Positions 1 to 64,000 of a DNA stretch of 64,000 nucleotides are shown here, in pieces; the first letter of the stretch is position 1, and each line of letters begins with the position of its first letter. This DNA comes from Verrucomicrobiota bacterium (GTDB taxonomy: Bacteria; Verrucomicrobiota; Verrucomicrobiia; Opitutales; Opitutaceae). Both the position numbers and the translations under genes were made by a program. The stretch spans positions 62,001-126,000 of the forward strand of contig JAQGOP010000050.1 of the NCBI GenBank assembly GCA_028293545.1. Reading direction: 5' to 3'. The notes beneath the pieces were generated by a model, which did no database searches, was not told where the DNA came from, and worked only from the letters and a program-made list of their open reading frames with translations.

Positions 1-127
1 GGCCTTTCCAATAAAACAGCGACGACTGCGTCACCATCGCCGCGAGGCGCGCGAGTTCTTCGGCGCCCCACCGCCCGGGCTGCGGCACGGGTTCATCCAC
101 GATCGGTTTCAAGGACGGTGCGTTCAT
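1..127 (-). CDS. N-terminal part of an unidentified protein (possibly DegT/DnrJ-type aminotransferase)
   Basis: The reading frame starts at an ATG at 127 and runs off the left edge after 42 residues, ending in LFYWKG. N-termini of this kind, with a short leader, a Trp-Gly and an aromatic YW-Gly just before the PLP domain, occur in DegT/DnrJ/EryC1 sugar aminotransferases of Verrucomicrobiota and Planctomycetota. That is a recollection of family style and not proof, because no catalytic residue lies in the visible part. The start lies one base past the stop codon of the upstream amidohydrolase-fold gene, so the gene belongs to the same leftward operon. Confidence 0.45.
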   Translation of the reverse strand, partial: MNAPSLKPIVDEPVPQPGRWGAEELARLAAMVTQSSLFYWKG

Positions 128-128
128 C

Positions 129-884
129 TCAGAGGCCGAAAAACCGGCGGGCGTTTTCCGAACCGATCAGCTTTTTCGCGCGCGCCGGGATCCGGGCGCG
201 AACGAGTTTGTCGACCTGGCCGCGGGTCGAGAGCAGCGGCGTGCACGTGCCGAGGAACAGGCGGTTCGCCGGGATCTTCTCGAGCAGCGCCTCGAGGGTG
301 TTGATCCACTCGCAGAATGCGATGTCGGCGGAAAAATTGGCGTGGCTGGGTGCGAGTTTCTCGAGGTCGGGTTTGTAGATGCCCGAGAGCAAGATGTGCT
401 GCGATCGGAACCGCTGGAGAAACGCGCCAATGTCGGCGACCGCGACGCCCTTGATGCGCAGCGCGAAATATTTGTGGCGCTCGTCCTCGAGGCGGACGTT
501 GAGGACCAGCTTCAATTTTGCCGCGGACAAGGCGGCGACAAACTCGTCGAGGTGCGCGGCGCCTAACGAGTAATTGTGGTAGTTCGGGCAGATCTTCACC
601 GCGCGAATCGGCGCGGCCTTGATGCACTCATCGAGCTGCTCGCGCCAGGGGCGCAGCGCGGGGTTCAGGATCGGCACGGGCAGCAGCGCGGGCGTGCGCT
701 TCACGGCGGCGAAGAGCCGGCGGTTCGCTGGCATCGGGTCGGGCAGAAACACCGCGCGCAAGTCCGAAACCAAGGCGCGGCGGATGCCGGTGGCGGCGAG
801 GTGGGCTGCCAGCTGCGGACCCGTGTATTCCGGGATCGGGGAAAACGGCCACGGGCCGAGGTTGACGTTGGAGTCGATCAGCAT
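129..884 (-). CDS. Amidohydrolase-fold protein lacking metal ligands
   Basis: This 251-residue protein has the layout of the Amidohydro_2 TIM-barrel family: an N-terminal ID-x-N-x-N-LG strand, a central KICPNYHNY stretch, and a C-terminal strand ending LFLGTCTP. In active members these positions read HxH and GTD or GSD. Here both histidines are Asn and the Asp is replaced by Cys, so the usual mononuclear metal site looks absent. The neighbouring gene at 893-1663 encodes a paralogue with the motifs intact. I chose the ATG at 884 because the IDSN strand follows it directly; a TTG at 896 would add four residues and overlap the upstream stop. It may be a non-catalytic partner of the paralogue or may use different chemistry. 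Substrate unknown. Confidence 0.75.
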   Translation of the reverse strand: MLIDSNVNLGPWPFSPIPEYTGPQLAAHLAATGIRRALVSDLRAVFLPDPMPANRRLFAAVKRTPALLPVPILNPALRPWREQLDECIKAAPIRAVKICPNYHNYSLGAAHLDEFVAALSAAKLKLVLNVRLEDERHKYFALRIKGVAVADIGAFLQRFRSQHILLSGIYKPDLEKLAPSHANFSADIAFCEWINTLEALLEKIPANRLFLGTCTPLLSTRGQVDKLVRARIPARAKKLIGSENARRFFGL

Positions 885-892
885 GGCGTGGC

Positions 893-1663
893 TCAATTCA
901 GATTGAGAAGTCGGGCGGTGTTGTCGTGAAGCATGAGCCGCTTGTCGGCGGCGGAGATTCGCGCGCCGAGGATGCGCCCGATCGTCACGGAGTTTTCGCG
1001 GATCGGGAGGTCCGAACCGTAGAGGACGTGGTCGGCCCCCAGCTGCTCGGCGGCGTATTCGACCAGGCCCTCCTCGGGGTAACCGCCCGAGGTGTCGACG
1101 AACAGATTGTCACAGCCCTTGGCTTCGAGCACGCCGCGGAAACCGATGCCCGTGAGGTGGGCCATGATGATTTTCACGTCCGGGTGGCGGCGCGCCAGCT
1201 GCGCGGTGTCGATCGGGTCGCTGTGAAAACGGCGCAGCTTGAGGTTGACCATGCTCCAGCTGTGCTGAAGCACGACGAGGCCGAACCGGCGCGCGGCGGC
1301 CATCACGGGTTTCATGCAGGCGTCGCGCGCGTTGTTGGAAATCTCGAGCTTGATGCCCTTGAAGCCGTACCGGGTGACGCAGCGCTCCACCTCCTTCATG
1401 ACCGCGCGCTCGCCGAGCACCGGATTCAGGAAACAGAAACTCGAGAAGAAATCCGGGTGCCAGGCCTGGAGTTTCGCGTTCATGTCGTTCATCGCCGTGA
1501 CCTGCGCAGCGGTGGGGTGCGTGCCGTGCACCAGGACGTCGCCGAGCGAGACCATGTGCCGGATCCCGAGCGCGCGGCTTTGGGCGACGAGGGCGGCGAC
1601 CTCCTTCGGCGTGGCACCCTTGCGGAAAAAAATCGGATGCGTGTGGACGTCGATAATGCGCAT
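893..1663 (-). CDS. Amidohydrolase family metal-dependent hydrolase
   Basis: A 256-residue TIM-barrel hydrolase of the Amidohydro_2 type. The metal-binding HxH is present in IDVHTHP at residues 3-9, a Lys-Leu-Glu strand follows near the middle (KLEISN), then IIMAHL with the second-half His, and YGSDLP near the C-terminus supplying the catalytic Asp. The start at 1663 places the HxH strand at the very N-terminus, as is usual; a longer frame to 1759 would overlap the divergent gene at 1740. It is the first gene of a leftward operon with the ligand-poor paralogue and the partial gene at the edge. Decarboxylation or hydrolysis of a small carboxylate or amide is the family role; the actual substrate cannot be read. 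Confidence 0.8.
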   Translation of the reverse strand: MRIIDVHTHPIFFRKGATPKEVAALVAQSRALGIRHMVSLGDVLVHGTHPTAAQVTAMNDMNAKLQAWHPDFFSSFCFLNPVLGERAVMKEVERCVTRYGFKGIKLEISNNARDACMKPVMAAARRFGLVVLQHSWSMVNLKLRRFHSDPIDTAQLARRHPDVKIIMAHLTGIGFRGVLEAKGCDNLFVDTSGGYPEEGLVEYAAEQLGADHVLYGSDLPIRENSVTIGRILGARISAADKRLMLHDNTARLLNLN

Positions 1664-1739
1664 GAAGTTTGTGGGACCGTGCGCGACAGAAAACGGAGTG
1701 ACAAGACCGTTTGCGACTCGCACAGTCCGGGCCGATTTC

Positions 1740-2768
1740 ATGGCAAATTCCGCGCTCACCGACCACGCGATTGAACAGCTGCTTTCCGAACCGACGCCCG
1801 GCGCGATCGAGGCGGTGCGCCAGCTCGACGGCGACTATATGGTGCTCGGGGTCGGTGGAAAAATGGGGACGACGACGGCGGTGATGCTGCGCCGCGCGCT
1901 CGATGCCGCGGGAAAATCCGCGAAGGTTTACGGGGTTTCACGGTTCAGTCGCCCGGAGGCGAAGCTTGAACTGGAGCAAAGCGGGATCCTCCCGATCTCG
2001 TGCGACCTCGCGGACGCCGCCCAGGTGGCGCAGCTCCCGGAGGTGGCGAACGTGGAGTACCTGGCCGGCCAGAAATTCGGGACGGATTCCGCGCCGGACG
2101 AAACGTGGATCCAGAATACCGTGGTGCCATCGCTGGTGGCGCAGAAATTCCGCCAGTCGCGGATCGTGGTATTTTCCACCGGCTGTGTTTACCCGTTTAC
2201 GCCGGTCGAAGGCCGGGGCGCGGTGGAAACGACGCCGGTGGCATTCCTCGGCGAGTACGCGAGCACCTGCGTGGGACGCGAGCGGGTGTTCACCCATTAC
2301 GCGCGCAAGTTTGGCACGAAGCAGCTGATGTACCGGTTGAATTACGCGGTCGAACTCCGTTACGGCGTCCTGGTCGACATCGGCCAGCGCGTGCTGTCGG
2401 GCCAGCCGGTCGACATCACGATGAACGTTTTCAACCTGATCTGGCAGGGCGACGCCTGCGCGCGCGCGATCCAGTGCCTGCAGCAGGTTTCGAATCCGCC
2501 GAAGATCCTGAATGTCACGGGACCGGATAAAATTCCGCTGCGGGACGTGGCGGAACGTTTCGGCAAGGTTTTCGGCAAGCCACCCACGTTCATCGGCGCC
2601 CCGGCGGCAGCCGCGTGGCATTCCGATGCGAGCGAATCGATGCGGCTGTTCGGCCCGACGACGAAATCACTGGATGATATGATCGGCCTGGTCGCCGCCC
2701 ACCTGCGCACCGGCGGACGGCTGCTGGGCAAGCCGACGCATTTCGAAACCCGGGACGGAAAATTTTAA
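1740..2768 (+). CDS. NAD-dependent epimerase/dehydratase (extended SDR)
   Basis: A 342-residue extended short-chain dehydrogenase. A glycine-rich nucleotide loop (LGVGGKMG) begins near residue 36, a central VFSTGCVYP strand matches the SDR Ser/Thr region, and the catalytic-Tyr segment reads GEYASTCVGRER. The usual YxxxK therefore appears altered, with no Lys four residues after Tyr. A C-terminal TGPDKIPLRDVAERFGK segment matches the substrate domain of sugar epimerases. The ATG at 1740 lies 76 bp from the divergent amidohydrolase start, and the stop is two bases before the DHDPS-family start, so the two genes are surely co-transcribed. Probable role: oxidoreduction of a sugar or sugar acid in the pathway of this cluster. 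Confidence 0.8.
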   Translation: MANSALTDHAIEQLLSEPTPGAIEAVRQLDGDYMVLGVGGKMGTTTAVMLRRALDAAGKSAKVYGVSRFSRPEAKLELEQSGILPISCDLADAAQVAQLPEVANVEYLAGQKFGTDSAPDETWIQNTVVPSLVAQKFRQSRIVVFSTGCVYPFTPVEGRGAVETTPVAFLGEYASTCVGRERVFTHYARKFGTKQLMYRLNYAVELRYGVLVDIGQRVLSGQPVDITMNVFNLIWQGDACARAIQCLQQVSNPPKILNVTGPDKIPLRDVAERFGKVFGKPPTFIGAPAAAAWHSDASESMRLFGPTTKSLDDMIGLVAAHLRTGGRLLGKPTHFETRDGKF

Positions 2769-2770
2769 TC

Positions 2771-3817
2771 ATGGACCTTCGCCAACACCTCCACGCCGGT
2801 CATGCGATCCCGGCGCAGCCGCTTGCCCTCGATGCGAACCGGAAATTTTCCGAACGGCACCAACGCGCGATCACGCGTTATTACGTCGCGGCGGGAGTCG
2901 GCGGCCTGGCCGTCGGCGTGCATTCGACCCAGTTCGAAATCCGCGAGCCGCAGCACGGCCTGTTCAAGCCGGTGCTCGAACTGGCCGCGCGGACGATCGA
3001 TGAGGAACTCGCGAAATCGCCGCGGCCGTTCCTCAAAATTTCCGGCATCTGCGGCCGCACGGACCAAGCCGTGCGCGAGGCAGAACTCGCGAAGTCGTTC
3101 GGATACCAAGCCGGTTTGTTGAGCATGTCGGCCTTCAAGCATGACTCGGAGGACGCGATGATCGCGCACTGCCGCAGTGTCGCGGACGTGATCCCGGTGG
3201 TTGGGTTTTACCTGCAGCCGGCGGCGGGTGGACGGCTGCTGGGCTACTCTTTTTGGCGGCGCTTCGCCGAAATCCCGAATGTGGTCGCGATCAAACTCGC
3301 GCCGTTCAATCGGTACCAGACGATCGATGTGATGCGGGCGTTGGCGGAGTCGGGCCGCGACGACATCGCGCTCTACACCGGCAACGACGATAGCATCGTG
3401 GTCGACCTGTTCACGCCCTTCACCTTCGAACACAACGGCGGGAAGGCGACGCGCCGGATCGTCGGTGGCTTGCTCGGCCACTGGGGCGTTTGGACGCGGA
3501 GCGCCGTGCAGCTGCTCGAGGAGATCAAAGTCGCGCGGAAGTCATCCACGATGGAAGCGCGGTGGCTGGAGCGGGCGATCGCCGTCACTGATATGAACGC
3601 GGCGCTTTTCGACTCGGCGAACGGATTTCGCGGTTGCATCCCGGGGATCCTGGAAGTGCTGCGACGCGGCGGGCTGGTGCCGTCGATCCACTGCTTGAAC
3701 CCGCACGAAGTTCTTTCACCGGGGCAGGCCGAGGAACTCACGCGCGTGGCGCGGGCCTACCCGGAATTGACCGACGACGCGTTTGTCGCGGCGAACCGGG
3801 ACAAGTGGCTCAGCTAG
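2771..3817 (+). CDS. Dihydrodipicolinate synthase family (Schiff-base aldolase/lyase)
   Basis: A 348-residue protein of the DapA/N-acetylneuraminate lyase superfamily. The signature Tyr is at about residue 147 (VVGFYLQP) and the Schiff-base Lys at about 175 (VVAIKLAPFN), so pyruvate-type imine chemistry is retained. The protein is about 50 residues longer than a standard DapA and lacks its typical GTTGE loop, so it is not the lysine biosynthetic enzyme. It is linked to the SDR by a two-base gap. In this catabolic setting it probably cleaves or dehydrates a keto sugar acid, but this is inference. Confidence 0.8.
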   Translation: MDLRQHLHAGHAIPAQPLALDANRKFSERHQRAITRYYVAAGVGGLAVGVHSTQFEIREPQHGLFKPVLELAARTIDEELAKSPRPFLKISGICGRTDQAVREAELAKSFGYQAGLLSMSAFKHDSEDAMIAHCRSVADVIPVVGFYLQPAAGGRLLGYSFWRRFAEIPNVVAIKLAPFNRYQTIDVMRALAESGRDDIALYTGNDDSIVVDLFTPFTFEHNGGKATRRIVGGLLGHWGVWTRSAVQLLEEIKVARKSSTMEARWLERAIAVTDMNAALFDSANGFRGCIPGILEVLRRGGLVPSIHCLNPHEVLSPGQAEELTRVARAYPELTDDAFVAANRDKWLS

Positions 3818-3874
3818 GTTTCGCGCCGCGCGAAAACCTTATTCCTGGGCGAACAGAGGAGCACCACTCCCCGC

Positions 3875-5014
3875 ATGACGACTCCACTTACGCTTGAGGC
3901 GCTGTTGGCGCAGATGGTTTCGTTCGATACCGTGAATCCGCTCTTTGGTGGGGCGGTGGGCGGGGAAGAGACACTCGCGGCCCACTTGGAAAAACTTGCG
4001 CTCGGCTGGGGGCTGCAAACGCGGCGCGCGGCAGTTGAGGGAAACAGCGCGAGGAATCTTATCGTGAGTTGCGAGCCGGTGCCGGGCGGGGAGTGGCTGC
4101 TGTTCGAGAGCCACCTGGACACCGTCAGCGTGGCTGGCATGACCATTGCGCCCTTCGGGGGAAAAATCGAAGGCGGCCGCCTTTACGGTCGCGGAGCGTG
4201 CGACACGAAGGGGTCGGGCGCGGCGATGTTCTGGGCGATGCGCGAATACGCCCGCGATGCACGGCGTCCGCGCAATGTGGCGATGGTTTTTGCGGTCGAC
4301 GAGGAAGCGCGGATGACGGGGGCGCAGGCGTTCGCGAAAAAGGAATTGAAGGAATTTCTCCCGAAGCTGCGCGGGGTCATCGTGGGCGAGCCGACGATGC
4401 TGCGGCCGGTGGTCGCACATAATGGCGTGGTGCGCTGGCGGACGATGACGCGGGGGCGCGCGGCGCACTCGTCGGATCCGACCAAGGGCGTGTCGGCGAT
4501 TTCGGCGATGCTAAGGGTCGTGGAGAAATTGGAGTCGAACTACATTCCCGGCGTGCAGGGAGTCCATCCGATGACGGGTCGCGCGGCGGCGAGCGTGAAC
4601 GTGATCCGGGGCGGCACCGCGGTGAACATCATCCCGGCCCAATGCGAAATCGAAGTCGACCGTCGCACCGTGCCGGGTGAAACCGCCGAGCAGGTCTTGC
4701 GGGAACGTGACGACGCGATGGCAGGCTTCGAGGTGGAGCACGATTTACTTTATGTCGTTCCGTCGATGGATGAGATTCTCGGGCGCGATTTTCACCGCTG
4801 GATCAGCCCGGTGTTGAAAGGGCAGGGATGCGACGAGACTCCGCGCGGCGCGCCTTATGTGACCGATGCGAGTCATTACGCGGCGGCGGGCGCGCCCTCG
4901 ATCGTGCTTGGCCCGGGCGACCTGGCGCAGGCGCACACGAAAGATGAGTGGGTCGCGCTCGACCAATTGAGGACCGCGTCGCTGGTCTACCTGGAATTGA
5001 TGCGAGCAAGGTAG
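3875..5014 (+). CDS. M20 family metallopeptidase (ArgE/DapE-like)
   Basis: A 379-residue peptidase/deacylase of the M20 family. The first metal ligands are in ESHLDTV (His80), the bridging Asp in GRGACDTKGSGA (Asp110), the catalytic Glu pair in VDEEARMTG (143-144), a further acidic ligand in VGEPT, and the last His in AHTKDEWV near the C-terminus. The dimerisation-domain segment with AHSSDPTKG is also present. There is no signal peptide, so it should act in the cytoplasm on an N-acyl amino acid or dipeptide. It follows the DHDPS gene by 57 bp in the same direction and is probably part of the same transcript. Confidence 0.85.
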   Translation: MTTPLTLEALLAQMVSFDTVNPLFGGAVGGEETLAAHLEKLALGWGLQTRRAAVEGNSARNLIVSCEPVPGGEWLLFESHLDTVSVAGMTIAPFGGKIEGGRLYGRGACDTKGSGAAMFWAMREYARDARRPRNVAMVFAVDEEARMTGAQAFAKKELKEFLPKLRGVIVGEPTMLRPVVAHNGVVRWRTMTRGRAAHSSDPTKGVSAISAMLRVVEKLESNYIPGVQGVHPMTGRAAASVNVIRGGTAVNIIPAQCEIEVDRRTVPGETAEQVLRERDDAMAGFEVEHDLLYVVPSMDEILGRDFHRWISPVLKGQGCDETPRGAPYVTDASHYAAAGAPSIVLGPGDLAQAHTKDEWVALDQLRTASLVYLELMRAR

Positions 5015-5030
5015 GACGGTCGCGCCCTGC

Positions 5031-6548
5031 CTAGCGAAACGTCACCGCTGCCAGGCTGGCGGGCGGGAGCGTCGCGGTGAGGCGGTTATTCTCGAAACGG
5101 AAATCGCTCCAGGGCTGGGACGCGACGCGGTTCGGCGCGTCGGGTGCGTTGCAATCCGTCAGGTTTGTCGCGCCAAGCATCCGGCCCGTGGCCTGGGCGT
5201 TTCTTGCGAGGCCGGCCAGGTTGAGCTCGAGCTCGACCGCTGTGGTTGGATCCGTGTGCGCGAGGGTGACGGTGATCGACTGGTCGCTCGCGAGCGACGC
5301 GGTGGCCGACACGCGCGGGTAGGGCAGGTCGTCATGCATCGTCAATTCCTCGCCGCCGGAAACGGGGAGGCGCGCCGCGTCATGATGTGGCACGTAGAGG
5401 TGAAATGCATGCCACGTTGGCGTGCGGATGGTTTCGGCGCCGAACGTGAGAATCACGGAATGGAGCACGTTCGCGACTTGGGCGGCGTTCGCCATGTGAA
5501 CGCGTTCGGCGTGGCGAATAAAGGCGTCGAACGTGAGCGCCGACAGCAGGGCGTCGCGGATCGTCTGCTGCTGGAAGTACGGGCTCGGCGCGGGCGTGGG
5601 CTCGGTTTCGTACCATGAGCCCCATTCGTCGACGATGAGCTTGATGCGTCCGGCCGGATCGTGGCGGTCCATGATCTCGCAGTGCTGGCCGATGAGGCGA
5701 TCGATATACCAGCCATGCGCCATGACGGTGCGCCACTCGTCGTGATTGAAGGTGGTCGCGCGCAAACGTTGTTGCACGCGCGCGGGCGGAATGCCGCCGT
5801 TCATGTAGTAATGGAGGGAAAGGCCGTCCATCACGCCGGGATTGAAACGCGGCGCGGCGCATTCGCGCATCATGACTTCGGTCCAGTGGAAATCGTCGAC
5901 GCCCGGGCCAGTCGCGATGCGGAAGAGCCGGGATTTTTCGTAGTTGCCGAGGAAGGTGGCGTAGCGGCGAAATTCGTCGGCGTAATATTCCGCGCGCATC
6001 AAGCCGCCGCAGCCCCAGCTCTCGTTGCCCACGCCCCAGTAGCGCACTCCGTACGGTGCGGGGTGCCCGTTTGCAGCGCGCTCGTCGGCCAGGATCGTGC
6101 CGGTCGGGGCGTTGAGATATTCCACCCAGTCGCGCATTTCCTGGACGGTGCCGGAACCGAGGTTGCCGCAGATCACGGGCTCGGCGTCGACCTGCTGGCA
6201 GAAGTCCAGGAACTCGTGCGTGCCGAAGGCATTGGTTTCAACCTGGCCCCAGGTGTCGTTGCGCATCCGCGGGCGCGCGGCGCGAGGCCCGATGCCATTG
6301 CGCCAGTGGTACGAGTCCGCAAAGCAACCGCCTGGCCAGCGGATATTCGGCATGCGGATTTCACGGAGGGCGTCGACGACATCGCGGCGGATTCCGCGGA
6401 CGTTTGGAATCGGGGAGTCTGCCCCCACCCAGATGCTGTCGTAGACGCAGGCGCCAAGGTGCTCGGCGAACTGCCCGAAAATATGGCGGCTGATTTTCGG
6501 GCCCGGTTGATCGGCGGACACGGTCAAGGCGATGCGGGACGATTTCAT
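5031..6548 (-). CDS. Alpha-L-arabinofuranosidase, GH51
   Basis: A 505-residue GH51 glycoside hydrolase, the standard length for bacterial intracellular forms. The N-terminus has IFGQFAEHLG, followed by NIRWPGGCFAD. The acid/base Glu is residue 176 in WGVGNESWG and the nucleophile Glu 308 in LIVDEWGSWY. A C-terminal beta-sandwich follows the barrel. No signal sequence is seen, so it should release arabinose from imported arabino-oligosaccharides in the cytoplasm. It converges on the M20 gene with a 16 bp gap and starts at an ATG at 6548. Confidence 0.93.
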   Translation of the reverse strand: MKSSRIALTVSADQPGPKISRHIFGQFAEHLGACVYDSIWVGADSPIPNVRGIRRDVVDALREIRMPNIRWPGGCFADSYHWRNGIGPRAARPRMRNDTWGQVETNAFGTHEFLDFCQQVDAEPVICGNLGSGTVQEMRDWVEYLNAPTGTILADERAANGHPAPYGVRYWGVGNESWGCGGLMRAEYYADEFRRYATFLGNYEKSRLFRIATGPGVDDFHWTEVMMRECAAPRFNPGVMDGLSLHYYMNGGIPPARVQQRLRATTFNHDEWRTVMAHGWYIDRLIGQHCEIMDRHDPAGRIKLIVDEWGSWYETEPTPAPSPYFQQQTIRDALLSALTFDAFIRHAERVHMANAAQVANVLHSVILTFGAETIRTPTWHAFHLYVPHHDAARLPVSGGEELTMHDDLPYPRVSATASLASDQSITVTLAHTDPTTAVELELNLAGLARNAQATGRMLGATNLTDCNAPDAPNRVASQPWSDFRFENNRLTATLPPASLAAVTFR

Positions 6549-6616
6549 GCGCGTTGGGGTGAGCGGCAGGCCTCGCTCTTGCGCGCGCGGGTCTCGGTTG
6601 TCGAGCGGAAGTGGCG

Positions 6617-6782
6617 GTGTGCCGCCCGCCTGCTTCTGCCGGAAGTAGCGAGTAGCGGGTAGCGAGTAGTCGGACCCTATAGTAACGGTGCACCACTCCC
6701 CCAGGGGTCCGGGGTCCGTCTACTCGCTACCCGCTACGCGCTACTCGCTACTTCGAAAAGCAGGCGGGCCGCCTGCGCTACA
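6617..6782. repeat. Composite palindromic REP-like element, copy 1
   Basis: The outer arms are copies of the GCAGGCGGCCCGCCTGC-type repeat (about 6621-6638 and 6761-6782). The inner arms are AGTAGCGAGTAGCGGGTAGC-type tandem units at 6647-6673, mirrored at 6720-6753. The core between them reads GTAACGGTGCACCAC. The same element occurs in reverse orientation at 30991-31160 and in related form at 60116-60250. The right arm overlaps the stop codon of the small gene at 6778-7098. Confidence 0.85.
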
Positions 6783-7098
6783 ACGCCGCCGCGGCCCACG
6801 GGGGGAGCTCGACTTTTCGGTTCTGCCCGAAGTCGGTCAGCAGGGCTCCGAGCCATGGGCGCGAGCAGCTGAACCGGGTTACGTGCACGAATTTTTTGTC
6901 GCCCTTGGTTTCGATCACGTAATTTTCCGCCTTCACCGTGATGGGCGCCGATTCGCCGTGGAGGAGGCAGGATACGGTCACGGTCTTCTGGCGGGAATCG
7001 ATCTTGAGATCCTGCACGGTGCCGTAACGCGAAATCTGGTTGTTGACGAAACTCAGCGCGGCACGGCTGGTCATGGCATCTTTGACGGCGTTGATCAT
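6778..7098 (-). CDS. Small conserved-looking hypothetical protein
   Basis: A 106-residue protein starting at an ATG at 7098. I do not recognise it. It is a soluble-looking alpha/beta protein with alternating charged strands (DLKIDSRQKTVTVSC, ITVKAENYVIE) and a short Arg-Phe-Ser-Cys segment; there is no signal peptide or membrane helix. The last codons read Ala-Ala-Ala-Leu and the TAG stop lies inside the REP arm at 6761-6782, so the repeat has replaced the native 3' end or was inserted exactly there. It is divergent from the UbiB-type kinase gene, 202 bp away. Confidence 0.6.
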   Translation of the reverse strand: MINAVKDAMTSRAALSFVNNQISRYGTVQDLKIDSRQKTVTVSCLLHGESAPITVKAENYVIETKGDKKFVHVTRFSCSRPWLGALLTDFGQNRKVELPPWAAAAL

Positions 7099-7300
7099 GG
7101 GACTTCGTGATTCATCGTTAGCTCACTCCGGCCGGGTCATTCAACTTCCAAGCTGCCACCTTCCAAGCCCTACGGTCGCGAACCAAGTAGTAAGTACGCC
7201 GGAGCACCGGGCAGTTCCATTCCAGGCCGTGGCGGGCGGGAAATTTTCCTGTCAGCCGTGACAAGCCCCCCAAAGGCCTGTCAGTGAATGAACTCGTCGC

Positions 7301-8989
7301 ATGAAACTCTCCGCTTCCCACCTAAAACGTTACCGCGAGATCGCTGCGTTACTTTGGAAATATGGCCGCTCCGACCTGGCCCACCAAATCGCGAGCGAGA
7401 AAGAATTCGGGCTCGAGGAATCCGAGGCCATCGACCCGGCGAAAGCCACGGCCAAGGGCGCGACGCCGGAGCAGCTGGCCGACGACCTGGAAGCGATGGG
7501 GCCAACCTATGTGAAGCTGGGGCAAGTGCTCGCGGGCCGGCCGGACCTCATGCCGGAGGCGTACATGAAAGCGCTGGCGCGGCTGCAGGATCGGGTGAAG
7601 CCGTTTCCCTACGCGGAGGTGGAGGAGATCGTGATGACCGAACTCGGCGTGCGAATCTCGAAGGCCTTCTCGCGTTTCGATACGGAGCCGCTCGCGGCCG
7701 CTTCGCTCGGCCAAGTGCACTCGGCCGCATTGCGCGACGGGCGCGATGTCGTGGTGAAGGTGCAGCGTCCCAAGATTCGCGCGCAGATCGCGGAAGATTT
7801 TGAAGTGCTCGGCCAGATTGCTGCCTTCCTCGATGCCCACACGGAGCTCGGCCGGCGTCACCGTTTCGCGATGGTCGTGGAGGAGTTTCGCCTCTCGATC
7901 CTGCAGGAGCTCAACTACGAGCTCGAGGCGCATAACCTCATCACGCTCGGGAAAAACCTGGAGGAATATAAACTCATCCAGGTTCCGCAGCCCGTGCCGG
8001 ATTATTTCACCCGTTCGGTGCTCGTGATGGAAGAGGTGAAGGGTAAGAAGATCACCGCGCTCGGCCCCCTCGACCTGCTGGAATTGAAAGGCGCGCCACT
8101 CGCCGAGGAAGTGTTCAAGGCGTACCTGAAGCAGATTCTGGTCGACGGGTTATTCCACGCCGATCCGCACCCGGGCAATGTATTCATCACCGACGATGGA
8201 CGCATCGCATTGATCGACCTCGGGCAGGTGGGGCACGCCGCGCCGGCGATGCAGGAAAACTTGCTGAAGGTTTTGCTGGCCGTGAGCGAGGGCAACGGCG
8301 AAGCGGCGGGCGAGCAGGCGATCAAGATGAGCGAGAAGCTCGAGGATTTCGACGCCACGGAATTTCGCCGTCACATCACGCACCTCGTGGCGATGCGCCG
8401 CGACCAAGGGCTCGCGCAACTCAACGTGGGCCGCTCGCTGCTCGAAGTGAGCGGGATCGCGCAGGAGAACGGCCTGATTGTCCCCAGTGAACTGGTGCTG
8501 CTCGGCAAGACGCTGCTGCAGCTCGACGAAGTCGGGCGCATCCTCGACCCGCAGTTTGACCCCAATGCTTCGATCCGCCGGAACACCGCGGCGCTCATGA
8601 CGCAGCGGATGCGGAAGGACCTCACGCAGGGGAGCTTTTACAGCAGCCTCCTCGAGATGAAGGATTTCACGAGCGGCCTGCCGTCGCGGCTCAACCGGAT
8701 CATGGATGGGATCGCCAACTCGGAGCTCGAGGTGAAGGTGAGGGCGACGGACGCGAAGATGGTGATGGATGGCATGCAGAAGATCGCGAACCGCATCACC
8801 ATGGGCTTGGTCCTCGCCGGTCTCCTCGTGGGAGCGTCGCTCTTGATGCGCGTGCAGACGAAATTTCAGCTCTTCGGTTTCCCCGGCCTGGCGATCCTGT
8901 GCTTTATGGCCGCCGCGGCGGGGGGGTTCTGGCTCGTGATCAGTATCTTCGTCCAAGACTACAAGAGCCGGAAGAAATACACGCGTTAA
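7301..8989 (+). CDS. ABC1/AarF/UbiB family atypical protein kinase
   Basis: A 562-residue ABC1-family protein. It has the KxGQ element (YVKLGQVLAGRPDL, near residue 70), the Ala-rich loop (LAAASLGQVH), the ATP-binding Lys (VVVKVQRP), the catalytic loop GLFHADPHPGNVFI, and a metal-binding ALIDLGQVG in place of DFG. Two C-terminal hydrophobic helices (around 500-525 and 530-555) end in a basic tail, the usual membrane anchor. Family members support ubiquinone or other quinone/lipid metabolism, probably as ATPases and not classical protein kinases. Start at ATG 7301. Confidence 0.92.
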   Translation: MKLSASHLKRYREIAALLWKYGRSDLAHQIASEKEFGLEESEAIDPAKATAKGATPEQLADDLEAMGPTYVKLGQVLAGRPDLMPEAYMKALARLQDRVKPFPYAEVEEIVMTELGVRISKAFSRFDTEPLAAASLGQVHSAALRDGRDVVVKVQRPKIRAQIAEDFEVLGQIAAFLDAHTELGRRHRFAMVVEEFRLSILQELNYELEAHNLITLGKNLEEYKLIQVPQPVPDYFTRSVLVMEEVKGKKITALGPLDLLELKGAPLAEEVFKAYLKQILVDGLFHADPHPGNVFITDDGRIALIDLGQVGHAAPAMQENLLKVLLAVSEGNGEAAGEQAIKMSEKLEDFDATEFRRHITHLVAMRRDQGLAQLNVGRSLLEVSGIAQENGLIVPSELVLLGKTLLQLDEVGRILDPQFDPNASIRRNTAALMTQRMRKDLTQGSFYSSLLEMKDFTSGLPSRLNRIMDGIANSELEVKVRATDAKMVMDGMQKIANRITMGLVLAGLLVGASLLMRVQTKFQLFGFPGLAILCFMAAAAGGFWLVISIFVQDYKSRKKYTR

Positions 8990-9149
8990 TTTCCGGATCG
9001 AGGACCGCGAGACACACAAAAATATCCGGACCCGAGGCGTCAGAGTTTTTTAACCACGAATGGAGCAAGGCAGGAAAAACGCTTCCCGGCGTTCCCAAGG
9101 TTCGGACCCCCTTGGGGTGTTTTGTAGATTTCGCGGGCCTCTCTTCGGA

Positions 9150-9884
9150 CTAAGGGACGCGCTTGCGGAGGATGGCGATGGACTGGCCCAAATTTCCGCG
9201 GTCCTTCATGATCACGCAGGGGCCGAGGATTAATTCCTCCTCGATGGCGAAGGTGGGTTTGTCGCCGTCGACCAGCGCGAGCACTTCGAAATCCAAGTGG
9301 TTCGCAAACTGGGTGATCCCGGCGCAGTCGAGGAAAACGACGGGCTCGGCATCCTTGCCAAAATTGTTCACGGCCTTCGCGAACGCGTCCCAGTGCGAAT
9401 GCACCGCGAATTCGAGGTAGGTGAAAATCACGAGCCCGCCGGGCTTCAAGAGCCGCGCGGCCTCCTTCAGGTAAAGGAAAGTGTGTTCATGCGTGATATG
9501 CGTGAACACGGAGAAAAAACACGCCATGTCGCCTGTCCCGGTCGGGACGTCGACCTTCAAGCCTGCGGTGACGCCGAATTTCCACGCGGGCATTTGGCAG
9601 AGATCGCGGGCATAGGAAACAGCCGACTCCATGATATCGAAACCCGAGTAGTGGGGATGTTTCCGGCTCGCGAGCTGCGCCGCCAGGCGCCCGGTGCCGC
9701 ACCCGATATCCACGACGTGGGTGGACTCGTTCAATCCGTGGGCCTTGAGCAAATAATACTCCAGCGCGCCGATCGTGTAGAACTCGCCGCCAACGGCCAG
9801 CGCCGCGGCGTCGTCGTGCGAATGCTGGCCGGCAATCGCCGCGTAATGATTTTTGTAGCGATCCAGCAGGGTCTGTAAGGACAT
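9150..9884 (-). CDS. Class I SAM-dependent methyltransferase
   Basis: A 244-residue protein with the Rossmann-fold SAM motif I VVDIGCGTGRLA (around residues 57-68), an acidic motif II (YSGFDIMES), motif III-like DMACFFSVFTH, and LLKPGGLVIFTY at motif IV. The substrate is not evident. It faces the sugar transferase gene divergently across 282 bp in which I see no RNA gene or clear promoter. It could modify a polysaccharide or lipid precursor, given that neighbour, but this is a guess. Confidence 0.85.
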   Translation of the reverse strand: MSLQTLLDRYKNHYAAIAGQHSHDDAAALAVGGEFYTIGALEYYLLKAHGLNESTHVVDIGCGTGRLAAQLASRKHPHYSGFDIMESAVSYARDLCQMPAWKFGVTAGLKVDVPTGTGDMACFFSVFTHITHEHTFLYLKEAARLLKPGGLVIFTYLEFAVHSHWDAFAKAVNNFGKDAEPVVFLDCAGITQFANHLDFEVLALVDGDKPTFAIEEELILGPCVIMKDRGNLGQSIAILRKRVP

Positions 9885-10166
9885 TGGTAACCAGAGGTTT
9901 GTATTTAGTGCGGAAACCTTGCCGCGAAGATCGTTACGGTTGGAGGGCCGCTAAGACGATCAGAAAACCGCCTTCGCTGGCGTAATGCGCGCGAGGTTTT
10001 TCGGTAATCGTAGCACGCGGCATTCAATCGACCCTGGCATGCGTATTTTCCCCCTTTGATGGAAACGGCGGCCCAAACGAGAAATTTACCTGTGTTTTAT
10101 ATTTCCGGTTCAACTGATCGCAACCTGAGGCACGAGATGCCCATGGCCCACCGCTGAATCCTCCCC

Positions 10167-10916
10167 ATGCCGACGCCTTCCGCACGTTCTTCACTAAAAA
10201 ATTACGCTTCCAGCCCGGAGGCGACGATTCGGGTGGCTCCGAGCGAGAAGATGCCGGTGGGAAAGCGGATGTTCGATGTCGTTTTGAGCGCCCTGGCCTT
10301 GCCGGTCCTCGGGCTGGTGACTTTGGCGATGATGGTGCTGATGAAGGCCGTGTCGCCGGGCCCGGTTTTCTTTTACCAGGAACGCGTGGGTTATCTCGGT
10401 CGTCGTTTCCGCATCTACAAATTTCGCACGATGTCGGTCAACGCCGACGCCGGCATCCACCGCGCGCATTGCGAGGAGCTCATCCGCACGAACACGCCGT
10501 GGACGAAGATGGACCGCGGCGGCGACTCGCGCCTGATTCCCGGCGGCAAATGGATCCGGGCCTGCGGCCTCGATGAACTTCCCCAGCTGATCAACGTGCT
10601 TCTCGGCGACATGAGCCTGATCGGGCCGCGCCCGTGCGTGCCGTACGAATACGAGAAATTCCTGCCGTGGCAGCGCGAGCGTTTCAGCACGATCCCCGGC
10701 ATGACGGGCCTGTGGCAGGTTTCGGGAAAGAACCGCACGACGTTCGAGGAAATGATCCGCCTCGATATCCATTACGCCCACCACAAGTCGATGTGGCTGG
10801 ACGGTAAAATTATTTTTCTCACGCCTTACGCCCTGGTGCAGCAAGTGTTTGATGCCGGTTCGCGCCGTCGCACGAATGAGCAGGCAGTGCAGACTCCGGC
10901 GGAGAGCGTGGGCTGA
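10167..10916 (+). CDS. Polyisoprenyl-phosphate sugar-1-phosphate transferase (exopolysaccharide initiation)
   Basis: A 249-residue bacterial sugar transferase of the short PglC/WbaP-C-terminal kind. One membrane segment lies at about residues 32-58 (MFDVVLSALALPVLG). The hallmark motifs follow: FRIYKFRTM, DELPQLINVL, GDMSLIGPRP and GMTGLWQVSGKN. The protein transfers a sugar phosphate from a UDP-sugar to a lipid carrier at the inner membrane, the first step of capsule or exopolysaccharide synthesis. No polymerase, flippase or other glycosyltransferase gene is nearby, so it is a stand-alone initiator gene here. Confidence 0.9.
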   Translation: MPTPSARSSLKNYASSPEATIRVAPSEKMPVGKRMFDVVLSALALPVLGLVTLAMMVLMKAVSPGPVFFYQERVGYLGRRFRIYKFRTMSVNADAGIHRAHCEELIRTNTPWTKMDRGGDSRLIPGGKWIRACGLDELPQLINVLLGDMSLIGPRPCVPYEYEKFLPWQRERFSTIPGMTGLWQVSGKNRTTFEEMIRLDIHYAHHKSMWLDGKIIFLTPYALVQQVFDAGSRRRTNEQAVQTPAESVG

Positions 10917-11061
10917 AGGGTGGAACGCGTTGCCTGACCCCTTGCGCGGATCAGCTCGCGTTCGAATTCCCGACGCAGTCCAGGTGATGGGCGCGGAGCG
11001 GGGCGTGCGCGACAAACCTTTCGTCTTCGACATGGGGCGAAATCCTCCCTGAGTTCAACGC

Positions 11062-12465
11062 GTGAGTTCCCCTCTCGCTGTCACGCCCACTCCTGCACCG
11101 GCCTCGGCGACCGGGTCCGGGAAAAACCGACGATGGCAGGCGGGAACGTTGGTCTACACGAGTGCCGGCCTGGTCGTGCTGTTTTCCTGGCTGCTATGGG
11201 GGGATTTTTCGTACCAGCTGCGGGAGCGCGGAGCGCAGCCGATCGTGACGCTCTTGCTGCGGAAGTTCGGAGCCTCGGATTTCTTCGCGGGACTCTTCGT
11301 CATGTCACTGCCTGCGGCGCTCAGCATGTTCCTCGCGCCGATCATCAGCTATCGCAGCGACCGACATCGCGGACGGTGGGGTCGACGCATTCCCTACCTG
11401 CTGGCCACGGCGCCGATCGCGGCGGTGGGCATGTCGGGCCTCGCCTTCAGCCCGATCGCGGGGGCGTTGCTGCATCATCGCATGGGTTGGTCGCCGGGTT
11501 CGCTGAACCAGACGGTGATCACGTTCATGGGCGCCTCCTGGGTTTTGTACGAATTCGCCGTGGTGACGTCGAATTCGCTCTATGGAGCATTGGTGAACGA
11601 CGTGGTGCCGCGCGCGTTGATTGGCCGGTTTTACGGTCTGTTCCGGGTGGTGAGCCTGCTTTCGGGCATGCTCTTCGGTTATTTCCTGCTCGGGCACGCC
11701 AAGGAGCATTTCATGCCGCTGCTCATCGGCATCGGGGTGTTGTATGCCGGCGGGATCACGCTGATGTGCCTGCGCGTGAAAGAGGGCGAGTATCCGCCAC
11801 CGGAGCCGGTGAAGCCGGGGCAGGCGGTGGGCTTCATTGCCGCGGTGAAATCATATTTCCGGGATTGTTTTTCGAAGCCGTACTATCTCTGGGTGTTCGC
11901 GGCGCTCGCGCTGGCGCAGGTGACCTTTGCGCCGGTCAACTTGTTCGCCGTGTACGCGGCGGAGAGCTTCGGGATGTCGATGGCGACCTATGGGAAATAT
12001 ATTTTCCTGATGTATTCGTGCTCCCTGGTGCTGGCGTACCCGCTCGGGTGGCTGGCTGACCGGTTCCACGCGACGCGGATCGCGATGGTGACGCTGGCGA
12101 TCTATGCCGCGGTCATGGCGGTGGGCGGTTTCGTCATGAAAGGCCCGGCAAGTTTCGGCATCGTGTTCCTGCTGCACGGCGTGCTGTCGGGATGTTATTT
12201 CACCGGCGCCGCGGCGCTCGCGCAAATGTTGCTGCCGAAACTCAAGTTCGCGCAGTTCACTTCCGCGGCCTCGTTGCTGCAGAATGTGGGGCTGTTCGTG
12301 GTGGGGCCGGCCACCGGGAAGATGCTCGACCTGCTGGGCCACGATTACCGCTATACTTTCCTGATCGGCTGCGTGATCGCGCTGGTGACGCTGTGGGTGA
12401 CGTACGTCGCGTACCGTCACTTCGAAGCGCTCGGCGGCGCGAAGGGTTACGTCGCGCCGGAGTGA
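11062..12465 (+). CDS. MFS transporter
   Basis: A 467-residue major facilitator protein with about 12 hydrophobic segments. The loop after TM2 carries SYRSDRHRGRWGRRIP, a variant of the MFS motif A (Asp-Arg, Gly, Arg-Arg). The Arg-rich loop and aromatic-rich TM1 resemble sugar-cation symporters of the GPH kind, but the substrate cannot be read. The start used is GTG at 11062, giving a soluble leader of about 30 residues. It stands alone between the sugar transferase and the tsf operon. Confidence 0.82.
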   Translation: MSSPLAVTPTPAPASATGSGKNRRWQAGTLVYTSAGLVVLFSWLLWGDFSYQLRERGAQPIVTLLLRKFGASDFFAGLFVMSLPAALSMFLAPIISYRSDRHRGRWGRRIPYLLATAPIAAVGMSGLAFSPIAGALLHHRMGWSPGSLNQTVITFMGASWVLYEFAVVTSNSLYGALVNDVVPRALIGRFYGLFRVVSLLSGMLFGYFLLGHAKEHFMPLLIGIGVLYAGGITLMCLRVKEGEYPPPEPVKPGQAVGFIAAVKSYFRDCFSKPYYLWVFAALALAQVTFAPVNLFAVYAAESFGMSMATYGKYIFLMYSCSLVLAYPLGWLADRFHATRIAMVTLAIYAAVMAVGGFVMKGPASFGIVFLLHGVLSGCYFTGAAALAQMLLPKLKFAQFTSAASLLQNVGLFVVGPATGKMLDLLGHDYRYTFLIGCVIALVTLWVTYVAYRHFEALGGAKGYVAPE

Positions 12466-12482
12466 GCAGGAAACACTTTTTT

Positions 12483-12504
12483 TAACCGCGAACGGACGCG
12501 AATG
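12483..12504. repeat. Dispersed repeat, AACCGCGAAyGGACGCGAAT type
   Basis: The sequence AACCGCGAACGGACGCGAAT follows a T-rich run just after the MFS stop codon. A near-identical copy is at 45337-45359, and decayed relatives are at about 9046-9065 and 61403-61430. All copies are intergenic. Confidence 0.7.
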
Positions 12505-12570
12505 TTCGGAAATCCGCGGGGATCTGGATTCTGCGGGAAAAGGTAGGCTCCGCCGACGTTTGCTTTGGGC

Positions 12571-12605
12571 CCAAAAAAAAGGCGCCCCGCCATGCGGAGC
12601 GCCTT
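12571..12605 (-). terminator. Rho-independent terminator of rpsB-tsf
   Basis: On the minus strand the transcript forms a 12-bp stem (12594-12605 with 12579-12590, one G-U pair) with a three-base AUG loop, followed directly by a run of eight U. It lies 22 bp past the tsf stop codon. Confidence 0.92.
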
Positions 12606-12627
12606 GAGTGATTCGAGCCGACCCGGC

Positions 12628-13221
12628 TTAGGCGCCGAGCTGGAAGCGGGTGAAGCGACGGATCTGGATGTTCTCGCCGATCTTCGTGATGAGCTCGGTG
12701 AGTTTATCCTTCACGGTCTTCTCCGGCAACTTGACGAAGGGTTGGTCGAGGAGGCAGATCGTCGAGAAGAACTTGTCGATCTTGCCTTCCACGATTTTCT
12801 GCACGGCGGCCGGCGGCTTCCCGATGACCTGGGCCGCGGCGATGTCGCGTTCCTTCGTGACTTCGGCCTCGGGGACCTGGTCGCGGGAAACGTACAGCGG
12901 GTTGGCGGCGGCGATCTGGAGGCAGATGTCGCGGCAGAACGACTTGAAGTCGTCGTTGCGTGCGACGAAGTCCGTCTCGCAGTTGATCTCGACGAGCACG
13001 CCGACTTTGCCGCCGACGTGGATGTAGCTTTCGATCAGGCCTTCCTTGGTCGCGCGGTCCGCCTTCTTGGCGGCGGAGGCGGCGCCTTTCTTGCGCAGGA
13101 TCGTGTTGGCTTCGTCGACGTTGCCGTTGGCTTCGGTGAGCGCTTTCTTGCAGTCAAGCAACCCGGCGCCGGTGGCGCCGCGGAGGTCGTTGACCATTTG
13201 AGCGGTGATGATGGTGCTCAT
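12628..13221 (-). CDS. tsf: Translation elongation factor Ts
   Basis: A 197-residue EF-Ts of the short form. The N-terminal UBA-like domain has MVNDLRGATGAGLLDCKKAL with the invariant TGAG, followed by NETDF-type core sequence (INCETDFVARND) that contacts EF-Tu switch regions. It catalyses GDP release from EF-Tu. I chose the ATG at 13221 because the family N-terminus starts there; the open frame upstream has no EF-Ts similarity and overlaps rpsB. The gene lies 31 bp behind rpsB and ends at a clear terminator. Confidence 0.97.
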   Translation of the reverse strand: MSTIITAQMVNDLRGATGAGLLDCKKALTEANGNVDEANTILRKKGAASAAKKADRATKEGLIESYIHVGGKVGVLVEINCETDFVARNDDFKSFCRDICLQIAAANPLYVSRDQVPEAEVTKERDIAAAQVIGKPPAAVQKIVEGKIDKFFSTICLLDQPFVKLPEKTVKDKLTELITKIGENIQIRRFTRFQLGA

Positions 13222-13252
13222 TAATTCAGAGGGAGATTGGAAGATGGGACGA

Positions 13253-14149
13253 TTACTCGGCCTTGACCGGGGCTTTCTTGGCGCGGACCGGTTTCTTCTT
13301 GGCGGCGCTGGCTTCGCTCTCGCCTTCGACGGCGGCGACGACATCGGCGGGGAGATCGATCTTGGAGAGGTCGACTTCGCCGGGGGCGAGGGGAGTCTCG
13401 ACGGCACCAGCGGCGCCGGCGTTGGCGACCTTGATGTCGGAGGCGCCGCGCTGGGCGCGACGGCTGTCGCGCTGGGCGAGACCGCTCTGGATCGCGGCGA
13501 CGATGGTCTCGACGATGATGCGGATCGACTTCACGGCGTCATCGTTGCCCGGGATCGGGTGGCTGAGCGTGGTCGGGTCGGAATTGGTATCGACGAGGCC
13601 GACGCACGGGATGCCGCAGCGCTGGGCTTCAGCGACGGCGATCTTCTCGTGGTTGACGTCGACGACGAACATCGCGGTCGGGAGCCCGGCCATGTCGACG
13701 ATGCCGCTGAAATTGCGCTGCATGCGGACCATTTCGCGCTTGATGGCGGCTTCTTCCTTGGAGGAGAGCTTGGCGAGTTCGCCGCTCGTTTCCATGGCCT
13801 GGTATTTCTTAAACTTGGCGATGGATTTCTTGACGGTCTCGTGATTCGTGAGGGTGCCGCCGAGCCAGCGATCGACGCACACCGGCATGCCGGTCGCGCT
13901 TGCGGCTTCGCGGACGATTTCCTTGGCCTGGCGCTTGGTCCCGACGAAGAGGATGTTGCCGCCGTTGGCGACGGTGTCCTCGACGAACTTCGAGGCCTTT
14001 TCGAGGGCGATGTGGGTCTTGCCGAGGTCGATGATGGAGATGCCTTGGCGGTGATCGAAGACGAAGGGCTTCGAGCGCGGGTTCCAACGTTTGGTCTGGT
14101 GCCCGAAATGCACGCCGGCATCGAGCAGGTCTTTAGGAGTGACGTTCAT
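13253..14149 (-). CDS. rpsB: 30S ribosomal protein S2
   Basis: A 298-residue S2. It starts with VTPKDLLDAGVHFGHQTKRWNP, and contains the S2 signature PTAMFVVDVNHEKIAVAEAQ and GIPCVGLVDTNSDP. The usual S2 is about 240-260 residues; the extra 50 residues form a C-terminal Ala/Lys/Glu-rich tail (KKPVRAKKAPVKAE), of a kind common in this phylum. Part of the conserved rpsB-tsf operon. Confidence 0.98.
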   Translation of the reverse strand: MNVTPKDLLDAGVHFGHQTKRWNPRSKPFVFDHRQGISIIDLGKTHIALEKASKFVEDTVANGGNILFVGTKRQAKEIVREAASATGMPVCVDRWLGGTLTNHETVKKSIAKFKKYQAMETSGELAKLSSKEEAAIKREMVRMQRNFSGIVDMAGLPTAMFVVDVNHEKIAVAEAQRCGIPCVGLVDTNSDPTTLSHPIPGNDDAVKSIRIIVETIVAAIQSGLAQRDSRRAQRGASDIKVANAGAAGAVETPLAPGEVDLSKIDLPADVVAAVEGESEASAAKKKPVRAKKAPVKAE

Positions 14150-14289
14150 GTGATCTATGTTTCCGAAACACAGGTCGGCCAGAGGGCCGCCTTGCGATCG
14201 AGTACTGAGTTATGGTTGATGGTTACTGACTGACAGAGCGGTCCAAAACAGGGAACGCGAGGGGGGCTGGCAAGCGCGAAGTGCGAGAT

Positions 14290-15411
14290 TTACACGTCCA
14301 ACGTCCATTCCCGCTTTCCCGCCCCGGCTCCATTGACCTGGAGCTCGAGCGCGTGGAGTCCCGGGTAATAGCTCCGGGTGGTGATTTTCTTGAAATGATG
14401 GCTCCGCCGGATCCGCAGGTTTTGCCCGGCGAGGAGATTGAAGGTCTTTAGTTTGAACACCTTTGGCGTGGTGGCCCGGTTCGCCTTCATGAAGTGAACG
14501 ATGTAGTCGAGGACGACCTTCTGGGTCTTGGCCGACGATGAACCCAGCTCGATTTCGAATTCGAGGCGGTCCCCGACCTTGATCCGTTTTTGCTTAACCT
14601 GGAATTGCCGGATCGCGACCTGTGCATTTCGCGAGACGCCGATGAAGGCGAGGGCGCCGGGATGCCCGCTCTTGATGAGGGTGCGCAATGCGCGCCGGGC
14701 GATCCAATCGATCTTGGCCGCGTCTTTTTTGTCCACCGTTTTTTTCCAGCGGCGCAGGATTTTGACCACATCGTCCGCATGATCCTTGGCGATGTCGTTG
14801 AGATGATTGGCGACGCTGGTGCGGACGAAGAGTTCGGGATCGGTTTTCAGCCGCTCCAGGATCGGGAGGGTGGGCTTGGGATCGCGGACGAATTCCTGGA
14901 GTCGCTCGCCCCATGGAAGGCGTGGGCGCGATCCCTCCGAGGCCCATCGGCGGACGGCAACATGTTTGTCACCGGCGCAGCGGAGCAAAAATCGGAGGGT
15001 CTTCGCCGGGTATTTTTTAATGAAAGGGCGGACCGCCCATTCGGAGGTGAATAACGTCGTGAGGTATTTCAGTGCGTCCAACGAGATAACGGGAAAATCC
15101 AAGCCATAGGTTTGGACGAACTCGGTGACGGGCCAGAGGGCGAAGCCATCGAGGCCGCCCCCGCGCACGGACTTCAACAGGATGGCGAGCGCTTGCGGAT
15201 AGGCTTCCGGAAGCCGCTGGCGCAATTCATCGCGGAGGAGCCGAACGCGGTCCTTCATTTCGAGCGGCTCGAGTTGGGACGTGAGCTGCAGGAAAGTGCG
15301 CGAGTCGAAAGCCGGATGATGGGGCGCGATCGCGGCGGCGATCTTCCTCAGAAGGTCGCGGCCGAACTGATGCTTGAAGGCATTTTCGTTTTCTGGCGGT
15401 GGTGCGGCCAT
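14290..15411 (-). CDS. DNA alkylation repair protein (HEAT-like, AlkC/AlkD superfamily)
   Basis: A 373-residue all-helical protein whose N-terminus (HPAFDSRTF preceded by an FG..L motif) and internal HEAT-like repeats (FVRTSVANHLNDIAKDHADDVVKIL, RWASEGSRPRLPWGERL) are those of the DNA alkylation repair/AlkD-related glycosylase family. The ATG at 15411 fits the family N-terminus; upstream in-frame GTG/ATG codons at 15492-15483 would add a low-complexity leader. The last 110 residues form a beta-rich extension with a YIVHFMKAN segment. It converges on nothing and stands 118 bp from the LysR gene. Confidence 0.82.
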   Translation of the reverse strand: MAAPPPENENAFKHQFGRDLLRKIAAAIAPHHPAFDSRTFLQLTSQLEPLEMKDRVRLLRDELRQRLPEAYPQALAILLKSVRGGGLDGFALWPVTEFVQTYGLDFPVISLDALKYLTTLFTSEWAVRPFIKKYPAKTLRFLLRCAGDKHVAVRRWASEGSRPRLPWGERLQEFVRDPKPTLPILERLKTDPELFVRTSVANHLNDIAKDHADDVVKILRRWKKTVDKKDAAKIDWIARRALRTLIKSGHPGALAFIGVSRNAQVAIRQFQVKQKRIKVGDRLEFEIELGSSSAKTQKVVLDYIVHFMKANRATTPKVFKLKTFNLLAGQNLRIRRSHHFKKITTRSYYPGLHALELQVNGAGAGKREWTLDV

Positions 15412-15529
15412 GGGTTGGGGGGAGGGAGAAAACGGATTCCGTCTTTGGCGGTAGCGGAGAGCGCTGTGCACCGTTTGGAGCATTTGATCCACCGAATAAG
15501 GCTCGGAGAGAACGGCAAAGGCCTGAAGG

Positions 15530-16426
15530 TCACCTCGCCGCGCAAACCTCCCGAACGTGTCCGCGCAGCCAGCGATGCGCTAGATCGGCGTCCAGCCGCG
15601 GGTGCCAGAGCATTGAAACCGTGAACGCGGAAGGAGAAACCGGCAGGGGAAAACTGTGCATTCCCACGCGCAGATTTCCGGTGTGGCGCTCGGGCACACT
15701 GGCGATCAGGTCGGAGGCCCGAGCGAGGGCCAGCGCAGTCGAGAAGCCACCGACGATTGCGACGACGATTTCCCGTTCCACGCCGAACGGCGCCAAGGCC
15801 TGATCGATGGGCTCCTGGTCGATTCCGTAGCGTGAGACGGAGATATGCCGGCCGGCCCCATAGCGAGCGGGAGTGATTTTGCCCTTGGTCAGCGGATGGC
15901 CCTTTCGCACGACACCAATGTATCGATCTCGGAACAGGGCCTGCGTCCGCACCTCCGGGCTGGTCGTCTTCTCCACGACGCCGGTTTCCAAGTCGACGGT
16001 TCCGTCGCGAAGCGGCGTGCTGTCTTTGTTTGGCTTCTGCACGAAACGCAGGCGCACGCCGGGAGCTTCCTCGCCGATGCGAGAAATGAGGTCCGGCCCG
16101 AAGTTCTCCACAAACCCTTCGCTGGTCCGCAGCGTGAAGGTTCGGACGAGTCCTTTGAGATTGAGCTTCTCACCGGGACGGAGAACCGCTTCGCCACCCT
16201 CGACGAGCTGACTGACCTGCTCGCGGAGTTCGCGCGCGCGCGGGGTGGGCACAAGTCCGCGTCCGGCCCTGACCAACAAAGGATCGCCCATCGTCTCCCG
16301 CAATCGCGCCAGCGCCCGGCTCATCGCCGACGGGCTGAGCCGCAACCGTTGGGCCGCGCGTGCCACGCTGCCTTCCGCGAGCAGCACATCCAGGGTGACA
16401 AGCAGATTGAGATCAGGCCTCGACAT
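15530..16426 (-). CDS. LysR family transcriptional regulator
   Basis: A 298-residue LysR-type regulator. The winged helix is at residues 5-65 (DLNLLVTLDVLLAEGSVARAAQ, then LSPSAMSRALARLRE and LVPTPRA). The effector-binding domain follows. The start at ATG 16426 gives the typical LTTR N-terminus; ATG 16447 and TTG 16474 are longer options. It is divergent from the DHA2 efflux gene, sharing a roughly 100 bp region, and probably regulates it. Confidence 0.9.
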   Translation of the reverse strand: MSRPDLNLLVTLDVLLAEGSVARAAQRLRLSPSAMSRALARLRETMGDPLLVRAGRGLVPTPRARELREQVSQLVEGGEAVLRPGEKLNLKGLVRTFTLRTSEGFVENFGPDLISRIGEEAPGVRLRFVQKPNKDSTPLRDGTVDLETGVVEKTTSPEVRTQALFRDRYIGVVRKGHPLTKGKITPARYGAGRHISVSRYGIDQEPIDQALAPFGVEREIVVAIVGGFSTALALARASDLIASVPERHTGNLRVGMHSFPLPVSPSAFTVSMLWHPRLDADLAHRWLRGHVREVCAAR

Positions 16427-16523
16427 CCGGCTATCAATTCGTGGCATGGCGCCAAACGCACGAATAAAGTGCAAACGGTGCGTCTTCCGCCATGTCAGTT
16501 AATGGGCTATAGTTCTGTCCATA

Positions 16524-17972
16524 TTGAAGACCATCACCGCCGAACGAGATGAGGCAGTCGCTGAAAGAGTGGAACGCGCGCCTTCGGTTCGGGGGGCGCT
16601 CGCGGCCCTTTCGCTCTCCATGTTGCTGTCCGCGCTCGGCACGAGCATCGCCAACGTTGGCCTGCCGACGTTGGCAAAGGCATTCAACGCCTCGTTCCAA
16701 GAGGTTCAGTGGGTCGTCCTCGCTTACCTCCTCGCCATCACTGCGCTGATCGTCGGCGTCGGACGACTCGGTGACATCACCGGTCGCCGCCGGCTGCTGC
16801 TCGCCGGTATCTTGCTGTTTACGGTGGCTTCGTTCCTGTCCGGTTTCGCGCCCGCGCTTTGGCTGCTGATCGCCGCCCGGATGGTGCAGGGCCTCGGAGC
16901 GGCCATCATGATGGCTCTCACCATGGCCTTTGTCGGTGACACGGTTCCGAAGGCCAAGACTGGCAGCGCCATGGGACTCCTCGGAACGATGTCCGCGATT
17001 GGCACCACGCTCGGTCCATCGCTCGGCGGCATGCTGATTTCGGGATTCGGTTGGCGGGTAATCTTCCTGGTCAACGTACCGCTGGGTATCCTGGCTTTTC
17101 TTCTCGCCCGTCGTTACCTGCCCGCCGATCGCCGCTGGCCGAAGACTGATCGGGTCGATTTCGATTATGTGGGCACGCTGCTGCTTGCTCTGACGCTCGC
17201 GGCTTATGCGCTCGCGATGACGCTAGGGCGGGGCCGTTTCGGTCCGCTCAACCTGGCTCTGCTCGTAGCTGCAGCTTTCGGCCTCGGGCTCTTCGTGTTC
17301 GCCGAGGCGAAAGCGGCGTCGCCCTTGATCCGATGGACGGCGTTCCGCGATCCGTTGCTGAGTGCGAGCCTCGCCATGAGTGCGCTCGTCTCGACGGTGA
17401 TGATGGCGACGCTGGTGGTGGGGCCGTTTTATCTCTCTCGTGCGCTCGGGCTGAATGCGGCCGGGGTTGGACTCGTCTTGTCGGTCGGTCCGCTGGTTGC
17501 CGCGCTGACGGGTGTGCCCGCGGGTCGCATCGCGGATCGTTTTGGTGCGCAACGCATGATCGTCGTTGGGCTCATTGGAATGGCGGCGGGTTGTTTCATT
17601 CTATCCATGATGCCGGCGACTCTCGGCATCCTTGGCTACATCGCTCCAATCTTAGTCATCACCTTCGGCTATGCGCTATTTCAGACAGCCAACAACACCG
17701 CTGTCATGACAGATATCCGCCCGGACCAGCGGGGTGTTATTTCCGGCCTGCTCAACCTGTCGCGCAATCTCGGGCTCATCACCGGTGCCTCCATGATGGG
17801 CGCGGTGTTCGCGTTCGCAGCGGCGGCGACCGACATCACCACCGCGCTTCCCGATGCCGTCGCCACCGGCATGCGGACCACGTTCGCCGTCGCGGCGATC
17901 CTGATCCTCGGCGCGCTCGCGCTCGCGGTGGGCAGCCGTGCTCGTGCCGGCCGCGCGTCTTTTCACTCATGA
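16524..17972 (+). CDS. DHA2-type MFS drug efflux transporter (14 TM)
   Basis: A 482-residue MFS protein with a 14-helix pattern. Motif A lies in the TM2-3 loop (GRLGDITGRRRLLLAG), and motif C-like GTTLGPSLGGMLI lies in TM5, which marks antiporters of the EmrB/QacA group. The start appears to be TTG at 16524, since it is the only in-frame start before TM1 that keeps the short polar leader. Its TGA overlaps the ATG of the glutaredoxin fragment. Likely exports toxic small molecules with protons. Confidence 0.86.
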   Translation: MKTITAERDEAVAERVERAPSVRGALAALSLSMLLSALGTSIANVGLPTLAKAFNASFQEVQWVVLAYLLAITALIVGVGRLGDITGRRRLLLAGILLFTVASFLSGFAPALWLLIAARMVQGLGAAIMMALTMAFVGDTVPKAKTGSAMGLLGTMSAIGTTLGPSLGGMLISGFGWRVIFLVNVPLGILAFLLARRYLPADRRWPKTDRVDFDYVGTLLLALTLAAYALAMTLGRGRFGPLNLALLVAAAFGLGLFVFAEAKAASPLIRWTAFRDPLLSASLAMSALVSTVMMATLVVGPFYLSRALGLNAAGVGLVLSVGPLVAALTGVPAGRIADRFGAQRMIVVGLIGMAAGCFILSMMPATLGILGYIAPILVITFGYALFQTANNTAVMTDIRPDQRGVISGLLNLSRNLGLITGASMMGAVFAFAAAATDITTALPDAVATGMRTTFAVAAILILGALALAVGSRARAGRASFHS

Positions 17973-18118
17973 AAACCTCGCGTCCCACTCTCTACACCAA
18001 AATCGGCTGCCCGTGGTGCGCCGAGGCCCGGGCGATCCTCGACCGCGAAGCGATCGCTTACGATGACAGCAATCCCGCACCTTTAATTCGAAACCAACTT
18101 CCCCAACGAACTCATCCC
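17969..18118 (+). pseudogene. Truncated glutaredoxin (5' fragment)
   Basis: The ATG at 17969 overlaps the MFS stop as ATGA. The frame encodes PTLYTKIGCPWCAEARAIL, a glutaredoxin first strand and helix with the redox CPWC at residues 14-17. Similarity stops at about residue 33 (near 18067). The rest of the thioredoxin fold, including the cis-Pro TVP and the GG loop, is missing. The frame stays open and runs without a stop into the membrane protein that starts at 18119, so a fused product is possible. Confidence 0.75.
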
Positions 18119-18697
18119 ATGACTCTTTCGCCCACTGAAAACTCCGCAGCGACTATTGCCGGCGCGCAACGCGAGATGCGTTTCGCCTATTATGGTGGCG
18201 CGCCCGGCATGTTCACCTCTGCCACCGTGTGGCTGATCGCTGGGATTGTATCCATCGTTCAGTCTCCTGAACGCGCGGTCTGGGCGCTATTTATTGGTGG
18301 CGTTTTTATTCACCCCGTGTCGGGGCTGCTGACGAAAGCCATGGGACGTTCGGGTAAACATAGTGCCGGCAATCCATTCGGTTCCCTGGCGCTGGCCACG
18401 ACGTTCTGGATGATTTTGGCATTGCCGCTGGCCTACGGCGTGTCGCGCCTGCGCATTGAGTGGTTTTTCCCGGCGATGCTTTTCATCATCGGAGGTCGGT
18501 ATCTGACTTTTTCGACGATTTTCGGAGCGCGGACCTATTGGTTTTGTGGTGCGGCGCTTGCTCTGGCGGGATTCGCTTTGGGACGGGCAAATGCTTCGCC
18601 AACATTCGGCGCGTTCTCCGGCGCAGCAATCGAAGCCATGTTTGCCGTCACCATCTTCGTCGAAGCAGTTAGGTTATCTGTGTTCAAAGATTGGTAG
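18119..18697 (+). CDS. Multi-pass membrane protein (DUF7010-like)
   Basis: A 192-residue protein with about five or six hydrophobic helices. After a short leader it shows REMRFAYYGGAPGMF, then helices separated by HPVSGLL and RYLTFSTIFG. I associate this pattern with the DUF7010 membrane family of unknown function; the assignment is from memory. ATG 18119 is a plausible start, but the same frame is open back to the glutaredoxin ATG at 17969, so the protein could carry a redox-motif extension. Its stop at 18697 lies only 23 bp from the broken end of a dihydrofolate reductase fragment on the other strand. Confidence 0.65.
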   Translation: MTLSPTENSAATIAGAQREMRFAYYGGAPGMFTSATVWLIAGIVSIVQSPERAVWALFIGGVFIHPVSGLLTKAMGRSGKHSAGNPFGSLALATTFWMILALPLAYGVSRLRIEWFFPAMLFIIGGRYLTFSTIFGARTYWFCGAALALAGFALGRANASPTFGAFSGAAIEAMFAVTIFVEAVRLSVFKDW

Positions 18698-18720
18698 TGG
18701 CAAGACTCCACTGGGGGGCG

Positions 18721-18780
18721 CTCCTGGTGGTCGACGCAACCGTCGAGGGTGACGTTGAGGCTGAAGGTCAAGAGTCCCAT
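18721..18780 (-). pseudogene. Dihydrofolate reductase family (RibD C-terminal type) 5' fragment
   Basis: From an ATG at 18780 the minus strand reads GLLTFSLNVTLDGCVDHQE, the first strand of a dihydrofolate-reductase/RibD-C family protein. After about 20 codons the similarity ends abruptly and the frame continues as antisense of the membrane gene. About 150 residues of the domain are missing. Confidence 0.6.
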
Positions 18781-18845
18781 GGCGGCAAGTCTCGTCTACT
18801 TGGCAGCCGCGCGGATGCCATACGAATCGGCCGCGGATGGATTGA

Positions 18846-19126
18846 GACGCCATCGAGCAGCGGCCCCTTTCTGACATACTCCACCGCTTTGTCCGCGCTT
18901 TCACTTCCATCGAAGGCCAGAAGGGCTCGCGTGACGCGTTTGTATTGCCGCGCCGCGATGAGAAACGGTCCTTCGCCATGCCGGATCACGGGTTCGAGAT
19001 TCCGGCCGAGTTCCGACCGAACGAGGTCCGCGTGTTCCCCGCGTTTACCGAGCACGACCAGGGCGGTTACTTCGCGCGCCTCTGCACCCGCTGGATCAAT
19101 CAGGCGGCGGTCAACACCGATACTGC
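18846..19126 (-). pseudogene. Universal stress protein (UspA) fragment
   Basis: The minus strand reads VLGKRGEHADLV, LGRNLEPVIRHG, FLIAARQYKR and then RALLAFDGSESADKAVEYV. The first three are the C-terminal half of a Usp domain; the LLAFDGS start of a second domain follows, as in tandem Usp proteins. The 5' part is missing at the junction with the enolase 3' end (19127), and the 3' part is missing after PLLDGV. No credible start codon is left. Confidence 0.65.
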
Positions 19127-20395
19127 TTAGGAACGGCGAATCGGCAGGCTTGTTTCGGCCTCGATCGCGAGCAGACGGTTGTACTTCGCAAGGCGTTCAG
19201 ACTGAGTAATCGAGCCGATCTTGATGAAGTCGCTCGACCAGCCGACCGCGAGATCGGCGAGCCAGTCGTCTTCGGTCTCTCCGCTGCGCGCGCTCACCGT
19301 GACTTTCCAACCCGCCGATCGCGCGAGTGACGCAGCTTCGTTGGCCGCGGTCAGCGTGCCCACTTGGTTGACCTTGAGCAGCAACGCATCGGCGGCCTTC
19401 GCGGCGATTGCGCGGCGGATGCGCTCAGGTTGCGTGCAGAGAAAATCGTCGCCGAGCGTGAGGCAGTGGTCCTGTAATTTCTGACGGAGCATCGGCCAAT
19501 GCGCCCAGTCGTCTTCGCTCAAACCGTCTTCCACGCTCACGAGCGGATAGCGGCGCGTCCAAGCTTCCACACGGTCGATCATGGCCGACGGCGACAGCCG
19601 CTCCGGGCCGAGTTGATAGTTTCCGTCGCGGTAAAAGTGCGAAGACGCCGCATCGAGCGCCATCGACATGTCGGCGCCAGGTGTTCGGCGCGTCGCGATG
19701 ATTGCTTCGACCGCGTCGGACAGCATCGATTCGGCGTCGGGAAACAATGGCGACAGCCCGCCTTCGTCGGCGCGCAGCAAGCGTTGCTGGTATTTTTTCC
19801 AGATCAGCTTTGTTGCGGCCCGATACACGGATACGACTGCCTCGAGTCCTTCGTCCACATTCTTCGCACCTGTAGGGACCAAGAGGATGTCCTGCAACGG
19901 CGCCTGTTCACCTGCGTGCTTGCCGCCGCTGAAAAGATTGACCGTCAGCTGAGGCAGCGAACGCAGCGGTAGCCCCGCGATTTCTGCAAAATGCCTATAG
20001 AGCGGCACGCCGCGTTGCGCAGCGCAGGCGCGGGCGAACGCGACCGAAGCAGCAACCGTGGCGTTGGCGCCGAGACGGCTGAGCGTCGGCGTGCCGTCGA
20101 GGTCGATCATCTTCGCGTCGAATTCCGCCTGTGAAGAGAAGCTGTGTCCGCGCATCGCCTCGTGTAGCTGGCCGCGGATATTCTGCACTGATTTGCGGCA
20201 ACCGAGACCGCCGTAGCGATTCAGGTCGCCGTCGCGCAGTTCCATCGCTTCCGCGCGGCCGGTGGAGGCGCCGGATGGGGTCGATGCCGCGCCGGTCGCT
20301 CCGCTGGATAAGCGACACTCGGCCCAGACGGTGGGACGACCCCGGCTATCGAGAATTTCCCGCGCGTGCAGGCGTTCGAGGATGAAAGCACTCAT
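19127..20395 (-). CDS. Enolase paralogue with altered active site
   Basis: A 422-residue enolase-fold protein. Compared with E. coli enolase, these elements are kept: the SGASTG loop (41-46), the catalytic-loop His (160, in GGKHAG), ADEGG (Glu near 211), the three metal acids in ALDAAS (248), SVEDG (289) and LGDD (316-317), the base Lys (341, in LLLKVNQVGT) and Lys392 (IKIGS). Two positions differ. Glu168 is Asp169, and His371 is Ala369 (VSARSGETED where VSHRSGETED is normal). It overlaps the start of the downstream-lying phosphotransferase gene on the same strand (the phosphotransferase is transcribed first, ATGA overlap). It is probably not the glycolytic enolase but a relative acting on a related phosphorylated acid; this is inference. 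Confidence 0.85.
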   Translation of the reverse strand: MSAFILERLHAREILDSRGRPTVWAECRLSSGATGAASTPSGASTGRAEAMELRDGDLNRYGGLGCRKSVQNIRGQLHEAMRGHSFSSQAEFDAKMIDLDGTPTLSRLGANATVAASVAFARACAAQRGVPLYRHFAEIAGLPLRSLPQLTVNLFSGGKHAGEQAPLQDILLVPTGAKNVDEGLEAVVSVYRAATKLIWKKYQQRLLRADEGGLSPLFPDAESMLSDAVEAIIATRRTPGADMSMALDAASSHFYRDGNYQLGPERLSPSAMIDRVEAWTRRYPLVSVEDGLSEDDWAHWPMLRQKLQDHCLTLGDDFLCTQPERIRRAIAAKAADALLLKVNQVGTLTAANEAASLARSAGWKVTVSARSGETEDDWLADLAVGWSSDFIKIGSITQSERLAKYNRLLAIEAETSLPIRRS

Positions 20396-21408
20396 GTGGA
20401 TTGAGGGACGGTGAAGCGGACGAGGGTTTCGACAGAACAGAGTGACGCGGCAATCAGCTTGGGTAGATCGGCCTGTAAGGCAGCGCGTTCATTCGCGTCG
20501 AGATACTCGAGCGGCGACTTGCCAGCAACACGGGCGAGCAGACAGGCGAGCGTGTGACGCACCGCGCGTGATTCCAGCTGTGGAAATAGGTTTTTCGTCT
20601 CGGCTTGGTAAGCACCCCAGAATTCGAGCGCGGCTTGGATGAAAGCGCTTTGTCGCGCGGGAAAATGACGAGCCTTCGCCAGGAGATGCGTCAGTCCGAA
20701 GCCGACGTCGAAAGCCGGATCGCCCCAGTGCACGACTTCGTAGTCGAGCAGCACGAATTGCCCGCGATAAACGAGCACGTTCTTTGGGCTAAAGTCACCG
20801 TGGACAAGAGTCATGCGATTGGCGTAGGTATCGGCAATGAGTGCGGTTAGAAATTCCGCCGCTGCCGGGACCTTGGCCATCCCGCTCCGGTAGTAAGCAT
20901 CGATCCGCAGTTCATCGAAATACGTGATGTCGCCAAACTCGCTGGCCAGCGTCGTGAAGTTCTCCGCCGCTTGTCGGTGGATCGTGCCGAGAAGCTGGCC
21001 AAACTGCCGCGCGTGATCGTGCTCGGGGCCACGCGTCAGGAGAATTGTTTTCCAATTCTCGTGCGGCTCCGGAACCGCGCTCATGGCGATCGTGTGCGAT
21101 TCGAAATCCTCAAACACAAACGCCGGGACCGTGCCGACGGGCGCGAGTTGGCCGAGCCGCCTCAACGCGGCCGCTTCGCGATGAACTCGCTCAGGATTGC
21201 TGAACCAGTCGCCTTGCACGCGCAGTTTCGCGAGCGCCTGCTTCAGCACCCATTCCACGCCGTCTCGTTGCCGGACGAAAACCGTGCGACAGGAGACGCC
21301 ACCCGGCAGCACGCGCGTGGTCACGTCATCCGCCGCGCCGATTCGCCCCGTCGCGACCAGATACTCCCGCAGCGCGCGGGGATCTTCGATGTCGAGGGTA
21401 GAAGCCAT
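20392..21408 (-). CDS. Phosphotransferase of the aminoglycoside phosphotransferase/kinase fold
   Basis: A 338-residue APH-fold small-molecule kinase. The ATP-binding Lys is in VEWVLKQALAKL, the catalytic loop reads LVHGDFSPKNVLV, and the metal-binding segment reads FVLLDYEVVHWGDPAFDVGF. The layout, with the long HREAAALRRLG helix, is closer to metabolite kinases such as methylthioribose kinase than to resistance enzymes. The start at ATG 21408 is preferred; a TTG at 21471 would add 21 residues. Its stop overlaps the enolase start by four bases, so the kinase and enolase-like protein are translated together and likely act in sequence. Confidence 0.83.
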   Translation of the reverse strand: MASTLDIEDPRALREYLVATGRIGAADDVTTRVLPGGVSCRTVFVRQRDGVEWVLKQALAKLRVQGDWFSNPERVHREAAALRRLGQLAPVGTVPAFVFEDFESHTIAMSAVPEPHENWKTILLTRGPEHDHARQFGQLLGTIHRQAAENFTTLASEFGDITYFDELRIDAYYRSGMAKVPAAAEFLTALIADTYANRMTLVHGDFSPKNVLVYRGQFVLLDYEVVHWGDPAFDVGFGLTHLLAKARHFPARQSAFIQAALEFWGAYQAETKNLFPQLESRAVRHTLACLLARVAGKSPLEYLDANERAALQADLPKLIAASLCSVETLVRFTVPQST

Positions 21409-21548
21409 GCGGCGCGAATCGGAGTCGATCGCGAGGCGCTCAGGACGTCGCGCGACCTCCGGAGAGATCAAGGGCGAAACGTATCGTGACGCTGCGGGTC
21501 AGCTTTTGCATGATTTGAATATTTATGCGCTACGGTTAGGGAGTGTCT

Positions 21549-21650
21549 TCAAACCTCATGAGTGAGCCAATCCAAGACAGCGGCGAACTGGATAAACCCA
21601 AGAAACGTGACGGCGGGTTTGTCGTAGCGTGTGTTTGCAAACCCCGATTG
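21549..21650 (-). mobile_element. IS5-family transposase C-terminal remnant
   Basis: The minus strand reads TRYDKPAVTFLGFIQFAAV followed by LDWLTHEV and a stop at 21549. The (N/T)RYDK..A..FL motif is the C-terminal signature of IS5-group DDE transposases. A stop codon lies 32 codons upstream, so nothing else of the enzyme remains. The GGGAGTGTCTTCAAA just past the stop (21538-21552) has the look of an IS5-type terminal inverted repeat. The stretch 21651-21939 holds no gene I can support and is visibly less GC-rich than its surroundings. Confidence 0.6.
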
Positions 21651-21939
21651 TCAGGGAACACTGGTTTTGCAAACACGCCTTAAAGTCAGATGGTTTGGCT
21701 TGGTTGGCTGAGAGCAACGCGGGGAGCGGGGTACTGGGAGGCTTGGGACGAAGATCAGTTTTCCTCTTCACCAGCCCGCAACAGCAACCAAATTGGGACT
21801 TCGGCGGCCAACCCGTACCGGATTTTAGCTGGCAAATGTTTGCCCCTTTTTTTGCCTTTGGTTCGTTAACGTTGCCTTGGGTTGCTCTCCGTTGCAATTG
21901 GGCGGCGCGCTCTTTCGAAACGCGTAAGTCACTAAACAA

Positions 21940-21969
21940 GAAACCCTCCGAAGTGTTTCGGAGGGTTTC
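21940..21969 (-). terminator. Terminator of the initiator tRNA
   Basis: A perfect 13-bp stem (21940-21952 with 21957-21969) with a four-base loop, followed on the minus strand by TTGTTT. It begins five bases past the encoded CCA of the tRNA. Confidence 0.9.
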
Positions 21970-21973
21970 AAAT

Positions 21974-22050
<77 letters not shown>

Positions 22051-22194
22051 ACAACGGGAGGCGGAACGTGCGTTCCGCGTTTCACTCTGTCAAGCGACTA
22101 AATGGACGGGCACGCCACGACGGCTTGTAGCCAATCCCAGCCTCCCGCCGCATTGACCCACGTTCGCGAAAATTCCCGGAAGCACGGCGATGCC

Positions 22195-23700
22195 TCATCC
22201 GACGCCCAGCTCGGTGATCGCGGCCACGCTCGGCAGGTCTTCCAGGTGCCGAACGAGTTCAACGATCTGGTTGCTCCGCGCTGTCGACCACCCCGCGTAG
22301 TCCATGCAGCCGCGGAATTTCTCCGCAACTTCATCGTAACTCATCGGGTTCGCCGGGCTGCCTTTGCCGAACTCCACCTTGCTCTCAATCGTCCGCCCGT
22401 TTTTGAGGTGCACCTTGAGCTTTGTCGCGTTCCGGCTTTGGCCCGATGCCTCGATCTCGGGGTCGACGTAAAAACGGACCCGGCCCATCATCTCCTGGAT
22501 ATCCGGTCGACTGACCACGGCATCGGTAAACTCGCCCAACCCGGCCCTGCCCACGACCAGGAGCGCGGCCAGGCAGAATTCCATGCTGAATTTTCCCTCC
22601 AGTCCTTTTTGCGGCTGATGGTAGTGAAGGTATTTCGGCAAGTGCGCGCTCGTGCCGACTTCGACCTGCACGACATCGGCAGCCTTGATTCCCTCCACTT
22701 GGATCAACCGGGCGAGCTCCGTCATCGCCGGGTGACTGACCGCGCCGGAGGGGTACGGTTTGATCGCGACGCCGGGGCTCGAAAAACTCCACGGATGGCC
22801 GAGCTTGTTGAGCAGGTAGTCGGCTTTGAACGTTTCCCCGTACGCGTGGAAAAACCCGTTCGGCGCTTCCAATATATTAGCAGCCCCATCCCAGCCGATC
22901 GCGGCCAGGTCAACGGCCACCACACCGGCCTCGGCGGCGTGGCCGGCTTGGAACGATTTGGTCAGCGTGCCGAAATTCTCCGCGAGTCCCGAACCCTGGC
23001 TCGCGGCGAGCGCGAAGGCATGGCTCGTCCTGCGCGCATCGAATCCCCGCAGTTTCGCGTAGGCGGCCGCGCTGCCGAAGACACCGAAGATCCCGGTGGC
23101 GTGAAAACCGGTCTTGTAGGCGCGGGCCGAACAGGCGTCCGCAATTTTGCAGGCGACCTCGGCGCCGACATGGTAGGCCAGCATGAATTCTTTTCCGCTC
23201 ACCGGCTGGACGTCGCCAAATCCCAACGCCACGGGCAGAACCGGCGTGGTGGGGTGGATGACCTGGCCGAAATTGGTGTCGCCCGGGACCGGGATCTGCG
23301 TGTCGTCGAAATCCTCCATGTGCATCGAAACGCCGCTGGCCAACGCCGCGAAGCGCAGGGGCAATCGGTTTTTCGTGCCGAGCACGCGGACCTTGCCGTC
23401 GACGCAGCCCAAGGACCGAAGATATTCCTCCAGCAAGCGGCTGCCTTCGGACCGCGCGCCCACCACCGCCAGCCCGATCCCGTCGAGAATCGATTTCTTG
23501 CCGAGCTCGATCACTTCGGCGGGCAACGAGGAATATTGGGCCTGGACCACAAAGTCCGCCACATACGAGGTGATGCCGGTCGGCCGCTCGGGGAGGGGAG
23601 AAGAGGAAGGCGAGGAAGCGGCGAAGGATTTCGTGGCATCCCATGCGCTGTAAGCCGCGCCGGCTGCCGCCACGGTCTTGATGAAGTTACGTCGATTCAT
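22195..23700 (-). CDS. MmgE/PrpD family protein with Tat-type signal peptide
   Basis: A 501-residue member of the 2-methylcitrate dehydratase/immune-responsive gene 1 family. The N-terminus MNRRNFIKTVAAAGAAYS matches the twin-arginine signal pattern, followed by a Ser/Pro linker and then the all-helical PrpD domain (LDGIGLAVVGARSEGS, GVSMHMEDFDDT, GFHATGIFGVFGSAAAYAKL, GLAENFGTLTKSFQAGHAAE). Family enzymes dehydrate or isomerise tricarboxylic acids. Most are cytoplasmic, so the export signal is unusual. It is 116 bp behind the LysR gene on the same strand and divergent from the receptor-tcuABC operon. It may prepare a tricarboxylate in the periplasm before uptake. Confidence 0.85.
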   Translation of the reverse strand: MNRRNFIKTVAAAGAAYSAWDATKSFAASSPSSSPLPERPTGITSYVADFVVQAQYSSLPAEVIELGKKSILDGIGLAVVGARSEGSRLLEEYLRSLGCVDGKVRVLGTKNRLPLRFAALASGVSMHMEDFDDTQIPVPGDTNFGQVIHPTTPVLPVALGFGDVQPVSGKEFMLAYHVGAEVACKIADACSARAYKTGFHATGIFGVFGSAAAYAKLRGFDARRTSHAFALAASQGSGLAENFGTLTKSFQAGHAAEAGVVAVDLAAIGWDGAANILEAPNGFFHAYGETFKADYLLNKLGHPWSFSSPGVAIKPYPSGAVSHPAMTELARLIQVEGIKAADVVQVEVGTSAHLPKYLHYHQPQKGLEGKFSMEFCLAALLVVGRAGLGEFTDAVVSRPDIQEMMGRVRFYVDPEIEASGQSRNATKLKVHLKNGRTIESKVEFGKGSPANPMSYDEVAEKFRGCMDYAGWSTARSNQIVELVRHLEDLPSVAAITELGVG

Positions 23701-23816
23701 AATGAGGGCGCCGGGGATCGGCGGGGGTTAAGGACGGCATCGTAACAAAAACCGCATCGGTCTGCTGTTGCGTTGTGGGGAGCTTTCGTTGCGTGACGTG
23801 CAACAATGCCGTGCGG

Positions 23817-24737
23817 CTAACGCGGGGATTTGTTCAGGGGAATCTTCGCCGCGAGGCAGAGGAGATCATAAAGCACCTTGGCCGGCGGTGAGAGTGGCCG
23901 CCGCCGGGATGAGATCAGGCCGAGCCGCCGGCGGATCACGGGTTTTTCCAGCGGGACCCCGATGATGTTCGGATGGGAGTGCTCGGAAATCGCCATCTGC
24001 GGCACGGCGGCCACGCCCAGGCCGGCCTCCACCATGCTGATCAGCGTGGCGACGTGCTCAGCTTCGAAAAACGCGGCGGGTCGCTTCGCCAGGTTGCCCA
24101 GGGCGTAATCCATCAGCAGCCGATTCCCGGTGGCCTTCGACGTGCTCATGAAACGTTCGTCCACGAGTTCCTCCCATTTCACGCTTTTCCTCTTCGCGAA
24201 ACGATGGGACTTCGGCACGGCCAAAACGTATTCCTCCCGCAGGATCGGCAAAAAAATCACCTCGGGTTCCTGCGTGCCCACGAAATTGAGCCCGAAATCC
24301 GCCTCGCCCTGGATGACGCAGTTCAGCACGTGGTTCGCCCGTTCATCAATCACGCGGACACGGATCTTGGGATACTGCTTGTTGAACGTGCTGAGCACCG
24401 ACGGGAGAAAATGGTAGGTGGCGGAGGCCACGCACCCGATCGTGACTTGCCCGCTGCGATTGGCCGCGAGGTCGCTGATCCGGAGGATCCCGTTCTCGAG
24501 TTCGTTCAGCACCGCGCGCGCATGCGAGAGGAAGACGCGGCCAAGATTGGTGAGCGACACGGTCCGCGTGCTGCGGTCGAGCAGCCGCGCGCCCAGCATT
24601 GATTCCAGCTGGCTGATTCGCCGGCTCAGCGCCGGCGCGGAAATGTGCAGCGCTTCCGCGGCCGCGCGAAAGTTCAACTGGTCGGATACGGCGACGAAGG
24701 CCTGGAGTTCACTCAGATTAAAATTGATGCGTCCCAT
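23817..24737 (-). CDS. LysR family regulator of the tcu locus
   Basis: A 306-residue LysR regulator. The DNA-binding helix lies at residues 6-65 (ELQAFVAVSDQLNFRAAAEAL, ISAPALSRRISQLE, ARLLDRSTRTVSLT). The effector domain runs to the end (GVAAVPQMAI, RRLGLISSRRRPLSPPA). The start at ATG 24737 fits the family; the frame further upstream is implausible. The gene lies 111 bp from the divergent receptor gene, and tricarballylate loci elsewhere carry the LysR regulator TcuR in the same divergent arrangement, so it likely controls both sides. Confidence 0.88.
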   Translation of the reverse strand: MGRINFNLSELQAFVAVSDQLNFRAAAEALHISAPALSRRISQLESMLGARLLDRSTRTVSLTNLGRVFLSHARAVLNELENGILRISDLAANRSGQVTIGCVASATYHFLPSVLSTFNKQYPKIRVRVIDERANHVLNCVIQGEADFGLNFVGTQEPEVIFLPILREEYVLAVPKSHRFAKRKSVKWEELVDERFMSTSKATGNRLLMDYALGNLAKRPAAFFEAEHVATLISMVEAGLGVAAVPQMAISEHSHPNIIGVPLEKPVIRRRLGLISSRRRPLSPPAKVLYDLLCLAAKIPLNKSPR

Positions 24738-24848
24738 GCAATGATTGGTCCGACATTTGCACCGCTGCACAACAAACAAATCTATAAGAATAGTGCTCGT
24801 TCGTTTGAGTTTTCTCCGCCCCATAATCCCCGAAGTAAGGAATTAGAC

Positions 24849-27134
24849 ATGATACCCACCCCGAAATTTCTGCCGCCCCGGTCACGCTCCCTGCTCGCGG
24901 CCAGTCTCTTTTTTGGCTTCTTCCTGAGGTCCGCCGTGGCACAGGAAACGCCGGCGCGACCCGACGAAGCCAGCCGTCCCGACGACTCACCCCCGACCGG
25001 GCCGGTCGTGAAGCTCGAGTCCTTCAAGGTCTATTCACCCAAGCTGGAAAGCTACGCCGAGGCGACCGGCTCATCCGCGACGAAGTTGCCGATGGACCTG
25101 GCCGAAACCCCGGCAACCCTGCAGATCCTGAACGCGGCCTTCCTCGAGGACAAACGGGCCCAGTCGCTGGAAGACGTGTTTTCCTACGTGGTGGGCATGA
25201 ACCGGGAAAATCCCTCCGCTTCCGGATTCACGTTGCGCGGGTTCAGCGGTGATACGACCACCACGATGATCAACATCATCCAGTTCGACGGCATGCCCGG
25301 ATCGGCCTCCCGCTTCGGTTCGCCGACCACGGCAAATGTGGAGCGGCTCGAGGTGTTGAAAGGCCCGGCCTCCGTGACGTTTGGTGCGATGAACCCCGGC
25401 GGCGTCGTGAACATCATCAGCAAGTCCCCGCAAGCGAAGGCCGGTTACTCATTCTCGACGGCGGTCTCCAGCTATGCGGGCCAGGGCACTTCGTTTGGCC
25501 AGGACGCCGGCATCATCGGGACTTTCGACGCCACCGGGCCGATCGATGCGAACAAACACTGGCTGTATCGCTTCATTGCCTCGTACGAAGACGCGGCCAC
25601 GTGGAAGCAGTTCGATTGGAGCCGCAACTATTACATCTATCCTTCGCTGACCTATCGCCCGAGCAAGGACACCGAAATCACCATCAAGCTGGAATTCGAC
25701 CGTCAGCATCGTTTCTCCATCCAGGACCAGGCCCTGGTCGCCCCGTTCGACCTGATCGCCAACGTCGTCAAGGATCACTCGCTGGTCTACCAGGATCCCA
25801 ACTCGGTGGAATACGATCGCGGCGATGTCTACACGCTCACCGCGCGCCATCATTTCCAGGATGATTGGACGGTCCAGTTCAACAGCCGCGAGGTTCAGCA
25901 CTCGGATGGCCGGCGGCTGCTGGAAAACCGCACGGTCAATTCCGCGCCGATCCTCGATAACAGCACGATCACGCAGCGCCTGCGCGACACCTGGAACCGG
26001 CGCCGTTATTCCTACAATGACATCTACGCGTTTCGCCAATTCGGGCCCGAGTCCTTCAGCAATACGGTGCTGGTCGGGGCCTCCATGGGCTACGAAACAC
26101 CGAGCTTCCTCCGCTGGGTCTTTGCGAATGTGACCGGGCCGGAAATCAGTGTGTATCATCCGGTCCACGGGCTCACGCAGTACCCGGTGTACAACTCCGC
26201 GGACGGGCCGACGCAAATCGCCACGGCCAAATATTACAACTACGCCCAATACTTCTCGGACCAGATCAAGTTCGGCAAGCAATGGCAGTTGCAGCTGGGA
26301 CTGCGGCATGAGAAGTACGACATGAAGTACACGGATTTTGCCCTGAAGAATGGAAAGTATATCAACCCCGGCGCGGTCGCCCATAACTCGGCCTCGACGC
26401 CGTCAGCCGGAGTTGTCTACCAGCCGCGCGATAACATGTCCGTCTATGCAAGTTACGCGACGTCGTTCAAACCTTCCATCCCTCAGGCAGTCGACGGTTA
26501 CGGGCAGCCTTTTTCCCCGGAAAAAGCCAACCAGGTCGAGGTCGGTGCCAAGCTCGGTTTCGACAACAACAAATTCAACGTGCTTCTGTCGGTGTTCGAC
26601 ATCACCCGGGATAATGTGTCGGAGGCCATCCCCACGCTCTTCGATGCGAACGGCGTGCAACTCTATCGCCAGCAGTCCGAGGTCAGCCGCGGCACGGAGT
26701 TGTCGCTCAACTACCAACCGGTGCCGCATGTGCAGATGCAGGTGGGTTATATTTACGACGACACCTACGTTAGCGCTTCCGCCAATCCCGCCGAAGTCGG
26801 CGCGCGACTCGATAACGCACCGCGTCACAGCTTTAACTTCTGGGGCCGTTATAATGTGCCCGCTGGCGCCCTGCGCGGTCTCGGCGTCGGCCTCGGCGTC
26901 ATTTACGTCGGCGACCGAAATGGCATCCTCATTAACGACCCGGCGCATGCCATGACGATCCCGTCCAACACCCGGATGGATTTTGCAGTCTACTATCGTT
27001 GGAAACGGTACGATTTCGCCATCAACGTGAACAACGTCACGGACCTTTCCTATATCGCGAGCGCGAACGCCAATACCGATGTTGTCCCGGGTGACCCGCG
27101 CAAGATCACGGCCTCCTTGAAATATGCCTGGTGA
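24849..27134 (+). CDS. TonB-dependent outer-membrane receptor
   Basis: A 761-residue receptor. The ATG at 24849 has AAGGA upstream and begins a Sec signal peptide (LLAASLFFGFFLRSAVAQE). A TonB-box-like VKLESFKVYS precedes the plug (QSLEDVFSYVVGMNRE, GFTLRGFSGD, VERLEVLKGPASVTFGAMNPGGVVNIIS), followed by a 22-strand barrel with a C-terminal aromatic end (LKYAW). By sequence style it falls in the siderophore-receptor group. Its last 11 bases overlap tcuA, so it is coupled to the dehydrogenase and probably imports that pathway's tricarboxylate, perhaps as an iron complex. Confidence 0.92.
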   Translation: MIPTPKFLPPRSRSLLAASLFFGFFLRSAVAQETPARPDEASRPDDSPPTGPVVKLESFKVYSPKLESYAEATGSSATKLPMDLAETPATLQILNAAFLEDKRAQSLEDVFSYVVGMNRENPSASGFTLRGFSGDTTTTMINIIQFDGMPGSASRFGSPTTANVERLEVLKGPASVTFGAMNPGGVVNIISKSPQAKAGYSFSTAVSSYAGQGTSFGQDAGIIGTFDATGPIDANKHWLYRFIASYEDAATWKQFDWSRNYYIYPSLTYRPSKDTEITIKLEFDRQHRFSIQDQALVAPFDLIANVVKDHSLVYQDPNSVEYDRGDVYTLTARHHFQDDWTVQFNSREVQHSDGRRLLENRTVNSAPILDNSTITQRLRDTWNRRRYSYNDIYAFRQFGPESFSNTVLVGASMGYETPSFLRWVFANVTGPEISVYHPVHGLTQYPVYNSADGPTQIATAKYYNYAQYFSDQIKFGKQWQLQLGLRHEKYDMKYTDFALKNGKYINPGAVAHNSASTPSAGVVYQPRDNMSVYASYATSFKPSIPQAVDGYGQPFSPEKANQVEVGAKLGFDNNKFNVLLSVFDITRDNVSEAIPTLFDANGVQLYRQQSEVSRGTELSLNYQPVPHVQMQVGYIYDDTYVSASANPAEVGARLDNAPRHSFNFWGRYNVPAGALRGLGVGLGVIYVGDRNGILINDPAHAMTIPSNTRMDFAVYYRWKRYDFAINVNNVTDLSYIASANANTDVVPGDPRKITASLKYAW

Positions 27135-28536
27135 GGCCCCGCTCGCATTGAATCAAACTCCCGATGTGTTGGTGATAGGCGGTGGCAACGCCGCGCTGTG
27201 TGCCGCGCTGACTGCGCGGGAAGCCGGCGCGAGCGTGCTCATCCTGGAGCATGCGCCGAGGGAAATGCGCGGAGGGAACAGCCGTCACACGCGAAACCTG
27301 CGGCTGATGCACGAAGGCCCGACGAAACTGTTGGGCGATTCGTACAGTGAAAAAGAATACTGGGACGACCTCATGCGGGTCACCAAGGGGAAGACCGACG
27401 AGAAGCTGGCGCGGACAACCATTCGCCTCAGCAGTGATTTGATGCCGTGGATGGAGCGTCACGGCGTGCGCTTCCAGCCGTCGCTCACCGGCACCCTGGA
27501 TCTTTCGCGGACCAACGCGTTTTTTCTCGGCGGCGGGAAGGCGCTGTTGAATTCGTATTACACGACCGCGGAAAAACTGGGCGTGAGCGTGAGGTACGGC
27601 GCGGAAGTCCAGGAACTGAAGCGCGACGGAAATGAAATCCGCGAGGTCCTGGTGAGTCGGGAAGGGGTGATGGAAACGTTCCGCCCTAAGACCGTGGTCG
27701 TCGCATCCGGTGGTTTCCAAGCGAACATTGCGTGGTTGAAGGAGATCTGGGGCGACGCAGCCGACAATTTCATCATCCGCGGGACTCCTTACGCCAAGGG
27801 ACGGGTGCTTAAAAACCTCCTCGACCAAGGCATCGCCTCGGTCGGCGATCCTTCGCAGTTCCATGCCGTGGCAATCGATGCCCGGGCGCCGAAATTCGAT
27901 GGCGGCATCGTCACACGCCTGGATTGCGTGCCGTTTTCGATCGTCGTGAACCAGGAAGCACAGCGGTTTTACGACGAAGGGCAGGACATGTGGCCGAAAC
28001 GGTATGCGATTTGGGGTCGCCTGGTTGCGCAATGCGCCGGTCAAACCGCCTATTCGATCTTCGACGCGAAATCTGTGAACCTTTTCATGCCATCCGTTTT
28101 TCCCGCCAAGCGCGCCGACAATCTGCCTGGGCTCGCCCAGCAGCTCGGGCTGGATCCCATCCAGCTCGAGGCCACCGTCGCGCAGTACAATTCGGCGGTC
28201 GCGGCCGGCAGTTTTAATCCGCGGGTGCTCGACGATTGTCACACCGACGGCCTCGTGCCGCCGAAGTCGCATTGGGCGCGCCGGATCGATACGCCGCCGT
28301 ATTACGCCTATCCGTTGCGGCCGGGCATCACGTTCACTTACCTCGGCATTCGCATCGATGAACAAGCGCGGGCTTTGACGACCGATGGCGGCGCGATGAC
28401 GAACCTCTTTGCCGCTGGGGAGATCATGTCGGGAAATATTCTCGGCGAAGGTTATCTCGCGGGATTCGGAATGACGTTGGGCTCGGTTTTCGGGCGAATC
28501 GCAGGAAAGGAAGCGGCACACCATGCAATCAAGTAA
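27124..28536 (+). CDS. tcuA: FAD-dependent tricarballylate dehydrogenase
   Basis: A 470-residue flavoprotein of the fumarate reductase/TcuA group. The dinucleotide motif is VLVIGGGNAALCAALTAREAG at the N-terminus with ILEHAPREMRGGNSRHTRN following, and the FAD-binding C-terminal part reads NLFAAGEIMSGNILGEGYLAG. In Salmonella TcuA oxidises tricarballylate to cis-aconitate, passing electrons to TcuB. The start overlaps the receptor gene by 11 bp and the end overlaps tcuB by 14 bp. The assignment rests on motif pattern plus the tcuB and tcuC neighbours. Confidence 0.9.
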   Translation: MPGEAPLALNQTPDVLVIGGGNAALCAALTAREAGASVLILEHAPREMRGGNSRHTRNLRLMHEGPTKLLGDSYSEKEYWDDLMRVTKGKTDEKLARTTIRLSSDLMPWMERHGVRFQPSLTGTLDLSRTNAFFLGGGKALLNSYYTTAEKLGVSVRYGAEVQELKRDGNEIREVLVSREGVMETFRPKTVVVASGGFQANIAWLKEIWGDAADNFIIRGTPYAKGRVLKNLLDQGIASVGDPSQFHAVAIDARAPKFDGGIVTRLDCVPFSIVVNQEAQRFYDEGQDMWPKRYAIWGRLVAQCAGQTAYSIFDAKSVNLFMPSVFPAKRADNLPGLAQQLGLDPIQLEATVAQYNSAVAAGSFNPRVLDDCHTDGLVPPKSHWARRIDTPPYYAYPLRPGITFTYLGIRIDEQARALTTDGGAMTNLFAAGEIMSGNILGEGYLAGFGMTLGSVFGRIAGKEAAHHAIK

Positions 28537-29641
28537 CACCACCGACGAGGCCCGGCGCTTGTTGGAGATCTGCAATGCCTGCCGTTACTGCGAAGGTTTC
28601 TGCGCGGTTTTCCCGGCGATCGAGCTACGGCGGTCCTTCACCAACGGGGACCTCAACTATTTGGCGAATCTCTGCCACAACTGCCGTGGTTGTTATTATG
28701 CGTGTCAGTATGCGCCGCCGCACGAGTTCGCCATAAATTTGCCGAAGACCTTGGCGGAACTGCGGGGCGAAACTTACGTCGAGTACGCCTGGCCCAAGCC
28801 GTTCGCGGTCTTTTTCAAGAAGAATGGAACGGTGGTTTCGATCGCGACCGCCCTGGGGATTGCCGCGGTGTTTCTTCTCACCGCCGGGCTGCAATCGCCG
28901 CAGATCCTGAAGGATGTGCACACCGGACCGGGAGCATTCTATAAGGTGATTCCCGAAGGGGCGATGATCGGCGTGGCGTTGGGCACGACGGGATTTGCGA
29001 TATTGGCGATGGTGATTGGCGCGATTCGGTTTTGGCGGGATACGGGAGGCGGAAAGGCGACTGGCTTGCATGCCTTGGCGACTGCGGCGCGCGACGTCCT
29101 GACGCTCCGGTACCTCGGTGGGGCGGGCGATGGGTGCAACAATCGCGATGAGCAATTCTCGCAAACCCGCCGGGTTTATCATCATGCCCTGTTTTACGGT
29201 TTCACCCTCTGCATGGGATCGACGACGGTCGCGGCGATTTACGATCACATCCTGGGTTGGCCGGCGCCTTACGCGTTTCTGAGCGTGCCGGTGTTATTGG
29301 GGACGTTCGGAGGAATCGGGATGATGATCGGCACGGCCGGGCTGTACTGGCTCAAGCTGGTGGGCGACCAAACGCCCACGGCCCGAAAGTGGATGGGGTC
29401 CGACTACGCGCTGCTGATGCAACTTTTCCTCGCGGCTGCCACGGGGCTCGCGTTGCTGGTGTTCCGCAGTTCGTCGGCGATGGGCGCGCTGCTGGCGCTG
29501 CACCTCGGTATCATCTTTTCATTTTTTGCGATGATGCCTTACAGCAAATTCGTGCATGGGGTGTATCGATCGGCGGCCTTGCTGCGTTACGCTCACGAGC
29601 GGCGAAATTCCGGTCAACCGGAAGTTGCAACGCATTCGTAA
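28523..29641 (+). CDS. tcuB: Tricarballylate utilisation 4Fe-4S membrane protein
   Basis: A 372-residue protein with two N-terminal CxxCxxCxxxC clusters (ICNACRYCEGFC near residues 13-24, LCHNCRGCYYAC near 52-63). About six membrane helices follow, with His residues suited to quinone or haem contact (YHHALFYGF). TcuB reoxidises the reduced flavin of TcuA and hands the electrons to the membrane quinone pool. Overlap with tcuA indicates coupled translation. Confidence 0.92.
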   Translation: MQSSNTTDEARRLLEICNACRYCEGFCAVFPAIELRRSFTNGDLNYLANLCHNCRGCYYACQYAPPHEFAINLPKTLAELRGETYVEYAWPKPFAVFFKKNGTVVSIATALGIAAVFLLTAGLQSPQILKDVHTGPGAFYKVIPEGAMIGVALGTTGFAILAMVIGAIRFWRDTGGGKATGLHALATAARDVLTLRYLGGAGDGCNNRDEQFSQTRRVYHHALFYGFTLCMGSTTVAAIYDHILGWPAPYAFLSVPVLLGTFGGIGMMIGTAGLYWLKLVGDQTPTARKWMGSDYALLMQLFLAAATGLALLVFRSSSAMGALLALHLGIIFSFFAMMPYSKFVHGVYRSAALLRYAHERRNSGQPEVATHS

Positions 29642-29710
29642 GCGCGACCCTTTTTGATCGTGGAACGAGATGCCGTGCCAGAGGTTCGCTTGACCCCGGA
29701 CCGATCCGCA

Positions 29711-30985
29711 ATGCCGGCGAACGAACGCCGCGCGAAAATCGGCGCCGTGATTCGCGTGGCAAGCGGCAACTTCCTCGAGATGTACGACTTCATCGTATAT
29801 GGGTATTACGCCGCTTACATCGCGAAGGCATTCTTCCCGGCCCATAGCGAATTCGCTTCCCTGATGCTGTCGCTGGTCACGTTTGGCGCCGGGTATTTGA
29901 TGCGCCCGGTGGGGGCGATCTGGCTCGGTGCTTACATTGACCGCAAAGGACGAAAGAAGGGACTGATCCTGACGCTGGGATTGATGGCGATCGGCACGCT
30001 CACGATTGCGTTGACGCCGAGCTACGCGGTGATCGGGTTGGCCGCGCCGGTGATCGTCGTGATCGGGCGCTTACTCCAGGGATTGTCCGCGGGCGTCGAG
30101 CTTGGCGGCGTTTCGGTTTACCTCGCGGAAATCGCCACCCCGGGTGCGCGAGGATTTTATTGTTCATGGCAGTCGGCCAGCCAGCAGGTGGCGGTGGTTT
30201 TCACCGCGATGATTGGGCTCACGCTCGCGGGGATATTGACGGCGGCCCAACTTGCGAGCTGGGGGTGGAGAGTTCCGCTGGCCATCGGCTGCCTGATCAT
30301 CCCGGTCATCCTCTGGCTGCGGCGATCGCTGGAGGACACGGCGGTGTTCAAGCAAATGCAGCACCGTCCCCAAAAGACCGCGGCGGTTTTTCGGATCCTT
30401 GCCGCCAATTGGAAGCTGGTTCTCACGGGCACGATGCTGACGGCGATGACGACCACGACCTTCTACCTGATTACGGCCTATACGCCCACGTTTGGTCGGG
30501 AGGCGCTGCACCTGGTTCCGCGGCAGAATTTTTTGGTCACGCTGTTGGTCGGGCTTTCGAATTTTGTCTGGCTGCCGATCGCGGGAATGGTTTCGGATCG
30601 GATCGGCCGACGACCGCTCCTGCTTGTCATTCCGGTTCTGGCGTTGTTGAGCGCGTACCCTGCGATGGCTTGGCTGATAGCGGCGCCGACGATGACGCGG
30701 CTGCTGATGGTGCAGCTGTTGTTTTCGTTTTTCTTCGGCGCCTACAACGGCGCGTTGATCCCGTGGCTGGTGGAAATCATGCCGCCGGCGGTGCGCACGG
30801 CGGGTTTTTCGCTCGCCTTCAGTTTGGCGACGACGCTGTTCGGCGGTTTCACGCCAGCGATCTGCACTTATTTGATCGAAGCGACCGGCAACCGCGCTTC
30901 GCCGGCATTTTGGTTGATGTTGGCGGCGACGATCAGCCTCGGCGGACTGTTCGTGGGTCGACGCTCGACCACGCAGTGGCGTTGA
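29711..30985 (+). CDS. tcuC: Tricarballylate/citrate:proton symporter (MFS, metabolite:H+ symporter family)
   Basis: A 424-residue MFS protein of the CitA/TcuC type. TM1 has [16 protein letters not shown], which is diagnostic of the metabolite:H+ symporter family. The motif A loop reads [13 protein letters not shown], and the [14 protein letters not shown] helix and [10 protein letters not shown] follow. The preferred start is ATG 29711, just before TM1; GTG 29660 or TTG 29654 would add about 17-19 residues. It closes the receptor-tcuABC operon and moves the substrate from periplasm to cytoplasm. Confidence 0.88.
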
Positions 30986-30990
30986 CTGAA

Positions 30991-31160
30991 AGTAGCGCAG
31001 GCGGGCGGCCTGCTTTTCGAAGTAGCGAGTAGCGTGTAGCGGGTAGCGAGTAGACGGACCGACCCCCGGGAGTCGTGCACCGTTACCGGTCCGGTATGCT
31101 CGCTACTCGCTACCCGCTACTCGCTACTTCCGCCGAAGCAGGCGGGCCGCCTGCGCTACT
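30991..31160. repeat. Composite palindromic REP-like element, copy 2
   Basis: The same element as at 6617-6782 but in reverse orientation. REP arms are at about 30994-31014 and 31137-31160. Inner AGTAGCG-type tandem units lie at 31020-31050 and their mirror at 31098-31127. The core contains GTGCACCGTTAC. The left arm starts nine bases past the tcuC stop codon and could serve as the 3' end of the operon transcript. Confidence 0.85.
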
Positions 31161-31224
31161 TCGGATTCCCGTCGGTTGGAGTTTTAACCGTGCTCATCTG
31201 GGCGAACCGTGGTTACTTGCTGCG

Positions 31225-31632
31225 ATGAAAGTGACGCGCATGCAGATCATCGGGCGGGGACTGACGAATCGCTGCCCAAACTGTGGACAACGCACGCTCT
31301 TCAAGGCCGGCACGTTCTTCGACGTGAACAAGGAGTGCCCGAATTGCGGGCTCAAGATCGAGCGCGACGAAGGCAGTTTCCTCGGGGCGATGTCGCTGAA
31401 CTATGGGGTGACGCTGGTCTGCTTCCTGGTGCCGGTGATGCTGCTCTGGTATAACAAGGTCATCGGCAACACGACCGCGATCATCCTGGCCGCGATCGGC
31501 GCCGTGGGGTTTCCGGCGCTGTTTTACCGTTCTTCGCGCAGCTGGTGGCTGATGAATTATTACCTGGTCCTCCCGCAGCACCTGCCGGCCAACCGTCCGC
31601 CGGCGAAGGCGGGCGACGACGAGAACATCTAG
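31225..31632 (+). CDS. DUF983-type small zinc-ribbon membrane protein
   Basis: A 135-residue protein. It begins with a two-CxxC zinc ribbon (NRCPNCGQRTL and KECPNCGLKIE), then two or three membrane helices (VTLVCFLVPVMLLWY, IILAAIGAVGFPALF) and a short polar tail. This is the DUF983 pattern; the function is unknown, although relatives often sit near cytochrome oxidase genes. The start at ATG 31225 follows from the family N-terminus. Confidence 0.8.
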   Translation: MKVTRMQIIGRGLTNRCPNCGQRTLFKAGTFFDVNKECPNCGLKIERDEGSFLGAMSLNYGVTLVCFLVPVMLLWYNKVIGNTTAIILAAIGAVGFPALFYRSSRSWWLMNYYLVLPQHLPANRPPAKAGDDENI

Positions 31633-31698
31633 CGATCTTGGAATTTATCGACCCCGACCGTTGCGATTTCGCCGGCCTCGAAGACCTTGGACCTCACT

Positions 31699-32055
31699 AT
31701 GAAATCAAAATCCTTCCTCCTCACGACCTGCGCCTTCCTAATCGCCGGCCTTGCGCTGTCAGTGTCATCAGCCTCTGCAGCGTCTGAAGCTGCGCTGAAG
31801 GCAAAAGCCAAGATCAGCCAGGAAACCGCCATCAAGACTGCGCTGGAAAGCGTTCCGAACGGGAAAATCCAGTCGGCTGAAATCGAGAAGGAAAACGGGA
31901 AACTCGTTTGGTCCTTCGACATCTCCGTTCCGGATTCGAAGAACATCACAGAAGTCCAGGTCGACGCCATGACGGGAAAGGTGGTTTCGACCGAGGTTGA
32001 GACGCCGCAGGATCAGGCGAAAGAAGCAGCCGCCGACAATAAAAAGAAAAACTAG
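31699..32055 (+). CDS. Exported PepSY-domain protein
   Basis: A 118-residue protein with a Sec signal peptide (residues 1-25, FLLTTCAFLIAGLALSVSSA). A single PepSY domain follows: KISQETAIKTALESVPNGKI, then a WSFDISV strand and VQVDAMTGKVVS. The tail is acidic/Lys-rich. PepSY proteins are thought to bind or inhibit peptidases or sense metal stress; nothing here identifies the partner. Start at ATG 31699, 66 bp after the DUF983 gene. Confidence 0.85.
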   Translation: MKSKSFLLTTCAFLIAGLALSVSSASAASEAALKAKAKISQETAIKTALESVPNGKIQSAEIEKENGKLVWSFDISVPDSKNITEVQVDAMTGKVVSTEVETPQDQAKEAAADNKKKN

Positions 32056-32223
32056 CCTCTACTGGCTGCGGGTGGGGGTGGGGCGGGTTGCCCGGGAATG
32101 CGGTGATCGACCGGCCGACGGTTGGGCGCGAGCTTGGTCGATGCGGCGAAACCGCGCGGAAACTGTCGCCGGTTTTTCTGCTTCCGTTTTCGACGATGAA
32201 CCCTACGTTTCGCCGTTCCTGTA

Positions 32224-32313
32224 GGAGAGGTGGCAGAGTGGTCTAACGCGCCTGACTCGAAATCAGGTGTAGCCGAAAGGTTACCGGGGGTTCGAATCCC
32301 TCCCTCTCCGCCA
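32224..32313 (+). tRNA. tRNA-Ser (CGA)
   Basis: A 90-nt class II tRNA with acceptor GGAGAGG/CCTCTCC, anticodon loop CTCGAAA, a long variable arm (TGTAGCCGAAAGGTTACC), T arm GGGGGTTCGAATCCC and an encoded CCA. Confidence 0.96.
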
Positions 32314-32352
32314 GTCTTCGCTCGCCGCGGCAGCGGCAAGAAGACTGCGAAA

Positions 32353-32374
32353 GTAGCGCAGGCGGCCCGCCTGC
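32353..32374. repeat. REP element, single arm
   Basis: One copy of the GCAGGCGGCCCGCCTGC repeat preceded by GTAGC, 39 bp past tRNA-Ser. The rest of the stretch 32375-32544 shows no gene or RNA I can support. Confidence 0.75.
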
Positions 32375-32544
32375 TCGGGAGGTTGCGAGCCGGAAAAAGG
32401 AACAGGCTATTGCCGGAGACCGCGGCAACCCGATAAACGATCCTCCGCTGGATCCCACACCGCCTGCTCGACATTGCACGCAAGCATCCCGAGGTATTGG
32501 TCGCTGGCTAACACCGTATCTCCCATCCGACCCGAGAAATCACC

Positions 32545-33471
32545 ATGATCCCACTCTTGCGTCCCTTCGAAAAGATATGGGGCGGCGAAAGCTGCCAACC
32601 AATGGTTTTTTCCATCGGAAAATCCGAACTGGAATCCAGTCTTCGAAGTAAGATTTCATCGTCGTTCTTTTCCTTCGGCACGCGTGGGCTCCGGGGTTCG
32701 GTGCAAGATGGGGAGATTTCGGTTTTTTGGAATACTCCTGGATTCGGGAATTCGTGGCGGCCTGTTTTCCACGGTTCAATTTCTGGAGACGATCGAGAAT
32801 CTCGGATTGAAGGAAAAATTTCGACCTTCCGCCGTACCCAGGTGTTCTACGGCATTTGGTTTGGCCTTCTCGCCATCTTCACTCTCGTTCTGTTGCCGAC
32901 GGGGATTGGCAGCGTCGTCACCCTCGGAATGATGGCGTTCGGGACGGGCGCGGCGGCGCTCGGTCAATATCTGAGTCGCGGAGAAAAAGAGAAGATTTTG
33001 TCGGCCCTAAGTGGAGTTCACTCCAGCAGTACACTGCAGCCCGACGGAACTACCCAGATTCCGGGCCGAGGAATGAAAATCGTTGCCGTCGTTCTGGTGA
33101 TTTTTGGCGTCGGGAATCTCATTGGGTCGATCGCCGCGCTAGGCAAAGGCGGCATCACAGTAACCGTAGCCTCTGAATTTTCCTCCGGTATGCTGGCTCT
33201 GTTGGTCGCATGGGGGATCTTGAAGAAAAAGCGCTACGCATGGATTCTGGGTTTTGTCCTCATTGCGACTGCAGCCATCTATTTCCCCGTGAGCGTATTT
33301 CGGTCCCTTCCAGCGCAAAACGGAACTGATCAGATTGTGCTATTAATGTTCGGCACGTTGGGTGCCTTGGCCGTGGCAATATATTGGGCCGTTCTGTGGC
33401 GCGCTCAACGCAGTTACTTTTACGCAGGGCCGCGGATCGTTACGGCGCGCGCGGTTTTCCCCTCACTTTGA
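32545..33471 (+). CDS. Hypothetical membrane protein
   Basis: A 308-residue protein that I do not recognise. The first 95 residues look soluble and beta-rich. Then come two helices (GIWFGLLAIFTLVLLPTGI, VVTLGMMAFGTGAAALG), a polar loop of about 30 residues, and four further helices (KIVAVVLVIFGVGNLIG, FSSGMLALLVAWGIL, ILGFVLIATAAIYFPV, IVLLMFGTLGALAVAIYW). Base composition is less GC-rich than the neighbours, which suggests a more recent arrival. The last 32 bases overlap the convergent lipoprotein gene. Confidence 0.6.
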   Translation: MIPLLRPFEKIWGGESCQPMVFSIGKSELESSLRSKISSSFFSFGTRGLRGSVQDGEISVFWNTPGFGNSWRPVFHGSISGDDRESRIEGKISTFRRTQVFYGIWFGLLAIFTLVLLPTGIGSVVTLGMMAFGTGAAALGQYLSRGEKEKILSALSGVHSSSTLQPDGTTQIPGRGMKIVAVVLVIFGVGNLIGSIAALGKGGITVTVASEFSSGMLALLVAWGILKKKRYAWILGFVLIATAAIYFPVSVFRSLPAQNGTDQIVLLMFGTLGALAVAIYWAVLWRAQRSYFYAGPRIVTARAVFPSL

Positions 33472-33943
33472 TTTTTGGCAGGGCAGGCTCGTTGGGAAAA
33501 AGCTGGCTTAGCGACGTGAGGAAAACTCCGCTCCAAAAGTCTTCTTGGCCAATCTGCACTCCGTCCCGACTGATGCCCATGATCATGCAGCGGAAACAGA
33601 AATCGACGGCCAGGGTTTTTTTCCCTTGGTGAAACCGGAGGCGAGCAATGTATTGCGGTGCACAGAATTTATTTATCTTCCGGTCGTAAGTCGCTTTACT
33701 TAGGAGCGCTGCCTGCATCGCAGCGGCAAGGTCAGGGGGAACCACGATATAGTCAGTTTCCTCATAATGTACTCGACGATCTTTCGTAAGCGAAAATTGA
33801 AGAATGCAGGCGTCGACCTTGTCGGGATGGCGCACAATATCGACATTTCCCAAGCTGCCAAGTGACTCGGCCACGGGATTGAAGATCGCGCAGGCCGACA
33901 GGCAAAAGGCGACCGAGAGTAACAAATAAAAGCGATATTTCAC
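33440..33943 (-). CDS. Small lipoprotein of unknown function
   Basis: A 167-residue protein with a lipoprotein signal: a basic start, YLLLSVAFCLSACAIF and a lipobox LSAC with Cys at residue 18. The mature part has no domain I recognise; it contains two Cys pairs (KFCAPQYI, DFCFRCMIMG). Convergent and overlapping by 32 bp with the membrane protein gene. The stretch 33944-34144 holds no gene; it contains one AGGCGGGTCGGAGACC repeat near 34091. Confidence 0.65.
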   Translation of the reverse strand: MKYRFYLLLSVAFCLSACAIFNPVAESLGSLGNVDIVRHPDKVDACILQFSLTKDRRVHYEETDYIVVPPDLAAAMQAALLSKATYDRKINKFCAPQYIARLRFHQGKKTLAVDFCFRCMIMGISRDGVQIGQEDFWSGVFLTSLSQLFPNEPALPKIKVRGKPRAP

Positions 33944-34144
33944 TACCCAGCATTTAATAAACCGAAGGCGCTTACACGCTCAAATACGAGGACAGGCATT
34001 TTCCGATCCGGCGGCCCGATCCGGTGACGGCATTCGTCTTTCGATAATTCTGCTATTCGTAAGTCGTCCTTTGTAATTCGTAAAATCCCGGAGGCGGGTC
34101 GGAGACCGCGCCCTACGTTGCTTCCTTCCCGGGGTTGTCATTCC

Positions 34145-37039
34145 ATGAATGAACCCCACGCTCGTTATATGAACACGACCGTTTTACCCCGGCGCTTCGC
34201 TGGTTCTTTGGCGGCCGGTTTCGCGCTGATCGCGGCGACCTGGCCCAGCCCGGGTGTCGCGCAAACTCCGGCGACGTCCCAATATTATTTTGGCACGCTC
34301 GCGGGCGATGCCACCTACGGCAGCGCCAACGGTCCTGGCGACGTCGCCAAATTTAACCAGCCGGACGGTGTCGGCACCGATGCCAACGGCAACGTGTATG
34401 TCGCCGACACCCTCAATCACACCATTCGGAAAATTTCCGCCGCGGGACTTGTCACCACGTTTGCGGGGAGTTCGGGAGTTGCGGACTACGTCGAGGGCAA
34501 TGGTGCCGCCGCACGCTTTCGTTCGCCCGGCGCGGTGGCCTCCGATGCGGCGGGAAATATCTATGTCGCGGACACCGGCAACGGCGTGCTGCGGAAAATT
34601 ACTCCTTCCGGCGATGTCAGCACTTTGGGCACCGGCATCGGGCTCGGCAGTCCGCATGGTGTCGCGGTCGATGCCAACGGGAACATCTACGTCGCCGACA
34701 CCGAGAGCCATGCGATCCGGAAAATTTCCGCGGGCGGCGTCGTCACGATCCTGGCGGGTTCGCCCGGCAACGGTGGCAACGTCGACGGCGCCGGCGCGGC
34801 GGCGAGGTTTGCTTCGCCGTATGGGGTCGCGGTCGATCTGAGCGGGACGGTGTACGTGGCCGACACGGGCAACGGCGCGATCCGGAAAATCTCCCCGGCG
34901 GGCTTGGTGACGACCTTGGCGACGCGGATCGGCGAGGTCATTTTGGTCGCGAACACCGTCACCTATCTCGGGCCGCAGGGCGTGGCGGTGGATCGCAACG
35001 GCGACCTCTACGTCGCCAACACTTACCGCAATGCCGTCATCAAGGTTTCGGCCGCGGGCGTGGTTTCGGATTTCGCGGGCGGCAAGTCAACGGGCTCCTT
35101 GGATGGTGTCGGGATGGCGGCAGAGCTCTGGCATCCGGCGTCGGTGGCGATCGACGCCGCGGGAAATCTCGTCGTCGCGGACACTCGAAATAACCGCATT
35201 CGAAAAATCACCCTCACGGCGGTCGTCACCACGGTGGCGGGATCGGGGCGCGCCTATGTCACGCTCGACGGGCTCGGCTCGAGCGCGGCGTTTTACTCGC
35301 CTTACGGGGTGGCCCGCGACGACCAGGGAAATATCTTCGTGACTGAAATCGGCGGGAATTCCGTGCGGAAGATTTCCTTGGCCGGGATGGTGACGACGTT
35401 CGCGGGCTTGAATGGGACTTCTGGTTACGTCGATGCGACGGGGGCGGCGGCGCGCTTTTCCTCGCCGTCGGACGTGGCCGTCGATCGCGTGGGCAACAAA
35501 TACGTTTCGGATTCGGGCAACAATACGATCCGGAAGATCACGCCCGATGGGCGCGTCACGACGCTCGCAGGCAAACCGGGGCTCGACGGCTTGGACAGCT
35601 CGGGCGACGGCGTGGGCGCGGCGGCGAGGTTTCACAGCCCGAACGGAATTGCGGTCGACGACCACGGCGTCGTTTTCGTGGCCGACTATTACCACCACGC
35701 GGTGCGCCGAATCTCGCCGGACGGCGTCGTGACCACGTTCGCCGGAAAATGGGACGAACCGGCGCATGCCGACGGTCCCGGCGCCTTGGCGCGCTTCAGA
35801 TACCCGAGCACCCTGGCGATCGACCGCAGCGGCAATTTGTACGTGGGCGACGAAGGCAACCATCTGCTGCGAAAGATCTCGCGCGACGGGATCGTGTCGA
35901 CCTTGGCCGGGACGGCCACCACTGCTGTACAAAGCGATCTCGATGGAGCGGGCCCGGCGGCGCGGTTCGCGAATATCGGCGGGATCGTGGTGGATGCGAG
36001 CGGGACAATTTTCCTCACGGATCGATCGGCGGCCACGATTCGAAAATGCACCCCCGACGGCGTTGTCACGACCATCGCCGGATTATCCGGCTCATCCGGA
36101 AACGCGGATGGCGCCGGTGCGGCCGCGCGGTTCACCTATCCGCTGCGGCTCGCGGTCGACGAGCGCGGGGTGCTCTACGTTTCCGATCCTGGAACGGGGA
36201 CGATCCGGATTGGGTTCCCGGTGACGTCGACTTCGACCTTGGCGAACCTTTCGAGCCGCGGCCAAATCGGCGCGGGCGACAAGGTGTTGATCGCAGGTTT
36301 CATCGTCGCAGGGAGCGGCCCGAAAACGCTGCTGATCCGCGGGGCCGGCCCCGCATTGACGAGCTTCGGGGTTGTTGGGGCGTTGGCGCGGCCTCAACTC
36401 ACGCTGGTTCAGAACGGCAGCGTGCTCGCTTCGAACCAGGGCTGGCAGGCCGCGGCGAACGCCAGCGAGATTTCCACCGCGGCCGCGGCGGTGGGTGCCT
36501 TCGGATTTCTCGCGGGCAGCAATGACTCGGCGATTCTCACAACGCTGGGCGCGGGAAGTTATTCCGCGATCGAAACAGGCGTGAGCGGGTCGACGGGCAT
36601 CGGGCTGGTCGAGGTCTACGACGTCGATGCGTCGGGCGCGCCGAGGCGGCTGCGGAATTTTTCCGCCCGGGGCCAGGTCGGGGTGGGTGGCGACGTGCTG
36701 ATTGCGGGCTTGGGCGTCCTCGGCTCCGCCCCGATGAAAATCATGTTGCGCGTCGTGGGACCGGGCTTGGGCGCGTATGGCGTGAGCGGCGCGGTCACGG
36801 ATCCGCAACTTGAGGTGTACCGCGATTCCGACGTGGTCGCGCAAAACTCCGGTTGGAAGGACGACGCGCTCGTCCGCGCGGCCGGGCAGGCGGTCGGGGC
36901 ATTCCCGCTCGCGAACGGAAGCAAGGACGCCGCGATCATCGTGACGTTGCCGCCGGGAAATTACACGGTGCTCGTCCGCAGCCAAAGCGGCGTCGCCGGG
37001 ATTGGTTTGGTGGAGGCATACGAAATCCCCTGGGAATGA
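34145..37039 (+). CDS. Large exported NHL-repeat protein with tandem C-terminal domains
   Basis: A 964-residue protein. A signal peptide (RFAGSLAAGFALIAATWPSPGVAQ) ends near residue 40. About 12 NHL-type repeats follow (unit: GVAVDANGNIYVADTxxHAIRKIS ... VVTxLAG), enough for two six-bladed propellers, up to about residue 690. The last 260 residues hold two copies of a domain of about 125 residues, each starting NxSxRGQxGxGxxVLIAG and ending GIGLVEVYD or GIGLVEAYE. This domain is common on exported verrucomicrobial proteins, as I recall, and may be for surface display. The start is ATG 34145 (weak GGGG upstream); ATG 34169 is an alternative. Role unknown; NHL propellers bind proteins or carbohydrate. 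Confidence 0.85.
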   Translation: MNEPHARYMNTTVLPRRFAGSLAAGFALIAATWPSPGVAQTPATSQYYFGTLAGDATYGSANGPGDVAKFNQPDGVGTDANGNVYVADTLNHTIRKISAAGLVTTFAGSSGVADYVEGNGAAARFRSPGAVASDAAGNIYVADTGNGVLRKITPSGDVSTLGTGIGLGSPHGVAVDANGNIYVADTESHAIRKISAGGVVTILAGSPGNGGNVDGAGAAARFASPYGVAVDLSGTVYVADTGNGAIRKISPAGLVTTLATRIGEVILVANTVTYLGPQGVAVDRNGDLYVANTYRNAVIKVSAAGVVSDFAGGKSTGSLDGVGMAAELWHPASVAIDAAGNLVVADTRNNRIRKITLTAVVTTVAGSGRAYVTLDGLGSSAAFYSPYGVARDDQGNIFVTEIGGNSVRKISLAGMVTTFAGLNGTSGYVDATGAAARFSSPSDVAVDRVGNKYVSDSGNNTIRKITPDGRVTTLAGKPGLDGLDSSGDGVGAAARFHSPNGIAVDDHGVVFVADYYHHAVRRISPDGVVTTFAGKWDEPAHADGPGALARFRYPSTLAIDRSGNLYVGDEGNHLLRKISRDGIVSTLAGTATTAVQSDLDGAGPAARFANIGGIVVDASGTIFLTDRSAATIRKCTPDGVVTTIAGLSGSSGNADGAGAAARFTYPLRLAVDERGVLYVSDPGTGTIRIGFPVTSTSTLANLSSRGQIGAGDKVLIAGFIVAGSGPKTLLIRGAGPALTSFGVVGALARPQLTLVQNGSVLASNQGWQAAANASEISTAAAAVGAFGFLAGSNDSAILTTLGAGSYSAIETGVSGSTGIGLVEVYDVDASGAPRRLRNFSARGQVGVGGDVLIAGLGVLGSAPMKIMLRVVGPGLGAYGVSGAVTDPQLEVYRDSDVVAQNSGWKDDALVRAAGQAVGAFPLANGSKDAAIIVTLPPGNYTVLVRSQSGVAGIGLVEAYEIPWE

Positions 37040-37136
37040 GCAGTGCGGAACCGCCGGCCGGCTCCGAAATTCGCCATTCGCCATTAGGCATTAGTCACTC
37101 GATGTTTGGCGCCAGCGAGCCGCTCGCGCTACTTTC

Positions 37137-38339
37137 ATGAATGACGAACGTATGATCCCACGAGAAACCCCGGTGGTCGCCGATGGGAAAAATTCGGCGG
37201 AAAGGATGGAGGCCTTTCGGCAGCTGGCCGCCGGCGTGGCGCACGATTTCAATTCCCTGCTGAACGTGATCACGGCGGATGCGAACCTCCTCCTAGAAAC
37301 CCATGGCGGGGATCCTGCGGTGCGCGAGTCGGCGCACCGGATTTATGCCGCCGGGGAAAGGGCTGCGGATTTGACGCAGCAACTTTTGATCTTCACCGGG
37401 CTCCAGCCGTTGCAAAGCGAGCGGCTCGAGGTGAACGAGATCCTGCGCCGGGTCGCGTCGACTTTTTCGACCCGTTACGGAAACCCGATCCGGCCCGAGC
37501 TTTGCCTCGCGGCCTCGTTGCCGGAAATCGATGGCGACCCGGACATGCTGGAGAAGCTGACCGTGAACCTCGTCGCGAATGCCTGCGACGGCATGGCCGA
37601 GAATGGGAAGCTCACGATCACGACCGACCGCGTGGTCGTCGCCGAGGGCGCAAGCGGCCGGCCCCCGGAAGCGAGGGCGGGGGAGTTTGTGCGGATCACG
37701 TTTGCCGACGACGGCGCCGGCATTGCGGCGGAGAACCTGCCTCACGTCTTCGAGCCATTTTTCACGACGAAGGATGTGGGCAAGGGAATCGGACTGGGCC
37801 TTCCGACCGTGATGGGAATCGCGACGCAACATCGCGGCTGGGTTGAACTCGAATCGCGGGTCGGCGCCGGCACTCGCGTGGAAGTCTACCTGCCCGTCGG
37901 CCCGACCCGCACGGTCGAGGGCGCGGCGAAGGTCGATGCCCCCAACGAGTCGGGCGGCGGGGAAACCATCCTCCTGGTCGATGACGAGGCGCTGCTGCGC
38001 GAGATCACGGTCATCCTGCTGAAGAAGCAGGGCTACCGCGTGCTGCAGGCCGAGTCAGGCATCGACGCCCTGGAAGTTTGGAAATGGCACGGGTCGCGGA
38101 TCCAGCTTCTCCTGACGGACATGGTCATGCCCGACGGCCTGACGGGCATTGAGCTGGCGGCAAAACTTCGCGTCGAAAAACCCCAGCTCAAGGTGATCTT
38201 CACGAGCGCGTACAGCCGGGAGATGATGGGCCGGATCTCGGCGCCCGGGGAAGTGGTGCACTTCCTCCAGAAACCGTATCGTTCGGAGCGCCTGTCGGAT
38301 TTGGTGCGGCAGGTGCTCGACGGAAAGGTCGCATCGTGA
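37137..38339 (+). CDS. Soluble histidine kinase with C-terminal receiver
   Basis: A 400-residue protein. There is no membrane helix and no sensor domain before the HisKA segment ([15 protein letters not shown], His near residue 35). The ATPase domain has [10 protein letters not shown] (N box), DDGAGI (G1), [17 protein letters not shown] (F/G2). A receiver follows from about residue 277 ([12 protein letters not shown]) with the phospho-Asp in [11 protein letters not shown]. This is the NtrB-like AHDFNN class. It is translationally coupled to the next kinase through a GTGA overlap. Confidence 0.9.
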
Positions 38340-41300
38340 AGCAGGAGCTGGACGAAACCACCCCGCCGATGTCGGCGGCTTCGGCCGGGCAGAAGCGGGA
38401 GTCACGGCCAAAATGGCATTATGCCTATTTTGCCCTGTCGGCCTATGTCCTGCTGACGGTCGCAGCGAGTTTCTACCTTAACCACCGGTTGATGGACCTG
38501 TACGCGAGCTCCGTGCGCGCCAACCAAGCGTGGACTTCGCGCCTCGATCGCTACCTTGAATTTCGTCACATCCTGACCGCATTGGCCGCGGCCAGCCTCG
38601 AACGGGAGGATACGGAGGAAGTGCCGGTGGCGATGGGTAACCTGAAGGCGGTGGCGGCGAATTTGAAGTCGACGATCGCGGCCGATGAAAAGGAACTGCT
38701 CGTCCCGGAACTCGCCGCCGAAGCGACCCCGATCCGGGCCAGGCTCGCCGTGTTCGCGCGCGAAACCGAGGAGCTCGCGACCCGCGGAAGTGCCTTCCTG
38801 GCCGACTACGCCGGTTTCACTCCCGCCCAGCGGACCGCGGCCCGCGCGCAAGTCCGGCGCCAGCATGCGGTGGCGTTGACGGCGGTCGATGACCTGAGGT
38901 CCAGCGTGCGCGCGATCCAGAAGGCGAATTTTTCCCGCGACCTCGCCGACGCGGCAACTCTCCGGCGCTACGAATACGTGCTCGTGATCGCGGTCGGGCT
39001 GATGGTCGGGATCGGTGCGCTCTACAGCCGGGCGCTCGCGCTGAATTTTGCCGCGGTCGAGCGGGAGATGCGACGCACGCTGATGAAGGCGCGCCTGAGC
39101 GGGGAGCAGTTTCGCGAGTTGTTCAACGACGCGCCGGTGGGATACCACGAATTGGACAACGTGGGCCGGATCACACAGGTCAACCAGACGGAACTCCAGG
39201 TGCTGGGTTATACGCGGGACGAAATGATCGGGCATCACGTGGCGGAATTTACCGTGGACCCGGCCCAGACGACTGCCGCCGTGCAGCGCAAGCTCGCGGG
39301 CGAAATCGCGCCCGGCCGCGAATTCGAGCGGCAGTGGCGGCGCAAGGACGGCTCCATCCTGCCGGTCGTGATGAACGACAAGCTGATCCGCGACAGCCGG
39401 GGGCGAATTGCCGGCATCCGCAGTTCGCTGCAGGACAACACCGCCCGCCAGGAAGCCGCCCGGCTGGAGGCGGCGCTCTACCAGATTTCCGAGGCGACGA
39501 ACTCGACGCAGGATTTGCCGGCGCTGTTTGGACGGATCCACGAGATCGTGGGGCAGCTCCTGCCGGCCCGAAATTTCTATGTGGCGCTGTATGATGAAAC
39601 GACGGGGACGATGTCCTTTCCCTATTTCTCCGACGAAGCGGATGCGGCGCCGGCGCCGCGCGCGCTCGGCCATGGCCTGACCGACTGGGTCCTGCGCAGC
39701 GGGAAGCCGCTGCTTCTTTCGCCGGAGGCCATGGCGGCGATGGTCAAACACGACGACTTCGACCTCGCGGGCTCGAGTCCGCTCGACTGGCTTGGGCTGC
39801 CCTTGGTGTCGCAGAGCCGCGTGATCGGCGTGCTCGCCGTGCAGAGCTACACCGGGACCGTGCGCTACACCCTCAAGCACCAGGAAATGCTCCAGCTGGT
39901 GTCCCATCAGGTCGCCACCGCGATCGAATGGAAGCAGGCCGTGGAGGCATTGAAGGTCGCAAAGGTCGGCGCAGAAAACGCGGCGCGCGCGAAGAGCGAG
40001 TTCCTCGCCAACATGAGCCACGAAATCCGCACGCCGATGAACGCGGTCATCGGCATGACCGGCCTGCTGCTCGACACGCGGCTCGAGCCGCAGCAGCGGG
40101 AGTTCGCCGAAACCGTGAGGAACAGCGCGGACAACCTGCTGACGATCATCAACGATATCCTTGATTTTTCGAAGATCGAAGCCGGCAAGCTGACGTTCGA
40201 AACCCTCGACCTCGATGTCGTCGATGCGGTCGAGGGCACGCTTGATATGCTCGCCGAGCGCACCCAGGGAAAAGGGATCGAGCTGGCGAGTTCCATCCCG
40301 CCGGATGTCCCGACGCACGTTCGCGGCGATCCCGGCCGGCTGCGGCAGATCCTCCTCAACCTCCTGGGCAATGCCATCAAGTTCACCGAGCAGGGCGAGG
40401 TGGTCGTGCGCGTGTCGAAGGAGTCCGAAACGGATTCACACGTCGTGCTGCGCTTCAACGTCAGCGACACCGGCATCGGGATTTCGCCGGAGACGCAGGC
40501 CCGGCTCTTCCAGGCCTTCACGCAGGCCGACACCTCGACCACGCGAAAATACGGCGGCACCGGCCTGGGCCTGGCGATTTGCCGGCAGCTCGTGACGCTC
40601 ATGCACGGTGAGATCGGCGTGGAGAGCGCGGCGGGGAAGGGCACCACCTTCTGGTTCACCGTGCGGTTTGAAAAACAAACCGACGGCACGCCGGCGGTGA
40701 AATCGCCGCCGGCGGATCTTTTCAATCTTCGGGTGCTGGTGGTGGACGACAACGCCACGAACCGCCAGATCTTGCGCCACCAGATCTTCGCGTGGAAAAT
40801 GCAGAAGGGGAGCGCCGCGGGTGGGCACGAGGCCCTGAAGATCCTTCGCGCTGCGGCGGCGGAGAAAGCGCCGTTCGACCTCGCGCTGCTCGACATGCAG
40901 ATGCCGGAAATGGACGGCCTGACCCTCGCCCGCGCGATCAAGGCCGACCCGGCGATCGCTGCGACGCACCTCATCATTCTGACCTCGCTGGGCCATGTGA
41001 TGACGACGGACGAACTTCGCGCGGCGGGAATCGACGCGTACCTGATCAAGCCCGTCAAACAATCGCGGCTGTTCGACGCCGTGGTCGACGTCATGGGCGG
41101 TGGCAAGGCCGGCACGAACCTCCTGAAATCGACGCTCGCGAACAGCGGTTCCGTGGTGTCGGGACCGCCGCTGCCGAAAATGCGGGTGCTGGTGGCGGAG
41201 GACAACCGCGTGAACCAAAAACTGGCCGTCGCGCAGCTCAAGAAACTCGGCGTTCTCGCCGACGTCGTGGCGAATGGCCTCGAGGTCCTGGACGCCCAGC

Positions 41301-41569
41301 ATCGCCTCCACTACGACGTGATTTTCATGGACTGCCTGATGCCGGAGATGGACGGCTACGAGGCTTCGCAAGCTTTGCGGAAGCTGGAGCAGGACCGGGT
41401 CCGCCCGTGTTCCTGGAAGCCGCCGGTGCACATCATCGCGATGACGGCGAACGCGCTCCAAGGGGACCGCGAGAAGTGCCTGGCCGCGGGGATGGACGAT
41501 TACATCAGCAAACCCGCCCGCCTGACCGAGCTCCAAACCGCCCTCGCGCGCTGGAAGCCCCGCGCGTAG
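38336..41569 (+). CDS. Membrane hybrid histidine kinase (TM-PAS-GAF-HisKA-HATPase-REC-REC)
   Basis: A 1077-residue kinase. TM helices at about 25-46 and 214-236 flank a periplasmic helical domain. PAS is at about 257-375 ([16 protein letters not shown]), GAF at 385-530, HisKA with [16 protein letters not shown] (His near 561), HATPase with [15 protein letters not shown] and [13 protein letters not shown]1 from 798 ([10 protein letters not shown], Asp near 852 in [11 protein letters not shown]) and REC2 from 950 ([10 protein letters not shown], Asp near 998 in [10 protein letters not shown]). No output domain is present, so the phosphate must go elsewhere. The start is the GTG overlapping the previous TGA. 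The TAG stop at 41567 belongs to a REP arm. Confidence 0.92.
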
Positions 41570-41587
41570 CGCAGGCGGCCCGCCTGC
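41566..41587. repeat. REP element supplying the hybrid kinase stop codon
   Basis: GTAGC plus GCAGGCGGCCCGCCTGC overlaps the TAG of the hybrid kinase gene. The rest of the gap to 41758 has no gene. It contains a 12-bp inverted repeat (41621-41632 with 41682-41693) and one AGGCGGGTCAGAGACC repeat near 41714. Confidence 0.8.
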
Positions 41588-41758
41588 TTCAGAAGGAGCG
41601 AGTAACCTGTGGCGCCAACCTTCGACTGGCTCTGTTCGGCGTTTCACTCACTGCGTCGCAGGTTTGTAGTCGGGCCGTGACGAGCCAGTCGAAGACGTGG
41701 CGCTACGTCTCCCAGAGGCGGGTCAGAGACCTCGCCCCACGCGCGCCCTGTCCTTCGC

Positions 41759-44700
41759 TTACGGCTGGACCTTCGACTTGTCGGGCCACGGGGGCGGCGG
41801 CGGCAGCGTTTGTCCCTGGGTCTTCAATTCCTCGAGGATGACCTCGATGCCCTTGTCGAGCTGCTGGTCCTCGCCGCGGAATTCCCGCGCCGGATCGTTG
41901 TCGACCACGATGTCGGGATCGACGCCATGGCCTTCGATGATCCAGCTCTTCCCGTCCTTCGCGTAGGGCGCGAATTCCGGCTTGTTGAGCGTCCCGCCGT
42001 CTGTGAATGACAGCGACCCGGAAATGCCGACCACGCCGCCCCATGACCGCTTGCCGATCAGCTTGCCGAGGCCGGCCGCGCGGAAACGATAGGGGAAGAG
42101 GTCGCCGTCCGAGGCGGAGTACTCGTTCAACAGCGTGACCTTCGGACCGAGCAGCATCTGCTCGGGGTTGGTCGAAGGCGTGCCATTGCGACGGATGTTG
42201 ATCATCGTCAGCTCGCGCTGGAGGCGCTCGATGATCATCGGCGAGACGTTGCCGCCGCCGTTGCCGCGCACGTCCACGATCAGCGCCTGCTTGTTCAGCT
42301 GCGGGTAGAAGTGGCTCACGAAGGCGTTCAAGCCCTCGGGACCCATGTCGGGGATGTGGAGGTAACCGACTTTTCCGCCCGATTTCTTCGAAACATAGGC
42401 GATGTTCTGCTGCACCCAGGCTTCGTAGTAGAGCGGGGCTTCATCACCGATCGGGACAATCGTGAGGTCGCGCGCGCCGGCGTCGACCGGCTGGGAATTA
42501 ACGCGGAGGACGACCTGCTTGCCGACGGTGCCGATCAGCGCGGTGTAAAGGTTGGCCAGGTCGCGCGTGGGCTGGCCGTTGATGGCAAGGATGAAGTCGC
42601 CGGCCTTCACGTTGATGCCGATCTCGGTGAGCGGCGAATGCGTCCCGGTCTGCCAGTTTTCGCCGGGCAGGATGCGATCGATGCGATAGGCGCGGCTGGC
42701 AGGATCGCGCGAAACTTCCGCGCCGAGCAGGCCGGTGCGAATGCGCGGGGCTTCGTTGCGGTCGCCGCCGCCCACGTAGGAGTGACCGATGTGAAGCTCG
42801 CCGATCATTTCCCCGATCAGGTAGGTGAGATCGTTGCGCGTGGAGACGTAGGGCACGAGCGCGCCGTATTTCTCCCGCTGCCCGGGCCAGTCGACGCCGT
42901 GCATGTTGGGCGCATAGAAAAAGTCCCGCATCTGGCGCCAGCTCTCGTTGAACACCTGGTCCCATTCCGCCCGGCGATCGAGGCGAACCTCGAGGCCCGA
43001 AAGATCGACCTTGGACTCAGGCTTCAGCTCCAAACGTGCGGAAGGCAGGTCCACGAGCGAGTAATCGCGCCCCTGGCGCACGAGCATTTTCTTGCCGTTC
43101 GCCGTCACCGTGAAGTTGTCGAAATTGCCCAGCTCCGTTTCCTTGCGCGCCTTCAAGTCGTACACCGCGACCATCGCCCGGCTGTTGGTGCCGGCGCCGA
43201 AACCTTCGCCACCGCCGCCGCCCGTCTGCGGGCCGCCGGGAGCGCGCCGGTAATAAACCTTCTCACCCACCATGCAGATCGGGCCGTAATTCGACGGCGC
43301 GATCGGGAGGCTGATCAGGCGATCGGCCAAGCCATCGACATCGACTTTGACGACGACCGGCTTCTTCGGCTCGGCCTTCGGCGTGTCCTTGCGGTCGGCG
43401 CCCTTCGGGGCGTCGGATTTGCTGTCGAGCATCGGCTTGGCAGACTCGTTCTTCGCCATTTCGGATTTCGAATTTTCGCCCTTCGGGGTTTCCGGTTTGG
43501 CCTCGTCGTCCTTGCCCATGCCGACCTCGTCGCTTTTCGGGGCGAACGGCGAAAGGGTTTCCTTCGAAAGCGCGACCATGAAAACGCGCTCCATGTCCAG
43601 GTAGGCGTGGTTCCACTCCGTGTCGGAGTAGATCGGGCGATAGTCGCGCGCCGAGGCGAAGAGCAGCCACTTGCCGTCGTCGCTGAAGGCCGAGCGCGAG
43701 GAATCGTACCAGCCATCGGTCACGGGCGTCGTCTGTTTGTCGGCGAGGCCATAGAGCATGACCTTCGCCAGCGTCCCGCGCTCCTGGCGCACATAGGTGA
43801 TCCACTGCGAGTCGGGCGACCATTCGTACTGCGTGGTCGGCGAGTCGGGATTTTCGTCGACGACGGTGATCGCCTTGGTGGCGACATCGATAAAGCGAAG
43901 GCGCTGCTTGCGATCGCCCCAGAGGATTTTTTTCGAATCCGGCGCCCACTCGATCCCGAACGGATAGGTGTCGTTGTTAACCGTGAGCTGCGTGGCGGGG
44001 CCCTTCCCATCCTGCGGCCGGACGTAGATTTCGAATTCACCCGTCGCGTCCGACAGGTAGGCGATGGATTTCCCGTCGGGCGACCAGGTCGCGGCGCGCT
44101 CATGCACGCCTTGCGTCTTGGTCAGGTTGCGCGTCGGGCCGTCCTTCGCCGGCACCGTGAAGACATCGCCGCGGGCGACGACCGTGACGCGCTGGCCGTC
44201 GGGCGAGGGCTGCACGCTGGTGATGAAACGCGCGACGTTGGTGAGCGCGGGTCGTACCGCCGCGAGGTCCTCGCGGACACTGATCGGCACCAGCGCGGCT
44301 TTCTCCGTGGCGAGGTCGAGCTTCCAGATTTCACCGGCCTGCTCGAAGACGATCGCGCCTTGGCCCAACGACGGGAACTTCACGTCGTAGCGATCGAAGG
44401 CAGTCAGCTGCTTGGTCTGCTTCGTGGCCAGGTCGTAGCTGAACAGGTTGGCGCGGGCGGTGCGCTCGGAGACGAAGTAGATTTTTCCATTCGGCGCCCA
44501 CATCGGGAAAATATCCTGCGCCGGATTGTTCGTGATGTTTTCCAGACCGCCCGACTTCAGGTCGAAGATCCAGATGTCGTCGGCCATGCCGCCGCGATAT
44601 TGTTTCCACGTGCGGAACTCACGAAACACGCGGTTGTAGGCGATCTTGGTGTCGTCGGGAGAATACGACACGAAACCGCCGCGCGGAACCGGGATCTGGG

Positions 44701-45199
44701 CGGGGACATCGCCGTCCAAGCCGACGGTGTTGAGCTGCCCGATGAACGGGTTGAACGAGCGCCAGCGCGAGCGGTACACGACCTCGTTCGCGGTGTTCTT
44801 CCAGCCCATCACGAGGTTGTTGGGCCCCATCCGGTCGCCGAGGTCGTCGCGATCCAGGGTGGCGGAGGTCGTCAGCCGTTTCGGTACGCCGCCCTCGGCT
44901 GGCATCGCATAGACTTCCGTGTTGCCGTCGTATTGGGCGGTGAACGCCAGCTGCGCGCCGTCGGCGGAAAAGCGCGGGAAGATCGCATAGCCGGGCCCAT
45001 CGGTGAGGCGCCGGGCGGTGCCACCGTCGGTGCCGACCGTGTAGAGTTGCCCGGCGTAGGAGAACACGATCTGCGCGCCGTTGGTGGCGGGGAACCGCAG
45101 GAGTTTCGTGGTGGGCTGGGGCGCGGCGGGTTCGGTCGCGGCGAGCCGGAGGAGGCCGCACGCGAGGAGCGCGCCGATCAGTCGGAAGGATTTAATCAT
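41759..45199 (-). CDS. Exported tricorn-like protease (S41 family)
   Basis: A 1146-residue protein with the full tricorn layout. A signal peptide (IGALLACGLLRLAA) is followed by two beta-propellers of PD40/WD40-like repeats (FPRFSADGAQLAFTA, WSPDGKSIAYLSD, WSPDSQWITYV). A charged Lys/Glu/Ser linker spans roughly 565-610. Then come the C1 region (ELHIGHSYVGG, His near 803), a PDZ domain (IGINVKAGDFILAINGQPT) and the C2 catalytic part with SASDGDLFPY (Ser-Asp near 1029) and IIEGHGVDPD (Glu near 1087). Tricorn proteases cut peptides into short products. Start at ATG 45199; the frame is open further but unlike the family. Divergent from the M3 peptidase gene. Confidence 0.9.
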   Translation of the reverse strand: MIKSFRLIGALLACGLLRLAATEPAAPQPTTKLLRFPATNGAQIVFSYAGQLYTVGTDGGTARRLTDGPGYAIFPRFSADGAQLAFTAQYDGNTEVYAMPAEGGVPKRLTTSATLDRDDLGDRMGPNNLVMGWKNTANEVVYRSRWRSFNPFIGQLNTVGLDGDVPAQIPVPRGGFVSYSPDDTKIAYNRVFREFRTWKQYRGGMADDIWIFDLKSGGLENITNNPAQDIFPMWAPNGKIYFVSERTARANLFSYDLATKQTKQLTAFDRYDVKFPSLGQGAIVFEQAGEIWKLDLATEKAALVPISVREDLAAVRPALTNVARFITSVQPSPDGQRVTVVARGDVFTVPAKDGPTRNLTKTQGVHERAATWSPDGKSIAYLSDATGEFEIYVRPQDGKGPATQLTVNNDTYPFGIEWAPDSKKILWGDRKQRLRFIDVATKAITVVDENPDSPTTQYEWSPDSQWITYVRQERGTLAKVMLYGLADKQTTPVTDGWYDSSRSAFSDDGKWLLFASARDYRPIYSDTEWNHAYLDMERVFMVALSKETLSPFAPKSDEVGMGKDDEAKPETPKGENSKSEMAKNESAKPMLDSKSDAPKGADRKDTPKAEPKKPVVVKVDVDGLADRLISLPIAPSNYGPICMVGEKVYYRRAPGGPQTGGGGGEGFGAGTNSRAMVAVYDLKARKETELGNFDNFTVTANGKKMLVRQGRDYSLVDLPSARLELKPESKVDLSGLEVRLDRRAEWDQVFNESWRQMRDFFYAPNMHGVDWPGQREKYGALVPYVSTRNDLTYLIGEMIGELHIGHSYVGGGDRNEAPRIRTGLLGAEVSRDPASRAYRIDRILPGENWQTGTHSPLTEIGINVKAGDFILAINGQPTRDLANLYTALIGTVGKQVVLRVNSQPVDAGARDLTIVPIGDEAPLYYEAWVQQNIAYVSKKSGGKVGYLHIPDMGPEGLNAFVSHFYPQLNKQALIVDVRGNGGGNVSPMIIERLQRELTMINIRRNGTPSTNPEQMLLGPKVTLLNEYSASDGDLFPYRFRAAGLGKLIGKRSWGGVVGISGSLSFTDGGTLNKPEFAPYAKDGKSWIIEGHGVDPDIVVDNDPAREFRGEDQQLDKGIEVILEELKTQGQTLPPPPPWPDKSKVQP

Positions 45200-45336
45200 G
45201 GAATGAATAGTTGCGGTGAGCCTTCCAAAGAATTTGTACCGCGCCAGACAAAATCCCCGGGCCGTGATTTCATTTCCGGGAAAAGGTTCCAAACCATTCG
45301 CGAATTCTGTCGGCACGATCGAATGACGCTGGGGTT

Positions 45337-45359
45337 TTTAACCGCGAATGGACGCGAAT
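45337..45359. repeat. Dispersed repeat, AACCGCGAATGGACGCGAAT type
   Basis: Second good copy of the family seen at 12483-12504, also preceded by a T run. Confidence 0.7.
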
Positions 45360-45451
45360 CCGGAACCGGAATTTTAAACAGGGAGAAGACGATCGGAGGC
45401 TCAGCGCATTGTCTAACGCGCTGAGCGAATCCGGAGAAGAGCCCGGAATGT

Positions 45452-45564
45452 TTGGCCGCAAAGAAGCGCAAGTTGCTGCGGTTTCGGATCGAAACGTCCG
45501 CGCGCTTATAAGCGCTCCCAAATCTCCTTCGCAGCCCCTGAAACTTGCGCTTCTTTGCGGCCAA
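45452..45564. repeat. Perfect 23-bp inverted repeat (GGCCGCAAAGAAGCGCAAG type)
   Basis: The arms at 45452-45474 and 45542-45564 are exact reverse complements separated by 67 bp. They lie in the 525-bp gap between the tricorn-like and M3 genes; I see no RNA gene or ORF of merit elsewhere in that gap. Confidence 0.85.
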
Positions 45565-45724
45565 CCCGCCGGTTTTTCCGAAATCCTTCTTCGACTCCCG
45601 CAAGAAAAAGATCGGGTTCTCCGGATTCGCGTTCAACCACTCGCTCGCAGCCACCCGGCAGAGAGGTGAATTCGGCATTGAGGCGTGGTGATGAGTATGA
45701 CTGGGTTTTCGACAACAACATCCC

Positions 45725-47860
45725 ATGCACTCCTTCCTTCGATTCCATCGTCCCACGATACTCTTTTTGTGTATTGTCGCCGTGGCCTCCGCGGCTGCGC
45801 CCAAGCCGGAAAATTTGGCTGATTTCCAGAGCGAAGCGGCGCGTTTCAACGCGGTGCTTTCCCTGCCGGTTTATCCCGTCACTGTCGACGAAGCCAAGGC
45901 GCAGACGGAAAACGCGATCGGCGCGGCCGACACCGCCCTCGCCGCGCTGGCCGCCCAGGATTTGGGCAAGCTGACGTTCGCGAGCACATTTGCGGACTAC
46001 GATGCAATCGTGGCCCGAGTCAGCGATGTGTACCTGGTTTTAAGTGCGGTGGCGGAATCGAGCACCGACAAGGCGCTGCGCGATTCGGCGAACGAACTGA
46101 CGGTGAAACTCCAGGAATGGAACGTGGGCCTGGATTACCGCGATGGCGTCTACCGCGTGCTCAAGGCCTTCGCCGACACCCGGCCGGCGCTTGATCGCGA
46201 ACAGCAGCGGGTCGTCGACGAACAGATGCGCACCTACCGCCGCGCGGGATTGTCGCTGCCTGCGGCGCAGCGCGGGGAAGCGGAAAAACTGCGGAAGGAA
46301 CTCGCCGGCCTAACCACGGAATTCGCGGTGAACATCAACGAAGCCCGCGCCCCGCTTGATTTCACGGCCGAGGAACTGGTGGGCGTGCCGCAGAGTTTCC
46401 TGGACAGCCCCGGGGTCAGGCAGCCCGACGGCCGGTATCGCGTGATGGCGAACATCACCTGGCACGCCCAGGCCATCGGGGAAAACGCGGATCATCCCGA
46501 CGTGCGCCGCCGCGTCCTCACGGCGCGGTCCCGTTTGGCGCGCGAAACGAACACCGAAGTCCTGACGAAGCTGGTGATCCTCCGCGCCGATATCGCGCAC
46601 CTGCTGGGCTATGCGAACTGGGCCGATTACCAGATCGAGGTGCGCATGGCGAAGAACGGGGCGACCGCGGTGAAGTTCGAAGAGGACCTCGTGACGGGCC
46701 TGCAGCCGAAATTCGACGAGGAAATGGAAACGCTCCGGCGCGTGAAGGCGGCGCAAACCGGCCAGGCCGATGCCCGGCTCGAAATGTCGGACATTCCTTA
46801 TTACACGAACAAGCTGAAGAAGGAAAAATACGCCGTGGATGCGGAAAAGCTCCGCGTCTATTTCCCCTACCAGGCGACGCTCGAGGGCATGTTCGCGATC
46901 TACCAGAAGATCTTCTCGTTGAAATTCACGGCCGTCACGCCGCCCTACGTGTGGGCGCCCGGGGTGCAGCTCTACGTAGTGCAGGACGCGACGACCCGGG
47001 CGCCGATGGGCGCGTTCTACCTGGACATGTTTCCGCGCGAGGGGAAATTTAACCACTTCGCCTGCTTTGGGCTGAAAGCGGGCGGCGTCATGCCCGACGG
47101 AAAATACGACCTGCCGGTGGCCGCGCTCCTGTGCAATTTTCCCGCGCCGTCGGCGGACAAGCCGTCGCTGCTGAAGCACGCCGACGTGGAAACGCTGTTC
47201 CACGAGTTCGGCCACGTGATGCACGGCATGCTGAGTCGTTCGCGGTTCGCGATCCAAGGCGGTTTCAACGTCCCGCTTGATTTCGTGGAAGCGCCGTCGC
47301 AGATGCTCGAAAACTGGGCGTGGGACAAGTCGGTGCTCGACACTTTCGCGGCCGACTATCGCGACCCGGCGAAGAAAATCCCGGCGGAGCTGATCGATTC
47401 CCTCGTCGCCGCGCGCCAGGCCACCGAAGGCTACACGACCCGGCGCCAGCTTGCGATCGGCCTGCTCGACCTCGGGCTCCACACGCTTTCGCCGGAGGAG
47501 GCGCGCAAGGCGGACGTGGTCAAGCTGACCAACGATATCACCGCGCGCGTGAGCATTGCTCCGCCGCCCGACACATTTTGGGCGGGATACATCGGGCACC
47601 TGGCCGGGTACGATGCGGGCTATTATGGATACCTCTGGGCGAAGGTCATGGCGATCGACATGGCGAGTGTGTTCAAGCAGGCGCCGGGCGGGTTCCTCGA
47701 CGAGCAGGTCGGGCGTCGCCTGCGCGACGAGGTCTACGCGGTCGGGCACACGCGCGACGTGGACATCTCGGTTGAGAAATTCCTCGGCCGCCCGCGCTCG
47801 ATGGCGCCGTTCCTCGACTACGTCGGAATCGGGCGTGACCCGGCCGCCGCCAAGCGGTAG
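45725..47860 (+). CDS. M3 family metallopeptidase (oligopeptidase A/Dcp-like), exported
   Basis: A 711-residue zinc peptidase. The catalytic HEFGHVMHGM is near residues 493-502 with the third ligand Glu in VEAPSQMLENW about 25 residues later. The YWYA-type C-terminal region (GYDAGYYGYLWAKVMAIDM) is that of M3 enzymes. An N-terminal signal-like sequence (TILFLCIVAVASAAA) is present, whereas most M3 enzymes are cytoplasmic, so it probably acts in the periplasm on short peptides. Divergent from the tricorn-like gene, which would supply such peptides. Confidence 0.92.
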   Translation: MHSFLRFHRPTILFLCIVAVASAAAPKPENLADFQSEAARFNAVLSLPVYPVTVDEAKAQTENAIGAADTALAALAAQDLGKLTFASTFADYDAIVARVSDVYLVLSAVAESSTDKALRDSANELTVKLQEWNVGLDYRDGVYRVLKAFADTRPALDREQQRVVDEQMRTYRRAGLSLPAAQRGEAEKLRKELAGLTTEFAVNINEARAPLDFTAEELVGVPQSFLDSPGVRQPDGRYRVMANITWHAQAIGENADHPDVRRRVLTARSRLARETNTEVLTKLVILRADIAHLLGYANWADYQIEVRMAKNGATAVKFEEDLVTGLQPKFDEEMETLRRVKAAQTGQADARLEMSDIPYYTNKLKKEKYAVDAEKLRVYFPYQATLEGMFAIYQKIFSLKFTAVTPPYVWAPGVQLYVVQDATTRAPMGAFYLDMFPREGKFNHFACFGLKAGGVMPDGKYDLPVAALLCNFPAPSADKPSLLKHADVETLFHEFGHVMHGMLSRSRFAIQGGFNVPLDFVEAPSQMLENWAWDKSVLDTFAADYRDPAKKIPAELIDSLVAARQATEGYTTRRQLAIGLLDLGLHTLSPEEARKADVVKLTNDITARVSIAPPPDTFWAGYIGHLAGYDAGYYGYLWAKVMAIDMASVFKQAPGGFLDEQVGRRLRDEVYAVGHTRDVDISVEKFLGRPRSMAPFLDYVGIGRDPAAAKR

Positions 47861-47877
47861 TCGTCGGTTTGCTTCCC

Positions 47878-48489
47878 ATGAAAACCACCGACCCGCGGGT
47901 TGATGTTTATATCCGGAAGTCAGCGGCCTTCGCGCAGCCGATCCTGCGCCACCTGCGGGCGCTCGTGCACCGCGGGTGTCCGGAGGCAGGTGAAACCCTC
48001 AAGTGGAGCATGCCGGCTTTCACCCTCGACGGAAAAATCCTGTGCCACATGGCGGCTTTCAAGGCCCACTGCGCCTTTGGATTCTGGCACCAGCGGATGT
48101 TATTTGAACTGGGTCGCGACGGCGGCAAAGCGGAGGAGGCAATGGGCGCGATGGGTCGCGTCACTCGCCTGGAGGATTTGCCGCGCGACGAGGCGATGCT
48201 CCGGTATATTCGGCTGGCGGTGACGATGAGCCAATCCGGCGAGCCGGCGCGGCCGAAGCCGAAGACGAAACGAGCGCTGCCGATGCCCGCGGATTTGACG
48301 GCGGCGCTGAAGAAGAACGCGAAGGCCGGAAAAGTTTTTGCGGACTTCAGCCCGAGTGCGAAGCGCGATTATATCGAATGGATCACCGAGGCGAAGCGCG
48401 AAGCGACAAGGGCGAGCCGCCTGGTGACCGCAGTCGGCTGGGTCGGCGAAGGCAAGACCCGGAATTGGAAGTATCAGAACCTCGCGTAG
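47878..48489 (+). CDS. YdeI/OmpD-associated family protein (DUF1801 domain)
   Basis: A 203-residue protein. The N-terminal DUF1801 part carries LVHRGCPEAGETLKWSMPAF and GKILCHMAAFKAHCAFGFW. The C-terminal YdeI/OmdA-type helical part contains FADFSPSAKRDYIEWITEAKREAT. The function of the family is not settled. Start at ATG 47878 (an in-frame TTG at 47869 is less likely). The TAG stop is contributed by the REP arm at 48486-48509. Confidence 0.85.
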   Translation: MKTTDPRVDVYIRKSAAFAQPILRHLRALVHRGCPEAGETLKWSMPAFTLDGKILCHMAAFKAHCAFGFWHQRMLFELGRDGGKAEEAMGAMGRVTRLEDLPRDEAMLRYIRLAVTMSQSGEPARPKPKTKRALPMPADLTAALKKNAKAGKVFADFSPSAKRDYIEWITEAKREATRASRLVTAVGWVGEGKTRNWKYQNLA

Positions 48490-48568
48490 CGCAGGCGGCC
48501 CGCCTGCTCCGTGACTGGAATTCTGGTTTCGATCTTCGACCCCCGAGCAGGCGGGCCGCCTGCGCTAC
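48486..48568. repeat. REP hairpin, perfect 24-bp inverted repeat
   Basis: The arms at 48486-48509 and 48545-48568 are exact reverse complements, each carrying GCAGGCGGCCCGCCTGC or its reverse, with a 35-bp spacer. The left arm holds the stop codon of the YdeI-like gene. Confidence 0.9.
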
Positions 48569-48591
48569 TTCAATTCACCGGCGAGCTGCGG

Positions 48592-49869
48592 TTAGCGGTG
48601 CAGCGCTGGGAAAAAGAGCGGAGCGCTCAGGGCCAGGCCGTCGCCGACACTCGTGAATTCCCCGCCGTCGCGGATTTTTTCGGCGCCGAAACGCGCGACG
48701 AATTCGCCGCGCAGGCTGCGGATCAATGACGTTCCTCCAGTGAGAAAAACCGTTTCGACACTCGACGGGGCGATGCGCGCGGTGGCGAGGAAACGGTCGA
48801 GGTAACCCGTGATCTGGGCCGTCAAATCCGCGGAGTTTCGGTTGAACTCATCCAGCGTGAGCGTCTCGTCCAACACGATGCGCGGGTGACGGAAACGGAG
48901 TGGCGCGGTGTCCTGCGACGTGAGCGCGATCTTGGCGCCCTCGATCATTTGGAAAATCGCGAAGCCCTGGTTGTCCTTCACCAGCGACTCCAGTCGTTCG
49001 AACCCCGGCGGGTTGTCGGAAAGCCGCGCGAGCCGCCAGATCAGGTCGAGCTTCGGCGCGTTGCGCAGGAAAACAATCTGGTCCCACTGGCAGATCTGCC
49101 GGTGCAGCGTGTCGGGCACCTCGAGGCGTTTGCCCCAGGATTCATAGGTCGCACCGCGGCCAAAGCGCGGCGTGAGCTTGTGCCACATCGTCGCCGAATC
49201 GTACTTGTTGCCGGCGACCGGAAGGCCGCCGGTGGCGAGGATGTCGCCGATTCGATCCGTGAGTCCCTGCCGCCGCGGATCGAGTTGGACGACCGTGAAA
49301 TCGGAGGTGCCGCCGCCGAAATCGCCGACCAGCACGCGTTCCGGCCGCTCGATGCGCGCTTCGTAGGCGAAGGCCGCCGCGATGGGTTCGTACTGGAAAT
49401 GGACCTCCTCGAAACCGGCGAGTTGCGCGGCGCGCAAGAGCCGGGCCTGCGCCAGCGCATCTTCCTCGGGATCGGTGGAGAAGACGGCGGGACGTCCCAT
49501 CACGACCCGCTTCACATCCTGCCGCGTGACGCTGTCCCCCTTCGCCTTGAGGAAGCGGAGAAAGAACGCGATTAGGTCCTCGAGCCGGAAGGGCTGGTTG
49601 TTGACGATGGTTTCGGAAAAGGTGCGGTTTGGCAGGATGGTTTTGATCGCCTGGAAAAAACGGCCGCGCATTTCGTCCTGCACGTAACGGAGTTTCGCGG
49701 CGTCCCCGATGAGCGGCGGGTCCTTGCGCAGCGTGTACGGAAAATACATGAACGACGACTCCACGCCGGCGATGCGCGGATCGCGCACCAAGGCGCGTTT
49801 TTCCACGTCCCAGATCGTGATCGAGGAATTGCTGGTGCCGAAATCGATTCCGTAGACGTACGTGCTCAT
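48592..49869 (-). CDS. Hsp70-fold protein without substrate-binding domain (YegD-like)
   Basis: A 425-residue protein that covers only the Hsp70 ATPase domain. Phosphate 1 motif is GIDFGTSNSSI (residues 8-18), phosphate 2 is VGDFGGGTSDFTVV, and the adenosine motif is FLTGGTSLIRSL near the C-terminus. There is a YegD-type insertion with RFGRGATYESWGK. The DnaK peptide-binding and lid domains are absent, so a classical refolding role is unlikely. It lies 479 bp upstream of nothing but repeats and beside htpG on the same strand. Confidence 0.88.
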   Translation of the reverse strand: MSTYVYGIDFGTSNSSITIWDVEKRALVRDPRIAGVESSFMYFPYTLRKDPPLIGDAAKLRYVQDEMRGRFFQAIKTILPNRTFSETIVNNQPFRLEDLIAFFLRFLKAKGDSVTRQDVKRVVMGRPAVFSTDPEEDALAQARLLRAAQLAGFEEVHFQYEPIAAAFAYEARIERPERVLVGDFGGGTSDFTVVQLDPRRQGLTDRIGDILATGGLPVAGNKYDSATMWHKLTPRFGRGATYESWGKRLEVPDTLHRQICQWDQIVFLRNAPKLDLIWRLARLSDNPPGFERLESLVKDNQGFAIFQMIEGAKIALTSQDTAPLRFRHPRIVLDETLTLDEFNRNSADLTAQITGYLDRFLATARIAPSSVETVFLTGGTSLIRSLRGEFVARFGAEKIRDGGEFTSVGDGLALSAPLFFPALHR

Positions 49870-49928
49870 GGGGTAGGGGCAAAACCGGGGGGGCGGCGCG
49901 ATCCCGCAAAAATGCGGGGCGGGGACGG

Positions 49929-50345
49929 CATCGGAGTGCCGCCGCAGTTACAAGGCCCAAATGTAGCGCAGGCATCCTGCCTGCTGAGGTCGAGCCCGCG
50001 TTCGCACTGTGCCGATGCAAGAACCGCTTCCCGCCGCCTGCTTTCAGGGTGAGAGGGTTTGTGGACAGGGTGAATCGCGGACGGGCGGGAGCCGGTCGGA
50101 GACCGGCGCTACGTCGGGCGGAAGCCGGCATCGGAATGCCGCCGCAGTTACAAGGCCCAAATGTAGCGCAGGCATCCTGCCTGCTGAGGTTGAGCCCGCG
50201 TTCGCACTGTGCCGATGCGAGAAACGTTTCCCGCCCGCTTTCGGGGTGAGAGGGTTTCTGGAGGGGGTGGATCGCGGACGGAGGTCAGCAGGCAGGATGC
50301 CTGCGCTACGTCGAGCCGGAGCCGGTCGGAGACCGGCGCTACGTT
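49929..50345. repeat. Two imperfect direct repeats of about 170-200 bp
   Basis: The stretch beginning GGCATCGGAGTGCCGCCGCA at 49929 recurs at 50128 (offset 199 bp). Both copies include AGCGCAGGCATCCTGCCTGC, GAGCCCGCGTTCGCACTGTG, and a GTGAGAGGGTTT segment. Further inverted units lie at 50285-50311 and AGCCGGTCGGAGACCGGCGC at 50087-50112 and 50320-50343. No gene is supported between 49870 and 50348. Confidence 0.85.
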
Positions 50346-50348
50346 GCG

Positions 50349-52190
50349 TTACACCGTCTCGAGCAGCTTGTAGAGCCGCGCCACCATCGACGTGGGGTCG
50401 TCGAGCAGGCCGGCGGAAATCAGGGCGTTGTCGAGGATCTGCTCGGCCACCAGCTTCGCTTTTTCGGGCGCGGCGCTGTGGGTTTCGAACAGGCGCTTCA
50501 TCACGGCGGAACGCGGATTGATTTCGAGCGTGACCCGCGTCGGGCTGTCGGCGCCTTCCTTGTTCATCGCCTTCATCATGCGGCGCATCTGCGGCGTCAT
50601 GAACTTGTCGGCGTTGAGCGCGAGCGCCGGGGAATCCACCAGGCGATCGCTGGCCTTCACCTCGGTGACGCGGTCGCCGAGCGTTTCCTTGAGCCACGAT
50701 GTCAGCTTCTTGGTGTCTTCCTCGCCCAGCGAGCCTTCGGCTTTCGGCAGGTCGGTGAGCTTGACGTCGGAGTGGTCGGCGCCGACGAGCTTCTTGCCGT
50801 CGAATTCGCGGACATTGCCCATCACGTATTCGTCGACGGCTTCGTAGCAGAACAACACCTCGAGGTTGCGGGCCTTGAAGGCCTCGAGGTACGGACCGCT
50901 CTCGATGGCGGCGCGATTCGGGCCGACGAGGTAATAAATTTCCTTCTGGTCCGCGCCCATGCGCGTCACGTAGTCCGCGAAGCTGGTGGCCTTGCCCTTC
51001 TCGGTCAGGGAGGACTCGAACCGGAGGAGCTTCGTGATCTGGTCCTTGTGCGCGAAATCCATCGCGGCGCCTTCCTTGAGGAAAATCCCGAACTCCTGGT
51101 AGAACTCCGTATAGGCATCGGCGTGGTTCTTGGCTTCTTCCTCCAGGAATTTCAGGAAGCGTTTCGTGATGACCTTGTTGAGCTTCTCGATGAGCGCGCG
51201 GTCCTGCATGGTCTCGCGCGAAATGTTGAGCGGGAGGTCCTCGCTATCGACGACGCCCTTGAGGAAGCGCAGCCACTCGGGCAGCAGGTCCTTCGGCTTC
51301 GCGTCGATCATAACCTTGCGGCAGTAGAGCGACACGCTCGGCTCGGTGCGGGCAAAACCCATCTTCTCGGTGTTCTCCTTCGGTAGGAACAGCAGCGCGT
51401 TGATCGCCAGCGGGGCGTCGGCGGAGAAATGGAGGCGCAGGCGCGGCTCATCGAAGGCATGGGCCTGGAACTTGTAGAACTCGGTGTATTCCTCGTCCTT
51501 GATCTCGTTCTTGGAGCGCAGCCAGAGGGCTTGGACGGTGTTGACGTGCTTGCCGTTGAGATTGATCGGGAAGGAAACGAACGCGCTGTAGCGCTCGAGG
51601 ATTTCCTTCACCTTGTGCTCGTCGGCGTAGTCGCCGCAGTCGTCCTTGAGCTCGATGACAATCCTGGAGCCGCGGGTTTGGTCGGCGACCTCCTCGATCT
51701 CGTAGCTGCCCGAACCATCGCTCGTCCACACGTGCGCGGGCTCGGACTTTTTCCAGGAGCGGGAGTAGACCTTGACGCCCTTGGCGACCATGAACGCGGA
51801 GTAGAAACCGACGCCGAACTGGCCGATCAGGTTGGAGTTCTTGGCGCCGCCTTCGCCGAGCGCCTTGAGGAATTGTTTCGAGCCGGAATGCGCGATGGTG
51901 CCGAGGTTCTCGATCAGCTCCGCCCGGGTCATGCCGATGCCGGAATCCACGATCGTGATCGTCTTGGCCTTGTCGTCGGTGGTGACGTTGATCTCAAGCG
52001 TCAGTTGGTCGTCGGCGATGTCCTTTTCCGTGATCTGCGTGTGCCGGATTTTCTCGAGTGCGTCGGACGCGTTGGACACCAGCTCGCGGATGAAGATCTC
52101 CTTCTCGGTGTAGAGGGAATGGATGACGATATCGAGGAGCTGCTTGATCTCGGCTTGGAACTCGAACTTCTGGGGCGTGGCGGTGGACAT
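50349..52190 (-). CDS. htpG: Hsp90 chaperone HtpG
   Basis: A 613-residue bacterial Hsp90, the usual length. The GHKL ATPase domain has ELVSNASDALEKIR, DSGIGMT, LGTIAHSGSKQF and IGQFGVGFYSAFMVA. The middle domain has the catalytic-Arg segment LPLNISRETMQ. The C-terminal dimerisation part follows, and no MEEVD tail is present, as expected in bacteria. Acts in the cytoplasm on late folding steps. Start at ATG 52190. Confidence 0.97.
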   Translation of the reverse strand: MSTATPQKFEFQAEIKQLLDIVIHSLYTEKEIFIRELVSNASDALEKIRHTQITEKDIADDQLTLEINVTTDDKAKTITIVDSGIGMTRAELIENLGTIAHSGSKQFLKALGEGGAKNSNLIGQFGVGFYSAFMVAKGVKVYSRSWKKSEPAHVWTSDGSGSYEIEEVADQTRGSRIVIELKDDCGDYADEHKVKEILERYSAFVSFPINLNGKHVNTVQALWLRSKNEIKDEEYTEFYKFQAHAFDEPRLRLHFSADAPLAINALLFLPKENTEKMGFARTEPSVSLYCRKVMIDAKPKDLLPEWLRFLKGVVDSEDLPLNISRETMQDRALIEKLNKVITKRFLKFLEEEAKNHADAYTEFYQEFGIFLKEGAAMDFAHKDQITKLLRFESSLTEKGKATSFADYVTRMGADQKEIYYLVGPNRAAIESGPYLEAFKARNLEVLFCYEAVDEYVMGNVREFDGKKLVGADHSDVKLTDLPKAEGSLGEEDTKKLTSWLKETLGDRVTEVKASDRLVDSPALALNADKFMTPQMRRMMKAMNKEGADSPTRVTLEINPRSAVMKRLFETHSAAPEKAKLVAEQILDNALISAGLLDDPTSMVARLYKLLETV

Positions 52191-52255
52191 AGATTAGGAG
52201 CAGGTCAGTTAATGGGCACTTGAGCTGAAATCAAGTGGCGCGAGCTTCATTTAAA

Positions 52256-52395
52256 TAAGCGCAGGCGGCTCGCCGCGTGGAAACTCAGCCGTAGCCTCCG
52301 GAGCAGGCGGCCGCCTGCGCTACCCTGGTCGGCTCGGGCATGCTCGCTACCCGCTACTTCGGGCAGAAGCAGGCGGGCCGCCTGCGCTACTTCAG
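52256..52395. repeat. Composite REP-like element, degenerate copy
   Basis: Arms GCAGGCGGC... at about 52260-52280, 52302-52322 and 52369-52393, with a CTCGCTACCCGCTACTTCG unit at 52345-52360. The right arm ends against the stop codon of livF. Confidence 0.75.
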
Positions 52396-53099
52396 CCCCC
52401 GAGATAGGTTGCCTTCAGCTGGGGATCGTTGCGGAGCTGCTTGCTCTCGCCCTGCATCACGATGTGGCCGGTTTCGAGCACGTACGCTTTCTGGCTCACT
52501 TCCAAGGCGAGGTTCGCGTTCTGCTCGACGAGGAGGATCGTGATGCCCTGCTTCTGGTTAATTTCCACGATCTTCTCGAAGATGGTGCTGATGAGCCGGG
52601 GCGCGATGCCGAGCGAGGGTTCGTCGAGCATCAGGAATTTCGGATTCCCCATGAGCGCACGGCCGATGGCGAGCATCTGCTGTTCGCCGCCGGAGAGCGT
52701 GCCGGCCATCTGCTTGGCGCGTTCCTTCAGGCGGGGGAAAACGGAAAACACATACTCCCGGTTCTTCGCGATGAGCTCGGCGTCGTTTTGAAGGTACGCG
52801 CCCATCGAGAGGTTTTCGTCGACGGTGAGATTCGAAAAAATCATGCGCCCTTCCGGCACATGGCAGAGTCCCTTGGCGACGATCTTGTGCGCGGGCGTGC
52901 GCGTGATGTCCTCGCCCATGAACTCGATCTTGCCGGTCTTCGGGCGGAGGAGCCCGGAGATGGTGCGCAGCGTGGTGGTTTTCCCGGCGCCGTTGCCGCC
53001 GATCAGCGTGACGATCGAGCCCTGTTCGATCGTGAACGAAATCCCCGCCAACGCCGAAATGGCGCCATAGGAGACGGAGAGATCAGTGACGGAAAGCAT
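52392..53099 (-). CDS. livF: Branched-chain amino acid ABC transporter ATPase LivF
   Basis: A 235-residue ABC ATPase. Walker A is GGNGAGKTTT (residues 34-43), signature TLSGGEQQML, Walker B FLMLDEPSLGIAP, switch His replaced by VEQNANLALE typical of LivF. It powers uptake of branched-chain amino acids or similar compounds together with LivG. Last gene of the leftward operon, separated from livG by 152 bp that hold an inverted repeat. Confidence 0.93.
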   Translation of the reverse strand: MLSVTDLSVSYGAISALAGISFTIEQGSIVTLIGGNGAGKTTTLRTISGLLRPKTGKIEFMGEDITRTPAHKIVAKGLCHVPEGRMIFSNLTVDENLSMGAYLQNDAELIAKNREYVFSVFPRLKERAKQMAGTLSGGEQQMLAIGRALMGNPKFLMLDEPSLGIAPRLISTIFEKIVEINQKQGITILLVEQNANLALEVSQKAYVLETGHIVMQGESKQLRNDPQLKATYLGG

Positions 53100-53104
53100 G
53101 GGGA

Positions 53105-53247
53105 ATTGCGGATTGCGGATACCGGATACCGGAAAGTTCAGATTAAATTCAAGCGGTGGAAGAGAGAGCGGGTGGAAACCGGAAAATTTGGATCAATTCG
53201 ACCGGGAGGATTGGCCTATCCGGTTTCCGGTATCCGCAATCCGCAAT
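53105..53247. repeat. Perfect 22-bp inverted repeat between livG and livF
   Basis: Arms at 53105-53126 and 53226-53247 are exact reverse complements (core GATTGCGGATACCGG). The unit lies inside an operon, so it is transcribed and could form a long-range stem that tunes livF expression or mRNA decay. Confidence 0.85.
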
Positions 53248-53251
53248 CGGC

Positions 53252-54043
53252 TCAGTGGTGCGAAAGGTTCGTGGTGTGGTCTTCGCCCAGGTAGGCTTCG
53301 ATGACCTTCGGGTCGCCTTGGATCGCGGCGGGGTCGCCTTCGGCGATTTTCACGCCGTAATCCAGGACCGCGATGCGCTGGCAGACGCCCATCACGACTT
53401 TCATCGAATGCTCCACGAGCAGGATCGAGAGGTTGAACTGTTTCTGGATCTGCTGGATGAGGCGGATCAGGTCGACTTTCTCCGACGGGTTCATCCCGGC
53501 CGCGGGCTCGTCGAGCAGCAGGAGCCTCGGCTTGGTCGCGAGGCAGCGAACGATCTCGAGCCGGCGCTGCTCGCCGTATGGCAGGCTCTTCGCGGGCGCG
53601 TCCCGAAAACGACGGAGGTTGAAAATATCGAGCAACTCCTCGGCGCGCTTCGTGATCGCGGCCTCGTCGCCGCGGAACGCGCGGAGCCGGACCATCGTCT
53701 GGAAGGGACTGGTGCCGCGGTGAAGGTTGCAGGCGACGCGGACGTTGTCGAAAACCGAGAGGCTCCCGAAGAGCCGGATATTCTGGAAAGTCCGCGCGAT
53801 GCCGCACTCCACGATTTCGTTCACGGCGAGGCCGGCGAGGTTGCGCCCGCCGAAAGTCACCGAGCCATCGGTCGCCTGGTAGACGCCGGTGATGACGTTG
53901 AAGACCGTGGTCTTGCCCGCGCCATTGGGGCCGATGAGCCCGCAGAGTTCGCCTTCGCCCACGGTGAAATCGACGCCGTTGACGGCGGTGAGCCCGCCGA
54001 AGCGAATCGTGGTCTTGTCCAGCTGGAGCAGCGGCGCCGGCAT
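53252..54043 (-). CDS. livG: Branched-chain amino acid ABC transporter ATPase LivG
   Basis: A 263-residue ABC ATPase. Walker A GPNGAGKTTVFN, signature SLPYGEQRRLEI, Walker B LLLLDEPAAGMNP, and VEHSMKVVMG. The YGEQ signature and the CGIARTFQNIRLF Q-loop region are characteristic of LivG. Starts within the livM stop (TGATG), so the two are coupled. Confidence 0.94.
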   Translation of the reverse strand: MPAPLLQLDKTTIRFGGLTAVNGVDFTVGEGELCGLIGPNGAGKTTVFNVITGVYQATDGSVTFGGRNLAGLAVNEIVECGIARTFQNIRLFGSLSVFDNVRVACNLHRGTSPFQTMVRLRAFRGDEAAITKRAEELLDIFNLRRFRDAPAKSLPYGEQRRLEIVRCLATKPRLLLLDEPAAGMNPSEKVDLIRLIQQIQKQFNLSILLVEHSMKVVMGVCQRIAVLDYGVKIAEGDPAAIQGDPKVIEAYLGEDHTTNLSHH

Positions 54044-54984
54044 CAGGCCTTGCCCTTTCGCAGCTTGAAATTGAACAAACCCTGGGGCCGCGCGAGCATC
54101 AGCACGATCAACAGGAACGAGTAGAGCACCATGCGGTACTCCGCGATCGGGCGCAGCACTTCGGGGAGCAGCGTGAGGAGGATCGCGGCGAGGATGACGC
54201 CGAGGGTGTTGCCCATGCCGCCGAGGATGACCATCACCACGATCTCGATCGATTTCGTGAAATCAAAACCAGTCGGGGTGATCGTGAGCTTGAAATGGCC
54301 GTAGAGCCCGCCGGCGATGCCGGCGAAAAACGCGCCGATGACGAAGGCGACGATCTTGTAGCGCGTCGTGTTGAGGCCGACGGCCTCGGACGCGATTTCG
54401 TCGTCCCGCGTGGCGAGAAACCCGCGGCCATACGTGGAATGAACGAGGCAGGTGACGACGAACACCGTGATGGCGACGAAGGCGAGGACCCAGAAGATCG
54501 TGGTGTAGGGCGGGATGCCATTCATGCCCAGCGCGCCGCCGAGCACTTCCACGTTTTGAAACACCACGCGGATGATTTCGCCGAAGCCAAGTGTCACGAG
54601 CGCGAGGTAGTCGCCCTTGAGCCGCAGCGAGGGGACGCCGACAAGCAGCCCGGCAAAAGCGGCGCTCAGTCCGCCGGCCATCAGGGCCGCAAGGAAAAGG
54701 CCGCTCTGCTGCAGGGTGGTGCCGCCGTCCTCGCCGAACAATTTGGGCCCGAGGAAAAGGGTCACGGCCGCGGACAGGTATGCGCCGACCGACATGAAGC
54801 CCGCGTGCCCGAGCGAGAACTGGCCGGTGTAGCCGTTTACGAGGTTAAGCGAGACGGCGAGGATGACGTTGATCCCGATGCCGGTGAGGACGTCGAGGTA
54901 GTAGGGATCGAATCGATCGGAAAAGTATTGGACACCGAAAGCGGCGAGCAGCGCGACGATCAGGGCGAGATGCGGCTTGGGCAT
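54043..54984 (-). CDS. livM: Branched-chain amino acid ABC transporter permease LivM
   Basis: A 313-residue permease with about nine hydrophobic segments. It has the family segments NLVNGYTGQFSLGHAGFMSVGAY and GDYLALVTLGFGEIIR, and VMVILGGMGNTLGVILAA near the C-terminus. Six bases after livH; overlaps livG. Confidence 0.93.
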   Translation of the reverse strand: MPKPHLALIVALLAAFGVQYFSDRFDPYYLDVLTGIGINVILAVSLNLVNGYTGQFSLGHAGFMSVGAYLSAAVTLFLGPKLFGEDGGTTLQQSGLFLAALMAGGLSAAFAGLLVGVPSLRLKGDYLALVTLGFGEIIRVVFQNVEVLGGALGMNGIPPYTTIFWVLAFVAITVFVVTCLVHSTYGRGFLATRDDEIASEAVGLNTTRYKIVAFVIGAFFAGIAGGLYGHFKLTITPTGFDFTKSIEIVVMVILGGMGNTLGVILAAILLTLLPEVLRPIAEYRMVLYSFLLIVLMLARPQGLFNFKLRKGKA

Positions 54985-54990
54985 GGCGCG

Positions 54991-55881
54991 TCAGACTTTT
55001 TCCACCGTGAAGCGCCCGAGGAGGCCGGCGGGGCGGAACAGCAGGATGATGATGAGAATGGCGAACGCGATCGCGTCCTTGTACGTCGACCACTGGCTGC
55101 CGTTCACAAAGGTCTCGACCGTGCCGAGGATCAACCCGCCGAGTGCGGCGCCGGGGATGTTGCCGATTCCGCCGAGGATGGCGGCGACGAACGCCTTGAG
55201 GCCGGGCATCACGCCCATCAAGGGGTCGATCGAGGGATAATTCAGCGCGTAGAGGATCCCGCCCGCGGCGGCCAGGGCCGAGCCGAGGCCGAAGGTGAAG
55301 GAAATCACGACGTCGTTGTTCACGCCCATGAGCGTGGCGGCCTTCGGGTTGAGCGACACCGCGCGCATCGCGGTGCCGATCTTGGTGCGGTAGACGATGA
55401 ACTGGAGGACGATCATCAGCACCACGGAGACGGCGATGACGATGAGTTGGTTGCTGCCGACGATGATCCCGGCGACCTCAAAATTCCTGACGGGAAAAAT
55501 GGAGGGGAAGTTGCGCGGCGCGGCGCCGAAGAAAATCTGGCCGGAGTATTCGAGGAGCAGCGAAACGCCGATGGCCGTGATCAGGACGTTGAGCGTGGGA
55601 GAGCCGCGCAGGCGGCGGTACGCGAGCCGTTCGATGGTCATGCCGAGGATGGCGCAGCCGATCATCGCGACCGCCAGGACCACGAGCCCACCCCAGAGTG
55701 TTTCATGCGGCACGAGCCGTCCCATGTAGTAGCCGATGAAGGACCCAACCATGAACACATCCGAGTGCGCGAAATTGATGAAGCGCAGCACGCCGTAAAC
55801 CATCGTGTAACCGAGCGCAATGAGCGCATAAATCGCACCGAGCGACAGGCCGTTGAGGAGTTGTTGGAGGAATTCGGACAA
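54991..55881 (-). CDS. livH: Branched-chain amino acid ABC transporter permease LivH
   Basis: A 296-residue permease. The N-terminus FLQQLLNGLSLGAIYALIALGYTMVYGVLRFINFAH is diagnostic when read in pieces (GAIYALIALGYTMVYG, RFINFAHSDVFM), and GGIGNIPGAALGG is present near the end. The start is a TTG at 55881, dictated by the family N-terminus. In the usual order the binding protein gene would lie just upstream, but here a four-helix-bundle gene intervenes. Confidence 0.93.
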   Translation of the reverse strand: MSEFLQQLLNGLSLGAIYALIALGYTMVYGVLRFINFAHSDVFMVGSFIGYYMGRLVPHETLWGGLVVLAVAMIGCAILGMTIERLAYRRLRGSPTLNVLITAIGVSLLLEYSGQIFFGAAPRNFPSIFPVRNFEVAGIIVGSNQLIVIAVSVVLMIVLQFIVYRTKIGTAMRAVSLNPKAATLMGVNNDVVISFTFGLGSALAAAGGILYALNYPSIDPLMGVMPGLKAFVAAILGGIGNIPGAALGGLILGTVETFVNGSQWSTYKDAIAFAILIIILLFRPAGLLGRFTVEKV

Positions 55882-55984
55882 GGGCTAGAGTTGAAAGTGG
55901 AAGGTCGAAAGTTGAAAGAATCAATCACTGACCAATCGCGAAACCCGGCTGAAAGTTGAGAGGAGGAAGTTGAAAGCGAAGGAA

Positions 55985-56338
55985 TCAATCGCCGAGCGAG
56001 TCGCGAAGCCCGCTCAGCATTCGAACAATTTCCAATGCCTGGTCGTAAATCTCCACGTATGACTTCGGGGTGAGCAAGCCTTGGTTGCGTGCCACGGCGG
56101 CTCGGGAAACCAGTTCGAAGGTTGATCTGGCGGTGATTTCGATAAATCGGCGGTAGTCGTTCCTTGAATATTGCGACGAACCTTCGGCGACATTCGACGA
56201 AATCGACACTGACGCGCGGCGCATCTGGCTCGTCAGGCCGAAACGTTCCTCCGCCGAAAACGATTTGGTGACGGCATAGACTCGATCCGCCAGTGCAATG
56301 CCTTTCGACCGGACGACGAGCCTTTCAAAATTAAACAT
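55985..56338 (-). CDS. Four-helix-bundle protein (S23/IVS-encoded type) inside the liv operon
   Basis: A 117-residue all-helical protein of the family first seen in 23S rRNA intervening sequences. Diagnostic stretches are FERLVVRSKGIALADRVY, QMRRASVSISSNVAEGSS and SRNDYRRFIEIARS-like. It lies between livH and the binding-protein genes. Both flanks are rich in GTTGAAAG-type units and palindromes. Just beyond its stop (55910-55955) sits a decayed second copy of its own 3' end. Function unknown; probably a mobile or domesticated cassette. Confidence 0.85.
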   Translation of the reverse strand: MFNFERLVVRSKGIALADRVYAVTKSFSAEERFGLTSQMRRASVSISSNVAEGSSQYSRNDYRRFIEITARSTFELVSRAAVARNQGLLTPKSYVEIYDQALEIVRMLSGLRDSLGD

Positions 56339-56339
56339 C

Positions 56340-56508
56340 CCGCGAGTTTCCCGCGTTCAACTTTCCCTTTCCAATCTTCAACGTCCTGTCCTTTGGAGCA
56401 GGACAAGATTGAACGAGGAAAGTCGAAAGCCGGCGAACGATCCCGCGAGTATCCGCCTTTCAACCTTCAACTCCTGGCCGATCGGCCAGGATTCCGCTTT
56501 CAACTCGC
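56340..56508. repeat. Palindrome-rich flank of the four-helix-bundle gene
   Basis: An exact 18-bp palindrome CCTGGCCGATCGGCCAGG lies at 56473-56490. A second hairpin with arms GTCCTG and CAGGAC lies near 56386-56406, flanked by TTCAA/TTGAA pairs. CTTTCAAC-type units occur on both sides. Confidence 0.75.
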
Positions 56509-57654
56509 TCAGGGAAGCACCGAGCTGACGAATCGGGCGCGACCGTCTTTTATCGTGACGATGCTGACGGCCTTCGAGGCGTTGCGGTGGGCGTCGATGG
56601 TCATGCGGCCGGTGACACCGGGGAAATCCTTCGTGGTGGCCAGCGCGTCGCGGACTTTGGCGCCGTCGGTGGTGCCGGCACGGCGCATGGCGTCGGCTAA
56701 CAGCATCATCGCATCGTAGCCGAGCGCGGCGACGCCGTCGGGCACTTGGCCCTCGTAGCGCGCGGCGAATTTCCGGTTGAAGGCGCGGACTTCCGGCGCG
56801 GGCGATTCCGCCGAGAAGTGGGTTGAATAATAGGTGCCTTCGATCGCCTTGCCGCCCAGCTCGACGAGCTGCGGCGCTTCCCAGCCATCGCCGCCGAAGA
56901 GGGGGACTTCGAGGCCGAGTGCGCGCGCCTGGAGGCAGATCAGGGCGGCTTCCGTATAATATCCGGTGGCGGCGATCGCGTCCGGATGCAGCGCTTTGAT
57001 CGCGGTGAGTTGGGCGCGGAAATCCTTGTCGCCCTCGTTATATTTTTGTTCGGCCACGATTTCGCCGCCGGCCGCCACGAAGCGTTCGCGGATGACCTTG
57101 GAAAGGCCGACGCTGTAAGGCGCGGAGACGGACGTGAGCAGGGCGAGCCGTTTGACGTGAAGGGAATCGCGCGCGAATTTCGCGAGGACGGCGCCTTGGA
57201 ACGGATCGATGAAGCAGGTGCGGAAAATGTAGTTCCCCATTTCCGTCACGCGCGGGTTGGTCGCGGAGATCGCGATCATCGGCACGCGGGCGGCCTGGCA
57301 GAACGGGGCGGCTTCGAGGCAATTCGCCGAGGCGTTGCCGCCGAGGATGGCGACGACCTTGTCGCGCGAGATCATCTTTTTCACCGCGGTCGACGATTCG
57401 CCGGACTTCGACTGGATGTCCTCGACGATGAATTCCACGGGGCGCCCGAGGATGCCGCCGGTGGCGTTGAGTTCCTCGACCGCGAGGACGATGCCCTGGT
57501 GGGCGGCGACGCCGAAGGAGGCTTCCTTGCCGGTGAGGGCGGCGTATTGCCCGACCTTGATCGGCTCGACGGCCGCGGCCCACGCGAGCGGGAGAAAAAA
57601 CAACGCGCAGCGGGTGAGGCTGCGCGCGAGCTGGGCCGGGGTCGGAGACCTCAC
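56509..57654 (-). CDS. Liv-type ABC transporter substrate-binding protein (second copy)
   Basis: A 381-residue periplasmic type I binding protein. Signal peptide LTRCALFFLPLAWAAAVE, then IKVGQYAALTGKEASFGVAAHQG, GRPVEFIVEDIQSKSGES, VVAILGGNASANCLEAAP and FRTCFIDPFQGAVLAKFA. It starts at a GTG overlapping the stop of its paralogue and is roughly half identical to it, so the two come from a tandem duplication. Ligand likely an amino acid or amide, not readable from sequence. Confidence 0.9.
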   Translation of the reverse strand: MRSPTPAQLARSLTRCALFFLPLAWAAAVEPIKVGQYAALTGKEASFGVAAHQGIVLAVEELNATGGILGRPVEFIVEDIQSKSGESSTAVKKMISRDKVVAILGGNASANCLEAAPFCQAARVPMIAISATNPRVTEMGNYIFRTCFIDPFQGAVLAKFARDSLHVKRLALLTSVSAPYSVGLSKVIRERFVAAGGEIVAEQKYNEGDKDFRAQLTAIKALHPDAIAATGYYTEAALICLQARALGLEVPLFGGDGWEAPQLVELGGKAIEGTYYSTHFSAESPAPEVRAFNRKFAARYEGQVPDGVAALGYDAMMLLADAMRRAGTTDGAKVRDALATTKDFPGVTGRMTIDAHRNASKAVSIVTIKDGRARFVSSVLP

Positions 57655-58793
57655 GGGGCGATCGTTTCGACGAATTTGAACTGGCCGTCCTTCACCGTGA
57701 CGACGACGGCGGACTTGGTGGCGTTCCGTTTCGCGTCGATCGTGATCATGCCGGTGATGCCGCTGTAATTTTTCGTGGCGGCGAGGGCGTCGCGCACCTT
57801 CGGGCCTTCGGTGGTGTTGGCGCGCTTGATGGCATCGGCGAGGACCATGGCGGAATCATAGCCGAGCGCGGCCATGGCGTCGGGAGTTTCGCCGGCGAAT
57901 TTCGCGCGGAAATCGGCCACGAATTTCTGGACGGCCGGCGAAGTGCTTTCGGGCGAGTAGTGGGTGGTGTAGTACGTGCCTTCGACGGCCTTGCCGCCGA
58001 TCTCGATGAGTTGCGGGGCTTCCCAGCCGTCGCCGCCGAAAATGGGAATCTCGAGGCCGAGGTCGCGGGCCTGCTTACAGATCAACGCGGCTTCCGTATA
58101 ATAACCCGGCACGAAGATCGCGTCGGGCTTGGTGGGCTTGATCGCGGTGAGCTGGGCTTTGAAGTCCTTGTCGTTCTCGGAGAACCTCTGCTCGATCACG
58201 ATTTCGCCGCCCTGCGCGATGAACGGCTCCTTGAAGAACTTGGCGAGTCCCACGCTATACGGGGAGGAAACGGAAGTGAGGAGCGCGACACGCTTGGCCT
58301 TGAGGGTGTTCTGCGCGAATTTCGCGAGGAGGCGGCCTTGGAGCGGATCGATGAAGCACACGCGGAAGATGTAACTGCCCATCTCGGTGACTTTCGGGTT
58401 GGTTGAGGAGGGTGACACCATCGGGATTTTCGCATTCTGCGCGATGGGGGCGGCTTCGAGCGAACGGCCGGAGGCGACTTCGCCGAGGAGGGCGATGACC
58501 TTGTCGCGTGAGATCAGTTTCTTCGCGATCGTGGCGGATTCGCCCTGTTTCGATTGGTTGTCCTCGGTGATCAGCTCGAATTGCTGGCCGAGCGCGCCAC
58601 CGCGGGCGTTGAGCTCCTCGATGGCGAGGAGGGTGCCTTTGTGCGAGGACTGGCCGAAGGCGGCTTCCTTGCCGGTCAGCGAGGCGAATTCGCCGACCTT
58701 GATCGTGGCGGCGGGAGTCTGGGCAATCGCGGCGGCGGCGAAGGCCGTGAAGGCGAGGGCCGGGAGCCAGAGAGTGCGTAGGGCTTTAATCAT
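57651..58793 (-). CDS. Liv-type ABC transporter substrate-binding protein (first copy)
   Basis: A 380-residue binding protein. Signal peptide LWLPALAFTAFAAAAIAQ, then IKVGEFASLTGKEAAFGQSSHKG, FELITEDNQSKQGES, FRVCFIDPLQGRLLAKFA, and PIFGGDGWEAPQLIEIGGKAVEG. First gene of the leftward liv operon. The ATG at 58793 faces the LptF/G gene across about 190 bp. Confidence 0.92.
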   Translation of the reverse strand: MIKALRTLWLPALAFTAFAAAAIAQTPAATIKVGEFASLTGKEAAFGQSSHKGTLLAIEELNARGGALGQQFELITEDNQSKQGESATIAKKLISRDKVIALLGEVASGRSLEAAPIAQNAKIPMVSPSSTNPKVTEMGSYIFRVCFIDPLQGRLLAKFAQNTLKAKRVALLTSVSSPYSVGLAKFFKEPFIAQGGEIVIEQRFSENDKDFKAQLTAIKPTKPDAIFVPGYYTEAALICKQARDLGLEIPIFGGDGWEAPQLIEIGGKAVEGTYYTTHYSPESTSPAVQKFVADFRAKFAGETPDAMAALGYDSAMVLADAIKRANTTEGPKVRDALAATKNYSGITGMITIDAKRNATKSAVVVTVKDGQFKFVETIAP

Positions 58794-58987
58794 AGAGGAA
58801 CGAAGGGTGGAACGTGGAGGAAGGCGGAAGGCAAGGACAGGCGGTGCGAGTTTTCAACCAATCTATTGGATCCCCGTTCGCGCGCGGCCCGGAGGACAAG
58901 ACCGCCGTTAGCAGCCGGCGTGCCGGGCGCGTTGGCGCGGCGGATTGGGTTTTGCTTTCGCGAGGGCAGCGGCTTTGCTCCGCCTCG

Positions 58988-60100
58988 TTGAACACGTACG
59001 ACCGTCACCTGCTGCGCGAGTGGCTTTCGATCCTCGGGATCGTGCTCGGGGCGATGGTGGGATTGATGCTCGTGCAGGTGATGTATGACGACTTCCGCGT
59101 CTTGCGCGAGCTGGGGGCGCGCGGGCTGGAGATGTGGATGTATTTTTTTGTGACGATGCCGAGTTTCCTCGCGAACGTGCTGCCGGTGGCGCTGCTGCTT
59201 TCGCTGTTGTTCGTGCTGGGGAAGCTGCATCGCGCGAACGAGTTCACCGCGATGCGGGCCGCGGGGGTCAGCATGTTCCGGATCACGGCGCCGATCTGGG
59301 CGGTCGGGGTCCTGGCGTGCGGATTGTCGTGGTGGCTCAATTCCTCGGTGGTGCCATGGTCGGTTGAAACCTCGCGATCGCTGCGCGAGGGACTCGATTT
59401 TCGCAAGCAGGCGCAGACCCTGGCGGCGGATCGGGTGGGAGTGGTGGAGAGCGTGGCCTTCGACAACCAGCACGCCGGTCGGATGTGGTTTTTCAACCGT
59501 TACAGCCGGCTGCTCCACCGCGGGTTTGGCGTGACGGTGTCGGACCTCGACAACCGCCGTCGTGAAACCACGCGGTTGGTCGCCTCCGAGGCGTCGTACG
59601 ACGAGCACGGCAAGGGCTGGATTTTCAAGGAAGGGCGCACGATGTCGTTCAATCCCGAGTCGGGGGAGATGATCGGGGTGACGTCCTTCACGCAGGAGAC
59701 GCGGAGCAGCTACAAGGAAGACCCGCAATTGATGCTGCTGATCGACCGGCGTCCGGTGGACCTGTCGTTTTCGGAGCTGAAAACGCTGATCGATTACCTG
59801 CGCTTCGAGAACAGCGACAAGGTCACGAGTTACGCGGTGCGGTATTTCACGCTGATCGCGGACACCCTGGGCCCGCTGATCGTGATCGCGATCGCCATCC
59901 CCTTCGCAGTGTCGGGCGTGCGCGTGAACCCGGCGGTGGGCGTTTCAAAATCGTTCATGCTGTTTTTCCTCTATTATATCCTGGCGAACCTCGCGTCGTC
60001 GCTCGCGACGAAACAACTGATCGACCCGCTCTTCGCGGCGTGGCTGCCGAACATCGGGATGACTGTGCTCGCCGCCTGGCTTTTCGTGCGGCTGCGGTGA
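58988..60100 (+). CDS. LptF/LptG family lipopolysaccharide export permease
   Basis: A 370-residue YjgP/YjgQ-type permease. N-terminal TYDRHLLREWL, two helices (ILGIVLGAMVGLMLVQVMYDD, SFLANVLPVALLLSLLFVLG), the HRANEFTAMRAAGVSMFRI cytoplasmic loop, a periplasmic beta-jellyroll from about 120 to 270, and three further helices at the end. It works with LptB to extract LPS from the inner membrane. No in-frame ATG fits; TTG 58988 sits at the family N-terminus and is my choice. Whether F or G cannot be told. Confidence 0.88.
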   Translation: MNTYDRHLLREWLSILGIVLGAMVGLMLVQVMYDDFRVLRELGARGLEMWMYFFVTMPSFLANVLPVALLLSLLFVLGKLHRANEFTAMRAAGVSMFRITAPIWAVGVLACGLSWWLNSSVVPWSVETSRSLREGLDFRKQAQTLAADRVGVVESVAFDNQHAGRMWFFNRYSRLLHRGFGVTVSDLDNRRRETTRLVASEASYDEHGKGWIFKEGRTMSFNPESGEMIGVTSFTQETRSSYKEDPQLMLLIDRRPVDLSFSELKTLIDYLRFENSDKVTSYAVRYFTLIADTLGPLIVIAIAIPFAVSGVRVNPAVGVSKSFMLFFLYYILANLASSLATKQLIDPLFAAWLPNIGMTVLAAWLFVRLR

Positions 60101-60115
60101 GGGGGGCGGGTCTCC

Positions 60116-60250
60116 GACGTAGCGCAGGCGGCCCGCCTGCTCTGGCGGAAGTAGCGAGGAGCGGGTAGCGAGTAGCGAGCATACCATACACCAACCGCCG
60201 GCGGAGTCGTGCGTTTGGCGGGCCGAAGCAGGCGGGCCGCCTGCGCTTCC
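60116..60250. repeat. Composite palindromic REP-like element, copy 3
   Basis: REP arms at about 60119-60141 and 60226-60247. An AGTAGCGAGGAGCGGGTAGC unit lies at 60149-60180, and a variant core with CGGAGTCGTGCG is at 60201-60213. It separates the convergent LptF/G and DgkA-type genes. Confidence 0.85.
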
Positions 60251-60262
60251 CATCCGCTCACC

Positions 60263-60673
60263 TCAGACCACCAGCCGGCGCCACACGGCATTGCTGGGCC
60301 ACAGCAGGATCGACCACACGACGATGCAGTTGATGTAGCTGAGGAAAACGGCGGCGCTCGCCATGTCCTTGATGCGCTTGGCGAGCGGATGGCGCTCCGG
60401 TCGAAGGTAATCGATGATCCACTCGATCGCGGAGTTCAGCAGTTCGACGATCAGGATCAGGATGAGCGATGCGATCATGAGCGCCGTGGAGACGGCGTTG
60501 ACGGGAAGGATGATGGCGAGCGGGACAAGCAGGACCGCAAAAATCAGGTCCTCGCGAAACGACGGCTCGTGCTTGAGGGCCGCGAAAAACCCATCGATCG
60601 AGTAGCGGACCGACGCGATGAAGTTTCGGAAACTGCGCCGTTTTATTTCGGTCGCTTCGACATTTTCAGCCAC
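60263..60673 (-). CDS. Diacylglycerol/undecaprenol kinase family (DgkA)
   Basis: A 136-residue membrane kinase with three helices. The N-terminal part has FRNFIASVRYSIDGFF and the Glu of KHEPSFREDL. The active-site stretch is ELLNSAIEWIIDYL followed by HPLAKRIKDMASAAVFLSY. It phosphorylates diacylglycerol or undecaprenol in the inner membrane. Start GTG 60673. Gram-negative DgkA shape with a slightly longer N-terminus. Confidence 0.92.
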   Translation of the reverse strand: MAENVEATEIKRRSFRNFIASVRYSIDGFFAALKHEPSFREDLIFAVLLVPLAIILPVNAVSTALMIASLILILIVELLNSAIEWIIDYLRPERHPLAKRIKDMASAAVFLSYINCIVVWSILLWPSNAVWRRLVV

Positions 60674-60822
60674 GCGCCGACCCTACGTGGCGGCGAGCAT
60701 TGGCGGAAGCGCATTTTTTGTTCGGTTCGATCCGGGGGCTGCGGCGGGAATGCCTCGCGGGCGGGAGTGCGGTTTTACCCGCGGAGTTCGCGAAGGGCCG
60801 CGGGAAACGTAAGCCCATCCGA

Positions 60823-61329
60823 TCAGGACGCAGAAATACCGATGCGTCGCGTGGATCTTTTTTGGCCGATGAAACCGCAGGCGAACTCGATGACTTCCTC
60901 GCGGTAGCCGACGAATTGGAGCACGCGCGCGAGGAATCGGCGCTTGGTCGGCGTATCGATGTTCATGATCGCCCAATACTGGGTCCCATCGATCTGGCGC
61001 GCTTGGTTGTGGCGGCACGCGGCGAGGATGTCCTCCTGGTTCAGGCTGAGAAACCGGCGTCCGCCCAGGATGCTGCGAATGAACTCGCCGAAGTCGGCGG
61101 TGTGGTGAGCCGACACCCAGCCCAGCAGCGAGAGGTAACGATCGGCGTCGGTGAACTTGGAGCGGAATTCAGGGCTGAGGATAAAAGCGGCCAGGGGTTC
61201 GGTCGCTTCCGGTGAACCGGTCAGTACATTCAAGAGCGACGCAAGAACGGCGTCGGGCGTGCGATGGAACCCCGTGGCCAGCTTTTGGAGTTCTTCATAG
61301 ACCTGATCGCTGACATCGATCGTTTTCAT
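60823..61329 (-). CDS. SeqA-like replication initiation regulator
   Basis: A 168-residue protein (E. coli SeqA has 181). The first 35 residues, MKTIDVSDQVYEELQ then TPDAVLASLL, match the SeqA N-terminal oligomerisation domain. The C-terminal part (FLSLNQEDIL, GTQYWAIMNIDTPTKRR, VLQFVGYREEVIEFACGFI) follows the SeqA hemimethylated-GATC-binding domain closely. Of the base-contacting loop, Asn150 corresponds to Asn123, but Asn152 to Asp125. Arg91-Arg92 take the place of Arg116/Arg118. The start codon at 61329 abuts AACCGGTT palindromic sequence (61331-61350), a possible operator. SeqA is generally known from Dam-containing Gammaproteobacteria, so this is unexpected here. Confidence 0.78.
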   Translation of the reverse strand: MKTIDVSDQVYEELQKLATGFHRTPDAVLASLLNVLTGSPEATEPLAAFILSPEFRSKFTDADRYLSLLGWVSAHHTADFGEFIRSILGGRRFLSLNQEDILAACRHNQARQIDGTQYWAIMNIDTPTKRRFLARVLQFVGYREEVIEFACGFIGQKRSTRRIGISAS

Positions 61330-61589
61330 TAAACGGTTTGAACCGGTTTAGTAGGTTCAAGTAAAGCAATCTGCGATGAATGACAGGCTCGAACGGACCA
61401 ACTTTAGCCGCGAAGGGACCAGAATGAACGCAAATCAGAGCCCAATCTGTTTTTACAGGAGCCCATCCGAGGAACCCGACTTCCGCAAATGGAGGCAATG
61501 GCTACGGCGAGTCGTTGATTCATCGCGCGGGGTTCCAAAAGGTCGCCACTAAAAGGCCATGGGGCGCGAATGCGGGCAACCGCGCCGAA

Positions 61590-61679
61590 GTTACCGTCGA
61601 GGAGATCGTCTCGTGCATGGAAACCAAATACGGCATCGCCCAGCGCATCTGGGTCATGGATCGCTGCACTGAAAAGTGA
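61590..61679 (+). mobile_element. DDE transposase fragment (IS1634/IS4-like)
   Basis: The plus strand reads VEEIVSCMETKYGIAQRIWV followed by MDR, then a premature stop at 61677. (K)YG.A.R.WVMDRG is the second catalytic-Asp region of IS1634/IS4-type transposases. Neither the upstream nor the downstream parts can be found, so this is a scrap. The remaining gap 61330-61589 shows only one decayed CGCGAA-type repeat near 61403-61430. Confidence 0.5.
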
Positions 61680-61702
61680 TGCGCGACAAGACGGTTTGTC
61701 AC

Positions 61703-62440
61703 TCACGGCATGACTGGCTTGCCGTTCCGGAGGGTGGTGACCCGGGAAAAACCATGCTCGATCGCATACTCGATCAACTTGGCCGACGTCGTAATCCCCA
61801 GCTTGCGCATGATGTTGTTGCGATGGGTCTGGGCGGTGCGGGGAGCGAGGCTCAGAACGAGAGCGATCTCCTCGTTCGAGGCGAAGCCGCCTATCAAGGA
61901 AAGGACCGTATACTCCCGCTCGGAAAGGATCTTGTTAAAAGCCGCGGCATTACGGGTCCGCGCGCGCTGAGCCTCGAGATAGCTCGGAGAATAGTATTTG
62001 CCACCCTGCAGGAGGGCCGCGCAAGCGCGTCGCAGGGCTGTGAGCAGTTCGGTCGTCTTGTCCACAAAACCGTCGGCGGAAGCCTGTTCGACGCGAAAGA
62101 GGGTGAAATCGTCACAGTGAGAAGAGAGGAGGAGAATTTTCGTCTGGGGCCAGCGCAGGCGGGTAAATTCCGCGACCCCGAACCCGTCGCCATCAGGCAG
62201 ATGCAAGTCAATCATGACCAAGTCCGGACGGGTTTCCTCGATCACGCGCTTGGCCTTGCGGCCGGTGTCCGCCTCGGCGACGACCTGCCAGCCGAACTCG
62301 GTCAGGCAAAGCTTTCGCATCACATCGCGGAACATCTCGTGATCCTCCACAAGGGCGACGCGAACGCGGCCGCCAGGGTGGGGAGATGATGCTTCCACGG
62401 GGGGAGCAGGGCTGCCGGTAGGGATGCGGTTGGATTTCAT
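61703..62440 (-). CDS. NarL/LuxR-type response regulator
   Basis: A 245-residue regulator. A short Pro-rich leader precedes the receiver (VRVALVEDHEMFRDVMRKL, phospho-Asp in LVMIDLHLPDGDGFG, Thr/Ser in LLLSSH, Lys in GFVDKT). The HTH has ILSEREYTVLSLIGGFASNEEIALVLSLAPRTAQTHRNNIMRKLG read in pieces. Start ATG 62440 (a TTG at 62452 is possible). There is no kinase beside it. Two CTACGTAAATTCG repeats lie upstream. Confidence 0.9.
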   Translation of the reverse strand: MKSNRIPTGSPAPPVEASSPHPGGRVRVALVEDHEMFRDVMRKLCLTEFGWQVVAEADTGRKAKRVIEETRPDLVMIDLHLPDGDGFGVAEFTRLRWPQTKILLLSSHCDDFTLFRVEQASADGFVDKTTELLTALRRACAALLQGGKYYSPSYLEAQRARTRNAAAFNKILSEREYTVLSLIGGFASNEEIALVLSLAPRTAQTHRNNIMRKLGITTSAKLIEYAIEHGFSRVTTLRNGKPVMP

Positions 62441-62490
62441 GAGGGCAACCAAGGGGGTGAGGGAAGGTTTTCGCGCGGCGAGAGTGAAGT

Positions 62491-62629
62491 CTACGTAAAT
62501 TCGTGTAGCCGGACGGTCGAGACTTTGTCTTCGATCCGTTATCGTTGGAGCGACGGAAGCAGCGGCGGGCGTCTGTTACATCTTTGACGGTACAATATCC
62601 GGGCGAATCTCTCTACGTAAATTCGAGTA
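62491..62629. promoter_or_regulatory. Paired CTACGTAAATTCG repeats between divergent genes
   Basis: CTACGTAAATTCG occurs at 62491-62503, followed by TGTAG to make a partial dyad, and again at 62613-62625. The two lie 122 bp apart in the gap between the response regulator gene and the thioredoxin-fold gene. They are candidate operators for the regulator or elements of the divergent promoters. Confidence 0.4.
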
Positions 62630-62790
62630 AATTCATTCGTTGATCGAATGGAACTTCTCCTAGGGTCTGGAGCATGGCTCCGCGGAATTTCCGTGAAACG
62701 CCGTTTTTTATCCGAGCAGTCAAACCTACTCCCTTTCGTGCATTTTTTTATGACGTTCCCGTCCTTCGATGTTTTCTCGGCTTTTTCCCG

Positions 62791-63747
62791 ATGCCCGACC
62801 TGACGTCGCGAGGTGAAGGAATTGCACGACGGTTGCGCCTCGCACTTGCGGTAGTGGCGCTGGTGGGCGGCGTAAGGCTGGGTGCTTCAGCTGGGGGTCG
62901 GGAAGCAGGAGGGGCCCGGGCGGTTGCCAACGCTCCCGGTGCATTTCCTGTCATGGAAGAGGCCCTCGGCCTCATGGCCGCTGCCGAACAGGGTGACCGG
63001 AGCCAGCTCGCGCGGATGAGGATCCTTGTTTCCGTGGTGCGCGGAGACCAAAATATCCTTGAATATGACCGTTACGTGCTGGTCGCCCGGCTCCGGGCGC
63101 TCGACCTGCCGTCGTCGGAGGTCGGGAGGGCAAAGAAGTTCGCAGCCTATGCCGAGGAGGCGCGAAAATTGATTGGCGAGTTTCCGAACCAGACCGACCC
63201 TTTCGTCTCGCTCCTCGCGCTCGCCGAGGATTCGTCGGACACACCCGCGGCGGGTCAGCTGGCGCTTGAACTAGTAGAATCAAACGCTCCATTGGCCGTG
63301 AAGGTTGGGGCTGGCCGTCTCCTCGATCGCGAGGCCATGGTTGGGACCTCGATCGATTTTTCGCTGACGGATTTTGAAGGACGGATCATCTCCCTTGCCA
63401 AACTGAAAGGAAAATCAGTCGTCGTTTATGTCTGGACCGCCCAAGGTCCAGGCGCCGCCGACTGGGTGCGACGGCTGGTGGATGAGGCCGATGACAAGAC
63501 GGTTGCCATCGGGATCAATTTCGACCGCGACGTGGCTGCGGCCCGCGCGGAAATCGCCCGAGTTGCTCCCGATTCGATCCAGATTTACGAGCCGTTGGGG
63601 ATGGAAGCCGCGGCGGTCGCGGTCCTCAAGTTGGCCCGCTGTCCCTCGGTTTACCTGATCGACCGAAACGGAGTGTTGCGCGATGTTCACGGGCTCGAGC
63701 GTTTTTCTGAGAAAATTGCCCTCATGCGGGAGTCGCTCCACCCATGA
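62791..63747 (+). CDS. Exported thioredoxin-fold protein without CxxC
   Basis: A 318-residue protein. A signal peptide follows ATG 62791 (LRLALAVVALVGGVRLGASA). A helical region of about 150 residues comes next, then an AhpC/TlpA-like thioredoxin fold from about residue 185: GTSIDFSLTDFEGRIISLAKLKGKSVVVYVWTAQGPGAAD in pieces, AIGINFDRD, and RCPSVYLIDRNGVLRDVHG. The redox CxxC position reads TAQGPG, so it is not a disulfide reductase. The stop overlaps the start of the next gene (ATGA). Family relatives with TlpA-like folds are common on verrucomicrobial surfaces; role unknown. Confidence 0.75.
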   Translation: MPDLTSRGEGIARRLRLALAVVALVGGVRLGASAGGREAGGARAVANAPGAFPVMEEALGLMAAAEQGDRSQLARMRILVSVVRGDQNILEYDRYVLVARLRALDLPSSEVGRAKKFAAYAEEARKLIGEFPNQTDPFVSLLALAEDSSDTPAAGQLALELVESNAPLAVKVGAGRLLDREAMVGTSIDFSLTDFEGRIISLAKLKGKSVVVYVWTAQGPGAADWVRRLVDEADDKTVAIGINFDRDVAAARAEIARVAPDSIQIYEPLGMEAAAVAVLKLARCPSVYLIDRNGVLRDVHGLERFSEKIALMRESLHP

Positions 63748-64000
63748 GCCGCTTCACTCGCTGGTGGCATTCCATCGTGCTGGGATGTGTGTCGGTAGCC
63801 GGCCTCCAGGCCCAGCCATCGGTGTCGATCACGGCGCCAAGCACGATCGGGACGGGCGCCACTTATCCGATTAGCGTCACGGCCACGGATGCGAGTGGTC
63901 ATCTTATCACCCTTACGGTTAACCGCAACGGCGTCTACTGGGCGAGCGCTTCGTCCGTCGTCGGCCAACCCTCTCGGTTTAATTTGACGGTTAGCGGCAA
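63744..64000 (+). CDS. N-terminal part of an exported Ig-like/surface protein
   Basis: The frame starts with ATG at 63744, overlapping the previous stop, and runs off the right edge. A signal peptide (SIVLGCVSVAGLQAQ) is followed by PSVSITAPSTIGTGATYPIS and repeated Thr/Ser/Val strands typical of bacterial Ig-like or Big domains. Probably a large adhesin or cell-wall-associated protein made together with the thioredoxin-fold protein. Confidence 0.65.
   Translation, partial: MSRFTRWWHSIVLGCVSVAGLQAQPSVSITAPSTIGTGATYPISVTATDASGHLITLTVNRNGVYWASASSVVGQPSRFNLTVSG

Follow-up and report, generated by a model that had tools for sequence, protein, structure and literature searches.

The open reading frame at 60823-61329 on the minus strand of the 64,000-nucleotide stretch analysed here (the window) encodes, virtually without doubt, a homologue of SeqA, by which E. 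coli reads the recent methylation state of newly replicated DNA, and it belongs to a subfamily that holds a fixed chromosomal place in many Opitutaceae genomes. SeqA itself is a known kind of protein; what is new is a SeqA subfamily that is not tied to Dam, together with an ACCGGT element that is its candidate target. The function of this protein is probably independent of Dam and of GATC methylation, and we give about even odds to the broader reading that it is a Dam-independent, self-regulating DNA-binding protein built on the SeqA scaffold, representing a SeqA-fold subfamily of the Opitutaceae.

The reading frame is intact, begins with ATG and specifies 168 amino acids. Its translation matches the Pfam model of the SeqA C-terminal domain (PF03925) with E=4.7e-13 and 49.6 bits against a cut-off of 25.5, while the score with the N-terminal domain model (PF17206, SeqA_N) is 11 bits and lies under the cut-off of 23; of the two domain models by which the initial annotation proposed to check its SeqA assignment, only the C-terminal one thus gives a match over its threshold. 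A phmmer comparison with the SeqA-DNA crystal structure 3fmt aligns residues 1-154 (E=3.4e-9), and a 12-row profile of relatives matches the same structure with E=9.4e-15 and 1xrx weakly (E=0.057). By tblastn the protein is about 22% identical to E. coli SeqA over residues 1-154, and the MKTI.V start and the YWxIxN and CGFI elements on which the assignment had been based are all present. With the NCBIfam SeqA equivalog model (NF008389) it scores 50.7 bits, so far below the cut-off of 185 that we regard it as a homologue of SeqA and not as an equivalog. A predicted model of the C-terminal domain, built from an alignment of six sequences, is of moderate confidence (mean pLDDT 75.5), and its best five PDB matches are all SeqA chains (Foldseek probability 0.99-1.00, query TM 0.59-0.65), in agreement with the fold that had been anticipated. 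Given the weak E-values of these matches (0.09-0.36) and the moderate quality of the model, the fold assignment comes mainly from sequence homology, and we consider it likely that the C-terminal domain has a SeqA-like fold; a full-length AlphaFold model from a 6-row alignment had a mean pLDDT of 57.7 and was set aside. Values of dN/dS against five named relatives are 0.10-0.30, with dS saturated at about 1 or more, and being low they suggest a working gene. These relatives are MAGs assigned to Verrucomicrobia (two), Opitutaceae (two) and Verrucomicrobiia (one), and the Verrucomicrobiota host that had been proposed from the sequence is correct; the titles of these relatives suggest that the family of the window is Opitutaceae.

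With gammaproteobacterial SeqA (PF03925 plus PF17206, NF008389) the protein shares the domain order, the likely fold of the C-terminal domain, an Asn at the position of N150, an R118-like Arg, and the YWxIxN and CGxI elements. The N-terminal domain (residues 1-41; 61207-61329, minus strand) is in register with the SeqA oligomerisation domain, with T18, I21 and A25 of E. coli SeqA replaced in the alignment by A, F and P; the C-terminal DNA-binding domain (residues 48-149; 60883-61188, minus strand) is followed by a basic tail, unlike that of E. coli SeqA. Compared with E. coli SeqA, the inter-domain stretch is shortened by 26 alignment columns, and comparison of the alignments indicates that the crystallised 3fmt construct is likewise without part of it. 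The DNA-reading loop and the start of the next helix extend from W119 to R131 (60937-60975, minus strand), a conserved block in the 12-row alignment A1, and N123-I-D125 of the window protein aligns with N150-T-N152 of E. coli SeqA; the initial annotation was therefore right that the GATC-contacting loop keeps one Asn and has Asp in the second position. PMC6225831 gives the DNA contacts of SeqA as R116, R118, N150 and N152, and its Table 4 marks N150 and N152 as retained in each of the seven species set beside E. coli. The window protein keeps N150 and an R118-like Arg, has Asp for N152 and has no Arg counterpart of R116, so that the full set is absent. The invariant columns of A1 include R92, N108, A110, R111, W119, A120, I124, D125, T128, R130, R131 and R135, and since positions of the DNA-reading region are among them this region is strongly constrained.

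The strand-helix-helix pattern of SeqA_N is similar to that at the N-termini of ribbon-helix-helix-like antitoxins and repressors, with which the gene also shares a promoter layout suggestive of self-regulation; unlike ribbon-helix-helix antitoxins, however, the window protein carries a SeqA C-terminal domain, and its match to the antitoxin model PF02697 (VAPB_antitox) is not significant (E=0.15, with E. coli SeqA itself at 0.03). NCBIfam NF047386, named as a secretion-effector family, also matches weakly, its first 41 positions aligning with residues 1-41 of the protein (E=1.6e-4); the two probably share a small N-terminal domain.

Within a sample of the phylum, PF03925 matches 15 of 387 genomes at E<=0.001, 14 of them over the cut-off, and of these 15 genomes 14, counting the window's own, belong to the same family as the window, the remaining one, G131, being in another family of the same order. 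The family's own profile finds a match in 32 of 120 family genomes, representing 17 of 49 genera, some as fragments only. Two fragments, G461 and G462, are left out of the row counts. Phyla beyond Verrucomicrobiota were covered only by a close-relative scan of genome contigs, and a 'SeqA-like protein' is mentioned for an archaeal genome in PMC10354927. Viral contigs and phages, both of which were searched, gave no relatives, and a phage origin is therefore unsupported. The plasmid collection gave 14 matches, all within gammaproteobacterial records. One E. coli plasmid record (CP043024.1, 5997-6347; L133) has an unannotated SeqA-like match with 44.6% identity over query residues 57-181, of which frame reading yields only 24 codons.

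An unrooted tree of 40 proteins, which excludes the partial G160 and G390 and the 24-residue CP043024 row, separates 34 family members by a 100/100 branch from five gammaproteobacterial proteins and that of G131. SZAS-20 (L018) and G430 (L049), apparently one genome, are counted once in the tree and in the upstream sets. The family members comprise sub-types A (19 rows), A' (four rows) and B (11 rows), and we place no reliance on the grouping of A' with B or on that of G131 with Shewanella, both of which involve long branches. Asp replaces Asn152 in 33 of the 34 rows, G399 being the exception. The loop is N-I-D or N-L-D in 18 of the A rows, including the window, and N-L-G in G399; it is N-I-D in A', which consists of paralogues in G271, G339, G424 and G464, and G271 carries both the A and the A' types. 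Every B row has D at position 152, while position 150 is T in nine, S in one and N in one (10 of 11 having lost N150), and the N-terminal domain of this type differs from that of A. The partial G390, outside the tree, has N-I-A. The G131 protein (L023:9652-10320, minus strand; PF03925 69.9 bits), unlike that of the window, groups on the gammaproteobacterial side, on a long branch of unsure place, and also differs from it in having the loop N-T-S and Arg at both the R116 and R118 positions; no D12 methylase was found in this genome, and its SeqA-like protein is probably a separate acquisition.

The gene is followed by dagK, for a diacylglycerol kinase (60263-60673, minus strand; PF01219, 8e-33), which as neighbour cluster 4 comes after the seqA homologue in 11 of 21 loci, namely 4 of 10 A-type and 7 of 8 B-type loci. 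An LptF/LptG permease gene (58814-60100, plus strand; PF03739, 5.7e-61) forms neighbour cluster 3 and is found in 12 of the 21 loci, and a LuxR-type response regulator gene (61703-62452, minus strand; PF00072 and PF00196) lies upstream. The distribution, tree and synteny fit one old acquisition or origin followed by vertical inheritance and many losses, the unrooted tree giving no direction. The window also contains two adjacent and similar Peripla_BP_6 substrate-binding protein genes (56509-57654 and 57651-58793), likely a tandem duplication, whose neighbour cluster (cluster 0, large and mixed) recurs close to seqA in relatives.

SeqA is regarded as so closely bound to Dam that a survey of gammaproteobacterial genomes took the presence of seqA as a sign of Dam (PMC4786541). 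We found no mention of SeqA in Verrucomicrobiota in titles and abstract openings of the CC-licensed PMC literature. Unlike gammaproteobacterial SeqA, the window's family is not tied to Dam. The Dam-type (D12) methylase model PF02086 has no match in the window's whole genome (G000, 84% complete); the initial annotation had likewise seen no Dam gene in the sequence before it. Matches to PF02086 occur in 29 of the 120 family genomes, 6 of the 32 with SeqA and 23 of the 88 without it (Fisher p=0.48); none was found in 97-100% complete carriers such as G060, G099 (closed), G339 and G436, and PF05869 matches 0 of 17 carriers. Among six further genomes, PF02086 is present in those of L019 and L020 and gave no match in G360, G131 or those of L017 and L021. 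The suggestion that a Dam/SeqA system had been transferred as a pair is unsupported by these counts, and we reject it. Five D12 matches from carriers were compared with the Dam-family cut-off, three being clearly over it, one narrowly over and one below, and since most of these sampled matches pass, Dam-like enzymes do occur among the carriers, patchily.

Other methylase families give a mixed picture. PF01555 has matches in 78 of the 120 family genomes, and strong ones (E<1e-15) in 19 of 32 genomes with SeqA versus 30 of 88 without (p=0.02, uncorrected for kinship), an enrichment that runs against the view of a Dam-independent reader of sequence. Neither D12 nor a strong PF01555 match is present in 12 of the 32 carriers. 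PF02384 was found in 12 of 15 carriers tested and PF00145 in 7 of 15, and the window's own genome has matches to both and a weak match to PF01555. None of the methylase families tested occurs in every carrier: among the four families G060 has only PF00145 and a partial PF02384, and G436 (98% complete) has no match to PF02086, PF01555, PF02384 or PF00145. That the protein reads a different mark, as had been proposed, is conceivable, given that other methylases are patchily present and strong PF01555 matches are somewhat commoner with the gene, but none of the families tested accompanies it throughout. Because carriers are often without a matching methylase, the protein probably has some other means of recognising DNA, and the simplest reading is that it reads a sequence rather than a mark.

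Near dnaA, the observed/expected ratio of GATC is 0.82-1.04 (mean 0.95) in ten family genomes with SeqA, 0.76-0.95 (mean 0.87) in five without it and 1.07 in G131, and 20 places along G099 give 0.97-1.08; we find no GATC enrichment in the sampled sequence, with the SeqA-carrying set slightly above the other. The 1.5 kb upstream of dnaA has no overall GATC excess (at most 16 versus 12.0, in G271), and the densest 500 bp hold 7-14 GATC sites in genomes with SeqA versus 7-11 in those without, these being dnaA regions and not a located oriC. The GC skew of G099 in 20-kb samples (L107, L108 and L140-L159) changes sign around 0.7-1.9 Mb and at 4.1 Mb, placing dnaA (at 0) away from the apparent origin, and a search for oriC by DnaA boxes saw no tight cluster. 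Copies of the E. coli-type DnaA box, TTATCCACA, are scarce in seven genomes with SeqA (28 versus 84 of a reversed-pattern control in G000, G060, G099, G091, G271, G122 and G274) and not scarce in four without it (73 versus 38 in G088, G018, G223 and G140), composition and kinship being uncontrolled.

Directly upstream of the start codon lies a candidate operator, ACTAAACCGGTTCAAACCGTT (61332-61352, minus strand), with two AAACCG units 10 bp apart as counted by eye. It scores 29.7 bits with a position weight matrix (PWM) of which it is a training site, and the other PWM matches in the window, among those listed, all overlap it. Of 19 A-type orthologues, 17 (all except G060 and G399) have an ACCGGT palindrome no more than 60 bp from the start codon, versus 0.31 expected; these counts leave out G274, whose N-terminus is missing, as well as G360, G160 and G390. 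In 300-bp upstream regions it occurs in 16 of 17 A-type genes versus 1.4 expected from dinucleotide shuffles, and the commonest 6-mer in any of 60 shuffle sets reached 13. The consensus of 15 A-type sites is ATTAAACCGGTTCAACCTGTC, of about 23 bits. In a PWM scan of 365 kb, all matches of at least 16.2 bits are at seqA promoters, many of them training sites, and the highest score away from seqA in another 631 kb is only 16.0 bits; no equally strong copy was therefore seen away from seqA in about 1 Mb, which is a small part of each genome. Because most are training sites, the high scores at seqA are uninformative and only the absence elsewhere is informative, and since shuffled sequence reached 15.3-20.5 bits, weak true sites (18.0-18.9 bits) are inseparable from chance.

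The promoter element differs among the sub-types. All four A' paralogues have a palindrome of their own, ACCT-N7-AGGT (GACCTAAAAAACAGGTC and variants), about 14-29 bp upstream of the start; in G424 it exactly fills the spacer of TTGACA-N17-TATTTA, and in the other three it is similarly placed by eye, although the scripted pattern picked different hexamers for G339 and G464 and, for G271, a spacer of 15 bp. ACCGGT is found in none of the nine B-type upstream regions examined. G399, the sole A row without D152, is also without ACCGGT, yet G060 keeps the N and D of the loop and is likewise without it; since the N-terminal domain of the B type differs too, the co-variation of element and protein is not specific to the C-terminal loop. 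A palindrome that covers the promoter, accompanies the gene and differs from one protein sub-type to another would be expected of a self-repressor, and on balance these sequence comparisons slightly favour the SeqA homologue regulating itself through the element. That it is the C-terminal loop that reads the element is conceivable, though on the same comparisons rather doubtful.

Farther upstream, at -51 relative to the start codon, is a TTCATCGC box (61373-61380, minus strand), which is repeated at 21-bp steps in some relatives. Similar TTCRTCGC-like boxes at -49 to -54 precede 10 of the 19 A genes, 5 of the 9 B genes and none of the four A' genes, with repeats at this step in, for instance, L027, L037, L166 and L025; among pairs 12-60 bp apart in 1.37 Mb, a spacing of 21 occurs six times, 42 three times, 43 twice and others once each. 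We considered the 21-bp-spaced boxes as SeqA sites, in view of the spacing of two to three helical turns that SeqA requires for efficient binding in vitro (PMC5145175), and set them aside, a similar pair at L019:9286 (minus strand) preceding a kinase-like and then a LytTR-like reading frame, as read by eye. Direct repeats at 21 bp are typical of LytTR regulators, and the boxes are possibly a LytTR-type activator site.

Several other explanations need to be weighed. The protein could be a classical Dam-dependent SeqA that sequesters hemimethylated GATC, with Dam missed because of an incomplete genome or an unrecognised class of enzyme. Such a SeqA would be consistent with homology that runs from residue 1, MKTI start included, with the retained N150 and R118-like Arg, with Dam-family enzymes in some carriers (those of G414 and G181 are over the TIGR00571 cut-off), and with a GATC frequency near dnaA that is slightly less low where SeqA is present; we nonetheless consider it highly improbable, as D12 is unassociated with SeqA and is missing from the near-complete carriers, the otherwise conserved N152 is Asp, and GATC frequencies are near expectation. 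The protein might instead follow the hemimethylated state of another motif, set by an m6A, m4C or m5C methylase, and so still recognise new DNA. The palindromic core of the element, CCGG, is of a kind that methylases are known to target; the reading region ranks with the best-conserved stretches of the protein and yet N152 has changed, and strong PF01555 matches are modestly enriched with SeqA. The want of any tested family common to all carriers, and in particular the methylase complements of G436 and G060, make this an unlikely explanation.

It may also be that an unrelated repressor, of the LacI family for example, uses the element as its operator, and that the SeqA homologue binds elsewhere or non-specifically. 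The sequence AAACCGGTTT does resemble LacI-family operators, and SeqA is described in PMC5145175 as binding unmethylated DNA non-specifically. Against this, the scanned sequence has no equally strong copy off the seqA promoters, which would be unusual for a shared regulator, and the A' paralogues at other loci have their own, similarly placed palindrome, and we assign this explanation a low probability as well.

If the protein is, as we prefer, a Dam-independent and self-regulating one on the SeqA scaffold, it would dimerise through its N-terminal domain, and the dimer would bind short paired sites, AACCGGTT with AACC[T/G]GT, spaced by roughly one helical turn, and repress its own promoter, so that the protein level would be held by feedback. 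Beyond controlling itself it may act on the nucleoid or on replication, like SeqA, or serve as an ordinary gene regulator. SeqA forms N-terminally joined dimers whose C-terminal domains bind two sites, and a short linker such as that seen here would favour closely spaced ones; the candidate half-sites are 9-10 bp apart, as counted by eye. General amino acid-base contacts are such that Asn to Asp could favour cytosine over adenine, and the change at the reading residue could fit a shift from the adenine of GATC to the cytosine of CCGG or ACC[T/G]G. Together, the short linker, the close half-sites and the Asn to Asp change suggest that the SeqA scaffold has here been re-tuned for paired ACC[G/T]G sites. 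For E. coli-type SeqA, PMC5145175 states that efficient in vitro binding requires two GATC sites spaced in phase, two to three helical turns apart. Alternatively, the N-terminal domain may read the element in the manner of a ribbon-helix-helix protein.

A clade of SeqA homologues whose occurrence does not follow that of Dam, with a changed reading loop and a candidate target of its own, breaks, outside the Gammaproteobacteria, the rule that links SeqA with Dam. It constitutes a natural experiment on the gain or loss of hemimethylated-site recognition, and the 21-bp element at 61332-61352 is a concrete candidate target for testing. We tentatively propose, as a possibility that we rate below even, that the clade represents a lineage-wide SeqA-fold protein, unrelated to Dam, that reads an unmethylated, cytosine-containing palindrome with ACC[G/T]G half-sites through its Asn152 to Asp loop, regulates itself, and may control replication or the nucleoid without a methylation clock. 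Were this so, the SeqA scaffold would be older or more widespread than methyl-reading, which would be one of its specialisations and not its defining property.
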